Shown piece after piece: positions 1 through 64,000 of a stretch of 64,000 nucleotides of DNA; the first letter of the stretch is position 1; each line of letters begins with the position of its first letter. Source of the stretch: Burkholderiaceae bacterium. Its GTDB lineage: Bacteria; Pseudomonadota; Gammaproteobacteria; Burkholderiales; Burkholderiaceae_E. Under the pieces are notes generated by a model. That model was not told the DNA's origin. It ran no database searches and was given only the letters and a program-made list of their open reading frames with translations. The translations under genes were made by a program, and so were the position numbers. The stretch is taken from NCBI GenBank assembly GCA_023954045.1, contig JAMLIR010000009.1:82531-146530 (forward strand), given 5' to 3'.

Positions 1-170
1 GGGCCTGGGCGCGGACGGCCCGTGTCGCGGCGCCGCGCGCCGGCGACGCCTGGTACGCCGCGCGGCTCGACGCGGCGCGCTTCGGATTGCGCTGGCTGCT
101 GCCCGAGATCGACTGGCGCCTGCAGCGCGTGCAGGCCGCCGACGCGCCGCTGCCCTGGGGGCCGGCATGA
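1..170 (+). CDS. C-terminal fragment of an upstream gene, possibly acyl-CoA dehydrogenase
   Basis: An open frame enters from the left edge (first full codon at 3) and ends at TGA 168-170, overlapping the ATG of the next gene in an ATGA junction. The visible 55 residues contain a helical stretch (GDAWYAARLDAARFGLRWLL) followed by LPEIDWRLQRVQA. This resembles the C-terminal helix of acyl-CoA dehydrogenases, where a tail of similar character (ARFYAEHLLP) closes the protein. No catalytic part is visible, so the family call is an inference from a short tail. The 4-base overlap suggests cotranscription with the MarR gene. Confidence 0.4.
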   Translation, partial: AWARTARVAAPRAGDAWYAARLDAARFGLRWLLPEIDWRLQRVQAADAPLPWGPA

Positions 171-652
171 CCGCCCGCCGCGCCGGCGCCGCCGAGTTGC
201 CCGACGCGAAGCAGGGACTCGACCAGTCGTGCCTGGAGCACGTGCTGGGTTACCAGCTCGCGCAGGCGAACGTCCCGATCCGCAAGGTGTTCGTCAAGCA
301 CATCGGCGAGCCGCTGCAGCTGAGCACCGTCGAGTTCACCGTGCTGTCGCTGGTCGCGCACAACAGCGGCGTCACGCCGAAGCAGTTGTCGCAGGCGCTG
401 GCAGTGTCGGCGCCGAACATCACCACGCTGCTCGACCGGCTCGAGCAGCGCGAGTTGCTGACGCGCGTGCGCAGCGAAACCGACCGGCGCGCCCAGGAGA
501 TCCACCTCACGCGCAAGGGCAGCGCGCTGGCGCGCAAGGCGACCGAGGTGTCGCGCACGATGGAGCTCGACGTGCTGCGCCACCTCACGGAGGCGGAGCG
601 CGGCATCCTCGTCGAGCTGCTGCAGAAAGTGGCGCGCCATCGGCGCGTGTGA
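167..652 (+). CDS. MarR-family transcriptional regulator
   Basis: A 161-residue DNA-binding protein. A winged helix-turn-helix spans about residues 50-120: the recognition region follows GVTPKQLSQALAVSAPNITT, and the wing contains DRRAQEIHLTRKG (106-118), the DRR...LT.KG pattern typical of MarR. Flanking helices would form the dimer interface. MarR proteins usually repress catabolic or efflux genes and release DNA on binding a phenolic ligand. It starts inside the stop of the preceding gene and converges on the ubiD-TRAP operon, so a link to that aromatic-acid-type system is plausible but not shown. Length is normal. Confidence 0.9.
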   Translation: MTARRAGAAELPDAKQGLDQSCLEHVLGYQLAQANVPIRKVFVKHIGEPLQLSTVEFTVLSLVAHNSGVTPKQLSQALAVSAPNITTLLDRLEQRELLTRVRSETDRRAQEIHLTRKGSALARKATEVSRTMELDVLRHLTEAERGILVELLQKVARHRRV

Positions 653-679
653 GCGGGCGCCGAAGGGCGCCGACGGCCG

Positions 680-1981
680 CTACAGCAGCGCCTTCGGCAG
701 GAACAGCACCGTCTCGGGGAAGACCCACATCAGCGCCAGGCAGGCGACGTAGGCCAGCATGAAGTAGGCAACCCCGAGGAAGATCGTGTGGATCGGCACG
801 TCGGGCGCCAGGCCGTTGACGATGAACACGTTGACCCCCACCGGCGGCGTGACCGCGCCCATCGTCGTGACCACGGTGAGCACGATCGTGAACCAGGTCG
901 GGTCGTAGCCGAGCGCCGCGGCCATCGGGAAGAAGATCGGCACGGTCACGACCAGGAACCCCAGCGCGTCCATCAGGCAGCCGCCGACCAGGTAGATGGC
1001 CACGACGACCATCATGATCGCCAGCGGCGGCACCGGCAGCGCCGCCGCCCAGTCGGCCAGCTCGAACGGCAGCCGCGAGACGGTCAGGAAGCGGCCGAAC
1101 AGCACCGCGCCGGTGATCATCAGGACCACCATCGACGAGATGCGCAGCGTCTCCGACGCCGACAGCACGATCTCCTTCAGCGACAGCCGGCGCCGCGCCA
1201 CGCCGATCACCAGCGCGCCGAACGCGCCGGCGGCGCCGGCCTCGGTCGGCGTGAACCAGCCGACGTAGAGCCCGCCGATCACCAGCACGAACAGGATCAG
1301 CGTCTCGACGACGCCGGACAGCGAGGCGAGCTTCTCGCGCATCGACGTCGCCGGTCCGGGCGGGCCGAGCTCGGGCCGGCGCACGCACATCCACAACACG
1401 GTCGCGAGGAACAGCGCGGTGAGGATCAGGCCGGGGACGATGCCGGCGAGGAACAGCTTCAGCAGCGACTGCTCGGTCTGCACCGCGATCACGATCATCA
1501 CGACGCTGGGCGGGATCACGACGCCGAGCGTGCCGCCGACCGCGACCGCGCCGGTGGCCAGTGCGCGGTCGTAGCCGTAGCGACGCATCGACGGCAGCGC
1601 GATCGTGCCCATCGTGGCCGCGGTGGCCGAATTCGAGCCGCAGATCGCCGAGAACCCGGCGCAGGCGGTGATCGTCGTGCAGGCGAGCCCGCCCGGCATG
1701 CGCCCGAACCACTTGTAGGCGGCGTCGTAGAGCCGCTCGGTGACGCCGGCGCGGTAGGCGAACTGGCCCATCAGCACGAACAGCGGCACGACGCTGAGCC
1801 CGTACGACGAGAACTGCTCCCAGACGTTGGTCGACAGCAGGTGCGTCGCGGCCGGCACCGACAGCAGGTAGGCGTTGCCGAGCACGCCGGCCAGCAGCAT
1901 CGCGAAGCCGATCGGCATGCCGAACAGCATCAGCGCGAACATCACCACCAGGCCGATGACGGCGATCGTGACCGGGTCCAT
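680..1981 (-). CDS. dctM: TRAP transporter large permease (DctM-like)
   Basis: A 433-residue very hydrophobic protein, the size of DctM, with about 12 membrane segments. The N-terminus (MDPVTIAVIGLVVMFALMLF) and the GMPIGFAML stretch are typical of TRAP large subunits, as are the repeated P-P-(S/V) re-entrant motifs (IPPSVV, TPPVGVN). It forms the sodium-driven channel for the substrate delivered by DctP, with the small subunit DctQ. ATG 1981 is chosen because GAGGAGAACG precedes it; longer in-frame starts lie inside dctQ. It is the last gene of the minus-strand ubiD-dctP-dctQ-dctM operon. Confidence 0.93.
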   Translation of the reverse strand: MDPVTIAVIGLVVMFALMLFGMPIGFAMLLAGVLGNAYLLSVPAATHLLSTNVWEQFSSYGLSVVPLFVLMGQFAYRAGVTERLYDAAYKWFGRMPGGLACTTITACAGFSAICGSNSATAATMGTIALPSMRRYGYDRALATGAVAVGGTLGVVIPPSVVMIVIAVQTEQSLLKLFLAGIVPGLILTALFLATVLWMCVRRPELGPPGPATSMREKLASLSGVVETLILFVLVIGGLYVGWFTPTEAGAAGAFGALVIGVARRRLSLKEIVLSASETLRISSMVVLMITGAVLFGRFLTVSRLPFELADWAAALPVPPLAIMMVVVAIYLVGGCLMDALGFLVVTVPIFFPMAAALGYDPTWFTIVLTVVTTMGAVTPPVGVNVFIVNGLAPDVPIHTIFLGVAYFMLAYVACLALMWVFPETVLFLPKALL

Positions 1982-2010
1982 CGTTCTCCTCGTCGCGGCC
2001 CCGATGCCGC

Positions 2011-2511
2011 CTACCAGCTCTGGCGCTGCGCCGCCCGCAGCCGCGCCACCGACCGGAGGAAGTCGACCAGCAGCGCGAGCGCAAGCCCTGCAGCGCCCGC
2101 GGCCACGACGTAGACCCACGGATAGACGACCGCCTTCAGCGTCTCCGACAGCGATCCGGTCTCGTGCAGCACCCGGCCGTAGCGCGCGAGGTACCAGGCG
2201 AGGGCTGCGAACAGCAGCAGCGCGAGCAGGCTCGTCAGCAGTTCGACGGCGGCGCGCGCGCGGCCCTGCAGGCGGGTGGTCAGCAGGTCGATCGCGACGT
2301 GCCCGCGGTGCTGCTGGGTGTAGCCGAGCGCGAGCGCCATCGCCGCCGCCGACAGCCAGCCGATGATCTCGTAGGATCCCGCTACCGGTCGCCCGAGCGC
2401 GCGCAGCACCATGTCGGCGACGGTGAACACCATCATCGCGATCAGCGCGAGGCCGGCCCCCCAGGCCAGCCCCCGGTTCACGAACGCGTCGAACCTCTCG
2501 AGCCAGGACAT
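2011..2511 (-). CDS. dctQ: TRAP transporter small permease (DctQ-like)
   Basis: About 166 residues with four membrane segments, the DctQ topology. Recognisable DctQ features are the first segment (LIAMMVFTVADMVLRALG), the conserved GSYEIIGWLSAAAMALALGY stretch, and the HV.ID motif (GHVAIDLL) near the second segment. It bridges the large permease and the periplasmic binding protein. ATG 2511 is used; an in-frame GTG at 2523 would add four residues, and neither has a clear Shine-Dalgarno. It lies between dctP (ends 2528) and dctM (starts 1981). Confidence 0.9.
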   Translation of the reverse strand: MSWLERFDAFVNRGLAWGAGLALIAMMVFTVADMVLRALGRPVAGSYEIIGWLSAAAMALALGYTQQHRGHVAIDLLTTRLQGRARAAVELLTSLLALLLFAALAWYLARYGRVLHETGSLSETLKAVVYPWVYVVAAGAAGLALALLVDFLRSVARLRAAQRQSW

Positions 2512-2527
2512 CCGCGGGCGCACCCGC

Positions 2528-3583
2528 TCACTGCTTCATGTACTGGTCGCGCAGCTCGCGCATCCGCGCGAGGTACTTCGCCGCAGGCAGGCCCTTGGCG
2601 CTCATCTCCTTGACCCACTCGTCTTCCATCGGCTTGAGCTTGGCGTCCCAGGCCGCGCGCTCCTGCGCGGAGACGGGAACGATCTGCAGGTTGTGGGTCT
2701 TCTTCGCCCACTCGAGCGCGCCGCCGACGTTCTGCTTGTCGTGATACTGGCCGGTCCAGACGGCCATCTCGGGGCCGAGCTCGTCGATCACCTTCTTCAC
2801 GTCGGCCGGCAGCGCGTCGAAGCGCTTGCGATCCATCACCGCGGCGAAGGTCACGACCACCGTCGGGTAGTCGGTCACGTACTTCAGCGTCTCGGCGAGC
2901 TTGAAATCCTGCAGCACTTCGCGCGAGGTCATCGTGCCGTCGATGACGCCGGTCTGCACCGATTGCGGCACCTCGGGCATCGGCATGCCGACCGGTGCCG
3001 CGCCGAGCGCCTTGAGCACCGGCACGCCGGTGCCCGCGGCGCGCAGCTTCATGCCGGCCAGCTCGGCTGCGGTGCCTGCCGGCTTGCGCGACTGGATGTA
3101 GCCCGGCTCGGTGGTGAACATCGCGATCACCTTGAAGTTCTCGAATTCCTTGGGCTGGAACTCTTTCGTGATCTCCCACAGCACGCGGCTGGCCACCGTC
3201 GCGTTCGGGAAGCCGACCGGCAGCGAGACGCCGGAGGTCAGCGGGAAGCGGCCCGGATCGTACGACGGCGCGCCAAGGCCGATGTCGGCCACGCCCTTGG
3301 TCACGCCGTCGTACATCTCGCGCGCGCCGAGCAGCGTGCCGGCGGGGAAGGTCTTCACCGCGACCTTGCCGTTGGTGCGCTTGGTAATTTCTTCGGCCCA
3401 GTGCGCCATCTGCTTGCCGGGGAAGGTGCCGGCCGGTGCGAAGAACGCGTAGGTCAGGTTGATCTCGGCGGCCTTCGCGGCCAGCGGCGCGGCCAGGGCC
3501 ATGGCGCCGGCAACCAGCGACGCGGCGAGGCGCCTCGTCATGGGGCCGGGCGCGGAAAGCGGTAGCGACTGCATGCGGATCAT
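2528..3583 (-). CDS. dctP: TRAP transporter substrate-binding protein (DctP family)
   Basis: A 351-residue periplasmic solute receptor. A basic N-terminus followed by LAASLVAGAMALAAPLAAKA is a signal peptide with cleavage near AKA. The mature part starts INLTYAFF and contains RAAGTGVPVLKALGAAPVGM and the conserved MPEVPQSVQTGVIDG, which in DctP proteins surrounds the arginine that binds a carboxylate ligand. ATG 3583 has a strong Shine-Dalgarno (GAGGTGAG) that overlaps the ubiD stop; ATG 3541, nearer the signal peptide, has none. The ligand is probably an organic acid, consistent with the adjacent decarboxylase. Confidence 0.93.
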   Translation of the reverse strand: MIRMQSLPLSAPGPMTRRLAASLVAGAMALAAPLAAKAAEINLTYAFFAPAGTFPGKQMAHWAEEITKRTNGKVAVKTFPAGTLLGAREMYDGVTKGVADIGLGAPSYDPGRFPLTSGVSLPVGFPNATVASRVLWEITKEFQPKEFENFKVIAMFTTEPGYIQSRKPAGTAAELAGMKLRAAGTGVPVLKALGAAPVGMPMPEVPQSVQTGVIDGTMTSREVLQDFKLAETLKYVTDYPTVVVTFAAVMDRKRFDALPADVKKVIDELGPEMAVWTGQYHDKQNVGGALEWAKKTHNLQIVPVSAQERAAWDAKLKPMEDEWVKEMSAKGLPAAKYLARMRELRDQYMKQ

Positions 3584-3592
3584 GGTCTCACC

Positions 3593-4999
3593 TCACTGTT
3601 GTCGGGTCGAAGCGGTTGGCGGAATGACCAGGTCGACGCCGTCCAGGCTCGTCGGCCTGACCCTGGCGCGGTCGTAGTTGGGCGTGTGCGGGAACGGGCG
3701 CGTGGCGTCGAAGCCGACCTTGGCGCCGAGGTAGTTCGGGAACGACGGGTTCAGCCCGTGCCCGAACACGTTGTCGATCACCATGATTCCCTTCGCCGGG
3801 TCGAGCCGGGTCGCCATTGCCCACTCGATGTCGGCAGGATCGCGGATGTCGACGTCGTCGTCGACGACGGTGACCATCTTCAGCGGCGGAAACGCGGCGA
3901 AAGCCGCCATCAGCGCCTGCTTCGCCCAGCCGGCGCGCTTGTGTGCGATCTGCACCACCGCGTGGTAGAAGCCGCAGCCGCCGTGCGAGAAGTAGACGTC
4001 CTTCACGCCCGGCACCTGCTTCTGCAGCAGCGCCAGCACGTTCGCCTCGCCGAGCAGCCCGACCGAGTTGTAGACCTCGACGCCGGACAGGATGGTCTGG
4101 AACACGGGCTGCCGGCGCCGGTGAATGCGGTGCACGCGCACCAGCGGCCGCGGCGCGACGGTGGCGTAGTAGCCGGTGACCTCGGCGAACGGCCCTTCGT
4201 CGTGCAGTTCGCCCGGCACCATCTCGCACTCGAGCGCGAACATCGCGTGCGCGACCATCTCGACCGGCGACGTGGTGCCGCGCACCAGCTGCAGCGGCTG
4301 GCCGTGGAACTCGCTGGCGATGCCCAGCTCGTCGGTGTCGATCGGCGCGGCCTCGGCCGGCGTGGCGGCCGAGAAGTGCAGCCCCGGGCCGACGCCGACG
4401 TTCAGCGTGAACGGCAGCGACTGCCCGAGCCGCGCCGCCTTTTCGAGGTAGGTCTCGAGGTGCCGGCCGGCGTCGATGTTGACGGCCAGCCGGTCCTTGC
4501 CGATCACCATGAAGCGCTGGATCGACGCGTTGCGCACGCCGGTCTCGGGGTCGCGCGCGATGACCACCGCCGCATCGAAATATGGCCCGCCGTCCTGCTC
4601 GGCGTGGATCGGCACCGGCAGCTTCGACAGGTCGACGCCCGGTTCGGTGACCTGCAGCACCGGCCCGGTGTCGACGACGACCGGATCGACCGGGCGCTGC
4701 TGCCAGTTGCGGATGCACTGCGAGACGTGCTGCGGCAGCGCGTGCTCGGGGCGCCCGAAGAGATCGGCGAGCAGCTCGCGCGACCAGTACAGGCCGGTGA
4801 AGACCGGGTAGCGGCTGCCCTTCACCTTCTCGAACAGCACCGCCTGCGGCCGACCCTCGAAATGCGCGGCAATCGACGCGAGCTGCCAGGCAGGGTCGAC
4901 TTCGGAGCGAACGCGAACCAGCCGCCCGCGCCGGTCGAGCGTCTTGATGATCGCGCCGAGGTCGGCGACGACGGGCACGCCGGGCGCGCTGCCGGCCAT
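3593..4999 (-). CDS. UbiD-family decarboxylase
   Basis: A 468-residue prenylated-FMN-dependent (de)carboxylase, normal UbiD length. Visible family signatures include VARDPETGVRNASIQR-type sequence (IARDPETGVRNAS) and the segment EMVPGELHDEGPFAEVTGYYA, which carries the acidic catalytic residues and the GPF...TGYY motif. Members decarboxylate aromatic or unsaturated acids, or act reversibly as carboxylases. ATG 4999 is chosen for its excellent ribosome site (AGGAGGGGACC); longer in-frame starts have none. It is the first gene of an operon with dctPQM, only 9 bases before dctP, so its substrate is probably the acid imported by that TRAP system. No UbiX-type prenyltransferase is present in the window. 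Confidence 0.9.
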   Translation of the reverse strand: MAGSAPGVPVVADLGAIIKTLDRRGRLVRVRSEVDPAWQLASIAAHFEGRPQAVLFEKVKGSRYPVFTGLYWSRELLADLFGRPEHALPQHVSQCIRNWQQRPVDPVVVDTGPVLQVTEPGVDLSKLPVPIHAEQDGGPYFDAAVVIARDPETGVRNASIQRFMVIGKDRLAVNIDAGRHLETYLEKAARLGQSLPFTLNVGVGPGLHFSAATPAEAAPIDTDELGIASEFHGQPLQLVRGTTSPVEMVAHAMFALECEMVPGELHDEGPFAEVTGYYATVAPRPLVRVHRIHRRRQPVFQTILSGVEVYNSVGLLGEANVLALLQKQVPGVKDVYFSHGGCGFYHAVVQIAHKRAGWAKQALMAAFAAFPPLKMVTVVDDDVDIRDPADIEWAMATRLDPAKGIMVIDNVFGHGLNPSFPNYLGAKVGFDATRPFPHTPNYDRARVRPTSLDGVDLVIPPTASTRQQ

Positions 5000-5183
5000 G
5001 GTCCCCTCCTGGTTGTCGTTGCGCCCCCAGAGCGGCGCGTGCGCGGTCATCGGGAGGGGCGATCGTTTGGCTGCATGGTAGTGGATGCGTCGGCGGGTGT
5101 GAAGTGCGCGAATCACCGCGGCAGTCGCCCGCCGATCGTCGTAGGCTGGCGCCTGCGGGCCGTGGCACGGCGAGGAGGAGCGA

Positions 5184-5813
5184 GTGAACCGAAGAGCGAT
5201 TGTCCTGATTTCGATCATTGCCGCGGCGACCGCGGCCGCCCTCGCGGGCCTGCCCCCGGGTTCGACCGCGCAGGCGCAGGCACAGGCGCAAGCGGTCGAC
5301 ATGGCCGGCATGCGGCGCGGCATGGAACTGCTGCAGGGGCAGATGGCGCTGATGACGCCCGAGCTGGCCGAACGGGCCAACGCGCTCTCGCCCGAGATCA
5401 AGCAGTTCCTGATGCAGGTGGCGCTCAAGCATTCCCGCCAGAGCGACCGGCTGACGCTCAGGCAGGTGATGCACGAGATCCTCGCCGACTACCAGGCGGT
5501 CGGCGCTGCGATCGCGGTCGACAACGGCGAGCTCGCAGCGGAGGCTGCGCGTCGAATCGCCGATCACCGGCTGCCGCGCGGCGGCATGCTGCCCTACCTG
5601 CCGATCGACAAGGTGTCGACGCAGGCGCTGTCGGTGCTTCCGGCGATGGAGGAGGCGGTCGAGGGCGGCGCGCGCCAGCTGGCGGCGGCCGCCGAGCGGG
5701 GCGACATGGCAGCGGCCGCGCAGCACTTCGGCACCGTCACCGCCGGTTGCGTGGCGTGCCACGCGCACTTCCGGGGACAGCCTGGCGTCTCGCCCCGGCT
5801 GCGCGCGCGCTAG
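5184..5813 (+). CDS. periplasmic c-type cytochrome (cytochrome c'-like)
   Basis: A 209-residue exported protein. It has an N-terminal signal (IVLISIIAAATAAALAG) followed by a QAQAQAQA run near the cleavage site. The rest is helical, with a single heme c attachment motif CVACH (189-193) close to the C-terminus. That position is typical of cytochrome c' and related four-helix proteins, in which the heme lies at the end of the last helix. The function could be electron transfer or NO/CO binding; no dedicated partner is adjacent. GTG 5184 has GGAGGAGCGA before it. Divergent from ubiD. Confidence 0.8.
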   Translation: MNRRAIVLISIIAAATAAALAGLPPGSTAQAQAQAQAVDMAGMRRGMELLQGQMALMTPELAERANALSPEIKQFLMQVALKHSRQSDRLTLRQVMHEILADYQAVGAAIAVDNGELAAEAARRIADHRLPRGGMLPYLPIDKVSTQALSVLPAMEEAVEGGARQLAAAAERGDMAAAAQHFGTVTAGCVACHAHFRGQPGVSPRLRAR

Positions 5814-5844
5814 GCGCGGCCCCGTCCCCTGCGAGGGCCGGCGA

Positions 5845-7182
5845 TCAGCGCCCGACCGTCGCCGGGTGCCGCTTGCCGGCGCCGGAACCGCGCGCCAGGC
5901 ACCAGGTCGCGAAGTCGCCGGGTGCGAGCGCGGCCGAGACGAACCAGCCCTGCGCGATGTCGCACCCGAGCGCACGCAGCGCCTGTTCGGACGCCTCGTC
6001 CTCGACGCCCTCGGCGACTGCGTGCATCCCGAACGTATGCGCGAGGTCGACCAGCGACTGCACGATGCGCAGGTCGGCCGCTTCCGAGTTCACGCTTCGG
6101 ACGAACGACTGGTCGATCTTCAGCTCGTCGAACGAGAACTGGCGCAGGTAGGTGTATGGCGAGTATCCGGTGCCGAAGTCATCGATCGAGAGCCTGCAAC
6201 CGAGCCGCTTGAGCTGGTTCATCGTCTCGCGGGCGACCTGCTGGTTGCGGATCAGCGCGCTCTCGGTCAGCTCGAGCGTCAGCCGGCCGGCCGGGATGTC
6301 CCAGGTGTCGAGCGCCTGCGACACCATCAGCGGCAGGCTCGGGTCCGAGAGCGTCGCCGCCGAGAGATTGACCGCCACCGCGACGTCGAGTCCCAGCGCG
6401 TCCCAGCCCGACATCTGTCGCAGCGTCGTGTGAAGCGTGAAGCGGGTCAGCTGCAGGATCAGGTCGCGCTTCTCGCAGATCGCGACGATGGACTCCGGGT
6501 TGACCGCGCGGCCGTCGGAATGCCGCCAGCGGATCAACGCCTCGGCCGACCGACATTGCCCGCTGCGCAGGTCGACCTGCGGCTGGAAGTGCACTTCGAG
6601 ATCGTTGCCGTCGAGGGCGCGGGCCAGGTCGTGCTCGAGCTTCCTCTGCATCGGCGCGTTGTCGCGGGTCGCGCGCACGCGGCGCACCTGGATGCGCCTG
6701 TCGCCGTGGCTGGCGCGCGCCGCGCTCGCCTCGGTCGCAACCGCGAGCACCGACAGCGCGTCGATGTCGTCCGTTGCCGCGACCCAGGCGATGCCGACCG
6801 AAGGGTCGAGCTCGATCGACGCGGCGGGGTGCTGCGGATGAGGCGCCGTGATCGGCCGGCGAAGCCGCTCGAGCAGCGTGCGGCCGGCAAGCTCGGCCAG
6901 CGATTCGCTCGGGAGGTCGGCGAGCAGCACCCAGAGTTCCTCGCGCGACGCGAACGCGTAGCGATCGGCGGGACGCAGCACGGCCTCGACCCGGCGCTCC
7001 ACCTCGGCGAGCACGGCGCGCTCGACTCGACCGCGGCCGATCGCCAGCAGCCGGTCCGAGGGGCTCAATTCGATCGCGAGCAGCGCAGTGCGGGCGCCGT
7101 CGGCGCGCGCCGTCCGCTCTCCGAGAAGCCGCAGCAACTCGCCCGGCCGCAGCCGCGGCGATGCGCGCTCAGGCCGGCGCAA
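5845..7182 (-). CDS. EAL-domain cyclic-di-GMP phosphodiesterase with degenerate GGDEF
   Basis: About 445 residues. The N-terminal half looks like a GGDEF fold whose signature is lost: the loop reads ASREELWVLL (SREEL at 79-83), so diguanylate cyclase activity is unlikely. The C-terminal EAL domain looks intact: EALIRW (EAL 214-216), ELTES (304-308), DDFGTGYS (334-341), KID (355-357) and EGVE (391-394) supply the metal-binding and catalytic residues. It should hydrolyse cyclic-di-GMP in the cytosol. TTG 7182 has GAGGAG seven bases upstream; ATG 7218 is an alternative without a ribosome site. The start lies inside the 3' end of the HD-GYP gene, indicating translational coupling. Confidence 0.88.
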   Translation of the reverse strand: MRRPERASPRLRPGELLRLLGERTARADGARTALLAIELSPSDRLLAIGRGRVERAVLAEVERRVEAVLRPADRYAFASREELWVLLADLPSESLAELAGRTLLERLRRPITAPHPQHPAASIELDPSVGIAWVAATDDIDALSVLAVATEASAARASHGDRRIQVRRVRATRDNAPMQRKLEHDLARALDGNDLEVHFQPQVDLRSGQCRSAEALIRWRHSDGRAVNPESIVAICEKRDLILQLTRFTLHTTLRQMSGWDALGLDVAVAVNLSAATLSDPSLPLMVSQALDTWDIPAGRLTLELTESALIRNQQVARETMNQLKRLGCRLSIDDFGTGYSPYTYLRQFSFDELKIDQSFVRSVNSEAADLRIVQSLVDLAHTFGMHAVAEGVEDEASEQALRALGCDIAQGWFVSAALAPGDFATWCLARGSGAGKRHPATVGR

Positions 7183-8635
7183 GGATCGACTCCTCGGGGG
7201 CCGCACTCTCGTCCGCATAGTATTCGCGGGGGCGAAGCCCACGTGCCCCGCTCGGAAGGCCGCGGGCGATGCGGACCGGGTGCCCGGTGCCATCGACCGG
7301 GCCATTGAGCAGGTCGCGCTCGAAGGGCTCGTCCAGCTGGTTTCCCTTGGTATCGGTCAGCACCAGCACGCGCGGCTCGAGGCGGCGCACCCGGTTGTGC
7401 GCCAGCACGATCGCCGCCTCGCCGTTCGAGAGCTCGATCAGGCTGCCGACCGGGAACACGCCGATCGCCTGGACGAACTGCTCGAGCAGCGGCTCGTGGA
7501 ACGACGTGCCGCACCACTGGTACATCTGCATCAGCGCGTCGTGCGGCGACACCGCCCTCGCGTACGGCCGGTCGGAAATCAGTGCGGCGAAGCAGTCGGC
7601 GATCGCGGTCATGCGTCCGAAGATGCCGATTTCCTTGCCCTTGAGCCCGTGCGGATAGCCGGAGCCGTCGAGCCGCTCGTGGTGCTGCATGATCCCCTGC
7701 TCGACGACGCGGTCGAGCGACATGCTCTTGCGCAGCGCCTCGACACCGATCTGCACATGGCGCTTGACCACCGCGTGCTCGGCGGGCGTGAGCATCCCCG
7801 GCTTCTCGAGCAGCGCGCGCGGCAGGCGGATCTTGCCGACGTCGGCGAGCATCCCGATCTGCCCGAGGCGGACCAGGTCGTCGCGCGGAAAGCCGATGTG
7901 GCGGCCGAGCGCGATCAGGTAGATCGCGACCTTCAGGCAGTGGTGGTAGGTGCTCTTGTCCTGGTCGCGCAGGCGTGCGACCCACAGCATCGCGTCCGGC
8001 GTCTCGACCATGCTCTCGACGAGACCTTCGGCGACTTCGTCGACGTCGCGCAGCTCGGTGTGCGCGTCCTCGCGCAGGTCGTCCATCAGCGCGCGCAGCG
8101 TCTCGGCGCCGCGCGACCAGGACTGGCTCGCGCGGGGAAGTTCGGCCTCGATCGAAACCGGTTCGGCGTATGTTTGCAGCCTCGTGGCCGGCGGCAGTTG
8201 CAGGCTGGCGGCGATCTCGGCCTTCGGCTCGTCGATGCGTTCGCAGGCGCCGCTGCCGCGCGCGCCGCGGCCACGCAGCCAGCCGAACAGTCGGCCGAAC
8301 GCCGACGCGCTTTCGTCGGCGGCCGCACTGCCCGCCGGGGTGCGCCGCGGCCCCGCAGGCACGATATGGCGCGCCTTCGCCGCGCGCCGGTCGGCGAGGG
8401 CGCGGCGCAGCTCGCCGGCGGCCGCGCCGGTCGAGCGTTCGAGGTCGACGTATACGAACTGGCAGTACTGGCGCAGCGTGCTCAGCTGCGCCTTGTCCCT
8501 CACCAGCAGGCCTTCGAGCACGAAAGGGGTGTCGAGCCAGGGGCGGTCGAGCTCCGCGACGAACATCCCGTAGTCGAGCCGGCCTACCGGCAGTCGGACC
8601 CTGGACAGCGAAGAGGGCGTGGGCGGAACGGACAT
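7169..8635 (-). CDS. DUF3391 HD-GYP domain protein with altered HD motif
   Basis: A 488-residue protein. Residues about 10-65 form a DUF3391 domain (VGRLDYGMFVAELDRPWLD, VRDKAQLSTLRQYCQFVYVD). A low-complexity linker follows, then an HD-GYP domain at about 215-400. The GYP signature HHERLDGSGYP (318-328) is intact, but the canonical LLHDIGK reads MLADVGK (LADVGK 263-268), so the histidine of the HD pair is alanine. HD-GYP proteins hydrolyse cyclic-di-GMP via a two- or three-metal site; loss of this ligand suggests reduced activity or a sensor role. It overlaps the downstream EAL gene. Confidence 0.88.
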   Translation of the reverse strand: MSVPPTPSSLSRVRLPVGRLDYGMFVAELDRPWLDTPFVLEGLLVRDKAQLSTLRQYCQFVYVDLERSTGAAAGELRRALADRRAAKARHIVPAGPRRTPAGSAAADESASAFGRLFGWLRGRGARGSGACERIDEPKAEIAASLQLPPATRLQTYAEPVSIEAELPRASQSWSRGAETLRALMDDLREDAHTELRDVDEVAEGLVESMVETPDAMLWVARLRDQDKSTYHHCLKVAIYLIALGRHIGFPRDDLVRLGQIGMLADVGKIRLPRALLEKPGMLTPAEHAVVKRHVQIGVEALRKSMSLDRVVEQGIMQHHERLDGSGYPHGLKGKEIGIFGRMTAIADCFAALISDRPYARAVSPHDALMQMYQWCGTSFHEPLLEQFVQAIGVFPVGSLIELSNGEAAIVLAHNRVRRLEPRVLVLTDTKGNQLDEPFERDLLNGPVDGTGHPVRIARGLPSGARGLRPREYYADESAAPEESILAPA

Positions 8636-8781
8636 CGTTGCGGTGCGGTTCGGTCTCCGGCCATGGTAGGCAACGCGGCAGGCCGCGCCAAGAAAACCGG
8701 CACGCTTTCGACGATGGCCTGCAACGGGCGCCGACGAGTGGCGGCGCCCGCGTCCCGGGCGGTCGACGGCTCGCCCGGCGC

Positions 8782-9720
8782 TCAGCGCAGACGCAAGCTG
8801 CGCCGAAGGAACGGCGTCAGCGCCAGCGGCGCGAAGTACATCGGGATCTGCGTGATGCCGACGTACAGCGAGAAGGCCTCGCCGGCGGTGCCTGCGGTGA
8901 TCACGAGCATCAGCCCCATGTTGCGGTTGCCGCTCATCAGCGCGGCGCTGTAGGCCGACGACACGCCGGCGCGCCGGAACAGCGCGTAGCCGGCGGCGTG
9001 CAGCGCCGCGGTCGACAGGCAGGCCATCAGCAGCAGGCCCGTGACGAAGGCCGGGTCGCGCAACAGGCGAGCGGTCACACCGTCCATGACGGCGATCGCG
9101 AACACCACCAGCAGCGCCACGTTCAGCCCCCCGATCGCCTCGTCGTGGCGCGCGAGCCGCTCGGTGCCGACGGCGCGCCGCAACACCCAGGCGAGCGCGA
9201 ACGGAACCGCGACCAGCAGCGCGACGCGCCCGAAGAACGCGGCGAGGTCGACCTGGACGCCCGCCTGCGGCAGCAGCACGCCGACCAGCGGGGTCAGCGT
9301 GAACGGCAGCAGCAGCGTCGTCGAGACGGTTCCGACCACCGCGAGGATGCCGTCGAGGCCGAGGATCAGCGCGAACACCGCCGCCGACCCGATCGGCGGC
9401 GCGGCCGCCTGCAGCACCAGCGCCAGTCGCAATTCGGGCGACAGGCCGGCGAGCGCCGTGCCGAACCAGACCAGCAGCGGCGAGACGACGAGTTGCCAGG
9501 TCGCGATCGCAGCGGGCAGGGCCGGCCTGCGGGTCCTGTCGGCCAGCCGGTCCCAGTCGAGCCGCAGCAGCGTCGTGGTCAGCGTGCCGATGACGGCGGC
9601 GGTCAGCAGCGGGCGAAGCATTCCGGCCAGGCCGGGCAGCACGACGCCGACGAGGGCGCCGACGGGCAGCGCCCAGCGCGCCTGACGCCCGAGCACACGG
9701 AGCGCGCGCAACGCGGTCAT
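8782..9720 (-). CDS. bile acid:sodium symporter-family carrier
   Basis: A 312-residue integral membrane protein with about nine to ten hydrophobic segments and no signal peptide. The AAAPPIGSAAVFALILGLDG and LMSGNRNMGLML stretches resemble the conserved crossover regions of the BASS / ArsB-like superfamily, and the length fits. Members import organic anions such as pantoate, pyruvate or bile acids with sodium; the substrate here is unknown. ATG 9720 overlaps the stop of a 37-codon reading frame (see the remnant at 9717-9830). No neighbour indicates a pathway. Confidence 0.75.
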   Translation of the reverse strand: MTALRALRVLGRQARWALPVGALVGVVLPGLAGMLRPLLTAAVIGTLTTTLLRLDWDRLADRTRRPALPAAIATWQLVVSPLLVWFGTALAGLSPELRLALVLQAAAPPIGSAAVFALILGLDGILAVVGTVSTTLLLPFTLTPLVGVLLPQAGVQVDLAAFFGRVALLVAVPFALAWVLRRAVGTERLARHDEAIGGLNVALLVVFAIAVMDGVTARLLRDPAFVTGLLLMACLSTAALHAAGYALFRRAGVSSAYSAALMSGNRNMGLMLVITAGTAGEAFSLYVGITQIPMYFAPLALTPFLRRSLRLR

Positions 9721-9830
9721 CGGCCAGGGACGGCCGGCTCCGGCGCCATCGCGTCGATCCGGCTCGCGCGACGGCGGGTCTGCCACTCGCGCAGCAGCTT
9801 GCCGACCGGCTGGACGTGGCCGAAGTGCAT
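9717..9830 (-). pseudogene. remnant of an XRE-type helix-turn-helix regulator N-terminus
   Basis: A 37-codon frame encodes MHFGHVQPVGKLLREWQTRR and then RASRIDAMAPEPAVPGR before a stop. The QPVGKLLREWQTRRRAS part closely resembles the opening of XRE regulators with a C-terminal MmyB-like ligand domain, which typically begin QPVGDLLRQWRQRRRLSQLDLA. Everything after the first helix is missing, and the frame ends in an ATGA overlap with the carrier gene. It could be a decayed regulator or a short leader peptide coupled to the carrier. The resemblance is from memory of the family. Confidence 0.4.
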
Positions 9831-10064
9831 GGGCGCAAACGATAGCGCATGGCGAGCGGCCGCTCCACGAGCTCCGGCATGCCTGCGAATCCCCGACGCT
9901 GCAAAGGTCAAGCTTTGCGAGCCGCGGGTCTCGCGGAGTAACCTGCCCGGCAAGTACTCCGGGGCGATGCGCGGCTGGGCACGGGCCCGACGCGGGCCCA
10001 CGATGAATCCGAGTCCGGCGCCCACTCGCGATCGGGCGCCTTGCACCGAAGAGGAGCGCCCATC

Positions 10065-10490
10065 ATGGCAGCGATCGAACGCAGCGCATCGGCAACCTGG
10101 AAAGGCGACCTGAAGGGCGGGACCGGGCGGATGGACGCGACCAGCGGCGTCCTGAACGCGACGCCCTACACCTTCGCGACGCGGTTCGAGAATGCGAAGG
10201 GGACCAATCCCGAAGAGCTGATCGCCGCCGCCCACGCCGCCTGCTACAGCATGGCGTTCGCGAACTACCTGAGCCAGCAGGGACACGTCCCCGAGTCGAT
10301 CGAGACGCAGGCGACGATCTCGCTCGAGAACGGCTCGATCAACCGGATGCGGCTGCGTACGCGCGGCCGCGTGAGCGGGCTGGGCGCCGCCGACTTCCGG
10401 CGGCTCGCGGAAGAGGCCGAGAAGAAGTGCCCGGTGTCGAACCTGTTGCGCAACGGGCTCGCGATCACGCTCGAGGCCGAGCTCAGCTGA
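10065..10490 (+). CDS. OsmC-family peroxiredoxin
   Basis: A 141-residue cytosolic protein of OsmC length. The family's two redox cysteines are present: Cys60 in AAHAACYSMAF and Cys122 in EKKCPVSNLL. The opening IERSASATWKGDLKGGTG is typical. OsmC reduces organic hydroperoxides using lipoylated or thiol reductants and is normally induced by osmotic or oxidative stress. ATG 10065 follows GAGGAGCGCCCATC; an earlier in-frame start at 10041 has no ribosome site. The gene stands alone between the carrier and a small hypothetical gene. Confidence 0.92.
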   Translation: MAAIERSASATWKGDLKGGTGRMDATSGVLNATPYTFATRFENAKGTNPEELIAAAHAACYSMAFANYLSQQGHVPESIETQATISLENGSINRMRLRTRGRVSGLGAADFRRLAEEAEKKCPVSNLLRNGLAITLEAELS

Positions 10491-10563
10491 GCATCGGGCC
10501 GGATCGGTCTCGCAAACCAATATCGGGGATGGGTGTTATCGGCCCGGCGGGAGCGTCAGGCTC

Positions 10564-10569
10564 TAGACT
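10564..10569 (+). promoter_or_regulatory. candidate -10 element (TAGACT) for the small gene at 10593
   Basis: TAGACT matches four of six bases of TATAAT and lies 23 bases before the ATG, in a short gap. No convincing -35 hexamer was seen. Confidence 0.35.
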
Positions 10570-10592
10570 CGCCGCTCGCCACGGGAGACGAC

Positions 10593-10823
10593 ATGTCCGA
10601 CAAATGGTTGACCAGCCTGCTGACCAGCGGCCCACAGGAAGGCTTCGAACTCGCGATCAAGCTCTCGCGGATGGGCGTCAAGTACACCCAGCCTTCCGGC
10701 GAGGTGCGTGAGAAGCTGCGCCCGGAATACGCGGAGAGCGCCGACAGCCTGACCGCGGCGTCGCAGGTGATCGCGATCAATTTCCAGACCATCGCGGCGG
10801 CGAACGGGTACTGGCGCGGCTGA
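10593..10823 (+). CDS. small conserved-looking hypothetical protein
   Basis: A 76-residue soluble protein (MSDKWLTSLLTSGPQEGFEL at the start) without signal peptide or membrane segment. It has a helical, mixed-charge composition and ends in AANGYWRG. I do not recognise the family. It looks like a real gene: GGGAGACGAC precedes the ATG, and a TAGACT element lies about 24 bases upstream at 10564-10569. It sits between osmC and the NSS transporter with its own apparent promoter. Function unknown. Confidence 0.6.
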   Translation: MSDKWLTSLLTSGPQEGFELAIKLSRMGVKYTQPSGEVREKLRPEYAESADSLTAASQVIAINFQTIAAANGYWRG

Positions 10824-10857
10824 GCGCGCCGCGCGCCGCGCGCGCGGCCGCATCGGT

Positions 10858-10863
10858 TAAAGT
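10858..10863 (+). promoter_or_regulatory. candidate -10 element (TAAAGT) for the NSS transporter
   Basis: TAAAGT (four of six matches to TATAAT) lies 28 bases before the ATG at 10892, immediately after a G/C-rich block. No clear -35 was seen. Confidence 0.3.
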
Positions 10864-10891
10864 GCGGGGCAAAGCTTCGGGCCGCGCCCGC

Positions 10892-12262
10892 ATGACCGCA
10901 CACTCCGACTCCTGGTCCGGACGGGCCGGCTTCATCCTCGCGACGGTCGGCTCGGCCGTCGGCATCGGCAGCATCTGGAAGTTCCCGTACGAGGTCGGCG
11001 CCAACGGCGGCGGCACGTTCGTGCTGTTCTATGTCGCCGGACTCGTCCTGATCGTCGTTCCGCTGATGCTGGCGGAGTTCGCGATCGGCCGGCGCGGGCG
11101 CGCGGATCCCGCTGGCAGCATCGCCGCGGTCGCGATCGCCGAGGGCGCGAGTCGTCACTGGGCGCTGGCCGGCGCCGCGGGCGTGCTCACGGGTTTCCTG
11201 ATCCTGAGTTTCTATTCGGTCATCGGCGGCTGGACGATCGGCTACGCGGTCGAGACGCTGCGCCAGGGATTGCCGGGCGCCGACGCGCGGGCCGCGCAGG
11301 CGCGCTTCGACGCGTTCCTCGGATCGCCGTGGCGGATGCTCGCGTGGCACGCGCTGTTCATGGCGGCCGCTGCGGCGGTCGTCGCGCGCGGTGTGGCCCG
11401 CGGCATCGAGACTGCGTCGATGGTGCTGATGCCGCTGCTCGTCGCACTGATGCTGGCCCTGGCCGCCTACTCGGCCATCGAGGGCGACCTCGCGGCGACG
11501 CTGCGCTTCCTGCTGAAGCCTGACGCCGCGTACCTGAACGCGCGCACCGCACTCGAGGCGCTCGGTCTGGGGTTCTTCTCGATCGGCGTCGGCCTCGGGA
11601 TGATGATCACCTACGCCGCCTACAGTGACGCGACGATCGACCTGAAGCAGGTGGCGGGCGCTTCGGTCATCGCCGACACCGTGATCTCTCTGCTGGCGGG
11701 GCTCGCCGTGTTTCCGATCGTGTTCGCGCACGGACTGGACCCGGCCGGAGGCCCCGGGCTGGTGTTCGTGACGCTGCCGATCGCATTCGCGCGGATGCCG
11801 TTCGGGACCGCGGCCGCGGTGGCCTTCTTCGTGCTGCTGTTCGTCGCGGCGCTGGCTTCGGCGATCTCGCTGCTCGAACTGGTGGTGGCGTACTGCGTGC
11901 GGCGGCTGCGGTGGTCCAGGCCGACGGCGACCGGGGCTGCAGCGACGGGCTGCTTTGCCGCGGGGATCGTCACCGTGCTGTCGTTCAACCTCTGGGCCGG
12001 TTGGCATCCGCTGGCGGACCTGGGCCTGGAATCCTCGGCGACGGCCTTCGACCTGATCGACCAGCTGACTTCGAACCTGTTGCTGCCGCTGGGCGGCCTA
12101 GCGATCGCGACCTTCGCGGGCTGGGCGGTGCCCGTGCGCGCGCTCGCCGACGAGCTGCGACTCGCGCCGCGCGCGACGCTGGCAATGCGCGTGCTCTTGC
12201 GCTACGTCGCGCCGGCGGGCATCGCCGCAGCGACGCTGCTGCCCGCGCTGTTGCGGTCCTGA
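10892..12262 (+). CDS. neurotransmitter:sodium symporter (NSS/SNF) family transporter
   Basis: A 456-residue protein with about 11-12 membrane segments. The first segment carries ATVGSAVGIGSIWKFPY (residues 17-33), the LeuT/SNF signature with the unwound GxG and the WKFPY motif that binds sodium and substrate. Bacterial members import amino acids or related amines with sodium. A TAAAGT element (10858-10863) lies upstream. The gene runs in the same direction as the malic enzyme 196 bases downstream, but that gene has its own promoter-like sequence. Confidence 0.9.
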   Translation: MTAHSDSWSGRAGFILATVGSAVGIGSIWKFPYEVGANGGGTFVLFYVAGLVLIVVPLMLAEFAIGRRGRADPAGSIAAVAIAEGASRHWALAGAAGVLTGFLILSFYSVIGGWTIGYAVETLRQGLPGADARAAQARFDAFLGSPWRMLAWHALFMAAAAAVVARGVARGIETASMVLMPLLVALMLALAAYSAIEGDLAATLRFLLKPDAAYLNARTALEALGLGFFSIGVGLGMMITYAAYSDATIDLKQVAGASVIADTVISLLAGLAVFPIVFAHGLDPAGGPGLVFVTLPIAFARMPFGTAAAVAFFVLLFVAALASAISLLELVVAYCVRRLRWSRPTATGAAATGCFAAGIVTVLSFNLWAGWHPLADLGLESSATAFDLIDQLTSNLLLPLGGLAIATFAGWAVPVRALADELRLAPRATLAMRVLLRYVAPAGIAAATLLPALLRS

Positions 12263-12269
12263 GACCCGG

Positions 12270-12286
12270 GTGCGCGCGGAGCGCAC
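12270..12286 (+). terminator. hairpin after the NSS transporter
   Basis: GTGCGC (12270-12275) and GCGCAC (12281-12286) form a perfect 6-bp stem with a 5-base loop, seven bases after the transporter stop. There is no T-run, so factor-independent termination is uncertain. Confidence 0.3.
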
Positions 12287-12366
12287 GGCCGCTCGACTTT
12301 CCCGCGACGACCGCGCCCACCCTCGCGCTGGCGCTCGCGCCGGGCCGTCCGCGGGCCGCAGTCCCG

Positions 12367-12395
12367 TTGCTTCGCGCCGGGTTCGGCGTTAAAAC
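12367..12395 (+). promoter_or_regulatory. candidate sigma-70 promoter for the malic enzyme
   Basis: TTGCTT (12367-12372), a 17-base spacer and TAAAAC (12390-12395) form a plausible promoter, giving a leader of about 55 bases before the ATG at 12459. Confidence 0.45.
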
Positions 12396-12458
12396 TGCAG
12401 CGCGCCCGGCGCTGGCCGCGGACGGCATCGAGCATCGAATCCCCGAACGGAGCAAAGG

Positions 12459-13805
12459 ATGAGCGAAGCAGAACCGGGCCTCGCGAAGGTGAACCAGCCC
12501 GCCGACGAGGCGATGCGGCTGCATCCGTTCTACGGCGGCAAGATGCAGACGCTGCCGAAGTGCGCGATCCGCTCGTTCGCCGATTTCTCGGTCTGGTACA
12601 CGCCGGGCGTGGCCGCGCCGTGCAAGGCGATCGAGCGCGAGCCCGATCTCGTCTTCGAGCACACGAACCGGGGTAACCTGGTCGCAGTGGTGTCCGACGG
12701 AACCCGCGTGCTGGGGCTCGGCGACATCGGGCCCGAGGCAGGGCTTCCGGTGATGGAAGGCAAGGCGCTGCTGTTCAAGTACCTGGGCGGCGTCGACGCG
12801 GTGGCGCTGTGCCTGCGCAGCCGCAGCGAGGAGGAGTTCATTCGCGCGGTCGAGATGCTCGAGCCCTCGTTCGGCGCGATCAACCTCGAGGACATCGCGC
12901 AGCCCAAGTGCTTCCGGATTCTCGAGGCGCTGCGCGCGCGGATGAAGATCCCCGTCTGGCACGACGACCAGCAGGGCACCGCGGTCGTGGTGCTGGCGGG
13001 ACTGCTCAATGCGCTCGAGGTGGTCGGCAAGCCGCTCGAGCGGGCGCGCATCGCGCTGGTCGGAATCGGGGCGGCCAACACGGCCAGCTACCGGCTGCTG
13101 AAGGCCTGCGGCGCCGACCCGGCGCGCATCGTCGCCTGCGATACGCGCGGCACGCTGCATCGCGGGCGCCGCGACATCGAGGCGCAGCAGCCGGACCTGG
13201 CCCGGAAGTGGGCGATCTGCTGCGAATCGAACGCCGACCGTGTCGAAGGCGGCGTTGCCGAGGCGCTGCGCGGCGCCGACGTCTGCCTCGCGTTCTCGAC
13301 GCCCGGACCAGGGACGATCGAGCCCGCCTGGGTCGGGGGGATGGCGCGCGACGCGATCGTGTTCGCCTGCGCGAACCCGGTGCCCGAGATCTGGCCGCTG
13401 GCGGCACGCGAGGCGGGCGCGCGGATCGTCGCCACCGGCCGCGGCGACTTCCCGAACCAGGTCAACAACTCGCTGTGCTTTCCGGCGGTGTTCCGCGGGG
13501 TGCTCGACGTTCGCGCGACGACGATCACCGACGCGATGGCGATCGCGGCGGCGCGCGAGGTCGCCGCGGTCGCGCGCGAGCGCGGGCTGTCCGCCGAGCG
13601 CATCGTGCCGCGGATGGACGATCCCGACCTCTATCCGAGGGTGGCCGCCGCTACCGCGCTGGCCGCGCAGGCCGAGGGTGTGGCGCGGCTGCGCCTCGGT
13701 CGCGAGCAATTGCTGGCGCGGGCTGCGCAGGCGATCGCGGCGGCGCGAGGCGCCACCGACGCGCTGATGCGCGCCGGCTTCATCGCCCAGCCGCCCGCTG
13801 CGTGA
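12459..13805 (+). CDS. malic enzyme (NAD(P)-dependent, oxaloacetate-decarboxylating), single-domain form
   Basis: A 448-residue cytosolic enzyme that converts malate to pyruvate and CO2. Recognisable features are YTPGVA (47-52), the lysine-containing EGKALLFK (100-107), LEDI (143-146) and HDDQQGTA (168-175) for metal and substrate, and the dinucleotide fold VGIGAANTA (201-209). Most proteobacterial MaeB-type enzymes are about 750 residues because a phosphotransacetylase-like domain follows; here the protein stops after the malic domain. CGGAGCAAAGG precedes the ATG. Cofactor preference cannot be read from sequence alone. Confidence 0.9.
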   Translation: MSEAEPGLAKVNQPADEAMRLHPFYGGKMQTLPKCAIRSFADFSVWYTPGVAAPCKAIEREPDLVFEHTNRGNLVAVVSDGTRVLGLGDIGPEAGLPVMEGKALLFKYLGGVDAVALCLRSRSEEEFIRAVEMLEPSFGAINLEDIAQPKCFRILEALRARMKIPVWHDDQQGTAVVVLAGLLNALEVVGKPLERARIALVGIGAANTASYRLLKACGADPARIVACDTRGTLHRGRRDIEAQQPDLARKWAICCESNADRVEGGVAEALRGADVCLAFSTPGPGTIEPAWVGGMARDAIVFACANPVPEIWPLAAREAGARIVATGRGDFPNQVNNSLCFPAVFRGVLDVRATTITDAMAIAAAREVAAVARERGLSAERIVPRMDDPDLYPRVAAATALAAQAEGVARLRLGREQLLARAAQAIAAARGATDALMRAGFIAQPPAA

Positions 13806-13808
13806 CGA

Positions 13809-14684
13809 TCAGCGCCCGGGCGCGCGCTCGTACCAGTCGCGGCACTCGGCCTCGCGCCCGCGCACGACGCGCCGGCCCGCGAGCGGGCCGCGGGTCTCGG
13901 TGACGACCGTGCGCTGCAACTCCGGCTGCGCGTCCCGGTGGAAGTAGATCACCACCCAGTCGAAGACGCGGCCGAGTTCGTGGGCGCGCGCGGTATTCGA
14001 GTACAGCGCCGTGACGTGCCAGCCGTCCTCGGTCGCGTGCAGCACCGGCAGCCAGGCCTTTCCCTCGGGGTTGAAGCGCTTCGGCGCGATCGTCGGCAGC
14101 TTGTCCGCACCGGCCTCGTCGCGATAGCGGCGATCGGTCTCCAGCAGGACCGACACCGGCGGCTCGACGCCGGACGGCGGCGCCGGCCCGCGCCTGCGCC
14201 GGCGCGAGCGATCGAGCATTGCGGTCAGCGAGTCGCGGATCGCAGCCGCGCGTCGCGGACCGACGCCGGGCACCCCGGCGAGCCGCCCTTCGTGCCCGGC
14301 CACTTCGAGCGCCTCCAGCGTGTCGACTCCGAGGCCGTCGTGCAGTCGCGCGGCGAGCTGCGCGCCCACGCCGGGGATCGTCCGGAACAGCCGCACCGCG
14401 TCGATCGTGCCGCGCAGTCGGTCGAGCTGGCTCCAGCTGCCGCTGGTCAGCATTTCGGCGATCGCGGCCGCGATGCCGGGCCCGACGTGAGGAATCGCAT
14501 CGAGCCCCGGCAACCCCTGCGCCTCGAAGATCTCGCGCAGCTCCTGCGGGTGCGCGGCGACCGCGTCGGCGGCCTTGCGGTAGGCGCCGACGCGAAACGG
14601 GTTCGCGCCCTGCGCCTCGAGCAGGTCGGCGCCCTCGCGCAGCCGCTGCGCGATGTCCTGGTTCTCGGCGCGCGACGAGCTCAT
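13809..14684 (-). CDS. helix-hairpin-helix protein related to the N-terminus of PolX-type DNA polymerases
   Basis: A 291-residue protein. The first 80 residues (ADLLEAQGANPFRVGAYRKA at about 18-37, then IPHVGPGIAAAIAEML) resemble the 8-kDa domain of family X DNA polymerases. Two further helix-hairpin-helix motifs follow: IPGVGAQLAARL (about 103-114) and VPGVGPRRAAAI (about 138-149). The C-terminal part has no polymerase palm and is of unknown fold. It probably binds DNA, perhaps in repair. It converges on the malic enzyme (3 bases apart) and runs with folE, whose start lies upstream. Confidence 0.8.
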   Translation of the reverse strand: MSSSRAENQDIAQRLREGADLLEAQGANPFRVGAYRKAADAVAAHPQELREIFEAQGLPGLDAIPHVGPGIAAAIAEMLTSGSWSQLDRLRGTIDAVRLFRTIPGVGAQLAARLHDGLGVDTLEALEVAGHEGRLAGVPGVGPRRAAAIRDSLTAMLDRSRRRRRGPAPPSGVEPPVSVLLETDRRYRDEAGADKLPTIAPKRFNPEGKAWLPVLHATEDGWHVTALYSNTARAHELGRVFDWVVIYFHRDAQPELQRTVVTETRGPLAGRRVVRGREAECRDWYERAPGR

Positions 14685-14691
14685 TGCAGGC

Positions 14692-15270
14692 TCAGCGTGC
14701 CCGCTCCAGCGACAGCAGCTCGGTGCGCATCCCGAGGTTCGTGAGCAGCTCGCCGAGCATCGCCGAGGTGACGGTCTCCTCGCCGATCGCGCGGATGCCG
14801 CGGCTCTCCATGCACATGTGGCGGCAGCGGATCACCACGCCCACCGCGGTCGGCTCGAGGTGCGTCATCAGCGCGTCGGCGATCTGGCGCGTCAGTCGTT
14901 CCTGCACCTGCAGCCGCTTGGCGAAGCAGTCGACCAGGCGCGTGAGCTTCGACAGGCCGACGATCGCGCCCTTGGGCACGTAGCCGACGGTGGCGGTGCC
15001 GAAGAACGGCGCGAGGTGGTGCTCGCAGTGGCTGTAGACGGGGATGCCGCGCACCACGATCAATTCGCTGTACTGCTCGGCGCCGTCCTCGAACACCTTC
15101 AGGATCTCGGCCGGATCCTGCGCGTAGCCCGAGGTCCAGTGCTCCCAGGCGCGCTCGACCCGCGCGGGCGTCTCGCGCAGGCCCGGCCGGTCGGGGTCCT
15201 CGTGCAGGCTTCGCAACAGGCGGCGCCAGTCGGAGCGGTTGAACGGTCGATCGTCGGAAGTGTCGTCCAT
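14692..15270 (-). CDS. folE: GTP cyclohydrolase I
   Basis: A 192-residue cytosolic enzyme converting GTP to dihydroneopterin triphosphate, the first step of folate synthesis. The zinc ligands are Cys82 and His85 in YSHCEHHLAPFFG and Cys153 in RCRHMCMESRG, and the VGYVPKGAIVGLSKL segment is conserved. Length fits the short bacterial form. ATG 15270 has AGGAGG at ideal spacing; in-frame upstream codons lie in the divergent TetR gene's territory. It is transcribed before the helix-hairpin-helix gene with a 7-base gap. Confidence 0.96.
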   Translation of the reverse strand: MDDTSDDRPFNRSDWRRLLRSLHEDPDRPGLRETPARVERAWEHWTSGYAQDPAEILKVFEDGAEQYSELIVVRGIPVYSHCEHHLAPFFGTATVGYVPKGAIVGLSKLTRLVDCFAKRLQVQERLTRQIADALMTHLEPTAVGVVIRCRHMCMESRGIRAIGEETVTSAMLGELLTNLGMRTELLSLERAR

Positions 15271-15343
15271 GCTGTCTCGCCTCCTGCGATGGTGATTCGG
15301 GAGTCTACTGGACGCGGGCGGAGGATCCGGTAGCATCCGGGCC

Positions 15344-15994
15344 ATGGTCAAGCCCGCTCCTCTCCGGGACCGGACGGTCACCCGCGATCCCGACGCCACC
15401 CGCGAGGCCATCCTCTCCGCAGCCACCGACGAGTTCGCCCAGCACGGCCTCGCCGGCGCGCGCGTCGACCGAATCGCCGAACGCGCCGGGGTCAACAAGC
15501 GGATGCTGTACTACTACTTCGGCCAGAAGGAGAGCCTGTTCCTGGCCGTGCTCGAAGGCGCCTACCACCGGATCCGCGACGAGGAGCATCGGCTGAACCT
15601 GGCGCAGGTCGAGCCCACCGAGGCGATCCGCCGGCTGGTCGCGTTCACCTGGAACTACTACATCGCCCACCCCGAGTTCCTCACGCTGCTGAACACCGAG
15701 AACCTGCACCGGGCCCGCCACCTGAAGAAGTCGTCGAAGGTGCGCACGATGCACTCGCCGTTCGTCGCCTCGATCGCCGAAGTGCTCGAGCGCGGACGCA
15801 CGGCCGGCGTGTTCCGTGCCGGCGTCGACCCGGTGCAGCTCTACATCTCGATCGCCGGGTTGTCGTACTTCTACCTGAGCAACAACTTCACGCTGTCGAC
15901 GATCTTCGACCGCGACCTGATGTCGCCGAAGGCGAAGGTCGAACGGCTGTCGCACATGACCGACCTGGTGCTCGGCTACCTGGTGCGCGACTGA
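15344..15994 (+). CDS. TetR/AcrR-family transcriptional regulator
   Basis: A 216-residue repressor. The helix-turn-helix spans about residues 18-64 (REAILSAATDEFAQHGLAGA, then DRIAERAGVNKRMLYYYFGQ), the TetR_N signature. The C-terminal ligand domain resembles the RutR/NemR-type group. It is divergent from folE across 73 bases and converges on the ABC transporter genes. It lies at the edge of the catabolic locus whose promoters share a palindromic operator (18661, 22893, 22982), so it is a leading candidate to bind those sites. No such site lies before its own gene. Confidence 0.92.
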   Translation: MVKPAPLRDRTVTRDPDATREAILSAATDEFAQHGLAGARVDRIAERAGVNKRMLYYYFGQKESLFLAVLEGAYHRIRDEEHRLNLAQVEPTEAIRRLVAFTWNYYIAHPEFLTLLNTENLHRARHLKKSSKVRTMHSPFVASIAEVLERGRTAGVFRAGVDPVQLYISIAGLSYFYLSNNFTLSTIFDRDLMSPKAKVERLSHMTDLVLGYLVRD

Positions 15995-16007
15995 GCGCCG
16001 CTCAGTC
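15989..16007. terminator. hairpin spanning two convergent stop codons
   Basis: GACTGAGC (15989-15996) and GCTCAGTC (16000-16007) form a perfect 8-bp stem with loop GCC. It contains the stop codons of both the TetR gene and the convergent ABC ATPase gene, which are only 7 bases apart. It may act as a bidirectional terminator or mRNA end-stabiliser; no T-run follows. Confidence 0.45.
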
Positions 16008-16769
16008 CATTCCGAGCAGCTTGTAGATCCGCCGCGTATAGGCGCCGAAACGCTCGCTGGTCTTCATGTCGAGCGTGCGCGGATGCGGCAGGTCGATCTC
16101 GAAGTTGTCGGCCATTCGCGCAGGACCGGCGGTGAACACCACCACGCGACTGCCGAGGAAGACCGCCTCGGAGATCCCGTGCGTGACGAAGATGATCGTC
16201 TTTCCGGATTCCTTCCAGATCCGCAGCAGCTCGAGATTCATCTTCTCGCGCGTGAGCGCGTCGAGCGCGCCGAAGGGCTCGTCCATCAATACCAGCTTCG
16301 GATCGTGGACCAGCGCGCGCGCGATCGCCGCCCGCTGCTGCATCCCGCCCGAGAGCTCGTACGGGTACTTGTCCTCGTAGCCCGCGAGCCCGACCAGCGC
16401 GAGCAGCTCGCGGCCGCGCCGCTTCGCCTCGGCCATCGGCAGCCCGAGCAGTTCCGCGGGCAGCAGCACGTTGTCCAGGATGCGGCGCCACTTCAGCAGC
16501 AGCGGCGCCTGGAACACCATGCCGATGTCCCGCGCCGGGTCGAACGGGTGGGTGGACGAGCCGATGCGCACCTCGCCGCCGTCGTGCGGATGCAGCCCGG
16601 CCAGGATCTTCAGCAGCGTCGACTTGCCGCAGCCCGACGGGCCGACCAGCGCGACCAGCTCGCCGGGCATCACGTCGAAGCTGGCGTCCGAGATCGCGAG
16701 GTGCTCCTTGCGCCCGGTGCGGTAGACCTTGGTGACGCCCGATAGGTGAATGAAGGGTTCGACGCTCAT
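16002..16769 (-). CDS. ABC transporter ATP-binding protein (nitrate/taurine/NMT1 type)
   Basis: A 255-residue ATPase. Walker A is GPSGCGKST (43-51), the signature is LSGGMQQR, and Walker B with the D-loop is LVLMDEPFGALD; the switch histidine is in VTHGISEA. The short form with PFGALD and VF..G.. endings is typical of SsuB/TauB/NrtD-like importers. It works with the overlapping permease (4-base overlap at 16766-16769) and probably the NMT1-type binding protein at 18799. Substrate unknown; the neighbouring lyases suggest a small organic acid or pyrimidine-like compound. Confidence 0.93.
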   Translation of the reverse strand: MSVEPFIHLSGVTKVYRTGRKEHLAISDASFDVMPGELVALVGPSGCGKSTLLKILAGLHPHDGGEVRIGSSTHPFDPARDIGMVFQAPLLLKWRRILDNVLLPAELLGLPMAEAKRRGRELLALVGLAGYEDKYPYELSGGMQQRAAIARALVHDPKLVLMDEPFGALDALTREKMNLELLRIWKESGKTIIFVTHGISEAVFLGSRVVVFTAGPARMADNFEIDLPHPRTLDMKTSERFGAYTRRIYKLLGMD

Positions 16770-17533
16770 CCGACGCGCGCGTCCTTCGGGACCAGCAGGC
16801 GCTCCATGCCGAGCACCAGCCCGTAGAGGATCATCCCGAGCAGCGTGATCAGGATGACCGCCATGAACATCGCCGGCGTGTCGAGCGTGACCTGCACCTG
16901 CAGCATCAGGTAGCCCAGCCCCTTGTCGGAACCGAGGAACTCGCCGACGATCGCGCCAGCGACTGCGAGGATCGCGGCGACCTTCATGCCGGCGAAGATG
17001 TAGGGCAGCGAGCCGGGCAGCTGGATCTTGGTGAACAGCTGCCAGCGCGAGCCGCGCAGCGACCGGACCAGGTCGAGCAGGTCGGGCTCGATCTCGCGCA
17101 GGCCGCGCGCGGTAGTCAGCAGGATCGGGAACACCGCGATCGAGAAGGCCATGATCGTGTTCGGGAACACGCCGTACTTGAACCAGACGATGATCAGCGG
17201 GCCGAGCGCCACCTTCGGGATCATGTTCAGCGTGACGAGGATCGGCATGAACAGCGATTCGAGCGTCTTCGACCAGGTGAAGACGAGTGCGAGCAGGACG
17301 CCGATGACCAGCGCGAGAAAGTAGCCGCCGAAGATCTCGGTCGCGGTCACCGAAACGTTCGCCCACCAGTCGTAGCTGGGCGAGAGCAGCGCCTCGAACG
17401 TCGCTCCCGGCGACGGCATCACGAACTTGGGCACGTCGCCGAGGCGCACGAACAGGTACCAGACGACGAGCAGCCCGAGGTGCGCGAGCACCGCGAGCGC
17501 GTAGCGGCCCAGCGTCGTGTGGAGGCGGTCCAT
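16766..17533 (-). CDS. ABC transporter permease (SsuC/TauC-like)
   Basis: A 255-residue membrane protein with about six segments. The cytoplasmic EAA-type loop is visible around LLDLVRSLRGSRWQLFTKIQLPGSLPYIFAG (conserved region with LP..LP), followed by GEFLGSDKGLGYL, a hallmark of the nitrate/sulfonate permease family. ATG 17533 is chosen because it marks the start of the typical N-terminus. It is translationally coupled to the ATPase gene by an ATGA overlap and lies 14 bases after the upstream lyase gene, forming an aldolase-permease-ATPase operon. Confidence 0.92.
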   Translation of the reverse strand: MDRLHTTLGRYALAVLAHLGLLVVWYLFVRLGDVPKFVMPSPGATFEALLSPSYDWWANVSVTATEIFGGYFLALVIGVLLALVFTWSKTLESLFMPILVTLNMIPKVALGPLIIVWFKYGVFPNTIMAFSIAVFPILLTTARGLREIEPDLLDLVRSLRGSRWQLFTKIQLPGSLPYIFAGMKVAAILAVAGAIVGEFLGSDKGLGYLMLQVQVTLDTPAMFMAVILITLLGMILYGLVLGMERLLVPKDARVG

Positions 17534-17547
17534 CGTGCGCAGGCCCC

Positions 17548-18609
17548 TCAGGCGAGCCACTTCGACAGGTTGGCCGCGACGAACGCGTCGTCCGAGAGGT
17601 CGGCGTGCTCGCGGCAGACGCGGTCGATCTCGTCGGCCTGCCCCGGCGACAGGGTCTCGTGGGGATCGAGGCACCAGGTGCCGGCCATCAGACCCTGGCG
17701 CCGCAGCACTTCGTGGCAGCCGGGGATGCATCCGGCGAAGTCGTGCGCGACGTCGAAGAACGCGCTGTTGCAGTCGGTCACGCGCGAATCCAGCGCGAGC
17801 AGTTCGTCGTCGACGCGCCCGGCCGCGATCGCGGCGTGGATCCGCTCGAGCAGCCCCACCGCGCCCTTCGTCCAGACGCTCCAGTGGCCGAGCAGCCCGC
17901 CGCGGATGCGCACCGTGACCTCCTCGTCGCCGCGGCGCACGACGAACGGCGCCAGCAGGTCGAGCACGATGTGGTCGTCGTTGCCGGTGTACAGCGTCAC
18001 CCTGTCCTCTGCGCGCGCCGCCACCACGCCGCGCACCACGTCGAGCGTGCGATAGCGATCGAACGGCGCCATCTTGATCGCGACGACGTTGTCGATCGAT
18101 GCGAAGCGGCGCCAGAACTCGGCGGGCAGCGCAATGCCGCCCACCGCGGTCTGCAGGTAGAAGCCTACCAGCGGAATGACGCGCGCGACCGCCTCGCAGT
18201 GCGCGACGAGCTCGTCGATCGACGCGCCCTTCATCGCGGCAAGCGACAGCAGGCCCGCGTGGTAGCCGTGGCCGAGCGCGACCTGCGCCTCGCGGCACGC
18301 CTGCCCGGTGCGCCCGGCGAGTCCGGCAATCATGACCAGCGGCCGGTCGGTGGCCTCGCGCGCGGTGCGGGCGGCGAGCTCGAGCACCGGCTCGTAGAGG
18401 CCGACGTCACGGATCGCGAACTGCGTCGAGTGCACGCCCACGGCCAGCCCGCCCGAGCCCGCGTCGACGTAGTACCGGGTGAGCGCGCGCTGCCGCAGTC
18501 GATCGAGTTTTCGGGCGGCGTCGAGCGCGAGCGGATGCGCCGGGATCACGGTGCCGCGCCGCAGCAGCGCGAGCACCTCGGCGGGAAGCTCCGACCGGTG
18601 AAGGGGCAT
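17548..18609 (-). CDS. dihydrodipicolinate synthase-family lyase
   Basis: A 353-residue TIM-barrel class I aldolase or hydratase. The Schiff-base lysine is Lys179 in NVVAIKMAPF and the catalytic tyrosine Tyr151 in GFYLQTAVGG. The usual GTTGE loop is replaced by AGSGGLAVGVHSTQF (50-64). DapA itself is usually about 290 residues, so this longer protein is unlikely to be the lysine-pathway enzyme; related ones split keto-acid sugars or similar pyruvate adducts. It is first in the operon with the ABC permease and ATPase. A TTAAC-N6-GTTACA operator overlaps its promoter. Confidence 0.85.
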   Translation of the reverse strand: MPLHRSELPAEVLALLRRGTVIPAHPLALDAARKLDRLRQRALTRYYVDAGSGGLAVGVHSTQFAIRDVGLYEPVLELAARTAREATDRPLVMIAGLAGRTGQACREAQVALGHGYHAGLLSLAAMKGASIDELVAHCEAVARVIPLVGFYLQTAVGGIALPAEFWRRFASIDNVVAIKMAPFDRYRTLDVVRGVVAARAEDRVTLYTGNDDHIVLDLLAPFVVRRGDEEVTVRIRGGLLGHWSVWTKGAVGLLERIHAAIAAGRVDDELLALDSRVTDCNSAFFDVAHDFAGCIPGCHEVLRRQGLMAGTWCLDPHETLSPGQADEIDRVCREHADLSDDAFVAANLSKWLA

Positions 18610-18642
18610 GACGGGAAGGTGTTCTATCGGGCCGGGCGTTCG

Positions 18643-18648
18643 GCTATA
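18643..18648 (-). promoter_or_regulatory. candidate -10 element (TATAGC) for the lyase-ABC operon
   Basis: Read on the minus strand this is TATAGC, about 35 bases before the ATG at 18609. The operator at 18661-18676 would then cover about -25 to -40, where a repressor blocks RNA polymerase. Confidence 0.4.
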
Positions 18649-18660
18649 CTGATCGACGAT

Positions 18661-18676
18661 GTAACCAGACAGTTAA
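18661..18676. promoter_or_regulatory. operator copy 1 of the catabolic regulon (TTAAC-N6-GTTAC on minus strand)
   Basis: The plus strand reads GTAAC-CAGACA-GTTAA. On the minus strand it is TTAAC-N6-GTTAC followed by A, with an inner dyad TAAC/GTTA. It lies 52-67 bases before the ATG of the lyase gene and upstream of the divergent binding-protein gene. Two further copies are at 22893 and 22982. Confidence 0.6.
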
Positions 18677-18721
18677 TTTACTCTAACGCAGCGGCCCTCC
18701 AGCGTCAACGATTGCGGCGCG

Positions 18722-18751
18722 TTGACGATGCTTCGAGCGCGCCGATAACAT
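18722..18751 (+). promoter_or_regulatory. candidate promoter for the NMT1-type binding protein
   Basis: TTGACG (18722-18727), an 18-base spacer and TAACAT (18746-18751). The same TTGACG-N18 arrangement is found at 22950-22979 in front of the other divergent arm of this locus. Confidence 0.5.
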
Positions 18752-18798
18752 CGCCGTCACATCGGCATTGCACAGCCGCGCTCGACCCAGGAGACACC

Positions 18799-19791
18799 AT
18801 GTTCGCGCGAACGATCCTAACGGCTGCCGTCGCGGCCATCGCCTTCGCCTCGGCGCCGGCCCAGGCCCAGCAGAAGCTCGACTTCATCCTCAACTGGGTC
18901 CCCGGCGGCGACCACGCCCCGTACTACTACGCGAAGAAGCTGGGCTGGTATGCCAAGGAAGGCATCGACCTGAACATCGAGCCCGGCAAGGGCTCGGCGC
19001 TGGCCACGCAGAAGGTCGGCGCGGGCGCCAATCCGGTCGGCCTCGCCGACATGGCCGGCGTGCTGGTCGCCAAGGGCAAGGGCGCCGACACGGTCGCGGT
19101 CTACAACGTCTACGCCAACTCGCCGCAGGGCATGTACTGGCTGAAGAGCTCGGGCATCAAGGGCGTGAAGGACTTCGTCGGCAAGAAGATCGGGAACCCG
19201 GCGGCCGACGGCGCGCGCGTGATGTGGCCGGCGCTCGCCAAGGCCAACGGCATCGACCCGAAGTCGGTCACCTGGGTCAACATCGACGCCAACGCGAAGC
19301 TGGCGGCGCTGAAGGCGAAGTCGATCGACGTGACGACCTCGTTCTACAACCTGCACCACGTCTTCCAGCGCGAGCTCGGCGACGACATGGGCTTCCTCGC
19401 CTGGCGCGACGCGGGCCTGAACCCGTACGGCAACTCGATCATCGTCAACGCGAAGTTCCTCGAGGCGAACCGCGCGACGATCGACAAGTTCGTCAAGGTC
19501 ACGCAGCGCGCGTTCGCCGCCTGCGTGAAGGAGCCCGAGCCCTGCGTGCAGGCACTGGTCGACGCCAACGGGGCGCTGAAGTTCGACAACGAGCTCACCA
19601 ACTGGAAGCTCGTCGAGGTGCTGATGAGCGACAAGTTCTCGCGCGAGATGGCGCTGGGCATCCACGAAGACGGCCGGATGAAGGCCGACTACGAGCTGGT
19701 GCGCGAGTACATCGGGCTGGACAAGCCGTTCGACGTGAAGACGGTGTACACGAACGAGTTCCTGGATCGCTCGATCAAGATGGCCAAGTGA
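18799..19791 (+). CDS. ABC transporter substrate-binding protein (NMT1/THI5-like)
   Basis: A 330-residue periplasmic receptor. A signal peptide (TILTAAVAAIAFASAPAQA) precedes QKLDFILNWVPGGDHAPYYY, the NMT1-family opening in which W..GGDHAPYY lines the ligand pocket. The rest keeps the type II periplasmic fold (NPVGLADMAGVLVAKGKG, KKIGNPAADGARVMWPALAK). Relatives bind hydroxymethylpyrimidine, sulfonates or similar compounds. CAGGAGACACC precedes ATG 18799. It is divergent from the lyase-permease-ATPase operon, and together they form a complete importer. Confidence 0.92.
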   Translation: MFARTILTAAVAAIAFASAPAQAQQKLDFILNWVPGGDHAPYYYAKKLGWYAKEGIDLNIEPGKGSALATQKVGAGANPVGLADMAGVLVAKGKGADTVAVYNVYANSPQGMYWLKSSGIKGVKDFVGKKIGNPAADGARVMWPALAKANGIDPKSVTWVNIDANAKLAALKAKSIDVTTSFYNLHHVFQRELGDDMGFLAWRDAGLNPYGNSIIVNAKFLEANRATIDKFVKVTQRAFAACVKEPEPCVQALVDANGALKFDNELTNWKLVEVLMSDKFSREMALGIHEDGRMKADYELVREYIGLDKPFDVKTVYTNEFLDRSIKMAK

Positions 19792-19794
19792 GCT

Positions 19795-20784
19795 TCAGCC
19801 GAGCTCCGGGCCGGCGACCAGGATGATCCGGCTGGGGTCGCCGGGGGCGGTCTTGAGGCCGCGCACCATCCGGGTGAAGGGGCGCTGGTAGGCGAAGCCG
19901 CGGGCCTGCAGCCACGGGACCAGTTCGGCGAAGCGGTCGGCGAGGTCCAGGTAGACCGGGCCCGAGACGCTCGAAAGGGCGGCCTCGAGCAGCGCGCCGG
20001 CGGTCGCGAGATCGGATGCGACCAGCGGGCCGATCTGGGTCGCCTCGCGGCCGTCGCGGCCGAAGACGAAGCCGACGAGGCGGCCGCCGCGCTCCGCGAC
20101 GTGGGCGGCGCGCGGCAGGCGTGCCGCAAGCGAGCGCAGCAGCGCTTCGCGGTCGGCGCCGAAGGCGGGGCGATCGATGCCGAGGATCGCGGGCCAGTCG
20201 GCATCGCCTGGCGCGCGCACGGCGGCTGCGGGCGCCTCGCGACCGGACGCACGCGCGGCTGCGGCGGGCGGCGGCGCCGCGGGCGCGGGGGCGGGCGCCT
20301 CGCGGCGATAGCGACGGAAGCCCCAGCTGTCGACGAACCCGAGCGGCACATAGATCGGGTGACCTGCCGGGGTCGCATCGAGAATGGCCCCGATGCCTCG
20401 CCAGGCGAGCTCGTTCAGCGCGTGGGCGAGCAGCCGTGACGCGTAGCCGCGGCCGCGGAACTCGGGGAGCACCAGCACCATGCTGACCCACGCGAACTCG
20501 CTGCCGTAGGGCAGCGCGACGACCGAAGCGGCGAGCCGCTCGCGCCCCGCCGCGTCGGTCGCGCGGATGCCCCAGGCGCGCCCCAGCGTCAGCATCAGCC
20601 GCCAGTCGGCCTCGTTCTGGTTCCACGATGCGGAGGCCGACAGTTCGATCGCGCCGGCCAGGTCGGCGACGCTGAGCGGCACGATCGGCGTGGCGTCGGG
20701 CTGGCCGGGCGCCCCGGTCCCGTTCGCCGGCCCGACGACCGCGCGCCTGGCCCGGCGCTCGCGGCGATCCTCAGTACTTCCCAT
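19795..20784 (-). CDS. GNAT-family N-acetyltransferase with C-terminal second domain
   Basis: A 329-residue protein. The N-terminal GNAT domain contains the acetyl-CoA loop LVLPEFRGRGYASRLL (about 103-118), and YVPLGF is the usual beta5-alpha4 element. An Ala/Pro-rich linker (about 162-185) leads to a second domain with GRDGREATQIGPLVASD, like the two-domain YitH/Acetyltransf_18 proteins. Its acceptor is unknown. The ATG overlaps the 3' end of the upstream SDR gene by 14 bases, so it belongs to the minus-strand MetE-like / SDR / GNAT operon. Confidence 0.85.
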   Translation of the reverse strand: MGSTEDRRERRARRAVVGPANGTGAPGQPDATPIVPLSVADLAGAIELSASASWNQNEADWRLMLTLGRAWGIRATDAAGRERLAASVVALPYGSEFAWVSMVLVLPEFRGRGYASRLLAHALNELAWRGIGAILDATPAGHPIYVPLGFVDSWGFRRYRREAPAPAPAAPPPAAAARASGREAPAAAVRAPGDADWPAILGIDRPAFGADREALLRSLAARLPRAAHVAERGGRLVGFVFGRDGREATQIGPLVASDLATAGALLEAALSSVSGPVYLDLADRFAELVPWLQARGFAYQRPFTRMVRGLKTAPGDPSRIILVAGPELG

Positions 20785-21811
20785 CGCGAGTCGCGAAGTG
20801 CGTGGGCTTGCCCAGGCTCGGCTGTCCGCGCTCGACCCAGTCGGCGACCCAGTCGATCATCTGCTCGATCGGCACGCGCGGCTTGCCGAACAGCCGCTGC
20901 GATTCGCGGGTGTCCTCGAGCCACGCGGTCGCGGCCTCCTGCCCGACGAGCACCGGCGCGCGCCCGAAGCGCTTGCCGAACTCGCCGGCGAGCCAGCGGA
21001 TGCTCGTGTGCTCGGGGCCCGTGACGTTGATCGGCGACGTGGGCGTCGTGCAGTGCGCGAGCAGGCGCAGCGACTGCTCGTTCGCGTCGCCTTGCCAGAT
21101 CACGTCGGCATGGCCCATCGTCAGGTCGAGCGGCGTGCCGCCGAACACCGCGGTCGCGACGTCGAACAGGACGCCGTAGCGCATGTCGATCGCGTAGGAC
21201 AGGCGCACCAGCCGGCCCGGCGTGCCGTACCTGCGCGAGCCGTACTCGAACATCCGCTCGCGGCCGACGCACGAGTTCGCGTAGTCGCCCGCCGGCGGCG
21301 TGGCAGGCGTGCGCTCGTCGGCGCCCGGGCCGTCGACCGGCACGAACGGGTACACGCAGGCGGTCGAGAACGCGACGATGCGCATTTCGCGGAACGTCTC
21401 GGCGACCATCATCGGGACGCCGACGTTCATCATCCAGGTGAGCGAGGCGTTGTCGGCCGCGCCGAACTTGTGCCCGGCCATGAAGACCAGGTTGCGCACG
21501 CCGTCGCCGACGTTGGGCAGGTGCTCGAGGGCCGCGCGGTCGAGCAGGTCGCACGCGATGCATTCGACTCCGTGGCGCTCGAGCGAGGCGACGAGGCTCG
21601 GGTCGGAGAAGCGCGCGACGCCGATGACCCGGCGACCCGGCGCGGCGCGGCGCGCCATCCGTGCCAGCGTCGGGCCCATCTTGCCGCCGACGCCGAGCAC
21701 CATGATGTCGCCGTCGACGCGCTCGAGGTCGGCCACGAGCGCCGGCGTCGGCTCGCTCATGAAGGTCTCGAGCGCCTCGACATCGTCGAAGCGCTTCGGC
21801 AGAGCGGACAT
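20771..21811 (-). CDS. NAD-dependent epimerase/dehydratase (extended SDR) with altered catalytic lysine
   Basis: A 346-residue Rossmann protein. The nucleotide loop is GVGGKMG (40-46), and Ser149 in AFSTACVY is the usual catalytic serine/threonine region. The YxxxK motif reads YANSC: Tyr177 is present but the lysine position is Cys181, followed by the usual ..ERM helix. Such a change normally lowers dehydrogenase activity. CCAGGAGACCCCG precedes the ATG. It sits between the MetE-like gene and the GNAT gene, all on one strand, and may act on a sugar or polyol intermediate. Confidence 0.85.
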   Translation of the reverse strand: MSALPKRFDDVEALETFMSEPTPALVADLERVDGDIMVLGVGGKMGPTLARMARRAAPGRRVIGVARFSDPSLVASLERHGVECIACDLLDRAALEHLPNVGDGVRNLVFMAGHKFGAADNASLTWMMNVGVPMMVAETFREMRIVAFSTACVYPFVPVDGPGADERTPATPPAGDYANSCVGRERMFEYGSRRYGTPGRLVRLSYAIDMRYGVLFDVATAVFGGTPLDLTMGHADVIWQGDANEQSLRLLAHCTTPTSPINVTGPEHTSIRWLAGEFGKRFGRAPVLVGQEAATAWLEDTRESQRLFGKPRVPIEQMIDWVADWVERGQPSLGKPTHFATRDGKY

Positions 21812-21861
21812 CGGGGTCTCCTGGAAGTGTTGCGGCGGCGCGCGGCGCGCCCGGAGCCGGA

Positions 21862-22878
21862 TCAGGCGGAATTGTGCCTCGTGATCCCCTCGAACCGGTC
21901 GCGACCGGCCGCCAGCGCGCGGATCTTCGCGTCGGCGATCGAGCGCTTGAGCATCCAGAAGCCGCAGTCGGGATGAATGTATCGGACGCGCCCGGCGCCC
22001 AGCGTCTTCTCGGCGCGCTCGATCGCGCGGGCCACGTCGTCGGCGCTCTCGACGTCGGTCGTCTTGATGTCGACCACGCCGAGACCGAAGCCGATGCGCG
22101 GATCGAGGTCCGCGAAGGCCTTCAGCTCTTCGGGCGGGCGGTGGGCGCACTCGAGGACGACGTGGTCGGCGTGAAGCGCGTTCAGGTAGCGGATCAGCTT
22201 GTCCCAGGTGCCCTTCTGCACCGACTGTCCGCCGTAGTTGCCGAAGCACAGGTGCACCGCCGGGATGCCCTTGACCGCGTCGAGCACGCGATTGATCGCC
22301 GAGGCCGCCCACTCCCATTCCTCCGGGTGGCCGGGCAGGTTCGCCTCGTCGACCTGCACGACGTCGGCGTCCAGGTGCCGCACTTGCGAGGCGAGTACGT
22401 CGGCGAGCGCGTGCGCGAGCTCGGCGGTGTCGCGATAGTGCTTGTCCATCAGCGTCTTGGCCAGCATGTGCGGGCCGGTGACCGTGAACTTGAACGGCTT
22501 CGTCGCGAGCGCTTTGGCGCGCGCGCAGGCCAGCGGCAGGTCGAGACTGCCGTGGCCCAGCGGCCCGACCACGGTGCCCGGCGGGCGCGTGCGGAACTTC
22601 ATGCCGCTCTTCGAGCGGTAAGCGATCAGCTCGTCGAACGAGAAGCGCTGCGTGACGCCATCCATCGGGCGCACGAAGTATTCGATCATCCCGTTGGTCT
22701 CGGGATGGTTGATGTCGAAGCGCGAGAGCTCGCCGTCGCAGACGACGTCGATGCCGGCCTGCTCCTGGATCCCGATCACGACGCGCGTGGCGTCGAGCAG
22801 CGCGTGCTCCGAGGGGCTCGCGACGAGCCAGTCGGGCACGGGATACGAGCCGACGACGGTGGTGCGGATTCTGGGCAT
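21862..22878 (-). CDS. MetE C-terminal-type zinc methyltransferase homologue
   Basis: A 338-residue TIM-barrel protein like the C-terminal catalytic half of cobalamin-independent methionine synthase; true MetE is about 760 residues. The opening TTVVGSYPVPDWL and all zinc ligands are visible: His209 and Cys211 in VHLCFGNYG, Glu243 in LECAHR, Cys305 in HPDCGFW. A zinc-activated thiol or methyl transfer, or a lyase reaction as in epoxyalkane CoM transferase-like relatives, is possible. It heads a minus-strand operon with the SDR and GNAT genes; an operator copy lies 15-30 bases before the start codon. Confidence 0.82.
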   Translation of the reverse strand: MPRIRTTVVGSYPVPDWLVASPSEHALLDATRVVIGIQEQAGIDVVCDGELSRFDINHPETNGMIEYFVRPMDGVTQRFSFDELIAYRSKSGMKFRTRPPGTVVGPLGHGSLDLPLACARAKALATKPFKFTVTGPHMLAKTLMDKHYRDTAELAHALADVLASQVRHLDADVVQVDEANLPGHPEEWEWAASAINRVLDAVKGIPAVHLCFGNYGGQSVQKGTWDKLIRYLNALHADHVVLECAHRPPEELKAFADLDPRIGFGLGVVDIKTTDVESADDVARAIERAEKTLGAGRVRYIHPDCGFWMLKRSIADAKIRALAAGRDRFEGITRHNSA

Positions 22879-22892
22879 CTGGGCGTCGTTTG

Positions 22893-22908
22893 TTAACCGA
22901 ATGGTGAC
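22893..22908. promoter_or_regulatory. operator copy 3 of the catabolic regulon (TTAAC-N6-GTGAC)
   Basis: The plus strand reads TTAAC-CGAATG-GTGAC followed by A. It differs at one base from the TTAAC-N6-GTTACA of the other two copies. It lies 15-30 bases before the MetE-like start codon, so a bound repressor would block initiation or early elongation. Confidence 0.5.
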
Positions 22909-22949
22909 AAGTCGATGGTATCGCGCCGGTCCGTGGCCTTCAAGCTGCC

Positions 22950-22979
22950 TTGACGGGGCGCCGCCGGCGGCCGTAGACT
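22950..22979 (+). promoter_or_regulatory. candidate promoter for the Gfo/Idh-DUF993-isomerase operon
   Basis: TTGACG (22950-22955), an 18-base spacer and TAGACT (22974-22979). The operator at 22982-22997 begins just after the -10 and would cover the transcription start. Confidence 0.5.
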
Positions 22980-22981
22980 AA

Positions 22982-22997
22982 TTAACCAACAAGTTAC
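22982..22997. promoter_or_regulatory. operator copy 2 of the catabolic regulon (TTAAC-N6-GTTAC)
   Basis: The plus strand reads TTAAC-CAACAA-GTTAC followed by A. It lies 52-67 bases before the ATG at 23049, the same distance as copy 1 from its gene, and directly downstream of the predicted -10. Confidence 0.6.
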
Positions 22998-23048
22998 AAA
23001 CGCCTGGCAACAGAACCAGGCGGCGCATCGCCCGAACCGGAGCAACTC

Positions 23049-24200
23049 ATGAGCACTCGACGACTCGGCATCGTGATGCATGGCGTCACGGGCCGCATGG
23101 GGATGAACCAGCACCTGATCCGCTCGATCGTCGCGATCCGCGAGCAGGGCGGCGTGAGGCTGGCCGACGGCGACCGCGTGATGCCCGATCCGATCCTGAT
23201 CGGACGCGGCGCCGAGCGGATGGAGGCGCTCGCGAAGGCGCACGGCGGGCTGCGCTGGGGCACCGATCTCGATCGCGCGCTGGCCAATCCGGACGACACG
23301 GTGTTCTTCGACGCCGCGACGACGCAGATGCGCCCGACGCTGGTCAAGAAGGCGATTGCCGCCGGCAAGCACGTCTACTGCGAGAAGCCGTCGGCGACCA
23401 ACCTCGCCGAGGCGATGGAGATCTACGAGGCGGCCCGCAAGGCGGGCGTCAAGCACGGCGTCGTGCAGGACAAGCTGTGGCTCCCGGGGCTGTTGAAGCT
23501 GAAGATGCTGATCGACTCGGGCTATTTCGGCCGCATCCTGTCGGTACGCGGCGAGTTCGGCTACTGGGTGTTCGAGGGCGACCTGCAGCCCGCGCAGCGG
23601 CCGTCGTGGAACTACCGCAAGGAAGACGGCGGCGGGATCATCCTCGACATGCTGTGCCACTGGCGCTACGTGGTCGACAACCTGTTCGGCGAAGTGAAGA
23701 GCGTCTCGTGCCTGGGCGCGACGCACATCCCGCAGCGCCGGGACGAACACGGCAAGCCGTACACGGCCACCGCCGACGACGCCGCCTACGCGACCTTCGT
23801 GACCGACCAGGGCGTCATCGCCCACTTCAACAGCTCGTGGTGCGTACGCGTGCGTCGCGACGACCTGCTCACGCTGCAGGTCGACGGCACGCACGGCTCG
23901 GCGGTGGCCGGGCTGCGCGGCTGCCGCACGCAGCCGCGCGTGAACACACCCAAGCCCGTGTGGAATCCCGACCTTCCGCAGCCGATCGACTTCTTCGAAG
24001 GCTGGCAGGAAGTGCCCGACAGCGTCGCGTTCGACAACGCGTTCAAGGCGCAATGGGAGCTCTTCATCCGCCACGTCGTCGAGGACGCCCCGTTCCCCTG
24101 GAACCTGCGCGAGGGCGCCAAGGGCGTGCAGCTGGTCGAGGCCGGGCTGCAGTCGTGGCGCGAGCGGCGCTGGGTCGACCTCGGGGCGCTGCCCGCGTGA
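23049..24200 (+). CDS. Gfo/Idh/MocA-family oxidoreductase
   Basis: A 383-residue NAD(P)-dependent dehydrogenase. The nucleotide-binding N-terminus [17 protein letters not shown] is followed by the family hallmark [13 protein letters not shown] (EKP at 112-114). The later DMLCHW stretch matches the region holding the catalytic lysine/histidine pair. Members oxidise sugars, inositols or keto-sugars. GGAGCAACTC precedes the ATG. It is the first gene of a three-gene operon whose next members are a DUF993 lyase and a TIM-barrel isomerase, a combination suggesting stepwise oxidation and cleavage of a polyhydroxylated compound. Confidence 0.9.
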
Positions 24201-24211
24201 CGGGGATCGCG

Positions 24212-25390
24212 ATGCCGACGCTGATCCTTCCCGCCGTCGACGGCGCGCTGCGCCCGTTCACGCTGTCCGCGCCGAGGGGCTACGCGCTGCGCGCAACCGG
24301 CCCGTTCAACCGGATCGCCTACTCGGCCGCGCACGTCGTCGCCGATCCGCTGTCGCCGGTCGACCCGTGGATCGGCTGCGCGATCGACTGGGACACGACG
24401 ATCGCGTACCGGAAGCGCCTGTGGGGGCTGGGGCTCGGCGTCGCCGAAGCGATGGACACCGCGCAGCGCGGGATGGGCCTCGACTGGCCGACCTCGCTCG
24501 AGCTGATCCGCCGCTCGATCGACGCGGCGCGCGACCACCCGGGCGCGCTCGTCGCGTCGGGCTGCGGCACCGACCACGTCGCGCCCGATCCGTCGATGTC
24601 GATCGACGCGGTGATCGCGGCCTACGAATCGCAGATGGAGGCGATCGAGGCGCTCGGCGGCCGACTGATCCTGATGGCGAGCCGCGCGCTGGCCGCTTGC
24701 GCCACGTCGCCCGACGACTACGGCCGCGTCTACGACAGGCTGCTGTCGCAGGTGCGCGAGCCGGTGATCATCCACTGGCTCGGCGACATGTTCGACCCGG
24801 CGCTGGCCGGCTACTGGGGCCACGCCGACCCGATGGCGGCGATGGACGTCGCGGTCGACATCCTGAATCGCAACGCCGCGCGCGTCGACGGCGTGAAGAT
24901 CTCGTTGCTGGACAAGGACAAGGAGATCGCGATGCGCAGGCGCCTCGCGCCCGGCATCCGGATGTACACCGGCGACGACTTCAACTTCGCCGAGCTGATC
25001 GCCGGCGACGAGCAGGGGCATTCCGACGCGCTGCTCGGCATCTTCGATGCGATCGCGCCGGCGGCGTCGGCAGCGCTCGCCGCGCTGGCTCGCGGCGACA
25101 CCGCGCGCTTCCACGAGATCCTCGGCCCGACGGTGCCGCTGTCGCGGCACGTCTTCTGCGCGCCGACGCGCTTCTACAAGACCGGCGTCGTCTTCATGGC
25201 CTGGTTGAACGGCCAGCAGGACCACTTCGTGATGGTCGGCGGACAGCAGTCGACGCGCAACATCCGGCACCTGGCCGAGCTGTTCCGGCTCGCCGACGCG
25301 GCCGGCCTGATCGAAGACCCGGAGCGCGCCTGCACGCGCATGGCGCAGCTGCTGGGCACGCAGGGCATCGACGCGCGGGTGGCGAAATGA
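24212..25390 (+). CDS. DUF993 dihydrodipicolinate synthase-like protein
   Basis: A 392-residue TIM-barrel protein of the DUF993 family, distantly related to class I aldolases. Motifs include GPFNRIAYSAAHVVADPLSP near the start, PVIIHWLGDMFDPALAGYWG in the middle and DGVKISLLDKDKE, whose lysine is at the Schiff-base position, then YTGDDFNF. The natural reaction is not established to my knowledge; it is commonly found with Gfo/Idh and sugar isomerase genes. ATG 24212 is used; GTG 24197 would overlap the previous stop but lacks a ribosome site. Coupled by ATGA to the next gene. Confidence 0.82.
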   Translation: MPTLILPAVDGALRPFTLSAPRGYALRATGPFNRIAYSAAHVVADPLSPVDPWIGCAIDWDTTIAYRKRLWGLGLGVAEAMDTAQRGMGLDWPTSLELIRRSIDAARDHPGALVASGCGTDHVAPDPSMSIDAVIAAYESQMEAIEALGGRLILMASRALAACATSPDDYGRVYDRLLSQVREPVIIHWLGDMFDPALAGYWGHADPMAAMDVAVDILNRNAARVDGVKISLLDKDKEIAMRRRLAPGIRMYTGDDFNFAELIAGDEQGHSDALLGIFDAIAPAASAALAALARGDTARFHEILGPTVPLSRHVFCAPTRFYKTGVVFMAWLNGQQDHFVMVGGQQSTRNIRHLAELFRLADAAGLIEDPERACTRMAQLLGTQGIDARVAK

Positions 25391-26241
25391 GCGCGCCGTC
25401 GCCCGAGCTGTTGTCGCTCAATACGGCGACCGTGCGCGAACAGTGGAACCTGCGGCAGATGATCGAGGGCTGCGCGCGGCACGGCATCCGCGGCATTTCG
25501 CCATGGCGCGACAAGCTCGACGAGCTCGGTGCGGCCGAAGCCGCGCGGCTGATCCGGCAGCACGGCCTGACCGTCACCGGCCTGTGCCGCGGCGGGATGT
25601 TCCCGGCGGCCGATGCCGCCGGGCGTCGCGCGGCGATCGACGACAACCGGCGCGCGATCGACGATGCGGCGACGATCGGCGCGCGCTGCCTGGTGCTGGT
25701 GGTCGGCGGCCTCCCCGCCGGTTCGAAGGACCTCGCCGGCGCGCGGCAGATGGTCATCGACGGAATCGCGCAGGTCCTCGACCATGCGCGTGGCTGCGGC
25801 GTGCCATTGGCGATCGAGCCGCTGCACCCGATGTACTGCGCCGACCGCGCCTGCGTGAACACCCTCGACCAGGCGCTCGACATCTGCGACGGGCTCGACC
25901 CGGCGCCTTCGGGCGCCGCGCCGTCCGGCGCGATCGGCGTCGCGGTGGACGCCTACCACGTCTGGTGGGACCCGAACCTGGCGCGGGCGCTCGAGCGCGC
26001 ACGCCCCGAGCGGCTGCTCGCCTACCACATCTGCGACTGGCTGGTGCCGACGACCGACCTGCTGCTCGACCGCGGGATGATGGGCGATGGCGTCATCGAC
26101 CTGCCGGCGCTGCGCGCGCTGGTCGAGGGACACGGGTATCGCGGCTTCCACGAGGTCGAGATCCTGTCGACGCGCTGGTGGCAGCGCGATCCCGACGAGG
26201 TGCTGCGGATCGCGCGCGAGCGCCACCTGCGCTGCAGCTGA
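25387..26241 (+). CDS. sugar phosphate isomerase/epimerase-type TIM barrel
   Basis: A 284-residue xylose-isomerase-like (AP endonuclease 2 fold) protein. The metal and catalytic residues expected of this fold are visible: Glu in LAIEPLHP, Asp/His in VAVDAYHVWWD, His in AYHICDW and Glu in FHEVEIL. Members include hydroxypyruvate isomerase, inosose dehydratase and tagatose epimerase, so an isomerase or dehydratase step on a keto-sugar is likely. It begins in an ATGA overlap with the DUF993 gene and is the last gene of the operon. Confidence 0.88.
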   Translation: MSAPSPELLSLNTATVREQWNLRQMIEGCARHGIRGISPWRDKLDELGAAEAARLIRQHGLTVTGLCRGGMFPAADAAGRRAAIDDNRRAIDDAATIGARCLVLVVGGLPAGSKDLAGARQMVIDGIAQVLDHARGCGVPLAIEPLHPMYCADRACVNTLDQALDICDGLDPAPSGAAPSGAIGVAVDAYHVWWDPNLARALERARPERLLAYHICDWLVPTTDLLLDRGMMGDGVIDLPALRALVEGHGYRGFHEVEILSTRWWQRDPDEVLRIARERHLRCS

Positions 26242-26332
26242 GGGCGGTGCGCGAGGTCCGCCGGCGCGGCCGCGAATGTCCAGGCGAACCGATCGCCGGG
26301 CACGCGAGCTTGGGATGAGCCGCTCCGTGGCA

Positions 26333-26338
26333 TAGAAT
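26333..26338 (+). promoter_or_regulatory. candidate -10 element (TAGAAT) for the AraC gene
   Basis: TAGAAT, in the context CATAGAATG, lies 27 bases before the ATG at 26366. The same hexamer precedes hemE, priA and the Rep helicase gene. Confidence 0.45.
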
Positions 26339-26365
26339 GCCGATTCCAACCCGGATCGTCTCAGC

Positions 26366-27214
26366 ATGGCGGATTGCCTGTCGAACCTGCTCGCCCGTTT
26401 CAGCGCCGCGGCCCACGTCGACCGGACCGGCGCCCTGCACCACGCCGCGTCCTTCGACGCCTCACACGACGCGGGACGTCTGCACCTGTTGCGCAGCGGC
26501 GCGGCCCAGGTGCTGCATGCCGGCTGGTCGCCGCTGAAGCTGTCGCGGCCGAGCCTGCTGTTCTATCCGCGGCCGTTCGCGCATCGCCTGCAGCCCGACC
26601 CGGGGCCGGCGGTCAGCCTGGTCAGCGCCGGGATCCGCTTCGACGGCGGCTCGGTCAGCCCGCTCGCGGCGGCGCTGCCGCCGCTGCTGGTGCTGCCGCT
26701 CGAAGTGCTCGTCGACGCGCGCACCACGCTCGAGCAACTGTTCGACGAGGCTGACGCCGCCCGCTGCGGGCGCCGCATCGCGCTCGATCGCCTCTGCGAC
26801 CTGCTGCTGGTCCAGGTGCTGCGGCACGTGATCGACCGTTCGCTCGCCAGCAGCGGCATGCTCGCCGGGCTCGCCGACGCGCGCCTGTCGAAGGCACTGA
26901 GTGCCTTGCACGACCAGCCCGAGCGCGACTGGAAGCTCGAAGACCTCGCTGCGCGCGCCGGGATGTCGCGGGCGCGTTTCGCGGCGCGCTTCAAGCAGGT
27001 GGTCGGCATCGCGCCGGGCGAGTACCTGACGCGGTGGCGGATCAGCCTCGCCCAGCACCTGCTGCAGCAGGGGCGGCCGGTCAAGGAGGTCGCGGGCGAA
27101 GTCGGCTACGCGAGCCCGGCCGCGCTCGGCCGGGTGTTCGCCACGCGCACCGGCGCGACGCCGAAAGCCTGGGCGCACACGCGCACGCAGGCCGTGGCCA
27201 CCGAAGAGGCCTGA
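26366..27214 (+). CDS. AraC-family transcriptional regulator with cupin-like sensor
   Basis: A 282-residue activator. The N-terminal half has a cupin-type sensor (DAGRLHLLRSGAAQVLH, RPSLLFYPRPFAHRL), as in the cupin_6 AraC group. The C-terminal double helix-turn-helix spans about residues 180-272: WKLEDLAARAGMSRARFAAR, then PVKEVAGEVGYASPAALGRV, the AraC consensus. It could regulate the upstream catabolic operon or a distant target; AraC sites are usually direct repeats, so it is a weaker candidate for the palindromic operators. It has its own promoter-like TAGAAT. Confidence 0.92.
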   Translation: MADCLSNLLARFSAAAHVDRTGALHHAASFDASHDAGRLHLLRSGAAQVLHAGWSPLKLSRPSLLFYPRPFAHRLQPDPGPAVSLVSAGIRFDGGSVSPLAAALPPLLVLPLEVLVDARTTLEQLFDEADAARCGRRIALDRLCDLLLVQVLRHVIDRSLASSGMLAGLADARLSKALSALHDQPERDWKLEDLAARAGMSRARFAARFKQVVGIAPGEYLTRWRISLAQHLLQQGRPVKEVAGEVGYASPAALGRVFATRTGATPKAWAHTRTQAVATEEA

Positions 27215-27315
27215 CCGGCACATCGGCGGCCGGTCCGGCTCGCGTTCGCAAAGGGACTTGTACAGCGGCTGAGCGGATCCACCGTCCCCAGGGTCGGCGC
27301 CGCCGGTCGCGCGGG

Positions 27316-27321
27316 TAGAAT
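27316..27321 (+). promoter_or_regulatory. candidate -10 element (TAGAAT) for hemE
   Basis: TAGAAT ends eight bases before the GTG at 27329, so transcription would start at or next to the start codon. No Shine-Dalgarno is present, which suggests a leaderless hemE mRNA. Confidence 0.45.
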
Positions 27322-27328
27322 CGCCCGC

Positions 27329-28417
<1,089 letters not shown>

Positions 28418-28487
28418 GCCCGGCGCAGCATCGGCGCGGCTTGCGAAGCCGCGAAAAATGTGGTTTGCGAAGCGGGCAACCGCTGAC

Positions 28488-28496
28488 TTATGCACA
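28488..28496 (+). promoter_or_regulatory. DnaA box (TTATGCACA)
   Basis: Perfect match to the TTATNCACA consensus for DnaA binding, 71 bases after the hemE stop. Confidence 0.6.
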
Positions 28497-28663
28497 GTGG
28501 CCGCCCGCTCGCCCAGCGGCGCACAGGGTTTTTGCCGGGTTCCGGCCGCGTGGCGCAACTCCTTGATTTATATGGGGTTAGGTCTGACCAAAAAACGGGC
28601 AAACGACCGCAGTGCGTGATCTGGCGGGCACTTGCGGTCGATGTGGACGGCTTGCCCACAATT

Positions 28664-28672
28664 TTATCCACA
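28664..28672 (+). promoter_or_regulatory. DnaA box (TTATCCACA)
   Basis: The strongest DnaA box form, in the same orientation as the one at 28488 and embedded in an A/T-rich stretch. Confidence 0.7.
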
Positions 28673-28777
28673 GCTTTTGTGAACGACTTCCAAAAGCGCT
28701 TTGAGTGCCGGGTCTTAAGGTCAGAACTTAAACCAAAATCTCACAAGCCCCGGCCGTCCGGACGAGTTCCGGGCCGC

Positions 28778-28783
28778 TAGAAT
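28778..28783 (+). promoter_or_regulatory. candidate -10 element (TAGAAT) for priA
   Basis: TAGAAT lies 24 bases before the GTG at 28808, at the right edge of the A/T-rich gap. Confidence 0.45.
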
Positions 28784-28807
28784 CGACCGCCCACCCGCGC
28801 ATCGTCC

Positions 28808-30941
<2,134 letters not shown>

Positions 30942-30943
<2 letters not shown>

Positions 30944-30965
30944 GCCGGCGGCCGGCCGCCGGCTC
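30942..30965. terminator. 24-bp perfect palindrome at the convergent ends of priA and an exported-protein gene
   Basis: GAGCCGGCGGCC (30942-30953) is followed directly by its reverse complement GGCCGCCGGCTC (30954-30965), including the priA stop codon. It lies between convergent genes and probably acts as a bidirectional transcription terminator; there is no T-run. Confidence 0.5.
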
Positions 30966-30969
30966 GCGC

Positions 30970-31323
30970 CTAGCGGCGGCGCGGGCGGTCGACGCGCCTG
31001 TCGCCATCGAAGTCGTGCTGGCGATCGTGCTTCTGGCGCGCAATACGCGCGCTCTGCACGTCCTGCGCCCGGTGCAGGCGGGCGCGCTCGGCGCGCGTGA
31101 CCGCGCCGTCGGACTTCGCGCGGTCTTCCATCCGTTCGACGCGCGCCTGCCCGGCCTCGAGGCGATTGACTTCGCGCGCCGTGAGCGCGCCGGAGCGCTC
31201 GCCCTGCTCGATGCGGCGTTCCTGGTTGAGCTGGCGCTGTTCGACGCCGGGGGTATTGGCCTGCGCGAATGCGGCGCCGGTGGCGGCGGCGAGCAGACCT
31301 GCAATGGCGAGATTCCTGAGCAT
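30970..31323 (-). CDS. small exported helical protein with internal duplication
   Basis: A 117-residue protein with a clear signal peptide (MLRNLAIAGLLAAATGAAFA). The mature part is highly charged and helical and contains a duplicated unit: RSGALTAREVNRLEAGQARV followed about 25 residues later by KSDGAVTRAERARLHRAQDV. The C-terminal tail is rich in Arg, Asp and His (HDRQHDFDGDRRVDRPRRR). I do not recognise a named family; such small exported proteins are common in beta-proteobacteria. ATG 31323 is chosen because it begins the signal peptide. Probably periplasmic. Confidence 0.65.
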   Translation of the reverse strand: MLRNLAIAGLLAAATGAAFAQANTPGVEQRQLNQERRIEQGERSGALTAREVNRLEAGQARVERMEDRAKSDGAVTRAERARLHRAQDVQSARIARQKHDRQHDFDGDRRVDRPRRR

Positions 31324-31426
31324 GACGGGCTCCGTGGGTTGAGGTGGAGCCAATCTAGGCCGATGCCGCCGCCGGGCACAGGCCCGCAGCGGTAAAGGCT
31401 GTAAGCGGAGGTAAGCCGCCGCGGGC

Positions 31427-31735
31427 TCAGTCGCCGCCGAGCGCCTTCAGTTGCACCCGCAGTCGCTGGACCTCCTCGATCAGGTCGGCGACCAGCGCCG
31501 CGAGTTCCTCGTTGGCCTCGAAATCGCGCTCGAGCGCAGCCATGCGCCGCGCGCGCACCAGTTGCGCGCTAGCGAAGCGCAACGGGGTCGTCGCTCCCGG
31601 CGCGCATTCGAGCAGGCCCGCCTCGACGCGCAGCTCGATCCAGCGCGGCTCGACCGCGCAGGCGAGCGCGAGCTCGTCGAGCGTCAGCATCGCCTCGTCG
31701 ACCGCGACGGCGTTCGGAATGTCTTCGGGGGTCAT
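31427..31735 (-). CDS. cbpM: chaperone modulator CbpM
   Basis: A 102-residue protein of CbpM size. A MerR-like helical region (MLTLDELALACAVEPRWIEL at 16-35, then VEAGLLECAP) is followed by a C-terminal coiled coil (LAALVADLIEEVQRLRVQLK). CbpM binds the J-domain of CbpA and inhibits both its DNA binding and its co-chaperone activity. It lies 21 bases downstream of cbpA on the same strand, the classic operon order. Confidence 0.9.
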   Translation of the reverse strand: MTPEDIPNAVAVDEAMLTLDELALACAVEPRWIELRVEAGLLECAPGATTPLRFASAQLVRARRMAALERDFEANEELAALVADLIEEVQRLRVQLKALGGD

Positions 31736-31756
31736 CGCTCGGTGCTCCGCTCGCGT

Positions 31757-32701
31757 TCAGAGGTGCCGGCGCGGATCGAAGGCGAGCTCGCGCGCCATCG
31801 TTTCGTACAGCTTGCGCGCCGTCTCGTCGTCGGCAGGCGGCAGCACGACCTCGAGTTGCAGATACAGCGATCCGGGCGGATCGCCGGGGATGCCGCGCCC
31901 CTTCAGGCGCAGCTTGCGGCCAGTCTGCGAGCCGGCCGGCACGTTCACCTGCACGCGTCCCGAAGGTGTCGGCACCTCGATGGTCGCGCCGAGCGCCGCT
32001 TCCCACGGCGCGACCGGAATCGTCTCGAAGACGTCGCGACCCTGGATCCGGTAGCGGGGGTCAGGGCGGAACTGCACTTCGAGGTAGAGGTCGCCGGGCG
32101 GTCCGCCGCCGAGGCCGGGGGCACCCTGCCCGGCCAGGCGGATCTGCTGGCCCTCGGCGAGTCCTTTCGGAATGCGTACGTCGAGCACGCGCTCCTCGGT
32201 GACCACGCGCCCGGCGTCGTCGAGCCGCGCGCCGCGCAGCGTGATCGCGCGCGTGGAGCCCCCGTACACGTCGGCCAGGTCCACGAGGATGCGCGCGTGG
32301 TGGTCGCTGCCGCGCATCCGGTGCGCACCGGTGCCGCCCGCGCCGCGCCCGCGGCCAGCGCGCCCGAACAGGCTCGAGAAGAAGTCGCTGAACGCCTCGT
32401 CGCGCATTCCCGGGCCGCCGTCGGCGCCCGAGAACTCGAAGCCCGCTCCCCAGTCCGGGGGCGGCTGGAACTCCTGTCCGGCGCCGTAGCGGTTGCCGAG
32501 CTCGTCGTAGGCGGCGCGCTTCTCGGGGTCGGACAGCACCGCGTAGGCCTCGTTGACCTCGCGCATCCGCGCCTCGGCGTCGGACTCCTTGCTGACGTCG
32601 GGGTGGTACTTGCGAGCGAGTTTGCGGTAGGCCTTCTTGACCTCGTCGGTCGACGCGCCGCGCGCGACGCCCAGCGTCTGGTAATAGTCGCGGAATTCCA
32701 T
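31757..32701 (-). CDS. cbpA: DnaJ-like co-chaperone, curved-DNA-binding protein
   Basis: A 314-residue class II J-protein. The J domain occupies residues 4-70, with HPD at 33-35 for stimulating DnaK ATPase. A Gly/Phe-rich linker (about 85-125) follows, then two beta-rich C-terminal substrate domains with GDLYLEVQF and GSLYLQLEV repeats. There is no zinc-finger region, as expected for CbpA rather than DnaJ. It is cotranscribed with cbpM and lies 6 bases after a thioesterase gene on the same strand. Confidence 0.94.
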
Positions 32702-32707
32702 CTTCGG

Positions 32708-33115
32708 TCAGCGGTCGATCAACACCAGCTGGGTCTGGGTGACGACCGCGCACAGCCTGCCGGAATCCAGTCGCACCAGCGTCTGCCAGACCATCGTCGA
32801 CCGGCCGCGGTGGAACGCGGTGCACTCGCCGGTGACGACGCTGCCCGCCGGCGCGCCGGTGATGAACTTGGTGCTCGAGTCGGTGGTCGTGGTGCGCCCG
32901 CCGGGCGGCAGGTTCAGCACGGTGCCCACCGCACCCAGCGTGTCGGCGAAAGCCATGACCGCGCCGCCGTGCAGGATACCGCCGGCGGTGCAGAGGTCGG
33001 GGCGTACCGTCATGCGCGCGACGACGCGATCGGGAGCGGCCTCGGTCAGCTCGACGCCCATCAGGCCCGGAAACAGCGGCGCGAGCCGCGCGTGGAGGTC
33101 TGCGAGATCGATCAT
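32708..33115 (-). CDS. PaaI-family hotdog thioesterase
   Basis: A 135-residue hotdog-fold enzyme. The HGGAVMAFADTLGAVG segment is the PaaI/4-hydroxybenzoyl-CoA thioesterase signature, with the helix that contributes the catalytic Asp/Asn region, and DSSTKFITGAPAGSVVTG follows as usual. It probably hydrolyses an acyl-CoA thioester. ATG 33115 starts the conserved part; an upstream in-frame start (33223) would add unconserved arginine-rich sequence. It runs immediately before cbpA. Confidence 0.88.
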   Translation of the reverse strand: MIDLADLHARLAPLFPGLMGVELTEAAPDRVVARMTVRPDLCTAGGILHGGAVMAFADTLGAVGTVLNLPPGGRTTTTDSSTKFITGAPAGSVVTGECTAFHRGRSTMVWQTLVRLDSGRLCAVVTQTQLVLIDR

Positions 33116-33264
33116 GGCGGGAAGGCTATGACGGCGAAGGGCCGGGGTCAAATTCCGCGGTCGGGCCCGCAAGAACGGCAAATGCCGCGGGAACGAAACG
33201 CACGGCCGGCGCATCCAATGCACGAGACCCGAATCGTCCCGCTCACTGCTTCCCGGGAGTCGTC

Positions 33265-33975
33265 ATGAACCTCGCCGCCGCCGCCGTGCCCGACCCGAAT
33301 CGCTACTCCGACGCGGAGCTCGCCCGGGCCGTCGCGGCCGGCGATCGCGGTGCGTTCGGCGTCATGATGAAGCGCTACAACCAGCTGCTCTACCGGACGG
33401 CCCGCAGCGTCCTCAGGGACGATGCCGATGCCGAAGACGCCGTCCAGGACGCGTGGCTGCACGCGTGGCGCGCCATGGACGGTTTTCGCGCCGAGGCGAG
33501 GCTGTCGACCTGGCTGGTGCGGATCGCGGTCAACGAGGCGCTCGGTCGCCTGCGCGCCGCGCCCCATCGCGCCGACGTGATTCCTCTGGACACGACCCAC
33601 GACGCCGAGTTGCTGGCGGCGGAGACGACCATGCAGCAGCCCGAAGCCCAACGGCCCGAGTCGATCGCCGAGCGCGCCGAGTTGCGGCGCATCCTGGAAG
33701 CCTGCATCGACGAACTGCCGGTGGCATTCCGGACGGTGTTCGTGCTGCGCGCCGTGCACGACATGAGCGTCGAGGAGGCCGCCGCCAGTCTCGGCCTGCC
33801 CGAGGCGACGGTGCGCACGCGGCACTTCCGCGCGCGCGCCATGCTGCGCGCGTCGCTCGCGCGCGGGATCGACCTCGCGGTCGCGGATGCTTTCTCCTTC
33901 GCCGGCGCGCGCTGCGATCGCATCAGCGCGCGCGTGTTCGAACGGCTCGACGCCGAACGTCCCGACGGCGGCTGA
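33265..33975 (+). CDS. ECF-type RNA polymerase sigma factor
   Basis: A 236-residue sigma factor. Region 2 (about 25-95) includes YNQLLYRTARSVLRDDADAE and the conserved DAEDAVQDAWLHAWRAM; region 4 (about 150-205) has LPVAFRTVFVLRAVHDMSVE and a helix-turn-helix in EAAASLGLPEATVRTRHFRA. The about 30-residue C-terminal extension is of unknown role. No anti-sigma factor lies beside it; the next genes encode a Tat-exported ferritin-like protein and a cytochrome c, which may be its targets. Such RpoE-like factors often answer envelope or oxidative stress. Confidence 0.9.
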   Translation: MNLAAAAVPDPNRYSDAELARAVAAGDRGAFGVMMKRYNQLLYRTARSVLRDDADAEDAVQDAWLHAWRAMDGFRAEARLSTWLVRIAVNEALGRLRAAPHRADVIPLDTTHDAELLAAETTMQQPEAQRPESIAERAELRRILEACIDELPVAFRTVFVLRAVHDMSVEEAAASLGLPEATVRTRHFRARAMLRASLARGIDLAVADAFSFAGARCDRISARVFERLDAERPDGG

Positions 33976-34077
33976 CGCGGCGGGCCCGGCCGGGCCCGCG
34001 TCGTGCACCGGGCGCATCGCGCCCCCGGCCATCGCGGTGGCCGGCTCCTTCCCCCCTTCTGCTCGATGGAGTCCATC

Positions 34078-34656
34078 ATGTCCTTCTTCGTCCATTGCAA
34101 TGGTGTCATCGCTCCCGCGGGCCGCCGCGCGCTGCTCGGCCAGTCGGCCCGGCTGCTGTCCGGCGCCGCCGTCGCGTTGCTGGCCGGCCGCGGGTCGCTG
34201 GCCGCCGAGACCAACGACGCAGCGAGCCAGGACGTGCGCATCCTGAACACCGCGCTCGGCGCGGAGCTCGAAGCGATCGCCGCCTACCAGCTGGGCGCCG
34301 ACAGCGGCCTGCTGCAGAAGCCGGTGCGCGAGCTCGCGCTGACCTTCCAGGGCCACCACAAGGAGCACGCCGACGTGCTGGCGAAGACCGTCGCGAAGCT
34401 GGGCGGCAAGGCCGTGACGGCGAAGGCGAAGTACACGTTCCCGACGGACACGCTGAAGACGCAGGCCGACGTGCTGCGCTTCGCGGCCGCACTGGAGAAG
34501 GGCGCGGTCAGCGCCTACCTCGGAGCGGTGCCGGTGTTCGGCAACCGCGACCTGGCGAAAGCGGCGGCGAGCATCCTCGGCGACGAGGCGATGCACTGGG
34601 CGATCCTGCGCAATGCGGTGGGCGAGGTGGCCGTGCCGTCCGCGTTCGTGTCGTGA
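34078..34656 (+). CDS. Tat-exported ferritin-like protein
   Basis: A 192-residue protein. Its N-terminus has a twin-arginine-type signal (GRRALLGQSARLLSGAAVAL), indicating export in folded form. The mature part is a four-helix ferritin-like domain with metal-ligand-like residues in ELEAIAAYQLGADS, FQGHHKEHADVL, EKGAVSAYLGAVP and DEAMHWAILRNAV, spaced as in Ferritin_2 / DUF4439 proteins. A GGAG site precedes ATG 34078. It follows the ECF sigma gene by 102 bases and overlaps the cytochrome gene by a GTGA junction. Confidence 0.82.
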   Translation: MSFFVHCNGVIAPAGRRALLGQSARLLSGAAVALLAGRGSLAAETNDAASQDVRILNTALGAELEAIAAYQLGADSGLLQKPVRELALTFQGHHKEHADVLAKTVAKLGGKAVTAKAKYTFPTDTLKTQADVLRFAAALEKGAVSAYLGAVPVFGNRDLAKAAASILGDEAMHWAILRNAVGEVAVPSAFVS

Positions 34657-35135
34657 GCGCGCTCGTGGGTTCGCGCGTCGCTGCGCTGGCGCTGGCAGCC
34701 GGTTTCGCCGCGGCGCTCTGTGCGCCCGCGCGAGCGGCCGCCGTCGCCGAGGCCACCGGCGTCGCGACCACCAGCGCCAGGTCCGGCGCCAGGTCCGGCG
34801 CGATCGCGCGCGGCGATCCCGCGAACGGCGCGCGGATCTACGAGCGCTGCCTGGCGTGCCACGCGCTGCAATACGACCGGACCGGTCCGCGGCACTGCGG
34901 GCTGTTCGGTCGTAAGGCAGGCAGCGTTCCGGGCTTCGACTACTCGGAGGCGATGAAGCGCTCGGGCATCGTGTGGAACGCGACGACGCTCGACCGCTTC
35001 CTCGCCAACCCGCTCGGCGCGGTGCCGGGCACCACGATGGGATATGCGGGCATCGCCGACGCGCGCGAGCGCGCTGACCTGATCGCGTACCTCGGGCAGG
35101 CGAAGTGCGCCACGGCCGCGAATCCGGCTCGCTAG
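34653..35135 (+). CDS. periplasmic class I cytochrome c
   Basis: A 160-residue protein. A signal peptide (VAALALAAGFAAALCAPARAA) is followed by a linker with a duplicated ARSG unit. The heme motif CLACH, the GPRHCGLFGRKAG stretch and a distal methionine in TTMGYAG are typical of soluble cytochrome c2/c550 proteins. GTG 34653 overlaps the stop of the ferritin-like gene (GTGA), so the two are translationally coupled. Electron transfer to or from the ferritin-like protein is an inference from this coupling. Confidence 0.88.
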   Translation: MSALVGSRVAALALAAGFAAALCAPARAAAVAEATGVATTSARSGARSGAIARGDPANGARIYERCLACHALQYDRTGPRHCGLFGRKAGSVPGFDYSEAMKRSGIVWNATTLDRFLANPLGAVPGTTMGYAGIADARERADLIAYLGQAKCATAANPAR

Positions 35136-35149
35136 CATGTTGCTAGAAT
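35135..35149 (+). promoter_or_regulatory. dyad and candidate -10 (TAGAAT) before the Rep helicase gene
   Basis: Just after the cytochrome stop codon, CTAGCA and TGCTAG form a dyad around TGT, and TAGAAT (35144-35149) overlaps its right arm, 26 bases before ATG 35175. The dyad could be a weak operator or chance. Confidence 0.35.
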
Positions 35150-35174
35150 CCGGCTCCGCCCCCGCAGCTCCCCG

Positions 35175-37220
35175 ATGTCCGCCCAGCTCAATCCCGCGCA
35201 GCGCGAAGCGATCCGCTATCTCGATGGTCCCTGCCTCGTCATCGCCGGCGCCGGAAGCGGCAAGACGCGCGTCATCACGCAGAAGATCGCGCACCTGATC
35301 TCGGCCGGCTTCAGCCCCCAGGCGATCGGCGCGATCACGTTCACCAACAAGGCCGCGCAGGAGATGGCGGAGCGGCTGGGAAAGATGGTGAAGCTGCCCG
35401 AGGGGCAGCGGCCGCTGGTGAGCACCTTCCACTCGCTGGGCGTGCAGATGCTCCGGCGGGACGGCCAGTCGCTGGGCCTGAAGCGCAACTTCTCGATCCT
35501 CGACGGCGACGACTCGGCCAACATCCTGCAGCAGGCGCTGGGCACCACCGACCGCAAGGTCGCGCGCGCGGCGCAGCACCGGATTTCGCTGTGGAAGAAC
35601 GCGCTGGTCGATCCCGACCGCGCGGCGGCCGACGCGAAGGACGGCATCGAGCACGGCATCGCGCGCGCGTATCGCGACTACGCGGCCACGCTCGCGGCCT
35701 ACCAGTCGGTCGACTTCGACGACCTGATCCGGCTGCCGGTGCAGCTGCTGCGCGAGCACGCCGAGGTCGCGCAGGCCTGGCGCGAGAAATTGCGTTACCT
35801 GCTCGTCGACGAGTACCAGGACACCAACGCCTGCCAGTACGAGCTGCTGAAGCTGCTGGTGGGCCCGCGCGCCGCGTTCACCGCGGTGGGCGACGACGAC
35901 CAGTCGATCTACGGCTGGCGCGGCGCGACGCTCGAGAACCTCAATCGCCTGTCGACCGACTATCCGGGGCTGAAGGTGGTCAAGCTCGAGCAGAACTATC
36001 GCTCGAGCGTGAGCATCCTGACCGCCGCGAACCGGCTGATCGCGCACAACCCGAAGCTGCACGAGAAGAGGCTGTGGTCCGAGCACGGCATCGGCGATCC
36101 CGTTCAGGTCGTGCCGTGCGAACACGACGAGGCCGAGGCCGAGTCGGTGGTGATGCGGCTGCAGGCGCACCGCTTCGAGCGCCGCACGAAGTTCTCGGAC
36201 TACGCGATCCTGTATCGCGGCAACCACCAGGCACGCACGTTCGAGCAGGTGCTGCGCAAGGAGAAGATTCCCTACGTGCTGTCGGGCGGGCAGTCGTTCT
36301 TCGAGCGCGCCGAGATCCGCGACCTGATGGCCTACCTGCGGCTCGTCGCCAACGACGACGACGACCCCGCGTTCATTCGCGCGATCACCACCCCGAAGCG
36401 CGGCGTCGGCACGACGACGCTGCAGGCGCTGGGCACCTACGCCGGCGAGCGGCACGTGTCGATGTTCGCGGCGCTGTTCGAGTCGGGCGCCGAGCAGCGG
36501 ATCGGGCCGCGCCAGCTCGAGCCGTTGCGCGAGTTCGGCAACTTCGTCAACCGCATCGGCTGGCGCGCCGCGAAGGAGCCCGCCGCGCAGGTGCTCGACG
36601 ACCTGCTGAAAGCGATCGACTACCGCTCGCACCTGTTCGCGACCGCCGACGACAAGGTCGCAGCCGCGCGCTGGCAGAACGTGTCCGACTTCGTCGACTG
36701 GCTGAAGAAGCGCGCCGAAGAAGACGGCTCGACGCTGGTGCAGCTTGCGCAGACGGTGTCGCTGCTGTCGCAGCTCGATCGCAAGGACGGCGAGGTCGAT
36801 GCCGTGCGGCTGACGACCATCCACGCGTCGAAGGGGCTGGAGTTCCCGCACGTATTCGTCGTGGGCTGCGAGGAGGGGCTGCTGCCGCACCACGGCGGCG
36901 CCGCGGCCGCGCCGAGCGACGATGCCGACGACGCGGCGGGCGCCGCTTCCGCGCAGACCGACGCCGCGCGCATCGAGGAAGAGCGCCGCCTGATGTACGT
37001 CGCGGTCACCCGCGCGCAGCGCAGCCTCACGCTGACCTGGTGCCGCGAGCGCAAGCGCGGGCGCGAGAAATACGCGCAGATGCCGTCGCGTTTCCTGGCC
37101 GAGATGGAGCTCGATGCCCGGCCGAAGCCCGGCGCGACCGTGAGCGCCGACGCCGCGAAGGCAAGACTGGCGGGGCTGCGGGAACTGCTGACAGCGGGCG
37201 CCGGTTCCAGGGCGCGCTGA
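35175..37220 (+). CDS. rep: UvrD/Rep-family ATP-dependent DNA helicase
   Basis: A 681-residue superfamily 1A helicase, closest in length to Rep. Walker A is AGAGSGKTR (24-32); TFTNKAAQEM (Ia), DEYQDTN (II), VGDDDQSIYGWRGA (III), QNYRS (IV) and TIHASKGLEF (V) and VAVTRAQ (VI) are all present. It unwinds DNA 3'-5' and removes proteins ahead of forks. The insert with GAAAAPSDDADDAAGAASA near 575-595 is an acidic loop. The gene name is based on length and motif similarity; PcrA/UvrD assignment is possible. Confidence 0.88.
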   Translation: MSAQLNPAQREAIRYLDGPCLVIAGAGSGKTRVITQKIAHLISAGFSPQAIGAITFTNKAAQEMAERLGKMVKLPEGQRPLVSTFHSLGVQMLRRDGQSLGLKRNFSILDGDDSANILQQALGTTDRKVARAAQHRISLWKNALVDPDRAAADAKDGIEHGIARAYRDYAATLAAYQSVDFDDLIRLPVQLLREHAEVAQAWREKLRYLLVDEYQDTNACQYELLKLLVGPRAAFTAVGDDDQSIYGWRGATLENLNRLSTDYPGLKVVKLEQNYRSSVSILTAANRLIAHNPKLHEKRLWSEHGIGDPVQVVPCEHDEAEAESVVMRLQAHRFERRTKFSDYAILYRGNHQARTFEQVLRKEKIPYVLSGGQSFFERAEIRDLMAYLRLVANDDDDPAFIRAITTPKRGVGTTTLQALGTYAGERHVSMFAALFESGAEQRIGPRQLEPLREFGNFVNRIGWRAAKEPAAQVLDDLLKAIDYRSHLFATADDKVAAARWQNVSDFVDWLKKRAEEDGSTLVQLAQTVSLLSQLDRKDGEVDAVRLTTIHASKGLEFPHVFVVGCEEGLLPHHGGAAAAPSDDADDAAGAASAQTDAARIEEERRLMYVAVTRAQRSLTLTWCRERKRGREKYAQMPSRFLAEMELDARPKPGATVSADAAKARLAGLRELLTAGAGSRAR

Positions 37221-37342
37221 GCCCGCGGGCGTGGCCCGCACTTTTGCCCGCGCCAGCCTCGGCAGTATGGCGATCCGCCAATCTCGGTCTATCCTTCGGC
37301 TGGACGCATCTCCTCGAGCCCTCCAGCGGAGACCAATTCACG

Positions 37343-38041
37343 ATGGGACTGTTCCGACGAAGCGGGCCGGTGGTCTTCGAGCGCCACGCCTACGGCAGGC
37401 GGCGCTCATGGACCGTGCCGCGCTGGCTGCTGCTGCTGCTCGCCGGCATCGCGATCGGGGCGGGCGGCCTGTTCTACGCCCAGGAGGAGTACCTGCCGCC
37501 GCGCCTGACACCCGCCGAGTCGCAGCAGTTGCAGGCACGCCTGAACGAGGTCACCGCCGAGCGCCAGCGGCTGAAGCTGGCGCTCGACCAGGCCACCGCC
37601 GAGGCCAAGGCAGCGCGCGCCGACGGCGAGCGGCTCGCCGCCGAACTGGCCGAAGCCCGGCAGTCGGTCGATCGGCTCCAGAAGGACGTCGCGCTGTTCG
37701 ACGACGTGATGCCGCCGGACCCCCGAGGCGGAGCGATCGCGGTGCGCGGGGCAAAGTTCGCCAACGAGAACGGGCAGCTCGCCTACCACGTGCTGGTCAC
37801 CCGCGAGCGCAAGGGCGGCAAGCCGTTCAAGGGCGTGATGGAGCTGGCCGTCGCCGGCGACCGGGGCGGGCGCAACGAGACGATCACGCTGGGCCCGGTG
37901 GACGTGAACCTCGCCGGCTACCAGCACCTCAGCGGAAGCCTGCCGCTGCCGGCCGGTTTCACGGGGCGCCAGGCCACGATCCGCGTGCTCGACCGGCCCG
38001 GCGGCACGCTGCAGGGCATGCGCGTCATCAACGTGCGTTGA
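37343..38041 (+). CDS. membrane-anchored coiled-coil protein (DUF6776-like)
   Basis: A 232-residue protein. One membrane segment (WLLLLLAGIAIGAGGLFYA at about 30-48) is followed by a coiled coil (LQARLNEVTAERQRLKLALD to about residue 125) and a C-terminal beta domain (GAIAVRGAKFANENGQLAYH, TIRVLDRPGGTLQGMRVINV). The layout matches a beta-proteobacterial family of single-pass proteins, recently named DUF6776 as I recall. Function unknown; a structural envelope role is a guess. Its last 14 bases overlap the convergent dehydrogenase gene. Confidence 0.75.
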   Translation: MGLFRRSGPVVFERHAYGRRRSWTVPRWLLLLLAGIAIGAGGLFYAQEEYLPPRLTPAESQQLQARLNEVTAERQRLKLALDQATAEAKAARADGERLAAELAEARQSVDRLQKDVALFDDVMPPDPRGGAIAVRGAKFANENGQLAYHVLVTRERKGGKPFKGVMELAVAGDRGGRNETITLGPVDVNLAGYQHLSGSLPLPAGFTGRQATIRVLDRPGGTLQGMRVINVR

Positions 38042-39014
38042 TCACGCGGATCGGCGCGCCGTCGAGCCACGCGGCGAGCGCGTCGACGATGCCCTGGAAG
38101 AAGGCCGCGAACACCTGGGCGTTCACGTAGCCGAGGTGGGGCGAGATCGTGACGTTCGGCAGCCCGAAGAGCGGGTGGCCGGCCGCGACCGGTTCCGCGT
38201 CGAAGACGTCGAGCGCCGCGCCACCCGGCCGGCCCGCGGCGAGCGCCTCGGCGAGCGCCCGCTCGTCCAACAGCCCCGAGCGCGAGGTGTTGACGATCAC
38301 CGCGTCGGAGCGCATCCGCGCAAGATCGGCCGCGCCGACGATGCCGCGCGTGCGCGCCGACAGCACGAGGTGCAGCGACACCGCGGCGCTGGTCTCGAAG
38401 AGCTCCTCCTTCGGCACCCGGCGCACGCCGACCTCGGCCGCTCGCGCGTCGTCGAGATTCTGGCTCCACGCGACCACGTCCATGCCGAAGGCCTGCCCGA
38501 CGCGGGCGACCCGGGCGCCGATCTGCCCCAGGCCGACGAGGCCGAGACGCTCGCCGGCCAGGTTCGCGGGCAGCGGGTAGCCGCGCCCCTCGGCGTCGCC
38601 GCGCCAGTGGCCGCGCCGCGTGCCGGCGTCGGCCTGCACGAGGCGCCTGGTCGCGGCCAGGATCAGCGCCCAGGTCAGCTCGGCGGTCGAGGCCTTCGAC
38701 GGTCCTCCGGGCGTGAACGACACCGGGATGCCGCGGCGCGCCGCCGCCTCGTGGTCGACCGCGGCATTGCGCTCGCCGGTGAAGACGACGAACTTCAGCC
38801 GCGGCAGCGCGTCGATGACCGACGCCGGGAACGGCGTGCGCTCGCGCATCAGGCAGACCGCGTCGAAATCGGCTAGCGCCGCGACCGCGTGCCCGGCGCT
38901 GCCGAACGGCTGCTCGAAGACGACGACGTCTGCGCGCTCGCGCACCGCGGTCCAGTCGGCGGACGAGAAGGCCGCGCGCTCGTAGTCGTCGCAGACCGCG
39001 ATGCGGGGGCGCAT
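38028..39014 (-). CDS. D-2-hydroxyacid dehydrogenase
   Basis: A 328-residue NAD-dependent enzyme. The nucleotide fold is LGLVGLGQIGARVARV (about 155-170), and the catalytic residues lie in NTSRSGLLDE (Arg), DVFDAEPV (Glu) and SPHLGY (His). Substrates could be 3-phosphoglycerate-like or other D-2-hydroxy acids; the short N-terminal domain with CLMRERTPFPASVIDALPRL resembles the phosphoglycerate dehydrogenase-like group. It begins in a TGATG overlap with the ppk2 stop codon. Confidence 0.9.
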   Translation of the reverse strand: MRPRIAVCDDYERAAFSSADWTAVRERADVVVFEQPFGSAGHAVAALADFDAVCLMRERTPFPASVIDALPRLKFVVFTGERNAAVDHEAAARRGIPVSFTPGGPSKASTAELTWALILAATRRLVQADAGTRRGHWRGDAEGRGYPLPANLAGERLGLVGLGQIGARVARVGQAFGMDVVAWSQNLDDARAAEVGVRRVPKEELFETSAAVSLHLVLSARTRGIVGAADLARMRSDAVIVNTSRSGLLDERALAEALAAGRPGGAALDVFDAEPVAAGHPLFGLPNVTISPHLGYVNAQVFAAFFQGIVDALAAWLDGAPIRVINAR

Positions 39015-39790
39015 CAGAACTTCTCCTTGATCGGCTTGACCGGCCCGCCGAAGCGCTCGGTGCCCGGCTTGCCCTTCAGCGGCGGCAGATCGAGCTGCTC
39101 GATCGGCACCTTGCGGTCGGGCACCTGGTCGAGCAGGTGGCGGATCAGGTTCAGCCGCCCGCGGCGCTGGTCGTCGAAGTTCACCAGGTGCCAGGGCGCG
39201 TGCTTCGTGTGCGTGGCCTCGAACATCGCGTCGCGCGCGCGCCCGTAGTCGCCATAGTGCTCGCGCGACTTCAGGTCGATCGGCGAGAGCTTCCAGCGCT
39301 TCAGCGGGTCTTCGGCGCGCTCGGCGAAGCGCTCTTCCTGGTAGACCTGGTCGACCGCGAGCCAGTACTTGTAGAGCAGGATGCCGTCGTCGACGAGCAA
39401 TTTCTCGAACACCGGCACCTGCTTCAGGAACAGCCGGTACTGCTCGTCGGTGCAAAAGCCCATCACCCGCTCGACGCCCGCGCGGTTGTACCAGCTGCGG
39501 TCGAACAGCACCATTTCGCCGGCTGCGGGCAGGTGCGCCGCGTACCGCTGGAAGTACCACTGGGTGGCCTCGCGCTCGGTGGGCTTGGGCAGCGCGACGA
39601 TGCGCACCTGGCGCGGATTCAGGTATTCGGCGATCGTGTGGATCACGCCGCCCTTGCCCGCGGTGTCGCGGCCCTCCAGCAGCACCATCATCCGCTTGCC
39701 GGTGTGGGCGAGCCAGTGGGCGAGGTCGTTCAACTCGAGCTGCAGCGGCTCGAGCGCCGCCTCGTAGTCCTTCTTCTTCATGGGCTTCAT
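39014..39790 (-). CDS. ppk2: polyphosphate kinase 2
   Basis: A 258-residue PPK2 enzyme that moves phosphate between polyphosphate and nucleotides. Walker A is GRDTAGKGG, and the lid-proximal motif is DRSWYNRAGVERVMGF. LYKYWLAVDQVYQEERF and HYGDYGRARDAMFE follow as in class I PPK2. GGAGGCCCGGCG precedes ATG 39790. It overlaps the downstream dehydrogenase by one base (TGATG). Direction of the reaction in the cell cannot be told from sequence. Confidence 0.94.
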   Translation of the reverse strand: MKPMKKKDYEAALEPLQLELNDLAHWLAHTGKRMMVLLEGRDTAGKGGVIHTIAEYLNPRQVRIVALPKPTEREATQWYFQRYAAHLPAAGEMVLFDRSWYNRAGVERVMGFCTDEQYRLFLKQVPVFEKLLVDDGILLYKYWLAVDQVYQEERFAERAEDPLKRWKLSPIDLKSREHYGDYGRARDAMFEATHTKHAPWHLVNFDDQRRGRLNLIRHLLDQVPDRKVPIEQLDLPPLKGKPGTERFGGPVKPIKEKF

Positions 39791-39853
39791 CGCCGGGCCT
39801 CCGTCTTGCGCGGACCGGGAGAGGATAGCCCGACTCGGACGCTCGCGCCGGCC

Positions 39854-41188
39854 TCAGGCCTGCTGCACGTCGTCCAGCCCGAACGAGGCCCAGACCGCGA
39901 GCGCGCACATCGCGGCGAACAGCGCGACGACCGCGACCTCGCCGAAGCGTTGGTCCACGGCGCCGAACACCCCGGCGCCGAGCATCACGATGCCGGTGAT
40001 CGTGTTCGACAGCGCGGTGTACGCGGCGCGTCGCTGCGGATCGGCCATGTCGACCACGTGCGTCGTGCGCCCGAGCCGCACGCCCTGTTCGGCGATCGTC
40101 AGCGCGAACACCAGCGCCGGCAGCACCCAGGCCGACGCGAGCATCGATCCGGCCGTGGCGCCGCGGCCGGCGCCGACGGCCGCGGCGATCGCGAGCGCCG
40201 CGGCGCCGATCGACCCCGCGACCAGCAACACCCGCCGGCTCGACAGGTCGGCCAGCCGGCCCCAGACGTAGCTGCTGGCGATCGTCGCGAGCGCCGAAGC
40301 GATGACGAACGGGCCGAGGCCGGCCGCCTGCCCGCCCGACGCGCGCCCGCCCATCGCCAGCAGGAACGGCGGCGCCAGCGTGGTCGCCAGCAGCAGGCAG
40401 CGGACCACGACGAAGCGCACCAGCTGCGGGTCTTCGCGCAGCAGACCGAACTGCGCGATCGCGACCGCCAGCGGGTTGCCGCCGCCCTCGGTCGCGCCGG
40501 GCTGCTCGGCCAGCGACGCGAACAGCAGCGCCGAGCCGATCCACAGCGCGCCGGCCACCCCGAGCGCCACCGCGATCACGCCGACCGAGCGCTCGACCAG
40601 CCCGCTGCCGAGCAGCGCACCGAACCCGAGCAGCAGCAGCGCCGCGACGGTGCTCGCGGTGCCGGTCGCGGTGCCGCGCGTCGATTTCGACACGGTCTTG
40701 CCGAGCACGTCCTTGTGCGCGATCGAGCAGCCGCTGCGCGCCAGCGCGAGCACGGCCAGCAGCGCGAGGATCGTCCAGCCGGCCGGCGCGCCTTCGAGCG
40801 TCGCGGCCGCCAGCGCGATGCCGGCCGCGCACAGCCCCTGGACCACGCTCCCGGCCGCCCAGACCCACTTGCGCACCGGCAGCGACCGGATCCCTGCAGC
40901 GATGACCAGCTGCGGGAGCAGGGCGCCGGCCTCGCGAACCGGCACCAGCAGGCCGACCATGAAGAGCGGGGCCCCGAGCGCCCCGAGCAGCCACGCGAGC
41001 ACCAGCTTCGGGTCGAGCAGGCCGTCGGCGGTCTTGGTCGCGGCGAGGCTCGCCACGTGCGTCAGGAAGTTGCGCGGCTGCTCGCTGCAGGCCTCTTCGG
41101 GGATGTCGCGGCAGACCCGGCCCTGGTCCTCGCCGGTCAGCACTTCGTAGATGCGCTCGTGCGCATCGCGGACGGGGATGCTCGGCAT
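39854..41188 (-). CDS. MFS transporter with cytosolic N-terminal extension
   Basis: A 444-residue major facilitator. A soluble N-terminus of about 55 residues (DAHERIYEVLTGEDQGRVCR) precedes about 12 membrane segments. The IAHKDVLGKTVSKSTRGTAT loop and GRLADLSSRRVLLVAG resemble the intracellular loops of MFS carriers; DRSSRR-type motif A is degenerate. The substrate is unknown. ATG 41188 is used. It is divergent from the sigma-54 activator gene across 33 bases, so that activator may control it. Confidence 0.8.
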   Translation of the reverse strand: MPSIPVRDAHERIYEVLTGEDQGRVCRDIPEEACSEQPRNFLTHVASLAATKTADGLLDPKLVLAWLLGALGAPLFMVGLLVPVREAGALLPQLVIAAGIRSLPVRKWVWAAGSVVQGLCAAGIALAAATLEGAPAGWTILALLAVLALARSGCSIAHKDVLGKTVSKSTRGTATGTASTVAALLLLGFGALLGSGLVERSVGVIAVALGVAGALWIGSALLFASLAEQPGATEGGGNPLAVAIAQFGLLREDPQLVRFVVVRCLLLATTLAPPFLLAMGGRASGGQAAGLGPFVIASALATIASSYVWGRLADLSSRRVLLVAGSIGAAALAIAAAVGAGRGATAGSMLASAWVLPALVFALTIAEQGVRLGRTTHVVDMADPQRRAAYTALSNTITGIVMLGAGVFGAVDQRFGEVAVVALFAAMCALAVWASFGLDDVQQA

Positions 41189-41209
41189 CCCCGGATTATG
41201 CCCGTGGGC

Positions 41210-41215
41210 TATGAT
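41210..41215 (+). promoter_or_regulatory. candidate -10 element (TATGAT) for the sigma-54 activator gene
   Basis: TATGAT ends seven bases before ATG 41222, so the predicted transcription start coincides with the start codon and the mRNA may be leaderless; no Shine-Dalgarno is visible. Confidence 0.4.
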
Positions 41216-41221
41216 CGCCCG

Positions 41222-42787
<1,566 letters not shown>

Positions 42788-42839
42788 GGCAAACGCGAGT
42801 TGTAACGAGATATCCGCAACGTGGACGGGCACCGAAGCG

Positions 42840-43985
42840 ATGCGAAACATCTTCCTGCTGTACATGCCGCCGAACAACCTGGAGGCGATGACGCACTACC
42901 AGGACACGATTCACAGCAAGGTACCGTTCGAGCGGATCGCGCCCCACGTATCGCGCGACGTCGCGTCTCGACTCCGGAACATTTTCGGCGAGCGTCCGAT
43001 CGCGGTTTGGGGGTCGCGCGACGGCAGGTCGAACCGCAGCAAGTTCGAAAAGATGGCCGAGGGCGACGACCTGCTGATCGTCGAGGACGAAACGATCCGG
43101 CTCATGGGGAAAATCGCGTTGAAGACCGTCAACGCCGATCTGTCCCGCGAGCTCTGGCGCAACCTGAATCCCGCGACTCCGGACGGATGGAACCTGATCT
43201 ACTTCATCGCCAATCCGGTCGAGATCGACGTTCCGTTCAGGGAATTCTGCGCGCTGTTCGGCTACGAGCCGAGCTATCGACTGCGTGGATTCACGACCGT
43301 GGGCGGCGACAAACTCGGGGAGTTCTACGACCGGTACGACGACCTCTACTCGATCCTGATGCGGATCCGGGCCGGGGAGCCGATCGTTCGGAAGGCTGCG
43401 CCGTCCGAGATCGAGAAGCTGCCCGAACGGCTCGTCGAGATTCAGGCAGAGGACGTCGCCCAGGTGCTGCGCAGCGATCTGGTCTCCGATCACGTGAAGA
43501 TGCAGTGGAAGATCGCGAGCCTGGGCCTGAAGGCCGGCGAGAAGATATGGGTGCCTCCTGCCGACCAGGGCAAGTTGCGGGCCGCCTTTGATTTCAGCGC
43601 GTTCGAACCCGAGTTCGCAACCGGAATCGACCTCCCGAAGAACTACTTCGAGAATATCGACGTGGTCTGGAAGGACGAGTTCCGGATCGACGCCGCATTC
43701 GAAGTGGAGAACTCGACTGCGATCTACTCAGGGCTGCTGCGGTTCGCCGACCTGAGCATCGTGGCGCCGAACACCCTCTATCCGATGTTCATCGTCGCGC
43801 CGCGGGAGCGACGGAATCGCGTGCGCGAGCAGTTGCTGCGGCCTGTCTTCCGGCAGCTGGACCTTCGCGACAAGGTGCGCTTTCTGCCCTACGAGACGAT
43901 CGATGAGATCGATCGGTTCTTCTCGACGGCATCGAGCGGGCTCTCGGTCGATCTGCTGCGCGGGAAGGCAGAGACGCTCGTCTAA
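42840..43985 (+). CDS. candidate modification-dependent restriction protein: PUA-like reader plus PD-(D/E)XK-like nuclease
   Basis: A 381-residue protein with two parts. Residues about 35-170 resemble an EVE/PUA-type fold (IAVWGSRDGRSNRSKFEKMA, GDDLLIVED, GKIALKT, WNLIYFI, FCALFGY), a family that reads modified bases in restriction enzymes. Residues about 215-350 match a nuclease-like family: KMQWKIASLGLKAGEKIWVP, IDVVWK, FEVENSTAIYSGLLR (287-301) and FIVAPRERR (317-325). Asp274 with Glu288-x-Glu290 could form a PD-(D/E)XK-type site. Function as a Type IV-like defence protein is inference. DNA here is visibly less G+C-rich than neighbours, and a toxin-antitoxin pair follows. Confidence 0.6.
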   Translation: MRNIFLLYMPPNNLEAMTHYQDTIHSKVPFERIAPHVSRDVASRLRNIFGERPIAVWGSRDGRSNRSKFEKMAEGDDLLIVEDETIRLMGKIALKTVNADLSRELWRNLNPATPDGWNLIYFIANPVEIDVPFREFCALFGYEPSYRLRGFTTVGGDKLGEFYDRYDDLYSILMRIRAGEPIVRKAAPSEIEKLPERLVEIQAEDVAQVLRSDLVSDHVKMQWKIASLGLKAGEKIWVPPADQGKLRAAFDFSAFEPEFATGIDLPKNYFENIDVVWKDEFRIDAAFEVENSTAIYSGLLRFADLSIVAPNTLYPMFIVAPRERRNRVREQLLRPVFRQLDLRDKVRFLPYETIDEIDRFFSTASSGLSVDLLRGKAETLV

Positions 43986-44014
43986 CGCCAATCGCCATTG
44001 GGCGAGGCGCAGGC

Positions 44015-44042
44015 TTGACATGCCCATATTGGGCATTAACAT
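44015..44042 (+). promoter_or_regulatory. promoter of the nucleotidyltransferase/HEPN pair
   Basis: A perfect -35 TTGACA (44015-44020), a 16-base spacer and a -10 TAACAT (44037-44042). The expected transcription start, 7-8 bases downstream, falls on the A of ATG 44050, predicting a leaderless mRNA. Confidence 0.65.
44020..44036. promoter_or_regulatory. operator 1 (ATGCCCATATTGGGCAT) in the promoter spacer
   Basis: A perfect 17-bp inverted repeat, arms ATGCCCA and TGGGCAT around TAT, filling the space between the -35 and -10. It shares the pattern ATRCCC-N4-TGGGYAT with operator 2, whose centre is 21 bp away. Confidence 0.7.
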
Positions 44043-44058
44043 ACCCGATATGGGTATG
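44040..44058. promoter_or_regulatory. operator 2 (CATACCC-N5-GGGTATG) over the start codon
   Basis: A perfect inverted repeat with 7-bp arms overlapping the -10, the predicted transcription start and the start codon. Operators 1 and 2 lie on the same DNA face, suggesting cooperative autorepression by the encoded HTH protein. Confidence 0.7.
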
Positions 44059-44694
44059 AAGAAGGCCCTCGCCGCCCAGCCGCCCCCGACCAGCCTGGCG
44101 GACGCGCTGTTTTCCGGCACCCGCCAGCGCGTTCTGCGCCTGTTGTTCGGCCAGCCCGAGCGCAGCTATTACGCGACGGAGTTGATCGCGCTCGCTGCGT
44201 CGGGGTCGGGCGCCGTCCAGCGCGAGCTCGCCAGTCTGGCGGAGAGCGGCCTGGTGACGGTGCGCGCCGTCGGCAATCGCAAGCACTACCAGGCCAACCC
44301 CGAGTCCCCCATCTACGCCGAGCTCTGCGGAATCGTTCGCAAGACCTTCGGCCTCGCCGAGCCTCTGCGCGAAGCGCTCGCACCGCTGGCCTCGAGGATC
44401 CGTGCCGCCTTCGTCTACGGATCCGTCGCGAAGGGCGCCGATACGGCGGCCAGCGACATAGACCTGATGGTCGTCAGCGATACGGTCAGCTATGCGGACA
44501 CCTACGCGGCGCTGGAAGATGTCAGCGCGGTGCTCGGTCGCCAGGTGAATCCGACGATCCTCACGACGAAAGATCTCGCAGCCGCCTTCGAGAAGGAGGA
44601 TGCGTTCACCGTGCGCGTGTGGTCACAGCCGAAGGTGTGGGTGATCGGGAGCGATGATGACGTCGGCGCTCGACAACCTGAGCGGCCCGGGTAA
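44050..44694 (+). CDS. winged-HTH minimal nucleotidyltransferase (MNT-type antitoxin candidate)
   Basis: About 214 residues. A winged helix-turn-helix (about 18-82; SGTRQRVLRLLFGQ, YYATELIALAASGSGAVQRE, VGNRKHYQANP) is fused to a minimal nucleotidyltransferase: GSVAKG (124-129) and SDIDL with Asp136 and Asp138, the GS-X-DxD pattern. In MNT/HEPN systems this enzyme AMPylates and silences its HEPN partner. The HTH probably binds the two operators over its own promoter. No Shine-Dalgarno precedes ATG 44050 or 44056; the promoter position supports leaderless translation from 44050. It overlaps the next gene by 41 bases. Confidence 0.82.
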   Translation: MGMKKALAAQPPPTSLADALFSGTRQRVLRLLFGQPERSYYATELIALAASGSGAVQRELASLAESGLVTVRAVGNRKHYQANPESPIYAELCGIVRKTFGLAEPLREALAPLASRIRAAFVYGSVAKGADTAASDIDLMVVSDTVSYADTYAALEDVSAVLGRQVNPTILTTKDLAAAFEKEDAFTVRVWSQPKVWVIGSDDDVGARQPERPG

Positions 44695-45076
44695 GCCGTT
44701 GAAGCCCGAGCCCCCGGACGCCGCGGAGTTCGCGGGGCTTCGCCGATCGGCGTCCGCCCGGCTGGGCGACGCCACGAATGCCAACCTATCCCTGGAGGGC
44801 CGGTTCGATCTCGCCTACAACGCTGCGCATGCGCTGTGCCTGGCGGCGCTTCGGTGGCACGGCTATCGGTCGGCGAACCGCTACATCGTGTTCCAGCTAC
44901 TGCCGCACACCCTCGGGTTGGGTCCGGAGGTCTGGCGGGTGCTGGCCAAGTGCCACGACATCCGGAACCGCGGGGAGTACCAGGGCGATCTGGAGGTGAC
45001 CGAACGGCTGGTCACGGATTTGATCGACGCCTGTGGCGCGGTGGCACGGAGGCTCGACACGCTCATGGAGCTATGA
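44654..45076 (+). CDS. HEPN-like partner of the MNT protein (toxin candidate)
   Basis: A 140-residue helical protein. SLEGRFDLAYNAAHALCLAA, then RYIVFQLLPHTLGLGPEVWR and CHDIRNRGEYQGD (101-113), match helices of HEPN-like proteins encoded beside MNT nucleotidyltransferases. The classical HEPN RNase motif R-x4-6-H is not seen; the corresponding place reads RNRGEY, so ribonuclease activity is doubtful, or the site differs. GGGAGCG lies just before tandem ATG codons at 44654 and 44657. Pairing by a 41-base overlap with the MNT gene indicates a two-gene module, probably toxin-antitoxin. Confidence 0.65.
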   Translation: MMTSALDNLSGPGKPLKPEPPDAAEFAGLRRSASARLGDATNANLSLEGRFDLAYNAAHALCLAALRWHGYRSANRYIVFQLLPHTLGLGPEVWRVLAKCHDIRNRGEYQGDLEVTERLVTDLIDACGAVARRLDTLMEL

Positions 45077-45108
45077 GAACAGCGCTACGCCGCACACGCC
45101 GTCACGAA

Positions 45109-45324
45109 CTAACCCGCCACCATCTTCACCGCCGTCCCGCTCACCGACACCATCATCATCCCGTTCGTCTCGCCGAGCACCTCGTAGTCGAAGTCGATGC
45201 CGACCACGCCGTCGGCGCCCAGTTCTCTGGCAGCGGCAACCATCTCCCCGAGCGCCGCGTCGCGCGCGCCGGCGAGCGCGCGCTCGTATCTATCACCCGA
45301 CGACCGCGCTGCCGACGCGTTGCG
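45109..45324 (-). pseudogene. C-terminal remnant of a YbjQ-family (UPF0145) gene
   Basis: Reading the minus strand from about 45324 to TAG at 45109-45111 gives [20 protein letters not shown], then [20 protein letters not shown] and [16 protein letters not shown], the C-terminal half of YbjQ heavy-metal-binding-like proteins (normally about 105 residues). Upstream in the same frame the sequence becomes arginine/serine-rich and unlike YbjQ, with no N-terminal domain and no start with a ribosome site. It is probably a 5'-truncated gene. It ends 32 bases from the convergent HEPN-like gene. The rest of the 45077-45456 gap holds only the creA promoter. Confidence 0.6.
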
Positions 45325-45418
45325 CGACGGCCGCCGCCTCGTCGAGCACGCGAACGTCCGCCATGCCGACGGCAGGATCGTCCGGCAGGTCGACGTCGAG
45401 GCGCGGGACCGAAGGCGC

Positions 45419-45424
45419 TATAGT
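45419..45424 (+). promoter_or_regulatory. candidate -10 element (TATAGT) for creA
   Basis: TATAGT matches five of six bases of TATAAT and lies 32 bases before ATG 45457. Confidence 0.45.
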
Positions 45425-45456
45425 CGCAGCGAGCCGCTGACCCGTGCAGGCACCCG

Positions 45457-45921
45457 ATGCGACGAATCCTCCTCTCCCTGCTCCTCGCCCCCTTCGCGAC
45501 CGCCCAGGCCGAGCCGATCGGCGAAGTCGACACCGTCTTCAAGTGGATCGGCCCGGACCACAAGATCGTCGTCGAGGCGCACGACGACCCGAAGGTGCAG
45601 GGCGTCACCTGCTACACGTCGCGCGCGAAGACCGGCGGCATCAAGGGCGCGCTCGGCGTCGCCGAAGATCGCTCTGAGGCGGCGATCGCCTGCCGGCAGG
45701 TCGGCCCGATCTCGTTCGCGAAGCCGCTGCCGGAGCAGGAAGAAGTCTTCAGCGAGCGGATCAGCCTGGTGTTCAAGAAGCTGCGCATCGTGCGGATGGT
45801 CGATCGCAAGCGCAACACGCTGGTCTACCTGACCTACGCGGAACGGCTGATCGAGGGTTCGCCCCAGAATTCGGTCACTGCGGTGCCGGTGGATCGCGCG
45901 ACGCCGATCCCGGTCAAGTAA
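45457..45921 (+). CDS. creA: CreA-family periplasmic protein
   Basis: A 154-residue exported protein. A signal peptide ([18 protein letters not shown]) precedes [20 protein letters not shown], and the CreA hallmarks [40 protein letters not shown] and [18 protein letters not shown] are all present. CreA is a widely conserved periplasmic protein of unclear function, first noted beside creBC in E. coli. A TATAGT element lies upstream. The next gene, a lipoprotein, is 58 bases downstream. Confidence 0.93.
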
Positions 45922-45979
45922 GGCGGCGCGAACCTTCGCAACGAAGGGCCTCACCGGAATCGCCCGACCCGGAGACTCC

Positions 45980-47326
45980 ATGCACTTCAGGCTCGTGATC
46001 GCGCTTGCAGCGGCGCTCGTGCTCGGTGCTTGCGCGCAAGGGGTGGCCACCCGGGCCGACTCGGGTACGGGGGCCTCGCGCGAAGAGCGCCCGACGACGC
46101 GCCCCGAACGTCCGCAGCCTCCCGCCGAGCGCGCCCAGCCGCTCGTCGTCAGGGGCACGATGGCCTACCGCGAGCGCATCGCGCTCCCGCCCGACGCGGT
46201 GGCCGTCGTCGAGTTGCGCGAAGGTGCCGGTGCCGAGGGCCGCGTCGTGGCCGAGTCGCGGACGGCGCTGAAGGGCCGGCAGGTGCCGGTCGCATTCGAG
46301 TTGAGCGTCGATCGCGCGAAGCTCGTGGCCGGGGCGCGCCATTCGCTGCGCGGCGCGATCGTCGTCGGCGGGCGCCCGGCATGGGCGACCGAGCCGGCCG
46401 CGATCGATCCGTCGTCCGCGGCGATCGACGTCGGCCTGCTGCGGCTCGCGCGCGCCCAGCCGCTGGCGTTCGCGAGCACGCTCGTCTGCGGCGACCGCAG
46501 TGTCACGGTCGGCCACGTCGGCGCCACGATGCGGATGGAGGCCGGCGACGAGTCCTTCGACCTGCGCCCCGTGCGCTCGGCCTCCGGCGCGCGCTACGAG
46601 GCGGCCGGCGACCCGTCGACGAGCTTCTGGTCGAAGGGCGACCGCGCGACCGTCGTCGTGCACGGCCAGGCCTGGCCGGAGTGCGTGCCCGAGCGCGCGC
46701 CCAGCCTGCCCTATCGCGCCACCGGGAACGAGCCGGGCTGGCGGCTCGACATCACCGCGCGCACGATGACGCTGCTGGCCGACGACGGCCGCACGCGAAT
46801 CGAGGCGCCGACGCCGCTCGCCGAGCCCGGCGAAGGCTTCACGCGATTTCGCGCGCCCGCTGCCGGCGTGGGGCTGGTGGCGACGATCTTCGAGCGGCGC
46901 TGTGCCGACTCGATGACCGGGATGCCTTATCCGGACACGGTCAGCGTCGCATTCGCGGGCCGCACGCTGAACGGGTGCGGCGGCGATCCCGCGACGCTGC
47001 TGCGGGGCGACGAGTGGGTGGTCGAAGACCTGCGCGGCGGCGGCGTCGTCGACCGATCGCGCCCGACGCTCGCGTTCGGGGCCGACGGGCGCGTCTCGGG
47101 GCGCGGCTCGTGCAACCGGTTCACCGCCTCGTACGCGCTGACCGGCGAGGGACTGACGATCTCGAGGCCGGCCGCGACGATGATGGCCTGCGCGCCGGCC
47201 CTGATGCAGCAGGAGCGGCTGTTCTTCGACCTGCTGGCGCAGGTGCGCCGGTTCACGATCGAGCCGACCGGCGCGCTGGTGCTGCACGCGGCCGATGGCG
47301 GCACGATCACCGCGCGGCGTCCGTAG
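45980..47326 (+). CDS. multi-domain lipoprotein with YbaY-like and META domains
   Basis: A 448-residue outer-membrane lipoprotein. The lipobox LGAC (15-18) follows a short signal. A YbaY-like beta domain (about 55-150; VVRGTMAYRERIALPPDAVA) comes first, then a MliC-like region with FWSKGDRATVVV and a COG3650-type domain (TGNEPGWRLDITARTM, DSMTGMPYPDTVSV). A C-terminal META/HslJ domain (about 345-448; WVVEDLRGGGVVDRSRPTLA, GSCNRFTASYAL) ends it. Such proteins may act in envelope stress or lysozyme inhibition. It follows creA, perhaps in one transcript. Confidence 0.82.
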   Translation: MHFRLVIALAAALVLGACAQGVATRADSGTGASREERPTTRPERPQPPAERAQPLVVRGTMAYRERIALPPDAVAVVELREGAGAEGRVVAESRTALKGRQVPVAFELSVDRAKLVAGARHSLRGAIVVGGRPAWATEPAAIDPSSAAIDVGLLRLARAQPLAFASTLVCGDRSVTVGHVGATMRMEAGDESFDLRPVRSASGARYEAAGDPSTSFWSKGDRATVVVHGQAWPECVPERAPSLPYRATGNEPGWRLDITARTMTLLADDGRTRIEAPTPLAEPGEGFTRFRAPAAGVGLVATIFERRCADSMTGMPYPDTVSVAFAGRTLNGCGGDPATLLRGDEWVVEDLRGGGVVDRSRPTLAFGADGRVSGRGSCNRFTASYALTGEGLTISRPAATMMACAPALMQQERLFFDLLAQVRRFTIEPTGALVLHAADGGTITARRP

Positions 47327-47477
47327 CGCGCCGCGACGGCCGTCATGGCAGGCATCGCGACGCCGGGCGCGCAGGCGCTCGCGCGCAGCGCGGCCGCGCG
47401 TGCATCGGGGCGATTCGACTGCGCAGCCTGGGCGCGTCTACACTGGCGCCCCGGCCGCCGCGTCCAGGATCCGCCCC

Positions 47478-47945
47478 ATGACCGCCCCCGCTCACGCCCC
47501 GCGCATCAGCCGCGCCGACTACGACGAACTCGCGCCGGCCGCCGTCGCGGCGCTGCGCGCGCTCGGCAAGGCGGTCGACGACTCGGGGCTCGAGAAGCCG
47601 CTCACCGAGCTGATCAAGGTCCGCGCGTCGCAGATCAACGGCTGCGCGTTCTGCATCCAGTACCACCTGAACGTGGCGCGCAAGCTCGGCGTCGCGGCGC
47701 CCAAACTCGACCTGCTCGCGGCGTGGCGCGAAGCCGGCGTCTACACGGCGCGCGAGCGTGCCGCGCTCATCTGGACCGAGGCGCTCACGCGGATGGACCG
47801 GCACAGCGTCTCCGACGCCACGTACGCGCAGGTGCAGGAACAGTTCACCCGCTCCGAGATCGCGTTCCTGACCGCCTCGGTGGGCGCGATCAACGCCTGG
47901 AACCGGATTGCGGGGGCGCTGCACTTCGAGCCGCCGGTGCCGTGA
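47478..47945 (+). CDS. AhpD-like carboxymuconolactone decarboxylase-family protein
   Basis: A 155-residue helical protein. The redox pair Cys56 and Cys59 and the following His63 lie in NGCAFCIQYHLNVARKLG, the CxxCxxxH signature of AhpD-like alkylhydroperoxidases. It may reduce peroxides or serve in a decarboxylation-type reaction; the Cys pair favours the former. A TACACT element lies at 47439-47444. The CoA-transferase gene starts 50 bases downstream in the same direction, so cotranscription is likely but functional linkage unknown. Confidence 0.9.
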   Translation: MTAPAHAPRISRADYDELAPAAVAALRALGKAVDDSGLEKPLTELIKVRASQINGCAFCIQYHLNVARKLGVAAPKLDLLAAWREAGVYTARERAALIWTEALTRMDRHSVSDATYAQVQEQFTRSEIAFLTASVGAINAWNRIAGALHFEPPVP

Positions 47946-47994
47946 TGCGCGGCGCCGCAACCACGCGCCATCGCCCCGGTTCCGGGATCCTGTC

Positions 47995-49209
47995 ATGAGC
48001 CGATCATCCGGCCAGGATACGGCCGCGCCGCAGCCGCTCAGGGGCGTGCGCGTCGTGGAGTTCACCCACATGGTGATGGGCCCGACCTGCGGGCTGGTGC
48101 TTGCCGACATGGGCGCCGAGGTGATCAAGGTCGAACCGATCGGCGGCGAGAACACGCGCCGGCTGCTCGGCGCCGGTGCGGGCTTCTTCCCGATGTTCAA
48201 CCGCAACAAGAAGAGCATCGGCATCGACCTGCGCCAGCCCGAGGGCGCCGAGGCGGCGCGGCGGCTGGCCGCGAGCGCCGACGTCGTCGTCGAGAACTTC
48301 AAACCCGGCGCGCTGGAGAAGTTCGGACTCGACTATGCGTCGCTCGCGCAGCGCAACGGCCGGATCATCTACGTGAGCCACAAGGGGTTCCTGCCCGGCC
48401 CCTACGAGCACCGCACCGCGCTGGACGAGGTAGTGCAGATGATGGGCGGGCTCGCCTACATGACCGGGCGTCCGGGTGATCCGCTGCGCGCCGGCACCAG
48501 CGTCAACGACATCATGGGCGGCCTGTTCGGCGCGATCGGCGCGCTCGGGGCGCTGATCCAGCGCGGCATCACCGGCAAGGGCATGGAGGTGCAGTCGGCG
48601 CTGTTCGAGAACAACGTGTTCCTCGTCGGCCAGCACATGTTGCAGTACGCGATGACCGGCCGCCCGCCGCCGCCGATGCCGGCGCGCGAGAGCCCCTGGG
48701 CGGTCTACGACGTCTTCACGGTGAAAGACGGCGAGCAGATCTTCCTCGCCGCGGTCAGCGACGCGCAGTTCGCAACCTTCTGCGAAGTCCTCGGTTTCGC
48801 CGACCTGAAGGCCGATCCCGCCTATGCGACGAACAACGACCGCGTGCGCTCCCGTGCGACGCTGATGCCGGTGCTGCGCGAGAGGCTCGCGCGGCGTTCG
48901 GCGGCGGAACTGGCGACGCTGTTCGAGCAGGCCGGTTTGCCGTTTGCGCCGATCCGCAAGCCCGAGGACCTCTACGACGACCCGCACCTGCGGGCGACCG
49001 GAGGCCTCGCCGACGTCGTGCTGCCCGACGGCGACAAGGCCGGGCAGTCCGTCAAGACGACGCTGCTGCCCGTGGCCCTGCAGGGTGCGCGCCTGCCGGT
49101 GAGGCTCGACCCGCCGCGCTTCGGCGCGCACACGCAGGAATTGCTCGAAGGCCTCGGCTACGAGCCTGCCCGGATCGACGCGCTGCGCGCGCGGCACGCG
49201 GTGGCCTGA
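47995..49209 (+). CDS. CaiB/BaiF-type (class III) CoA transferase
   Basis: A 404-residue enzyme. It shows the family opening GVRVVEFTHMVMGPTCGLVL and DMGAEVIKVEP, the NRNKKSIGIDLR stretch, and the catalytic aspartate Asp172 in TSVNDIMGGLFG. It moves CoA between carboxylic acids, but the acids cannot be named from sequence. Length is typical. It lies after the AhpD-like gene and converges on an MFS transporter gene. Confidence 0.93.
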   Translation: MSRSSGQDTAAPQPLRGVRVVEFTHMVMGPTCGLVLADMGAEVIKVEPIGGENTRRLLGAGAGFFPMFNRNKKSIGIDLRQPEGAEAARRLAASADVVVENFKPGALEKFGLDYASLAQRNGRIIYVSHKGFLPGPYEHRTALDEVVQMMGGLAYMTGRPGDPLRAGTSVNDIMGGLFGAIGALGALIQRGITGKGMEVQSALFENNVFLVGQHMLQYAMTGRPPPPMPARESPWAVYDVFTVKDGEQIFLAAVSDAQFATFCEVLGFADLKADPAYATNNDRVRSRATLMPVLRERLARRSAAELATLFEQAGLPFAPIRKPEDLYDDPHLRATGGLADVVLPDGDKAGQSVKTTLLPVALQGARLPVRLDPPRFGAHTQELLEGLGYEPARIDALRARHAVA

Positions 49210-49220
49210 ACCCGCGCCAG

Positions 49221-49258
49221 GCCGGCGCGAGTCCGGCGGCCGCGCGGCAGGCGCCGGC
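49221..49258. terminator. inverted repeat between convergent CoA-transferase and MFS genes
   Basis: GCCGGCGC (49221-49228) and GCGCCGGC (49251-49258) form an 8-bp perfect stem with a 22-base G/C-rich loop, in the 49-base gap between convergent stops. A bidirectional terminator is plausible; there is no T-run. Confidence 0.3.
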
Positions 49259-50512
49259 TCAAGGCTCGCGCGGCGGATGCGCGCGAAACGCGCGCCACAA
49301 GGTCACGTCGTAGACCAGCTTCAGCACCCCGCTCGCGAGCAGCGGCGCCGACAGCCAGCCGGCGGCGATCAGCGCGCCGGTCAGCGACGGGCTGACTGCC
49401 GCGGCCAGGCTGCGGGGCACCGCGGTGAAGCTCGCGGCTGCGGCGCGCTCGGCGGGCGTTACGATCGCCATCACGTAGGCGGTGCGCGGCGGCACGTCCA
49501 TCTGCGACAGCGCGCTGCGCGTGAGCAGCAGCGCGAGCGCGACCGGCATGCTGGGGGCGAAAGCGGCAAGCGCCAGGCAGACGTTGGCCGGGATGTGCGT
49601 GAAGACCATCGTGTTCAGCAGCCCGATGCGGCGCGCGACCGCCGGCGCCGCGAGCTGCGAAGTCGCGCTCAACAGTCCGGCCCAGAAGAAGAACTGGCCG
49701 GCCTGCGCGAGGCTCAGCCCGTAGCGCTCGAACAGCCACAGCGACAGCAGCGCGTTGACGACGAGGCCGCTGGCGAACGAGTCGAGGCTGAACAGCGCCG
49801 CGAGCCGCACGACGACCGCGCGCGAGGGCCCGAGCGGCGCGGCGGGCGCCGCGGCTTCGTCGGCGCGCAGCGGCGCCCGCCGGTAAAGCCACCAGACCCC
49901 GGCGCCGATCGCGCCGTACGCGACGAACATCGCACGCAGCGCGTCCAGGCGCGCCACCCCGAGATGGCCGGCGAGCCAGTCGGGCGCGGCCGACGCGAGC
50001 GCCCCGACCGCGGCGCACAGTGCGCCGGTCACGCTGTAGCGCGCGAACAGCGCGGTGCGCGCGTCGCCGCGGGCCGCGCCGGCGAGCGACGCCTGCTCCA
50101 GCGGCAGGAACACGCTGACGTCGCCGGAGCTCGGGTTGAGCGTGCCGACGAACGCCACGACCAGCAGCGGCCAGAACGAGGACATCGACGCGAAGCCGAT
50201 GCCGGTGGCGAGCATCAGCAGCGCGGCGGCGCGCAGCAGCCGCGGTCGCGCGAAGCGGTGGCCCCAGGCGCCGACCGCCAGCGTGGCGAGCGCCGAGCCG
50301 AGCATCGTCGAGGTGCTGAGGATGCCGACTTCGAGCGTGCCCATCCCGAGCGCCAGCAGGTAGGCCGGCAGCAGCACCGCGACGTAGCCGTCGGCGAACG
50401 CGCGCAGCGCGCGCGCGAGCAGCAACGGAAGCGCCGCCGGGTCGGCGCCTTCGGGCAGCAACCAGCGAAGCGGGTGGGCGATGCGTCGGCGAAGCGGCGG
50501 TGCGGCAGGCAT
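49259..50512 (-). CDS. MFS transporter
   Basis: A 417-residue protein with about 12 hydrophobic segments. The N-terminus has LLLARALRAFADGYVAVLLP and then GILSTSTMLGSALATLAVGA, with a weak motif A (GAWGHRFARPRLL). The central loop (LYRRAPLRADEAAAPAAPLG) separates two six-helix halves. It resembles the efflux-type MFS group; substrate unknown. Its start faces the 3' end of the pyruvyl-transferase-like gene, 61 bases away on the same strand, so both could be cotranscribed. Confidence 0.85.
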   Translation of the reverse strand: MPAAPPLRRRIAHPLRWLLPEGADPAALPLLLARALRAFADGYVAVLLPAYLLALGMGTLEVGILSTSTMLGSALATLAVGAWGHRFARPRLLRAAALLMLATGIGFASMSSFWPLLVVAFVGTLNPSSGDVSVFLPLEQASLAGAARGDARTALFARYSVTGALCAAVGALASAAPDWLAGHLGVARLDALRAMFVAYGAIGAGVWWLYRRAPLRADEAAAPAAPLGPSRAVVVRLAALFSLDSFASGLVVNALLSLWLFERYGLSLAQAGQFFFWAGLLSATSQLAAPAVARRIGLLNTMVFTHIPANVCLALAAFAPSMPVALALLLTRSALSQMDVPPRTAYVMAIVTPAERAAAASFTAVPRSLAAAVSPSLTGALIAAGWLSAPLLASGVLKLVYDVTLWRAFRAHPPREP

Positions 50513-50573
50513 GCGCGATGATGACGTACTTCGCGCGCAGGAGGCCGGCGCGACACGCGCGCGGGTGGCCCGT

Positions 50574-51776
50574 TCAGCCGAGGCGCTCGCGCATCGCTGC
50601 GAACGTTTCGCGAAAGCGCGCCGCCAGTTGCGCGGCCGCGTGCGCGAGCCGTGCGGGGTCTGCCGCGAGCGCCCGCTCGATCGCGGCCGCCGCGTCGTCG
50701 ACGTCGACGACCGATGGCATCTCGGCGAGATCCCAGGTCGACGCGAAAGCGGCCTGCTTGCCGGTGCGCGCGCGTGCCGACGGGTGGCGCAGGTTCACGC
50801 GCGGCAGCGCGAACGCCATCGCGACGATCCGGCCGTGCAGGCTGCTGCCGCAGTAGCCGCGCGCGGCGGCGACGAGCGCGCAGATGTCCCAGAGGTCGAG
50901 CGACTCGAAGACCTGCGCCGTGCCGCCGCGCATCCGCGCGGCGACGCGCTGCAAGGCGTCGAGCTCGTCGTGCCAGGGCGCCGCGCCGGCGCGAAACAGC
51001 GCCACGCCGAGCCCGGTCGATGCGCAGGCGCGATCGAGCTGCGCGGCCAGCCGGGCCAGCGTCTCGTCGTCGCCGAAGTCGGCACTGAACTGCACGGCGA
51101 GGTAGCCCTGCGGGAAAGCGTCGCGCAGCCGCGCGACTTCGCCGTGGCCGGCGCGCGCGCGCAGCTTGGCGCCGAACAGCTCGGCGATCATGACCGCCGG
51201 GTCGGGTGCGAGCCGCGCCGCGATGCCGGCGGCCCGCAGCCGCGCCTGTGTCTGCCGGTCACGCACGCTCAGGTCGTCGGCCGTGGCGAGTGCCGCCAGC
51301 ACTTCGGCGCGCAGCTCGCCGTCGCAGGCGTCGAGCTCTACGCCGCCGACCGCGAGGTAGGCGACCCGCAGCGGCCCGCGCAGCGCTGCGCGCGCGACCG
51401 TCGCGTACGGCGCGCGCGCCTGCGTGCCGAGCATCCGGGCCGCCCACTCGCGCTGCTCGCGCGGCCGTCCGTCGAGGCCGGCGACGAGCCGCCGTGCCTC
51501 GTCCGGCCGCGCCAGCATGACGGCCGCCTGCCATGCGTCGCAAGTGAGGATCTCGCCGCCGACGTGGATCAGCGTGGCCGGGCGGTCGCCGAACCGCGCT
51601 GCGACCGCCGAAAGCGCCTCGACCCGATGGCCGCCCTCGGCGCGCAGGTCGCGCTCGGCCAGCCCGGCGAAGATCGGCTCGCGGTCGGGCAGCATTGCCG
51701 CGGCGACGTGCGGAAACATCATGTCGCCGAAGTTGTGCCGGTCGAAGGCGCCGAACAGGATGACGGAGGTGTCCAT
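50574..51776 (-). CDS. polysaccharide pyruvyl transferase-family protein
   Basis: A 400-residue GT-B-like protein. The opening ILFGAFDRHNFGDMMFPHVA is the pyruvyl-transferase P-loop-like region (usually G...N.GD), and GYCGSSLHGRIVAMAFALPR (about 305-324) is the conserved SR/SLHG..A motif. Members add pyruvate ketals to polysaccharides using phosphoenolpyruvate or are related enzymes (CsaB, AmsJ). No other polysaccharide genes lie nearby, so the substrate is open. It is divergent from a GNAT gene across 115 bases. Confidence 0.82.
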   Translation of the reverse strand: MDTSVILFGAFDRHNFGDMMFPHVAAAMLPDREPIFAGLAERDLRAEGGHRVEALSAVAARFGDRPATLIHVGGEILTCDAWQAAVMLARPDEARRLVAGLDGRPREQREWAARMLGTQARAPYATVARAALRGPLRVAYLAVGGVELDACDGELRAEVLAALATADDLSVRDRQTQARLRAAGIAARLAPDPAVMIAELFGAKLRARAGHGEVARLRDAFPQGYLAVQFSADFGDDETLARLAAQLDRACASTGLGVALFRAGAAPWHDELDALQRVAARMRGGTAQVFESLDLWDICALVAAARGYCGSSLHGRIVAMAFALPRVNLRHPSARARTGKQAAFASTWDLAEMPSVVDVDDAAAAIERALAADPARLAHAAAQLAARFRETFAAMRERLG

Positions 51777-51891
51777 CGGTTGCGATCATCGCCGATCCCC
51801 GGCCGACGGTGCGCACGCCGGCGCAGGATCGGGCGATCGGCGCGCGAGCCGGAGAGCCGACGTGGACGTCCTCGTGTAAGCTCCCGCGCCG

Positions 51892-52434
51892 ATGAGCACG
51901 ACGATCCGCGAAGGCTACGTTCCCGGCTGCATCGGCCGCATCGCCGAACTGCACGCGTCGTACTACCACCGCGCTGCCGGCTTCGGCCTCGCTTTCGAGA
52001 GCAAGGTCGCGCGCGAGCTGGCCGACTTCTGCGAGCGCTACGTCGCCGGCCGCGACGGGCTGTGGCTCGCGCTCGCCGACGGCCGGATCGAGGGGTCGAT
52101 CGCGATCGACGGCTCGCACGCCGCGCGCGACGGCGCGCACCTGCGCTGGTTCATCGTCTCGGACGCCGTGCGCGGCCGCGGCGTCGGCGGCCGGCTGCTC
52201 GATGCGGCGATGGCGTTCTGCCGCGCGCGCGGCTACGAACGCGTCCATCTGTGGACCTTCGAGGGGCTGGACGCAGCGCGGTACCTGTACGAGAAGGCGG
52301 GCTTCGGGCTCGCGCAGCAGCAGCGTGGCCGGCAGTGGGGCACCGAAGTGAACGAGCAGCGCTTCGAGTTGGGCGGCAGCGCCCGGGCGCGGCCGGCCGC
52401 CGGAAGTCCGCCGGCGTCTTCGGCGGATTCCTAG
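51892..52434 (+). CDS. GNAT-family N-acetyltransferase
   Basis: A 180-residue acetyltransferase. The acetyl-CoA binding loop is RGRGVGGRLLDAAM (about 95-108), preceded by LRWFIVSDAV and followed by HLWTFEGLDAARYLYEKAGF. These features place it in the group with MarR-associated GNATs. The acceptor is unknown. Its stop overlaps the convergent GDT1-type gene by four bases. The Pro/Ala-rich C-terminal tail looks unstructured. Confidence 0.9.
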   Translation: MSTTIREGYVPGCIGRIAELHASYYHRAAGFGLAFESKVARELADFCERYVAGRDGLWLALADGRIEGSIAIDGSHAARDGAHLRWFIVSDAVRGRGVGGRLLDAAMAFCRARGYERVHLWTFEGLDAARYLYEKAGFGLAQQQRGRQWGTEVNEQRFELGGSARARPAAGSPPASSADS

Positions 52435-53003
52435 AACGCCGCGTCGAGGCGGAACAGCACCAGCAGGCCCATCACCGCGAAGATCGCGGCCGCGATCGCG
52501 TGGACCAGCTTCATCGGGATCTTCGCGGCGAAGCGGTCGCCGACGAACACCGCCGGCACGTCGGCGATCAGCATCCCGAGCGTGGTGCCGATCACGACCA
52601 GAAGCGGGCTCGCGTAGTGCGCCGCCATCGCGATGGTGGCGATCTGCGTCTTGTCGCCCATCTCGGCGAGGAAGAACGTGACCAGCGTCGCGCCGAACAC
52701 GCCGAGACGGCGCGCCACCTTCGTTTCGTCCTCCTCGATCTCGTCGGGAATCAGCGTCCAGGCGGCCATCGCGAGGAACGACAGGCCCAGCACCCAGCGC
52801 AGCACCTCGGGGCTGAGCACCGAGGTGATCCACGCGCCGAGCGCGCCGGCGAGCGCGTGATTGACCAGCGTCGCGCACAGGATGCCCGCGACGATCGGCA
52901 GCGGCTTGCGAAAGCGCGCGGCGAGGATGAACGCGAGCAGCTGGGTCTTGTCGCCGATCTCGGCGAGCGCGACGACCGAGGTCGAGACGAGGAGCGATTC
53001 CAT
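52431..53003 (-). CDS. TMEM165/GDT1-family cation exporter (UPF0016, manganese/calcium type)
   Basis: A 190-residue membrane protein with about six segments in two repeats. The family motif E-x-G-D-K-T occurs twice, EIGDKT (15-20) and EMGDKT (114-119), where it lines the cation site. Bacterial members export manganese. The DEIEEDET stretch is an acidic cytosolic loop. ATG 53003 begins the first motif-bearing helix. It is the last of five minus-strand genes of metal character. Only 32 bases separate it from the ABC permease gene, leaving no room for a separate manganese riboswitch. Confidence 0.9.
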   Translation of the reverse strand: MESLLVSTSVVALAEIGDKTQLLAFILAARFRKPLPIVAGILCATLVNHALAGALGAWITSVLSPEVLRWVLGLSFLAMAAWTLIPDEIEEDETKVARRLGVFGATLVTFFLAEMGDKTQIATIAMAAHYASPLLVVIGTTLGMLIADVPAVFVGDRFAAKIPMKLVHAIAAAIFAVMGLLVLFRLDAAF

Positions 53004-53035
53004 GGCCCGCGAAGATATCAGGTGTCCGCAGCCTG

Positions 53036-53806
53036 TCAGGCGCCCGCAGCCCCCGGGCGCAGGGCCGCCGCGCCGGCGATCGCGCAGCCGGCGAGCGCCA
53101 GGACGATCACCGCGCCGGACGGCGCGTCGAGCAGCGCGGACAGCGCCAGCCCCAGCGCGTAGCCGGCCGCGCCGATCCCGTAGGCGAAGGCATGCCGCCT
53201 CGCGCCGCGATGCCGCTGCGTCGCGAGCGCCGGAATGATCAGGCTCGAGAACACCAGGTACACGCCGACGAGTTGCACCGATGCGGTGACGGCGAGCGCG
53301 AACGCCCCATAGAAACCGAAGCGGCCCGCGCGTTGCACCCAGCCGAGCGACAGCGCGGCCACCAGCAGCGCCGAGACCGCGGCGAGCCAGGCGAGTTGCC
53401 GGGCATCGACCCACAGGATCTGCCCGACCAGCAGGTCCTTCAGGTGCTCGCCGCCGTGCGGGTTGCCGGCAAGCAGCAGCAGTCCGGCGCAGGCGGCCAG
53501 CACGAAGATCACGCCGATCAGGGCCTCCTGCTGCTGCGGGGCGCGCCGCTCGGTCCAGGTGAGCAGCAGCGCACCCAGCAGTGCGGCCGACACCGCCGCG
53601 GCCTGCACCGCGAGCCCGCCGTCGGGCAGGCCGAGCGCATCGGCGGCGATGACGCCGAGGCCGGCGATCTGCGCGATCGCGAGGTCGGCGAAGACGATGC
53701 CGCGATCGAGCACCTGCCTGCCCAGCGGCACGTGCGTGGCCAGCACCAGCAGGCCCGCGAGGAGCGGCAGGCCGAGGATGCTCCAGTCCAGCGCGGTCCA
53801 GTTCAC
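53036..53806 (-). CDS. zinc/manganese-type ABC transporter permease (ZnuB-like)
   Basis: A 256-residue membrane protein with about eight segments. GIVFADLAIAQIAGLGV (about 38-54) is the conserved ABC-3 permease stretch, and the QRAGRFGFYGAFALAVTASV region with VYLVFSSLIIPAL is typical of ZnuB/MntB. GTG 53806 overlaps the TGA of the binding-protein gene, indicating translational coupling. Together they need an ATPase, but none is encoded next to them in this window. Confidence 0.88.
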   Translation of the reverse strand: MNWTALDWSILGLPLLAGLLVLATHVPLGRQVLDRGIVFADLAIAQIAGLGVIAADALGLPDGGLAVQAAAVSAALLGALLLTWTERRAPQQQEALIGVIFVLAACAGLLLLAGNPHGGEHLKDLLVGQILWVDARQLAWLAAVSALLVAALSLGWVQRAGRFGFYGAFALAVTASVQLVGVYLVFSSLIIPALATQRHRGARRHAFAYGIGAAGYALGLALSALLDAPSGAVIVLALAGCAIAGAAALRPGAAGA

Positions 53807-54717
53807 TTGGCGGCTCCGGCGGCCAGCAGGCGCGCGACGGTATCGTCGAAGAGGCCGAACAGGTCCTTCGCGCCGTCGGTTCCGCCGACGGTGAACGGCA
53901 GCTTCACGGCGGCGACACCGGCATTGCGCTGCAGCCACTCGGACGGCCGCGGATCCTGGTAGGCCGCGTACAGCACCATGCGCGCCGGCGTCGCCTTCAG
54001 CGACGCGAGCACCGACTGCAGGTGCGAGACCGTCGGCTCGACGCCGGGCTTCGGCTCGAGCACCGCGAGCTCCTTCATGCCGAGCCAGTCGTACAGGTAG
54101 ACGAAAGCCTTGTGCTGCGACACGACCGGCGCGCCCCTGAGCGGCGCGGCCTGCGTGGTCCAGCGCTCGATCGCCTGCTGCCAGCGCCGCGAGAAGTCGG
54201 CCTCGCGCCGCGCGTACTCGGCCGCGTGCGCCGGGTCGACTTGCCGCAGGCGCGCGGAGAGCGCCGTGGCGACCAGCGCGATGTTGCGCGGGTCGGTCTG
54301 GATGTGCGGGTTGCCGGCGGCGTGCACGTCGCCCTGCGAGCGGTCGACCCGCGCGGGCACGTCGAGCTTGCGCACGAAGTCGGCGCTGGCGAAATTGCCG
54401 GGCTGGCCCGGCTGCACGCGGTCGTTGCCGGACTGCTGCAGCAGCGCGGGCAGCCAGCCGATCTCGAGCTCGGCGCCGGTGCACACCACCAGGTCGGCAT
54501 TGCGCACGCGCGCGATCAGGCTCGGCCGGGCCTGGATGCGGTGCGGATCCTGCAGTGCGCTGGTGGCCGATGTCGCGTCGACCAGGTCGCCGCCGAGTTC
54601 CTTCGCGAGGGCCGCCCACTCGGGCTCGCAGGCCAGGACGCGCAGCGCGGCGTGCGCAGGCAGCGTGAACAGGGCCAGTGCCGCGGCCGCCAGCGCGGCG
54701 AAGGTCTTGCGGTTCAT
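53803..54717 (-). CDS. zinc/manganese-type ABC transporter substrate-binding protein (ZnuA-like)
   Basis: A 304-residue periplasmic protein with signal peptide (FAALAAAALALFTLPAHA). The metal ligands expected for cluster A-I proteins are visible: His59 in DPHRIQARPS, His138 in NPHIQTDPRN, His202 in SQHKAFVYLY, and Asp255 in YQDPRPSEW. No long histidine-rich loop is present, unlike many zinc-specific ZnuA proteins. AAGGAACCGACG precedes ATG 54717. Cotranscribed with the permease and, 20 bases upstream, with an outer-membrane protein gene. Confidence 0.9.
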   Translation of the reverse strand: MNRKTFAALAAAALALFTLPAHAALRVLACEPEWAALAKELGGDLVDATSATSALQDPHRIQARPSLIARVRNADLVVCTGAELEIGWLPALLQQSGNDRVQPGQPGNFASADFVRKLDVPARVDRSQGDVHAAGNPHIQTDPRNIALVATALSARLRQVDPAHAAEYARREADFSRRWQQAIERWTTQAAPLRGAPVVSQHKAFVYLYDWLGMKELAVLEPKPGVEPTVSHLQSVLASLKATPARMVLYAAYQDPRPSEWLQRNAGVAAVKLPFTVGGTDGAKDLFGLFDDTVARLLAAGAAK

Positions 54718-54737
54718 CGTCGGTTCCTTCGCGGATT

Positions 54738-56138
54738 TCAGTACTCGTGCGCGCCGTGCGCGCCGAGGCTCATCTGGTACTGCAGGAACAGCTGGTGGTC
54801 GACGAAGCCCTGGCGCGCGCGGTCCTGCGCGAACTGCAGGCGCACGCGCGAGAACTCGCTCGGGCTGTAGTCGAGCATCAGGCTGTTCTTGCGCGGGCGG
54901 TAGTCGGGGGTCGCAAGGGCTGCGGCGTTGGCGCCGTAGTCGGGCGTGCCGGGGTCGAGCCGCTCGGTGCGCAGGCCGACGCGCCAGCGCGGCATGAACT
55001 TGTAGACCCCCTGCAGGTACCAGCCCGACTGCGCGACCCGGTAGGCCCCGGCGCTGTCGGCGCCACCCACGTCGTAGACGAGGCTGCCGTCTCGCGCGCT
55101 GCGCAGGTATTCGCCCTGCAGCTGGATGCTCGTGCGCGTGGCGTCGCCGTGGGGCGCCCACTTCCAGACCGCGTCGGCGATCCAGACGCGCGTGTCGCCG
55201 CCGAACGCGCTGCTCACGGGATTGCCCGCCGGATCCGTCGCCAGCAGATCCTGGTCGCGCGCCTTCGCGTCGAGCATCGACAGCCCGGCGCGCCAGCTGT
55301 GGCTGTCGCCGACGTCGCCGCCGACGTGCGCGGTGACTGCGCGCATGCCCGCCCCGTTGCGCGACGCGTCGCCGCCGCCCGGAAAGCTGCGACCGCGGCC
55401 GAGCTCGGCGCCGAGCTCGACGAACAGCTCGCTGGGCGCGACCCAGTTCAGCTGCACCCCGTCGTCGCCGTACTGGCGGCCGAGCATCGCCTGGTAGGCG
55501 AGCGGGCTGTCGACGAAGTCCCAGGTGTGCGCGTGCTTCGGGTTCAGGTAGCCGATGCCGGAGAAGAACCGGCCCGCCTTCAGCGAGAAGCCGTGGCCGA
55601 GGCGCGTGGTCTGCACCCAGGCCTCCTCGACCGACACGCTGTCGTCGGGATCCAGCGCAACGCTCGCCGCGCCTTGCAGCCACGGATCGATGCTCGCCGA
55701 GAAGCGCAACTCGGACTCGGCCAGGCCGAAGCCACGCGTGCCCGGGCCGATCTCGGCATCGGCCGGCAGCGGAAAGCCGGTGATCGCGTAGCGCGCCGGA
55801 TCCTGCGACGTGCGCGTGTAGGTGCCCGACAGGATCAGCGACAGCGCCGGGTTGAAGGCGTTGGCACCTGCGGGGGGCGGGGCGGCAGGCGCCGCCGCGA
55901 CGGGCGCGGGCGATGGCGGCGCCGGCGCTTGCGCGGCCGATGCAGCGGCCGCCTCGGCCGCTTGGGCAGCCTCGGCCGCCTTCAGGCGCTGCTCCATCGC
56001 CTGCAGTCGCGCCTCGTAGGCGCTGCGCATCGCTTCGAGTTCCTGGCGAAGCGCCCTGATCTCCGAAGGCGTATCGGCGATCGCGCCCACCGGCGCGGCG
56101 AGGGCGAGCGCGACGCTCGCCCGCAACAGTCTATGCAT
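54738..56138 (-). CDS. outer-membrane beta-barrel protein with N-terminal coiled coil
   Basis: A 466-residue exported protein. A signal peptide (LLRASVALALAAPVGAIA) precedes a coiled coil (EIRALRQELEAMRSAYEARL) and an Ala/Pro-rich linker (about 65-95). The rest is rich in alternating beta strands (SLILSGTYTRTSQDP, FSLKAGRFFSGIGY) and ends LFLQYQMSLGAHGAHEY. This architecture and ending match a barrel family usually encoded beside znuA-type genes. It probably assists zinc passage across the outer membrane, which remains inferred. No TonB box was recognised. Start ATG 56138 has GGAG upstream. Confidence 0.78.
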   Translation of the reverse strand: MHRLLRASVALALAAPVGAIADTPSEIRALRQELEAMRSAYEARLQAMEQRLKAAEAAQAAEAAAASAAQAPAPPSPAPVAAAPAAPPPAGANAFNPALSLILSGTYTRTSQDPARYAITGFPLPADAEIGPGTRGFGLAESELRFSASIDPWLQGAASVALDPDDSVSVEEAWVQTTRLGHGFSLKAGRFFSGIGYLNPKHAHTWDFVDSPLAYQAMLGRQYGDDGVQLNWVAPSELFVELGAELGRGRSFPGGGDASRNGAGMRAVTAHVGGDVGDSHSWRAGLSMLDAKARDQDLLATDPAGNPVSSAFGGDTRVWIADAVWKWAPHGDATRTSIQLQGEYLRSARDGSLVYDVGGADSAGAYRVAQSGWYLQGVYKFMPRWRVGLRTERLDPGTPDYGANAAALATPDYRPRKNSLMLDYSPSEFSRVRLQFAQDRARQGFVDHQLFLQYQMSLGAHGAHEY

Positions 56139-56213
56139 GGGATCCGGCTCCAGCTGGAGACCTTCGATTGCCGGGCCTGCGGGCTGCGCGGGCCTGGCGC
56201 CGTGCTGCAACGG

Positions 56214-56558
56214 TCAGTGCTGGGCCGAGGGCGGCGCGCGGCTCCGGTAGGCGGTGGCAGGCTGGGCGAGCGCGGCCGTGCCCGAATCGGCGCCCGGCGC
56301 CTCCTGGGTGCAGGCCGGGCACGCAAGCGCGGAGGGCTTGCCGGGCAGCGCGCCGCTGCCCAGCGCAGCCGCCGCCAGGCACAACTCGCACTGCGCGTGG
56401 GCGGGCCCGTGCTTGCCGTCCTCGCTGCCCGCCTGCGCGCTCTCGTGTGCGACCACGTGCCAGGCGGCCGCGGCCTGCGCGAGCGGCGTCAGCAGCGCGA
56501 GCCAGAGCAGCCACGCGAAGCGGCGGCGCGAAACGGGGGTGACGAAGCTCCGGCTCAT
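56214..56558 (-). CDS. small exported Cys/His-containing protein
   Basis: A 114-residue protein. A hydrophobic N-terminus (RRRFAWLLWLALLTPLAQAA) looks like a signal peptide. The mature part contains WHVVAHESAQ, GKHGPAHAQCELCL and ALACPACTQE, with four cysteines in two CxxC pairs and several histidines. This suggests metal binding and resembles DUF2946-like proteins. It precedes the outer-membrane, binding-protein and permease genes on the same strand, which fits a metal-responsive operon. No Zur-box was seen upstream. Confidence 0.6.
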   Translation of the reverse strand: MSRSFVTPVSRRRFAWLLWLALLTPLAQAAAAWHVVAHESAQAGSEDGKHGPAHAQCELCLAAAALGSGALPGKPSALACPACTQEAPGADSGTAALAQPATAYRSRAPPSAQH

Positions 56559-56701
56559 GGCGAGGGACGCCCATCGTAGCAGCGCGGCGAGCCAGGGCGC
56601 GAATCCGGCGCTTGACGGTGCGCAAGACCCGCGCGGTGCCGGAGGGCCATCCTGACGTACCCTGATGCCTTCCGCCAACCGTCCCAGGGCGCAAGCGCAC
56701 C

Positions 56702-58405
56702 ATGCCCGGCTCCGACACGATCGCGTATTTCTCGATGGAGATCGGCCTCGAAGAGGCAATGCCGACCTACAGCGGCGGCCTCGGCGTGCTCGCCGGCGAC
56801 ACGGTGCGTTCGGCTGCCGACGGCGACGTGCCGATGGTCGCGGTCACGCTGGTGCATCGCAAGGGCTACTTTCGCCAGCGGCTCGACGCCGACGGCGGCC
56901 AGACCGAGGAGCCGCAGCCGTGGTCGCCCGAGGCGCTGCTGACCGAGATGCCGGCGCGCTCGAAGGTGAGCATCGAAGGCCGCGAAGTCGCGCTGCGCGC
57001 ATGGCGCTACGACGTGCGCGGCGCCGGCGGCGTGACGCTGCCGGTGCTGCTGCTCGACAGCGACCTCCCGGAGAACGCCGAGTCCGACCGGCGCCTCACC
57101 GACCACCTGTACGGAGGCGACGAGCGCTACCGGCTCTGCCAGGAGATCGTCCTCGGAATTGGCGGCGTGCGCATGCTGCGCGCGCTGGGCTACGAAAGCA
57201 TCCGCCGCTTCCACATGAACGAGGGACACGCGGCGCTGCTCGTGCTCGAGCTCGGGTTCGAAGAGATGAAGCGACGCGGACTCGACGAGGTGACCCGCGA
57301 GGTCGCGGTGGCGGTCAAGCCGATGTGCGTCTTCACGACGCACACGCCGGTGCCCGCCGGGCACGACCAGTTCCCGCTCTCGATGCTGCGCCGGGTGCTC
57401 ACCGACTACGGCGACGCGTACAACCGGCGCGCGGTCGAGTTCTGCCTCGACAACGTGCTGAACATGACCTACCTCGCGCTCGACAACAGCCACTACGTCA
57501 ACGGCGTGGCGAAGAAGCACGGCGAGATCTCGCGCCAGATGTTCGGCCAGTACAAGGTCGACTCGATCACCAACGGCGTGCACGCGGGCACCTGGATCGC
57601 GCCGCAGATCCAGGCGGTGATCGACCGGCACATCGCGGGCTGGCGCGAGGACAACGCGAGCTTGCGCTACGCGCTGGGCATTCCGCGGCACGAGCTGTGG
57701 GCGGCGCACCAGTCGGCGAAGCAGGACCTGGTCGCCTGGGTCAACCAGCGCACCGGCGCGAGCCTGTTCTCGAACACCTTCACGATCGGCTTCGCCCGTC
57801 GTGCGACGCCCTACAAGCGGGCCGACCTGCTGTTCCACGACCTGCAGCGCCTGCTCGCGCTGCACCGCAGCGCCGGGCCGATCCAGGTCGTCTACGGCGG
57901 CAAGGCGCATCCGCACGACGGGGGCGGCAAGGACCTCATCCGGCAGATCTTCGCGCAGATCGCGAAGCTGAAGGGCCAGCTCTCGGTCGCCTGGGTCGAG
58001 GACTACGACATCGCCGCCGCGCGGCGCCTGGTCGCCGGCGTCGACTTGTGGCTGAACACGCCGCAACCGCCGCTGGAGGCCTCGGGCACCAGCGGGATGA
58101 AGGCCGCGATGAACGGCGTGCCGCATCTGTCGATCCTCGACGGCTGGTGGATCGAGGGCTGCATCGAGAACGTGACCGGATGGGCGATCGGCGACGGAAA
58201 CACGGGAAACGGCGGCGGCATCGACGAGCGCGCGATCGACGCGGAGTCGCTGTACAACAAGCTCGAGACCGTGATCCTGCCGATGTTCTACCGCGACCAG
58301 GACCGCTACATCGACGTGATGCGCCACGCGATCGCGCTGAACGGCTCGTTCTTCAACACCGAGCGGATGGTCGACCAGTACGTGAGGAAGGCCTATTTCC
58401 GGTAG
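56702..58405 (+). CDS. alpha-glucan (glycogen/maltodextrin) phosphorylase
   Basis: A 567-residue PLP enzyme that releases glucose-1-phosphate from alpha-glucans. The opening [20 protein letters not shown], the [15 protein letters not shown] stretch, [17 protein letters not shown], and the PLP lysine region [20 protein letters not shown] are diagnostic of the TIGR02094-type short phosphorylases. It lacks the N-terminal DUF3417 domain of longer relatives and is well below the 800 residues of classical GlgP. ATG 56702 begins the conserved part. Its 3' end overlaps the convergent DUF504 gene by 13 bases. Confidence 0.92.
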
Positions 58406-58662
58406 CCGTCGTCGGGGCGCTCCCAGATCGGCACGCCGTTGCGGAACACCTGCCGCACGCGGTGGAACGGCACGCGATGGACGGTGCCTTCGTCGTCGGT
58501 GACTTCGAACGCGAAGTGGTCGTGCGGGTCGAGCACGACCTCGCGCAGGGGGACGACGACGATGCGCCGCAGGATCCGGTCCGAATAGCCGAGAGCGAAC
58601 TCGCCCTGCCCGAATTGCGGGTCCCAGCGGATTCGCGACAGCAGTTCGTGAAGCGGGGTCAT
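58393..58662 (-). CDS. DUF504 protein
   Basis: An 89-residue soluble protein. [32 protein letters not shown] and [20 protein letters not shown] match the DUF504 family, found in archaea and scattered bacteria. Function is unestablished. It overlaps the stop of rtcA (ATGA junction at 58659-58662), so it is translationally coupled to an RNA cyclase, hinting at an RNA-related role. Its 3' end overlaps the convergent phosphorylase gene. Confidence 0.85.
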
Positions 58663-59708
58663 CGCGGGGCGCCCTCCTGCCACGCCGGGACGACGCGGAC
58701 CGTGGCGAGCGGGGGTTGCCGGTCCACTTCGAAGCGCACCGGCAGGAAGCGCTCGATCAGCCACATTGCCGTGCTCGCGTGGCTCGTGATCGCGCGCGTC
58801 GTGAAGCGCGATCCGGCACCGGCCAGCGCGAGGTAGACCAGCAGCTGGTCGGCGGCGTGGATGTCGAGGCCGGCGCCGCACGCCAGGTCCTCGCGGAGCT
58901 CGGCGGCCGCTTCGGCGCCGAGCCGCTCGGCGGGAACGCCACGCTGTGCGACCCGGCCTGCGCCGATCAGGCCGTGCGCAGTGCGCGCGCGAAGCACGAT
59001 TGCCCCGCCCGGCCCGACGGCCTGCTCCGGGCCATGCACCGCAACGTGCAGCAGCGGCTCGGGCAAGCCGGCCAGCGCATCCCGCGCGGCCGACGCCATT
59101 CGCTGGGCGATGTGCCCGGGCAGGTTGGCGACGTGCGAGAACGCCTCGATCGACGCAGGCGGTCCGGACTCGCCGAGATCGACGGGCTGCAGCGTCGAGG
59201 GTTCGACCTCGCATTCGACTTCGCCGCCGCCGCCGGGGTAGTAGCCGCGGCGCGCGACGTCGACGCGCGCACGCACGCCGATGCGATGCAGCAGCGGCAA
59301 CAGCACCTCGCGCAGGTAGTCGAACGGCGGCGCGGCGCGCACGTCGGTGCCACCGGTCACGCGAACCGCAGTACGCGCGGGCGCCGCGAGCATCACCGGC
59401 ATCAGCGCCTGCAGCACCAGCGTGACGCTGCCCGCGGTGCCGATCTCGAACACGTGCGTGCCGGCGCGCGGCGCGCCGGGATCGAACTCGATCGTCTGCG
59501 ACCCCCGTTCGAGGCCGTCGATGCGAGCCTCGCACAGCGCGCCCACGGCCCGCACCGCCGCAACGTGCTGGGCGGCCAGCCCGGGACGCTCGCGCCGCGC
59601 GCGAATCCGGAAGACGCGAAGCTGCCGGCCGGTGATCGCCGACAGCGCGACCGCGGTGCGAAGCAGCTGGCCGCCGCCCTCGCCAGTGGAGCCGTCGATC
59701 TCGATCAT
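58659..59708 (-). CDS. rtcA: RNA 3'-terminal phosphate cyclase
   Basis: A 349-residue enzyme that converts RNA 3'-phosphates to 2',3'-cyclic phosphates using ATP. The N-terminal IDGSTGEGGGQLLRTAVALS, the GYYPGGGGEVECEV stretch and the C-terminal TSHASTAMWLIERFLP with the histidine that forms the AMP adduct are characteristic. Length is normal. No rtcB ligase or rtcR activator is present in the window, unlike the E. coli operon; instead rtcA is coupled to DUF504. Confidence 0.93.
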   Translation of the reverse strand: MIEIDGSTGEGGGQLLRTAVALSAITGRQLRVFRIRARRERPGLAAQHVAAVRAVGALCEARIDGLERGSQTIEFDPGAPRAGTHVFEIGTAGSVTLVLQALMPVMLAAPARTAVRVTGGTDVRAAPPFDYLREVLLPLLHRIGVRARVDVARRGYYPGGGGEVECEVEPSTLQPVDLGESGPPASIEAFSHVANLPGHIAQRMASAARDALAGLPEPLLHVAVHGPEQAVGPGGAIVLRARTAHGLIGAGRVAQRGVPAERLGAEAAAELREDLACGAGLDIHAADQLLVYLALAGAGSRFTTRAITSHASTAMWLIERFLPVRFEVDRQPPLATVRVVPAWQEGAPR

Positions 59709-59764
59709 CCACGTAGCGCGGGGGGCCCGGAGCGGCCAGTCCGCTGCCGGGCCCCGACCGCGCC

Positions 59765-60223
59765 CTATTTGACCGGCTCCGACTGCGGGACCGTCCTCGG
59801 CTTGCCTTTTTCGACCACGAGCGCGTTGAGCAGCCGCACCGGCGTGTCGCCGACGTTCGTGAACTGGTGCACCGGATTGGCGAGGGTGCTGTACGACTCG
59901 CCGGCCGTCAGCCGTCGCGGTTCCTGCCCGGCGACGCGCAACTCCATCGTTCCCTCCAGAACCGTGCCGTAGCAGTCGCCGGGGTGGGTGTGGGCCGGGG
60001 AGGAGGCGCCGGGGGCGAGCGTCACCGAGATCAGCACCAGCTCCTTGCCCTCGACGCCGGTGATCGGCGCGACGAGCACCGGCTTCGACGTGAACCCGGG
60101 CGTCTGGGGGACGATGGGCGCCAGGCCGGGGCCGGCGGTCTGTGCGGCGACCGGCGAGAGCGCGACAACGAGCATCGCGCAGGCGATGGCTGCAGGGACA
60201 CGGATGCGAAGGGGTGCGAACAT
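59765..60223 (-). CDS. exported cupin-domain protein
   Basis: A 152-residue protein. A signal peptide (AAIACAMLVVALSPVAAQ) is followed by a single small cupin: HTHPGDCYGTVLEG gives the metal-binding HxH...E set and NPVHQFTNVGDTPVRLL the second motif with its histidine. Such periplasmic cupins are of mixed function, including dioxygenases and isomerases. GGAG lies before ATG 60223. It is divergent from the ABC transporter operon across 294 bases; nothing recognisable lies in that gap. Confidence 0.85.
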   Translation of the reverse strand: MFAPLRIRVPAAIACAMLVVALSPVAAQTAGPGLAPIVPQTPGFTSKPVLVAPITGVEGKELVLISVTLAPGASSPAHTHPGDCYGTVLEGTMELRVAGQEPRRLTAGESYSTLANPVHQFTNVGDTPVRLLNALVVEKGKPRTVPQSEPVK

Positions 60224-60517
60224 CGGGTACTCCAGTGGTGGGGCGGCCGCGCGACTGGCGTCGCATCGAAACAGCGCCGAGCGACGTTGCGGCCGGGCCA
60301 TTGTTCCCCTGGCCGCTGGCACTGCGGGTTGAGCGGGGTCAAGCCGGACTTCGACCCGACGCGGGCATCCAATCGCGGCGTTTCGTGAACCCGCTTCTTG
60401 CCAGCCTGCGGAATCTCCCCGATTGACCGGCCATCGGCCGCTGGCTACGCTGCTGCGGCTCGCGCCGTCGTGCGCGGAAGACTGACAGGCGCCATGGGCG
60501 CGCCGGGGGAGACGAAA

Positions 60518-61849
60518 ATGAGCGTGGGACGGATTCGCACGTCGTTCGCATTCGCGCTGGCGTTCGGTGCGCTGGCGCCCGGCCTGGCATGGTCGCAGAC
60601 GGTCACCGTGGTCACCTCGTTCCCGAAGGAACTCACCGCCGCCTACAAGGCCGCGTTCGAGAAGGCCAATCCCGGCACGAAGGTCGAAATCCTGAACAAG
60701 GGCACCTCGGCGGGCGTCGCCTACACCCGCGAGGCGCCGGCGGGCAGCCGCCCCGACGTCTTCTGGGCCTCGGCGCCCGACGCGTTCGAGGTGCTGGCCA
60801 AGGACGGCCTGCTCGAGAAATACGACCCCGGCGTCAAGGGCATTCCGGACAAGATCGGCAACTACCCGATCAACGACCCGCAGGGCTACTACCGCGGCCA
60901 GGCGCTCGCCGGCTACGGGATCATGTGGAACACGCGCTACATGAAGGCGCACAGGCTGCCCGAGCCGCGCGAGTGGGCCGACCTGGCCAAGCCGGTCTAT
61001 TTCGGTCACGTCGCGATCTCCTCGCCGTCGCGCTCGGGCACGACGCACCTGACGGTCGAGACGATCCTGCAGGGCGAGGGCTGGGCGAAGGGCTGGTCGC
61101 AGATGCTTCGGATCGCCGGGAACTGCGCGGCGATCACCGAGCGCAGCTTCGGCGTGCCCGAGGGCGTCACCAACGGCCAGTACGGGCTCGGGCTGGTGAT
61201 CGACTTCTTCGGGCTGGCCGCGCAGGCCTCGGGCTTTCCGGTCGGCTTCGTCTATCCGTCGGTGACGGCGATCGTGCCGGCCAACATCGGGCTCGTCGCC
61301 GGCGCGAAGTCGCCCGAGATGGGCAAGCGCTTCATCCAGTACACGCTGTCGCCGGCGGGCCAGGAACTGCTGCTCGACCCGAAGATCAGCCGGCTGCCGG
61401 TGCTGCCCGAGACCTACCGCAAGGCGCCGGCGGGGTTCCCCGATCCGTACGGCGGCAAGATCAAGGCCAAGGTCAACTTCGATTCGAACGCCTCCGAGCG
61501 CCGCTACTACCTGGTGTCGTCGCTGTTCGACCAGACGATCACGTTCCGCCACAAGGAGCTGGTCGCGGCGACGAAGGCGATCGACGAAGCCGCCGCGCGG
61601 CTCGCGCGCAAGCCCAATGCCGAGGCCGAGAAGCTGCTGGCCGACGCGCGGGCGCTGGCCTTCACGCCGGTCGTCGACGAGGCGAAGATGAAGGACGACG
61701 GCTTCGTCGCGGTGTTCCGCGACACCAAGCGCGATGCGGCCAAGCAGAAGCAGATGACCGCGCTCGAGGAGCACTGGGGCAACGAGGCGCGCCGCAACTA
61801 CGAGCGCGCCGCCGAGCTGGCGAACAAGGCGGCCTCGATGGCCCGCTAG
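60518..61849 (+). CDS. ABC transporter substrate-binding protein (ferric iron / aminoethylphosphonate type)
   Basis: A 443-residue periplasmic receptor. A signal peptide (SFAFALAFGALAPGLAWS) precedes TVTVVTSFPKELTAAYKAAF. The body keeps the class of FbpA/PhnS-like proteins (KGTSAGVAYTREAPAGSRPDVF, YPSVTAIVPANIGLVAGAKS). A long helical C-terminal region (about 350-443) with alternating Lys/Glu/Ala is longer than usual in FbpA. GGGGGAGACGAAA precedes ATG 60518. It is the first gene of an operon with the fused permease and the ATPase. Confidence 0.9.
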   Translation: MSVGRIRTSFAFALAFGALAPGLAWSQTVTVVTSFPKELTAAYKAAFEKANPGTKVEILNKGTSAGVAYTREAPAGSRPDVFWASAPDAFEVLAKDGLLEKYDPGVKGIPDKIGNYPINDPQGYYRGQALAGYGIMWNTRYMKAHRLPEPREWADLAKPVYFGHVAISSPSRSGTTHLTVETILQGEGWAKGWSQMLRIAGNCAAITERSFGVPEGVTNGQYGLGLVIDFFGLAAQASGFPVGFVYPSVTAIVPANIGLVAGAKSPEMGKRFIQYTLSPAGQELLLDPKISRLPVLPETYRKAPAGFPDPYGGKIKAKVNFDSNASERRYYLVSSLFDQTITFRHKELVAATKAIDEAAARLARKPNAEAEKLLADARALAFTPVVDEAKMKDDGFVAVFRDTKRDAAKQKQMTALEEHWGNEARRNYERAAELANKAASMAR

Positions 61850-61859
61850 GGAAGCGCCG

Positions 61860-63545
61860 GTGCCGCGCTTCGGGCTGGCGATCGCCGCGGTGGCGCTGGC
61901 GATCGCCGCCTTCCTCGTCGTCTTCCTGATCGTCCCGGTCGTCACCGTCGTCTGGTCGGCGTTCTCGACTCCGCAGGGCGACTTCACGCTCTCGCACCTC
62001 GCCGGCTTCTTCTCGCTGTCGCTGATGCGCGAGTCGTTCGGCAACAGCCTGTACGTCGCGGGCATGACCGTGCTGTGCGCGACGATCGTCGCGGTGCCGC
62101 TCGCGTACTTCACGGTGCGCTTCCAGTTCCGCGGGGCGATCCTCGTCCAGACGCTGGGCGTGCTGCCGCTGATCATGCCGGCCTTCGTCGGCGCCGCGTC
62201 GCTGCAGCTGCTGTTCGGGCGCTCGGGGTCGGTGAACCTGTTGCTGGGCGAGTGGTTCGACGTCACCATCCCGGTGATGGAGGGCCTCAACGGCGTCGTC
62301 TTCGTCGAGACGCTTCACTACTTTCCGTTCGTCCTGCTGAACCTTTCGGTGGCGCTGAACAACATCGACACCGCGATGGAAGAGGCGGCGCAGAACATGG
62401 GCGCGTCGGGGCTGCGCCTGTTCCGGCGGATCGTCTTCCCGCTGGCGCTGCCGGGCTACGTCGCCGGTGCGTCGCTGGTCTTCATCAAGGTGTTCGACGA
62501 CCTCGGCACGCCGCTGGTGCTCAACGTCACCAACATGCTCGCGCCGCAGGCCTACCTGCGCGTGACGTCGATCGGGCTCGAGGACCCGATCGGCTACGTG
62601 ATCTGCTTCATCCTCGTCTGCTTCTCGGTCGCGGCGATGGCGGGCTCGTCGCTCTTCCTGCGCGGGCGCGAGTTCGCCACGCTGCAGCGCGGCGGCACCT
62701 CGCTGCTGCGCCGCACGCTGCACCCGTGGCAGTCGGCGCTCGCGTACCTGTGGATCGGCGCGATCCTGCTGCTGGTGCTCTCGCCGCACGTCGGCGTGCT
62801 GCTGCTGTCGTTCTCGAAGGTGTGGAGCTACAGCGTGCTGCCCGACGTCTACACGCTGGAGAACTACGCGACGGTGTTCGCCGACTCGACGCGGATGATC
62901 TGGAACACGTTCCTCTACTGCGGCGTGGCCGCGCTGATCGACGTCGTGATCGGCACTGCGATCGCCTACCTGGTGCTGCGCACACGGCTGCCCGGCCGGC
63001 AGCTGCTCGACCACATGGCGACAGTCGCGCTGGCGATGCCGGGCGTCGTGCTGGGCATCGGCTACCTGCGCACGTTCCGGGAGGTCGAGCTGCCGTTCAC
63101 CGGGACGCTGCTCACCTCGAGCTGGCTGATCTTCGTGCTCGCGTACTCGGTGCGGCGCCTGCCGTACGCGCTGCGCTCGTGCATGGCGGCGCTTCAGCAG
63201 GTGCACATCTCGATGGAGGAGGCGGCGCAGAACCTCGGCGCGCCGCGCGGACGCACGATCCGGCGCATCGTCGTGCCGCTGATGGCGGGAGGCATCCTCG
63301 CAGGCTTCGTCACCAGCTTCGTCACCGCTGCGGTCGAGATCTCGGAGACGATCCTTCTCACCAGCCGCGAGAGCCTCGCGCCGATGTCGTACGGGATCTA
63401 CCTGTACATGCAGTCGATCGTCGGGCGCGGGCCGGGGGCGGCACTCGGCGTGATCGCGGTCGTCGTCGTCGCGCTGGGCACCTATGCGTCGCACCACTTC
63501 GTCGCGTCGCGGCAGGCGCACAACGTCGCGAGGAAAGGTGCGTGA
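61860..63545 (+). CDS. fused double-domain ABC transporter permease
   Basis: A 561-residue membrane protein with about 12 segments in two halves, each with its own EAA loop: MEEAAQNMGASGLRLFRRIV (about 172-191) and MEEAAQNLGAPRGRTIRRIV (about 452-471). This is the FbpB/ThiP-type layout in which one polypeptide forms both halves of the channel. It begins with GTG 61860 after GGGAAGCG, 10 bases downstream of the binding-protein gene. Substrate is probably ferric iron or a phosphonate. Confidence 0.93.
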   Translation: MPRFGLAIAAVALAIAAFLVVFLIVPVVTVVWSAFSTPQGDFTLSHLAGFFSLSLMRESFGNSLYVAGMTVLCATIVAVPLAYFTVRFQFRGAILVQTLGVLPLIMPAFVGAASLQLLFGRSGSVNLLLGEWFDVTIPVMEGLNGVVFVETLHYFPFVLLNLSVALNNIDTAMEEAAQNMGASGLRLFRRIVFPLALPGYVAGASLVFIKVFDDLGTPLVLNVTNMLAPQAYLRVTSIGLEDPIGYVICFILVCFSVAAMAGSSLFLRGREFATLQRGGTSLLRRTLHPWQSALAYLWIGAILLLVLSPHVGVLLLSFSKVWSYSVLPDVYTLENYATVFADSTRMIWNTFLYCGVAALIDVVIGTAIAYLVLRTRLPGRQLLDHMATVALAMPGVVLGIGYLRTFREVELPFTGTLLTSSWLIFVLAYSVRRLPYALRSCMAALQQVHISMEEAAQNLGAPRGRTIRRIVVPLMAGGILAGFVTSFVTAAVEISETILLTSRESLAPMSYGIYLYMQSIVGRGPGAALGVIAVVVVALGTYASHHFVASRQAHNVARKGA

Positions 63546-63583
63546 GGAGAGGCGCGTGAGGAGAGGCTCATGAGGAGGCGAAC
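63542..63583 (+). repeat. three tandem 14-bp units carrying Shine-Dalgarno sequences
   Basis: GTGAGGAGAGGCGC (63542-63555), GTGAGGAGAGGCTC (63556-63569) and the diverged ATGAGGAGGCGAAC (63570-63583) lie in tandem between the permease stop codon and the ATPase start GTG at 63584. Each unit contains a purine-rich ribosome site and begins with a start-like codon; only the last site is correctly spaced for the ATPase. Confidence 0.7.
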
Positions 63584-64000
63584 GTGAAGGGTCCCGTCAG
63601 AGTCGAGGCGCGCGACGTGAACCTCGCGTTCGGCACGAACGTCGTCCTGCGCGACATCGAGATGGTCGTCGAGCCCGGCGAGTTCTTCGCGCTGCTCGGG
63701 CCCTCCGGGTGCGGCAAGTCGACGCTGCTGCGGCTGATCGCCGGGTTCAACCGCGCGCAGCGCGGGGCGATCCTGATCGACGGCGAGGACGTGACCGGGG
63801 TGCCGCCGTGGAAGCGCAACGTCGGCATGGTGTTCCAGAGCTACGCGCTGTGGCCGCACATGACGGTGGGGGAGAACGTCGCATTCGGCCTCGAGGAGCG
63901 CCGGCTTCCGCGCGCGGCGGTTCGCGAGAAGGTCGCGCGCGCGCTCGAGCTGGTGGGGCTCACCGAGTACGCCGGCCGGCGGCCCGGCCAGCTCTCGGGA
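63584..64000 (+). CDS. ABC transporter ATP-binding protein, partial (cut by window end)
   Basis: The first 139 residues of an ATPase. Walker A is GPSGCGKST (39-47), the Q-loop is VGMVFQSYALWPHMTV, and the sequence stops in the signature motif (QLSG) at the window edge. The PHMTV..N.AFGL stretch is typical of FbpC/PotA-type importers. GTG 63584 has GAGGAGG eight bases upstream, within a tandem repeat. It powers the fused permease and binding protein encoded immediately upstream. Confidence 0.93.
   Translation, partial: MKGPVRVEARDVNLAFGTNVVLRDIEMVVEPGEFFALLGPSGCGKSTLLRLIAGFNRAQRGAILIDGEDVTGVPPWKRNVGMVFQSYALWPHMTVGENVAFGLEERRLPRAAVREKVARALELVGLTEYAGRRPGQLSG

Follow-up and report, generated by a model that had tools for sequence, protein, structure and literature searches.

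In the accessible portion of Bell et al. 2020 (PMC7641849), fusions of EVE-, DCD- and YTH-like domains to PD(D/E)XK nucleases are put forward as putative type IV enzymes. YTH-NTPase and YTH-HNH fusions are named as future work in the corresponding portion of PMC11037411, and our search of literature titles and abstract openings, a scope that leaves most subscription papers outside it, found no characterised YTH-nuclease restriction fusion besides McrBC. The general design is therefore known, and the suggestion in the original prediction that this fusion may be undescribed does not stand as worded, because the YTH-like plus PD(D/E)XK class had already been predicted in that portion of Bell et al. 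The particular reader-nuclease pairing studied here is unnamed in the protein-family libraries that we searched.

We analysed gene P0001 within a 64,000-nucleotide stretch of a Burkholderiaceae bacterium assembly (GCA_023954045.1, contig JAMLIR010000009.1), referred to in its entirety as the window. With a probability of roughly three in four, we propose that P0001 is a single-chain, modification-dependent (Type IV-like) restriction endonuclease, in which a reader binds a modified base, most likely N6-methyladenine (6mA), and a nuclease cuts. The original interpretation holds in part, and its Type IV-like assignment is supported. The coordinates of all features are collected in Table 1.

Table 1. 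Features of the P0001 locus in the window, and MazG-like genes at loci that carry the reader outside the P0001 fusion
Feature	Position	Strand	Basis or remark
Complete gene P0001, YTH-like reader plus PD-(D/E)XK-like nuclease, 381 aa	42840..43985	+	Translation, from ATG to the end of the stop codon; full-length homologues
Reader domain, residues 1-180, YTH-like, PUA superfamily	42840..43379	+	Conserved W57, W106, W117
W57 codon in reader domain	43008-43010	+	
Linker, residues 181-212, low confidence	43380..43475	+	Structure model, pLDDT <50 at 192-212
Nuclease domain, residues 213-381	43476..43982	+	PADLOC REase_II match on 213-357
Codon of D274, putative metal ligand	43659..43661	+	Invariant in alignment A1 and in 23/23 rows of A6
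Codons E288-V289-E290, ExE of putative active site	43701..43709	+	E288 and E290 invariant in A1 and in 23/23 rows of A6
PDC-M05A, HTH plus nucleotidyltransferase	44050..44694	+	PADLOC E 6.6e-83; start uncertain (44020, 44050 or 44056)
PDC-M05B	44654..45076	+	PADLOC E 1.1e-62; no Pfam match
Block absent from same-genus genome G004	42760..45070	.	Matching flanks ~65 bases apart in G004
MazG-like gene	L040:3492-3839		
MazG-like gene	L047:3052-3507		
MazG-like gene	L049:3014-3442		
MazG-like gene	L050:3272-3493		
MazG-like gene	L071:2024-2452		
MazG-like gene	L073:4295-4672		

A single scan of the genome collection recovered four full-length relatives of P0001, 59-69% identical over the full length, from Piscinibacter caeni, two Gemmatimonadota MAGs and one Kiritimatiellae MAG. 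The ORF was confirmed at the position and on the strand given originally. The frame stayed open in 0 of 2000 first-order Markov samples, and GC by codon position was 0.61/0.39/0.86; taken together with the four homologues, these values show that the ORF is not a chance one. Further in-frame starts are present from 42657 on, upstream of the assigned ATG, and are not needed, as the equivalent methionine is the first start after a stop in three relatives (L003, L005 and L069). The deviating composition reported previously was borne out: the ORF has 61.9% GC against 71.0% for the window and is the lowest-GC stretch of its length there, with only two of 1258 overlapping segments as low, both of which overlap the ORF itself. 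The two halves of the protein match separate things, since the PADLOC REase_II model covers residues 213-357 (E 2.1e-9) and phrog_14240, whose function is unassigned in PHROGs, covers residues 7-179 (E 3.7e-13). A PUA-superfamily reader and a nuclease are joined in one protein, the evidence for the nuclease being moderate.

The reader is related to the YTH-like domain of Thermococcus gammatolerans McrB (TgMcrB) in both fold and sequence. This 6mA reader was the best structural and profile match, ranked above the VcaM4I row, and is 19% identical to the P0001 reader in the structural alignment. Conservation extends to three tryptophans, W57 and W106 (20/21 rows each) and W117 (18/21), and W57 may correspond to a YTH cage tryptophan. 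The N-terminal half had been described as PUA/EVE-type; its place in the PUA superfamily holds, and its family is the YTH-like one of TgMcrB rather than EVE. EVE was dropped as the primary label: a Pfam search at E <= 10, in which the HMMER filters drop most weak matches, returned no family, including EVE (PF01878), and the EVE proteins listed by the fold search had lower Z than TgMcrB. A relative, P0010, matched EVE at E 0.18 only, and NCBIfam contained no family for P0001 at E <= 5. In a separate observation, a 504-aa protein (L071:513-2027) consists of a P0001-type reader, then a weak EVE match outside that domain (E 7.6e-4, below the curated cut-off) and then NOV_C, and is possibly an enzyme with two readers.

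By homology to TgMcrB, 6mA would be the likeliest mark. The same machine might instead recognise a modified cytosine or a phage hypermodified base, which we regard as possible, if unlikely. PUA-superfamily readers do differ in target, the pocket of VcaM4I (EVE-HNH) taking 5mC or 5hmC according to the accessible portion of PMC7897488; the nearest solved reader is distant, at the identity given above, and adenine methylases in the host argue against a broad 6mA reader. Against a different mark stands the rank of TgMcrB, which is closer than VcaM4I by structure and by profile.

The same reader occurs in other proteins. Searching plasmids with the reader alone matched 18 of 72,556 records, and 12 of these, together with L008, L039-L041, L068 and L071-L073, make up 20 loci with the reader outside the P0001 fusion. 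Partners identified by Pfam were Mrr_cat (L044), NOV_C (L040, L071), AAA_5 (L068, L008) and HNH_2 (L050, L073, with L049 below the cut-off). Five further partners are HNH proteins or restriction endonucleases by record name only (L043, L045, L046, L047, L048), and three resemble these types by eye (L039, L051 and L052, the first without an HNH match in Pfam). Short reader proteins of 166-230 aa were also found (L041, L042, L053), and for L072 Pfam gave no match. Structure aside, these partners are the best reason to think that the domain selects the nucleic acid to be cut. The reader occurs in both bacteria and archaea, together with four other types of effector, and can thus serve as a handle on defence genes that are unnamed in the Pfam and NCBIfam copies searched.

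At six of the 20 loci without the P0001 fusion, the gene immediately upstream of the reader-domain nuclease encodes a MazG-like pyrophosphohydrolase. Such a link was dropped for the P0001 fusion itself, being absent from all eight full-length loci, and the literature search returned nothing that joins MazG, YTH and restriction. A wider scheme can be imagined, in which the reader would be one cassette for many cutters (HNH, Mrr, NOV_C, McrB and the D..ExE nuclease), P0001 would be a single-chain, motor-free YTH restriction nuclease, and the reader in some lineages would work with the adjacent MazG-like enzyme, reading marked DNA and acting on the nucleotide pool; we consider this scheme speculative and rather doubtful.

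The description of the C-terminal half as PD-(D/E)XK-like is supported, with moderate confidence, as far as its nuclease-like character is concerned, by the REase_II match and by the fold search. In the 50-row VIA-align list obtained with the isolated domain, the best rows are DNA endonucleases and those from rank 7 on are unnamed or unrelated; families below the listed rows may still match. The acidic residues of the PD-(D/E)XK superfamily, D274 and E288-x-E290, are present in 23/23 aligned rows, with glutamate replacing the lysine, and sit in or beside predicted strands 275-279 and 282-289. Glutamate in that place is a variant seen in BamHI. All three residues had been named, with correct numbering, before their invariance was established here. 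Searching the PDB by sequence (phmmer) with the whole protein gave 505 matches, of which the best 60 were antibody light chains, none with an E below 0.046; a five-row full-length profile gave none, and the nuclease half gave a single match at E 2.8, taken as chance.

An RNA-directed effector, whose YTH-like domain would read m6A RNA and whose nuclease would act on RNA or nucleic acid in a suicidal response, appears very improbable, given the PADLOC Type II restriction enzyme matches of the nuclease family, the DNA endonucleases among the best structural rows, and the fusion of reader relatives to HNH, Mrr or McrB-type modules.

Proteins that share the C-terminal half are often annotated as 'type II restriction endonuclease' in databases. 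Full-length kinship of P0001 to plasmid proteins of ~420 aa so named was rejected: BLASTP aligned residues 64-368 at 26% identity, but the match found with the profile is confined to the C-terminal half. In two plasmid records a single place covers 80%, and we take both to be of the same C-terminal-half-only kind. The ~420-aa family (L007, L009-L011, L015-L018, L024-L037) carries an 'IKGLGPA..HPT..PFNT' motif in its first half that by eye resembles a helix-hairpin-helix glycosylase. A 367-aa protein (L002:907-2010) has the same nuclease half behind a different N-terminal half, which looks EVE- or YTH-like by eye and has no Pfam match.

These annotations, and the type III methylase gene that adjoins the relative L006, would suit an orphan sequence-specific Type II-like enzyme whose PUA-like domain contacts unmodified DNA only. 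Such an enzyme has little probability in our view: the reader belongs to the family of TgMcrB, a genome-wide search with three adenine-methylase families (E <= 0.001; cytosine methylases left out) gave no match on the contig of the window (C50), and no methylase was recognised by eye in partial ORF lists around L003, L005, L038, L069 and L070. The statement that no methylase is encoded nearby therefore stands for this contig and these three families; it does not extend to the rest of the host genome, in which contigs C19, C47 (below the cut-off) and C4 have adenine-methylase matches, nor to the L006 locus. The host methylases may be misbinned (assembly contamination is 3.8%), or the proposed modification-dependent enzyme may need sequence context or read another base.

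P0001-type genes are rare and scattered. In the 61 genomes of the kin of the window, the full protein occurs in its own genome only and the C-terminal half alone in one more; none of 17 same-genus genomes (own excluded) matched. At class level 12 of 369 genomes matched, two at full length including the own genome, and at phylum level 15 of 398 matched, with full length in the own genome only. The reader profile matched seven of 298 genomes in the phylum of the L006 genome (four full-length, two of them already in the set) and two of 288 in that of the L005 genome (one full-length, already in the set). Full-length members total eight across searches. No match was confirmed in the viral contigs searched, and the one matching phage record among 50,697 was an Archaeoglobus provirus McrB-like gene.

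P0001 sits in a defence-type setting. PADLOC identifies the next two genes as PDC-M05A, the nucleotidyltransferase, and PDC-M05B; the accessible portion of PMC12988326 describes PDC-M05 as a nucleotidyltransferase/HEPN candidate defence pair with M05B as the HEPN member. PDC-M05A, which has an HTH of its own, is closely preceded by two palindromes (44020-44036 and 44040-44058, the second retained in G015) that resemble an autoregulatory operator. The upstream anchor gene is present in fifteen other same-genus genomes, and ten of those flanks were compared. G004 is an empty site: it can be aligned with the window as far as 42759 and then from 45071 onwards, which places the reader-nuclease and the M05 pair together on ~2.3 kb that this genome is missing. 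G015 is a swap, retaining M05A and a shortened M05B (98 aa) at 91-95% DNA identity, with ~5 kb of other sequence, including a PIN7 protein, in place of P0001 (L100, G015:C24, 8394-14426). In G002 and G017 the next match to the window follows after ~3.7 and ~2.4 kb, respectively, of other sequence, and the remaining six flanks gave no downstream match within the available stretch, two of them ending with the contig. Defence genes may be exchanged at this chromosomal spot. Among relatives, L006 also adjoins a restriction-helicase-like gene, and L003 adjoins a relaxase and a serine recombinase. An HNH_2 protein of ~300 aa lies a short way off at two of seven relatives' loci (L038:2563-3486 and L070:7032-7940), the two being alike by eye.

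For the modification-dependent enzyme proposed here, we infer base flipping, 6mA preference, dimerisation, cleavage and phage restriction. The YTH-like domain would flip out and bind the modified base, and the flexible linker would tether it to the nuclease with its putative D274/E288-x-E290 metal site, which would cut marked DNA nearby, presumably as a dimer. Cleavage would presumably proceed without NTP, as P0001 has no ATPase domain. The target would be incoming DNA bearing modifications at sites that the host leaves without them. Should P0001 prove to cut 6mA DNA with no motor, it would be a compact 6mA-dependent restriction enzyme, and would put directly to the test the idea that prokaryotic YTH-like domains other than that of McrB read DNA marks.

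R.BspD6I / N.BspD6I is a sequence-specific Type IIS heterodimer. Its nuclease domain (2p14, 2ewf) is 6-8% identical to that of P0001, a likeness at the level of fold. Hna (9yhn) matched in the C-terminal stretch 680-842 of an 821-residue chain and does not appear in the 50-row VIA-align list. The YTH-like and DCD fusions to PD(D/E)XK in the accessible portion of Bell et al. (PMC7641849), a sequence prediction with no activity test of such a fusion reported there, form the architecture class of P0001, the likeness being one of class. VcaM4I, an EVE-HNH modification-dependent endonuclease (6yex), resembles P0001 in placing a PUA-superfamily reader and then a nuclease in one small chain. TgMcrB has its YTH-like reader fused to a GTP-driven AAA+ motor and relies on McrC as a separate nuclease, whereas in P0001 the reader is joined straight onto the nuclease, with no motor.
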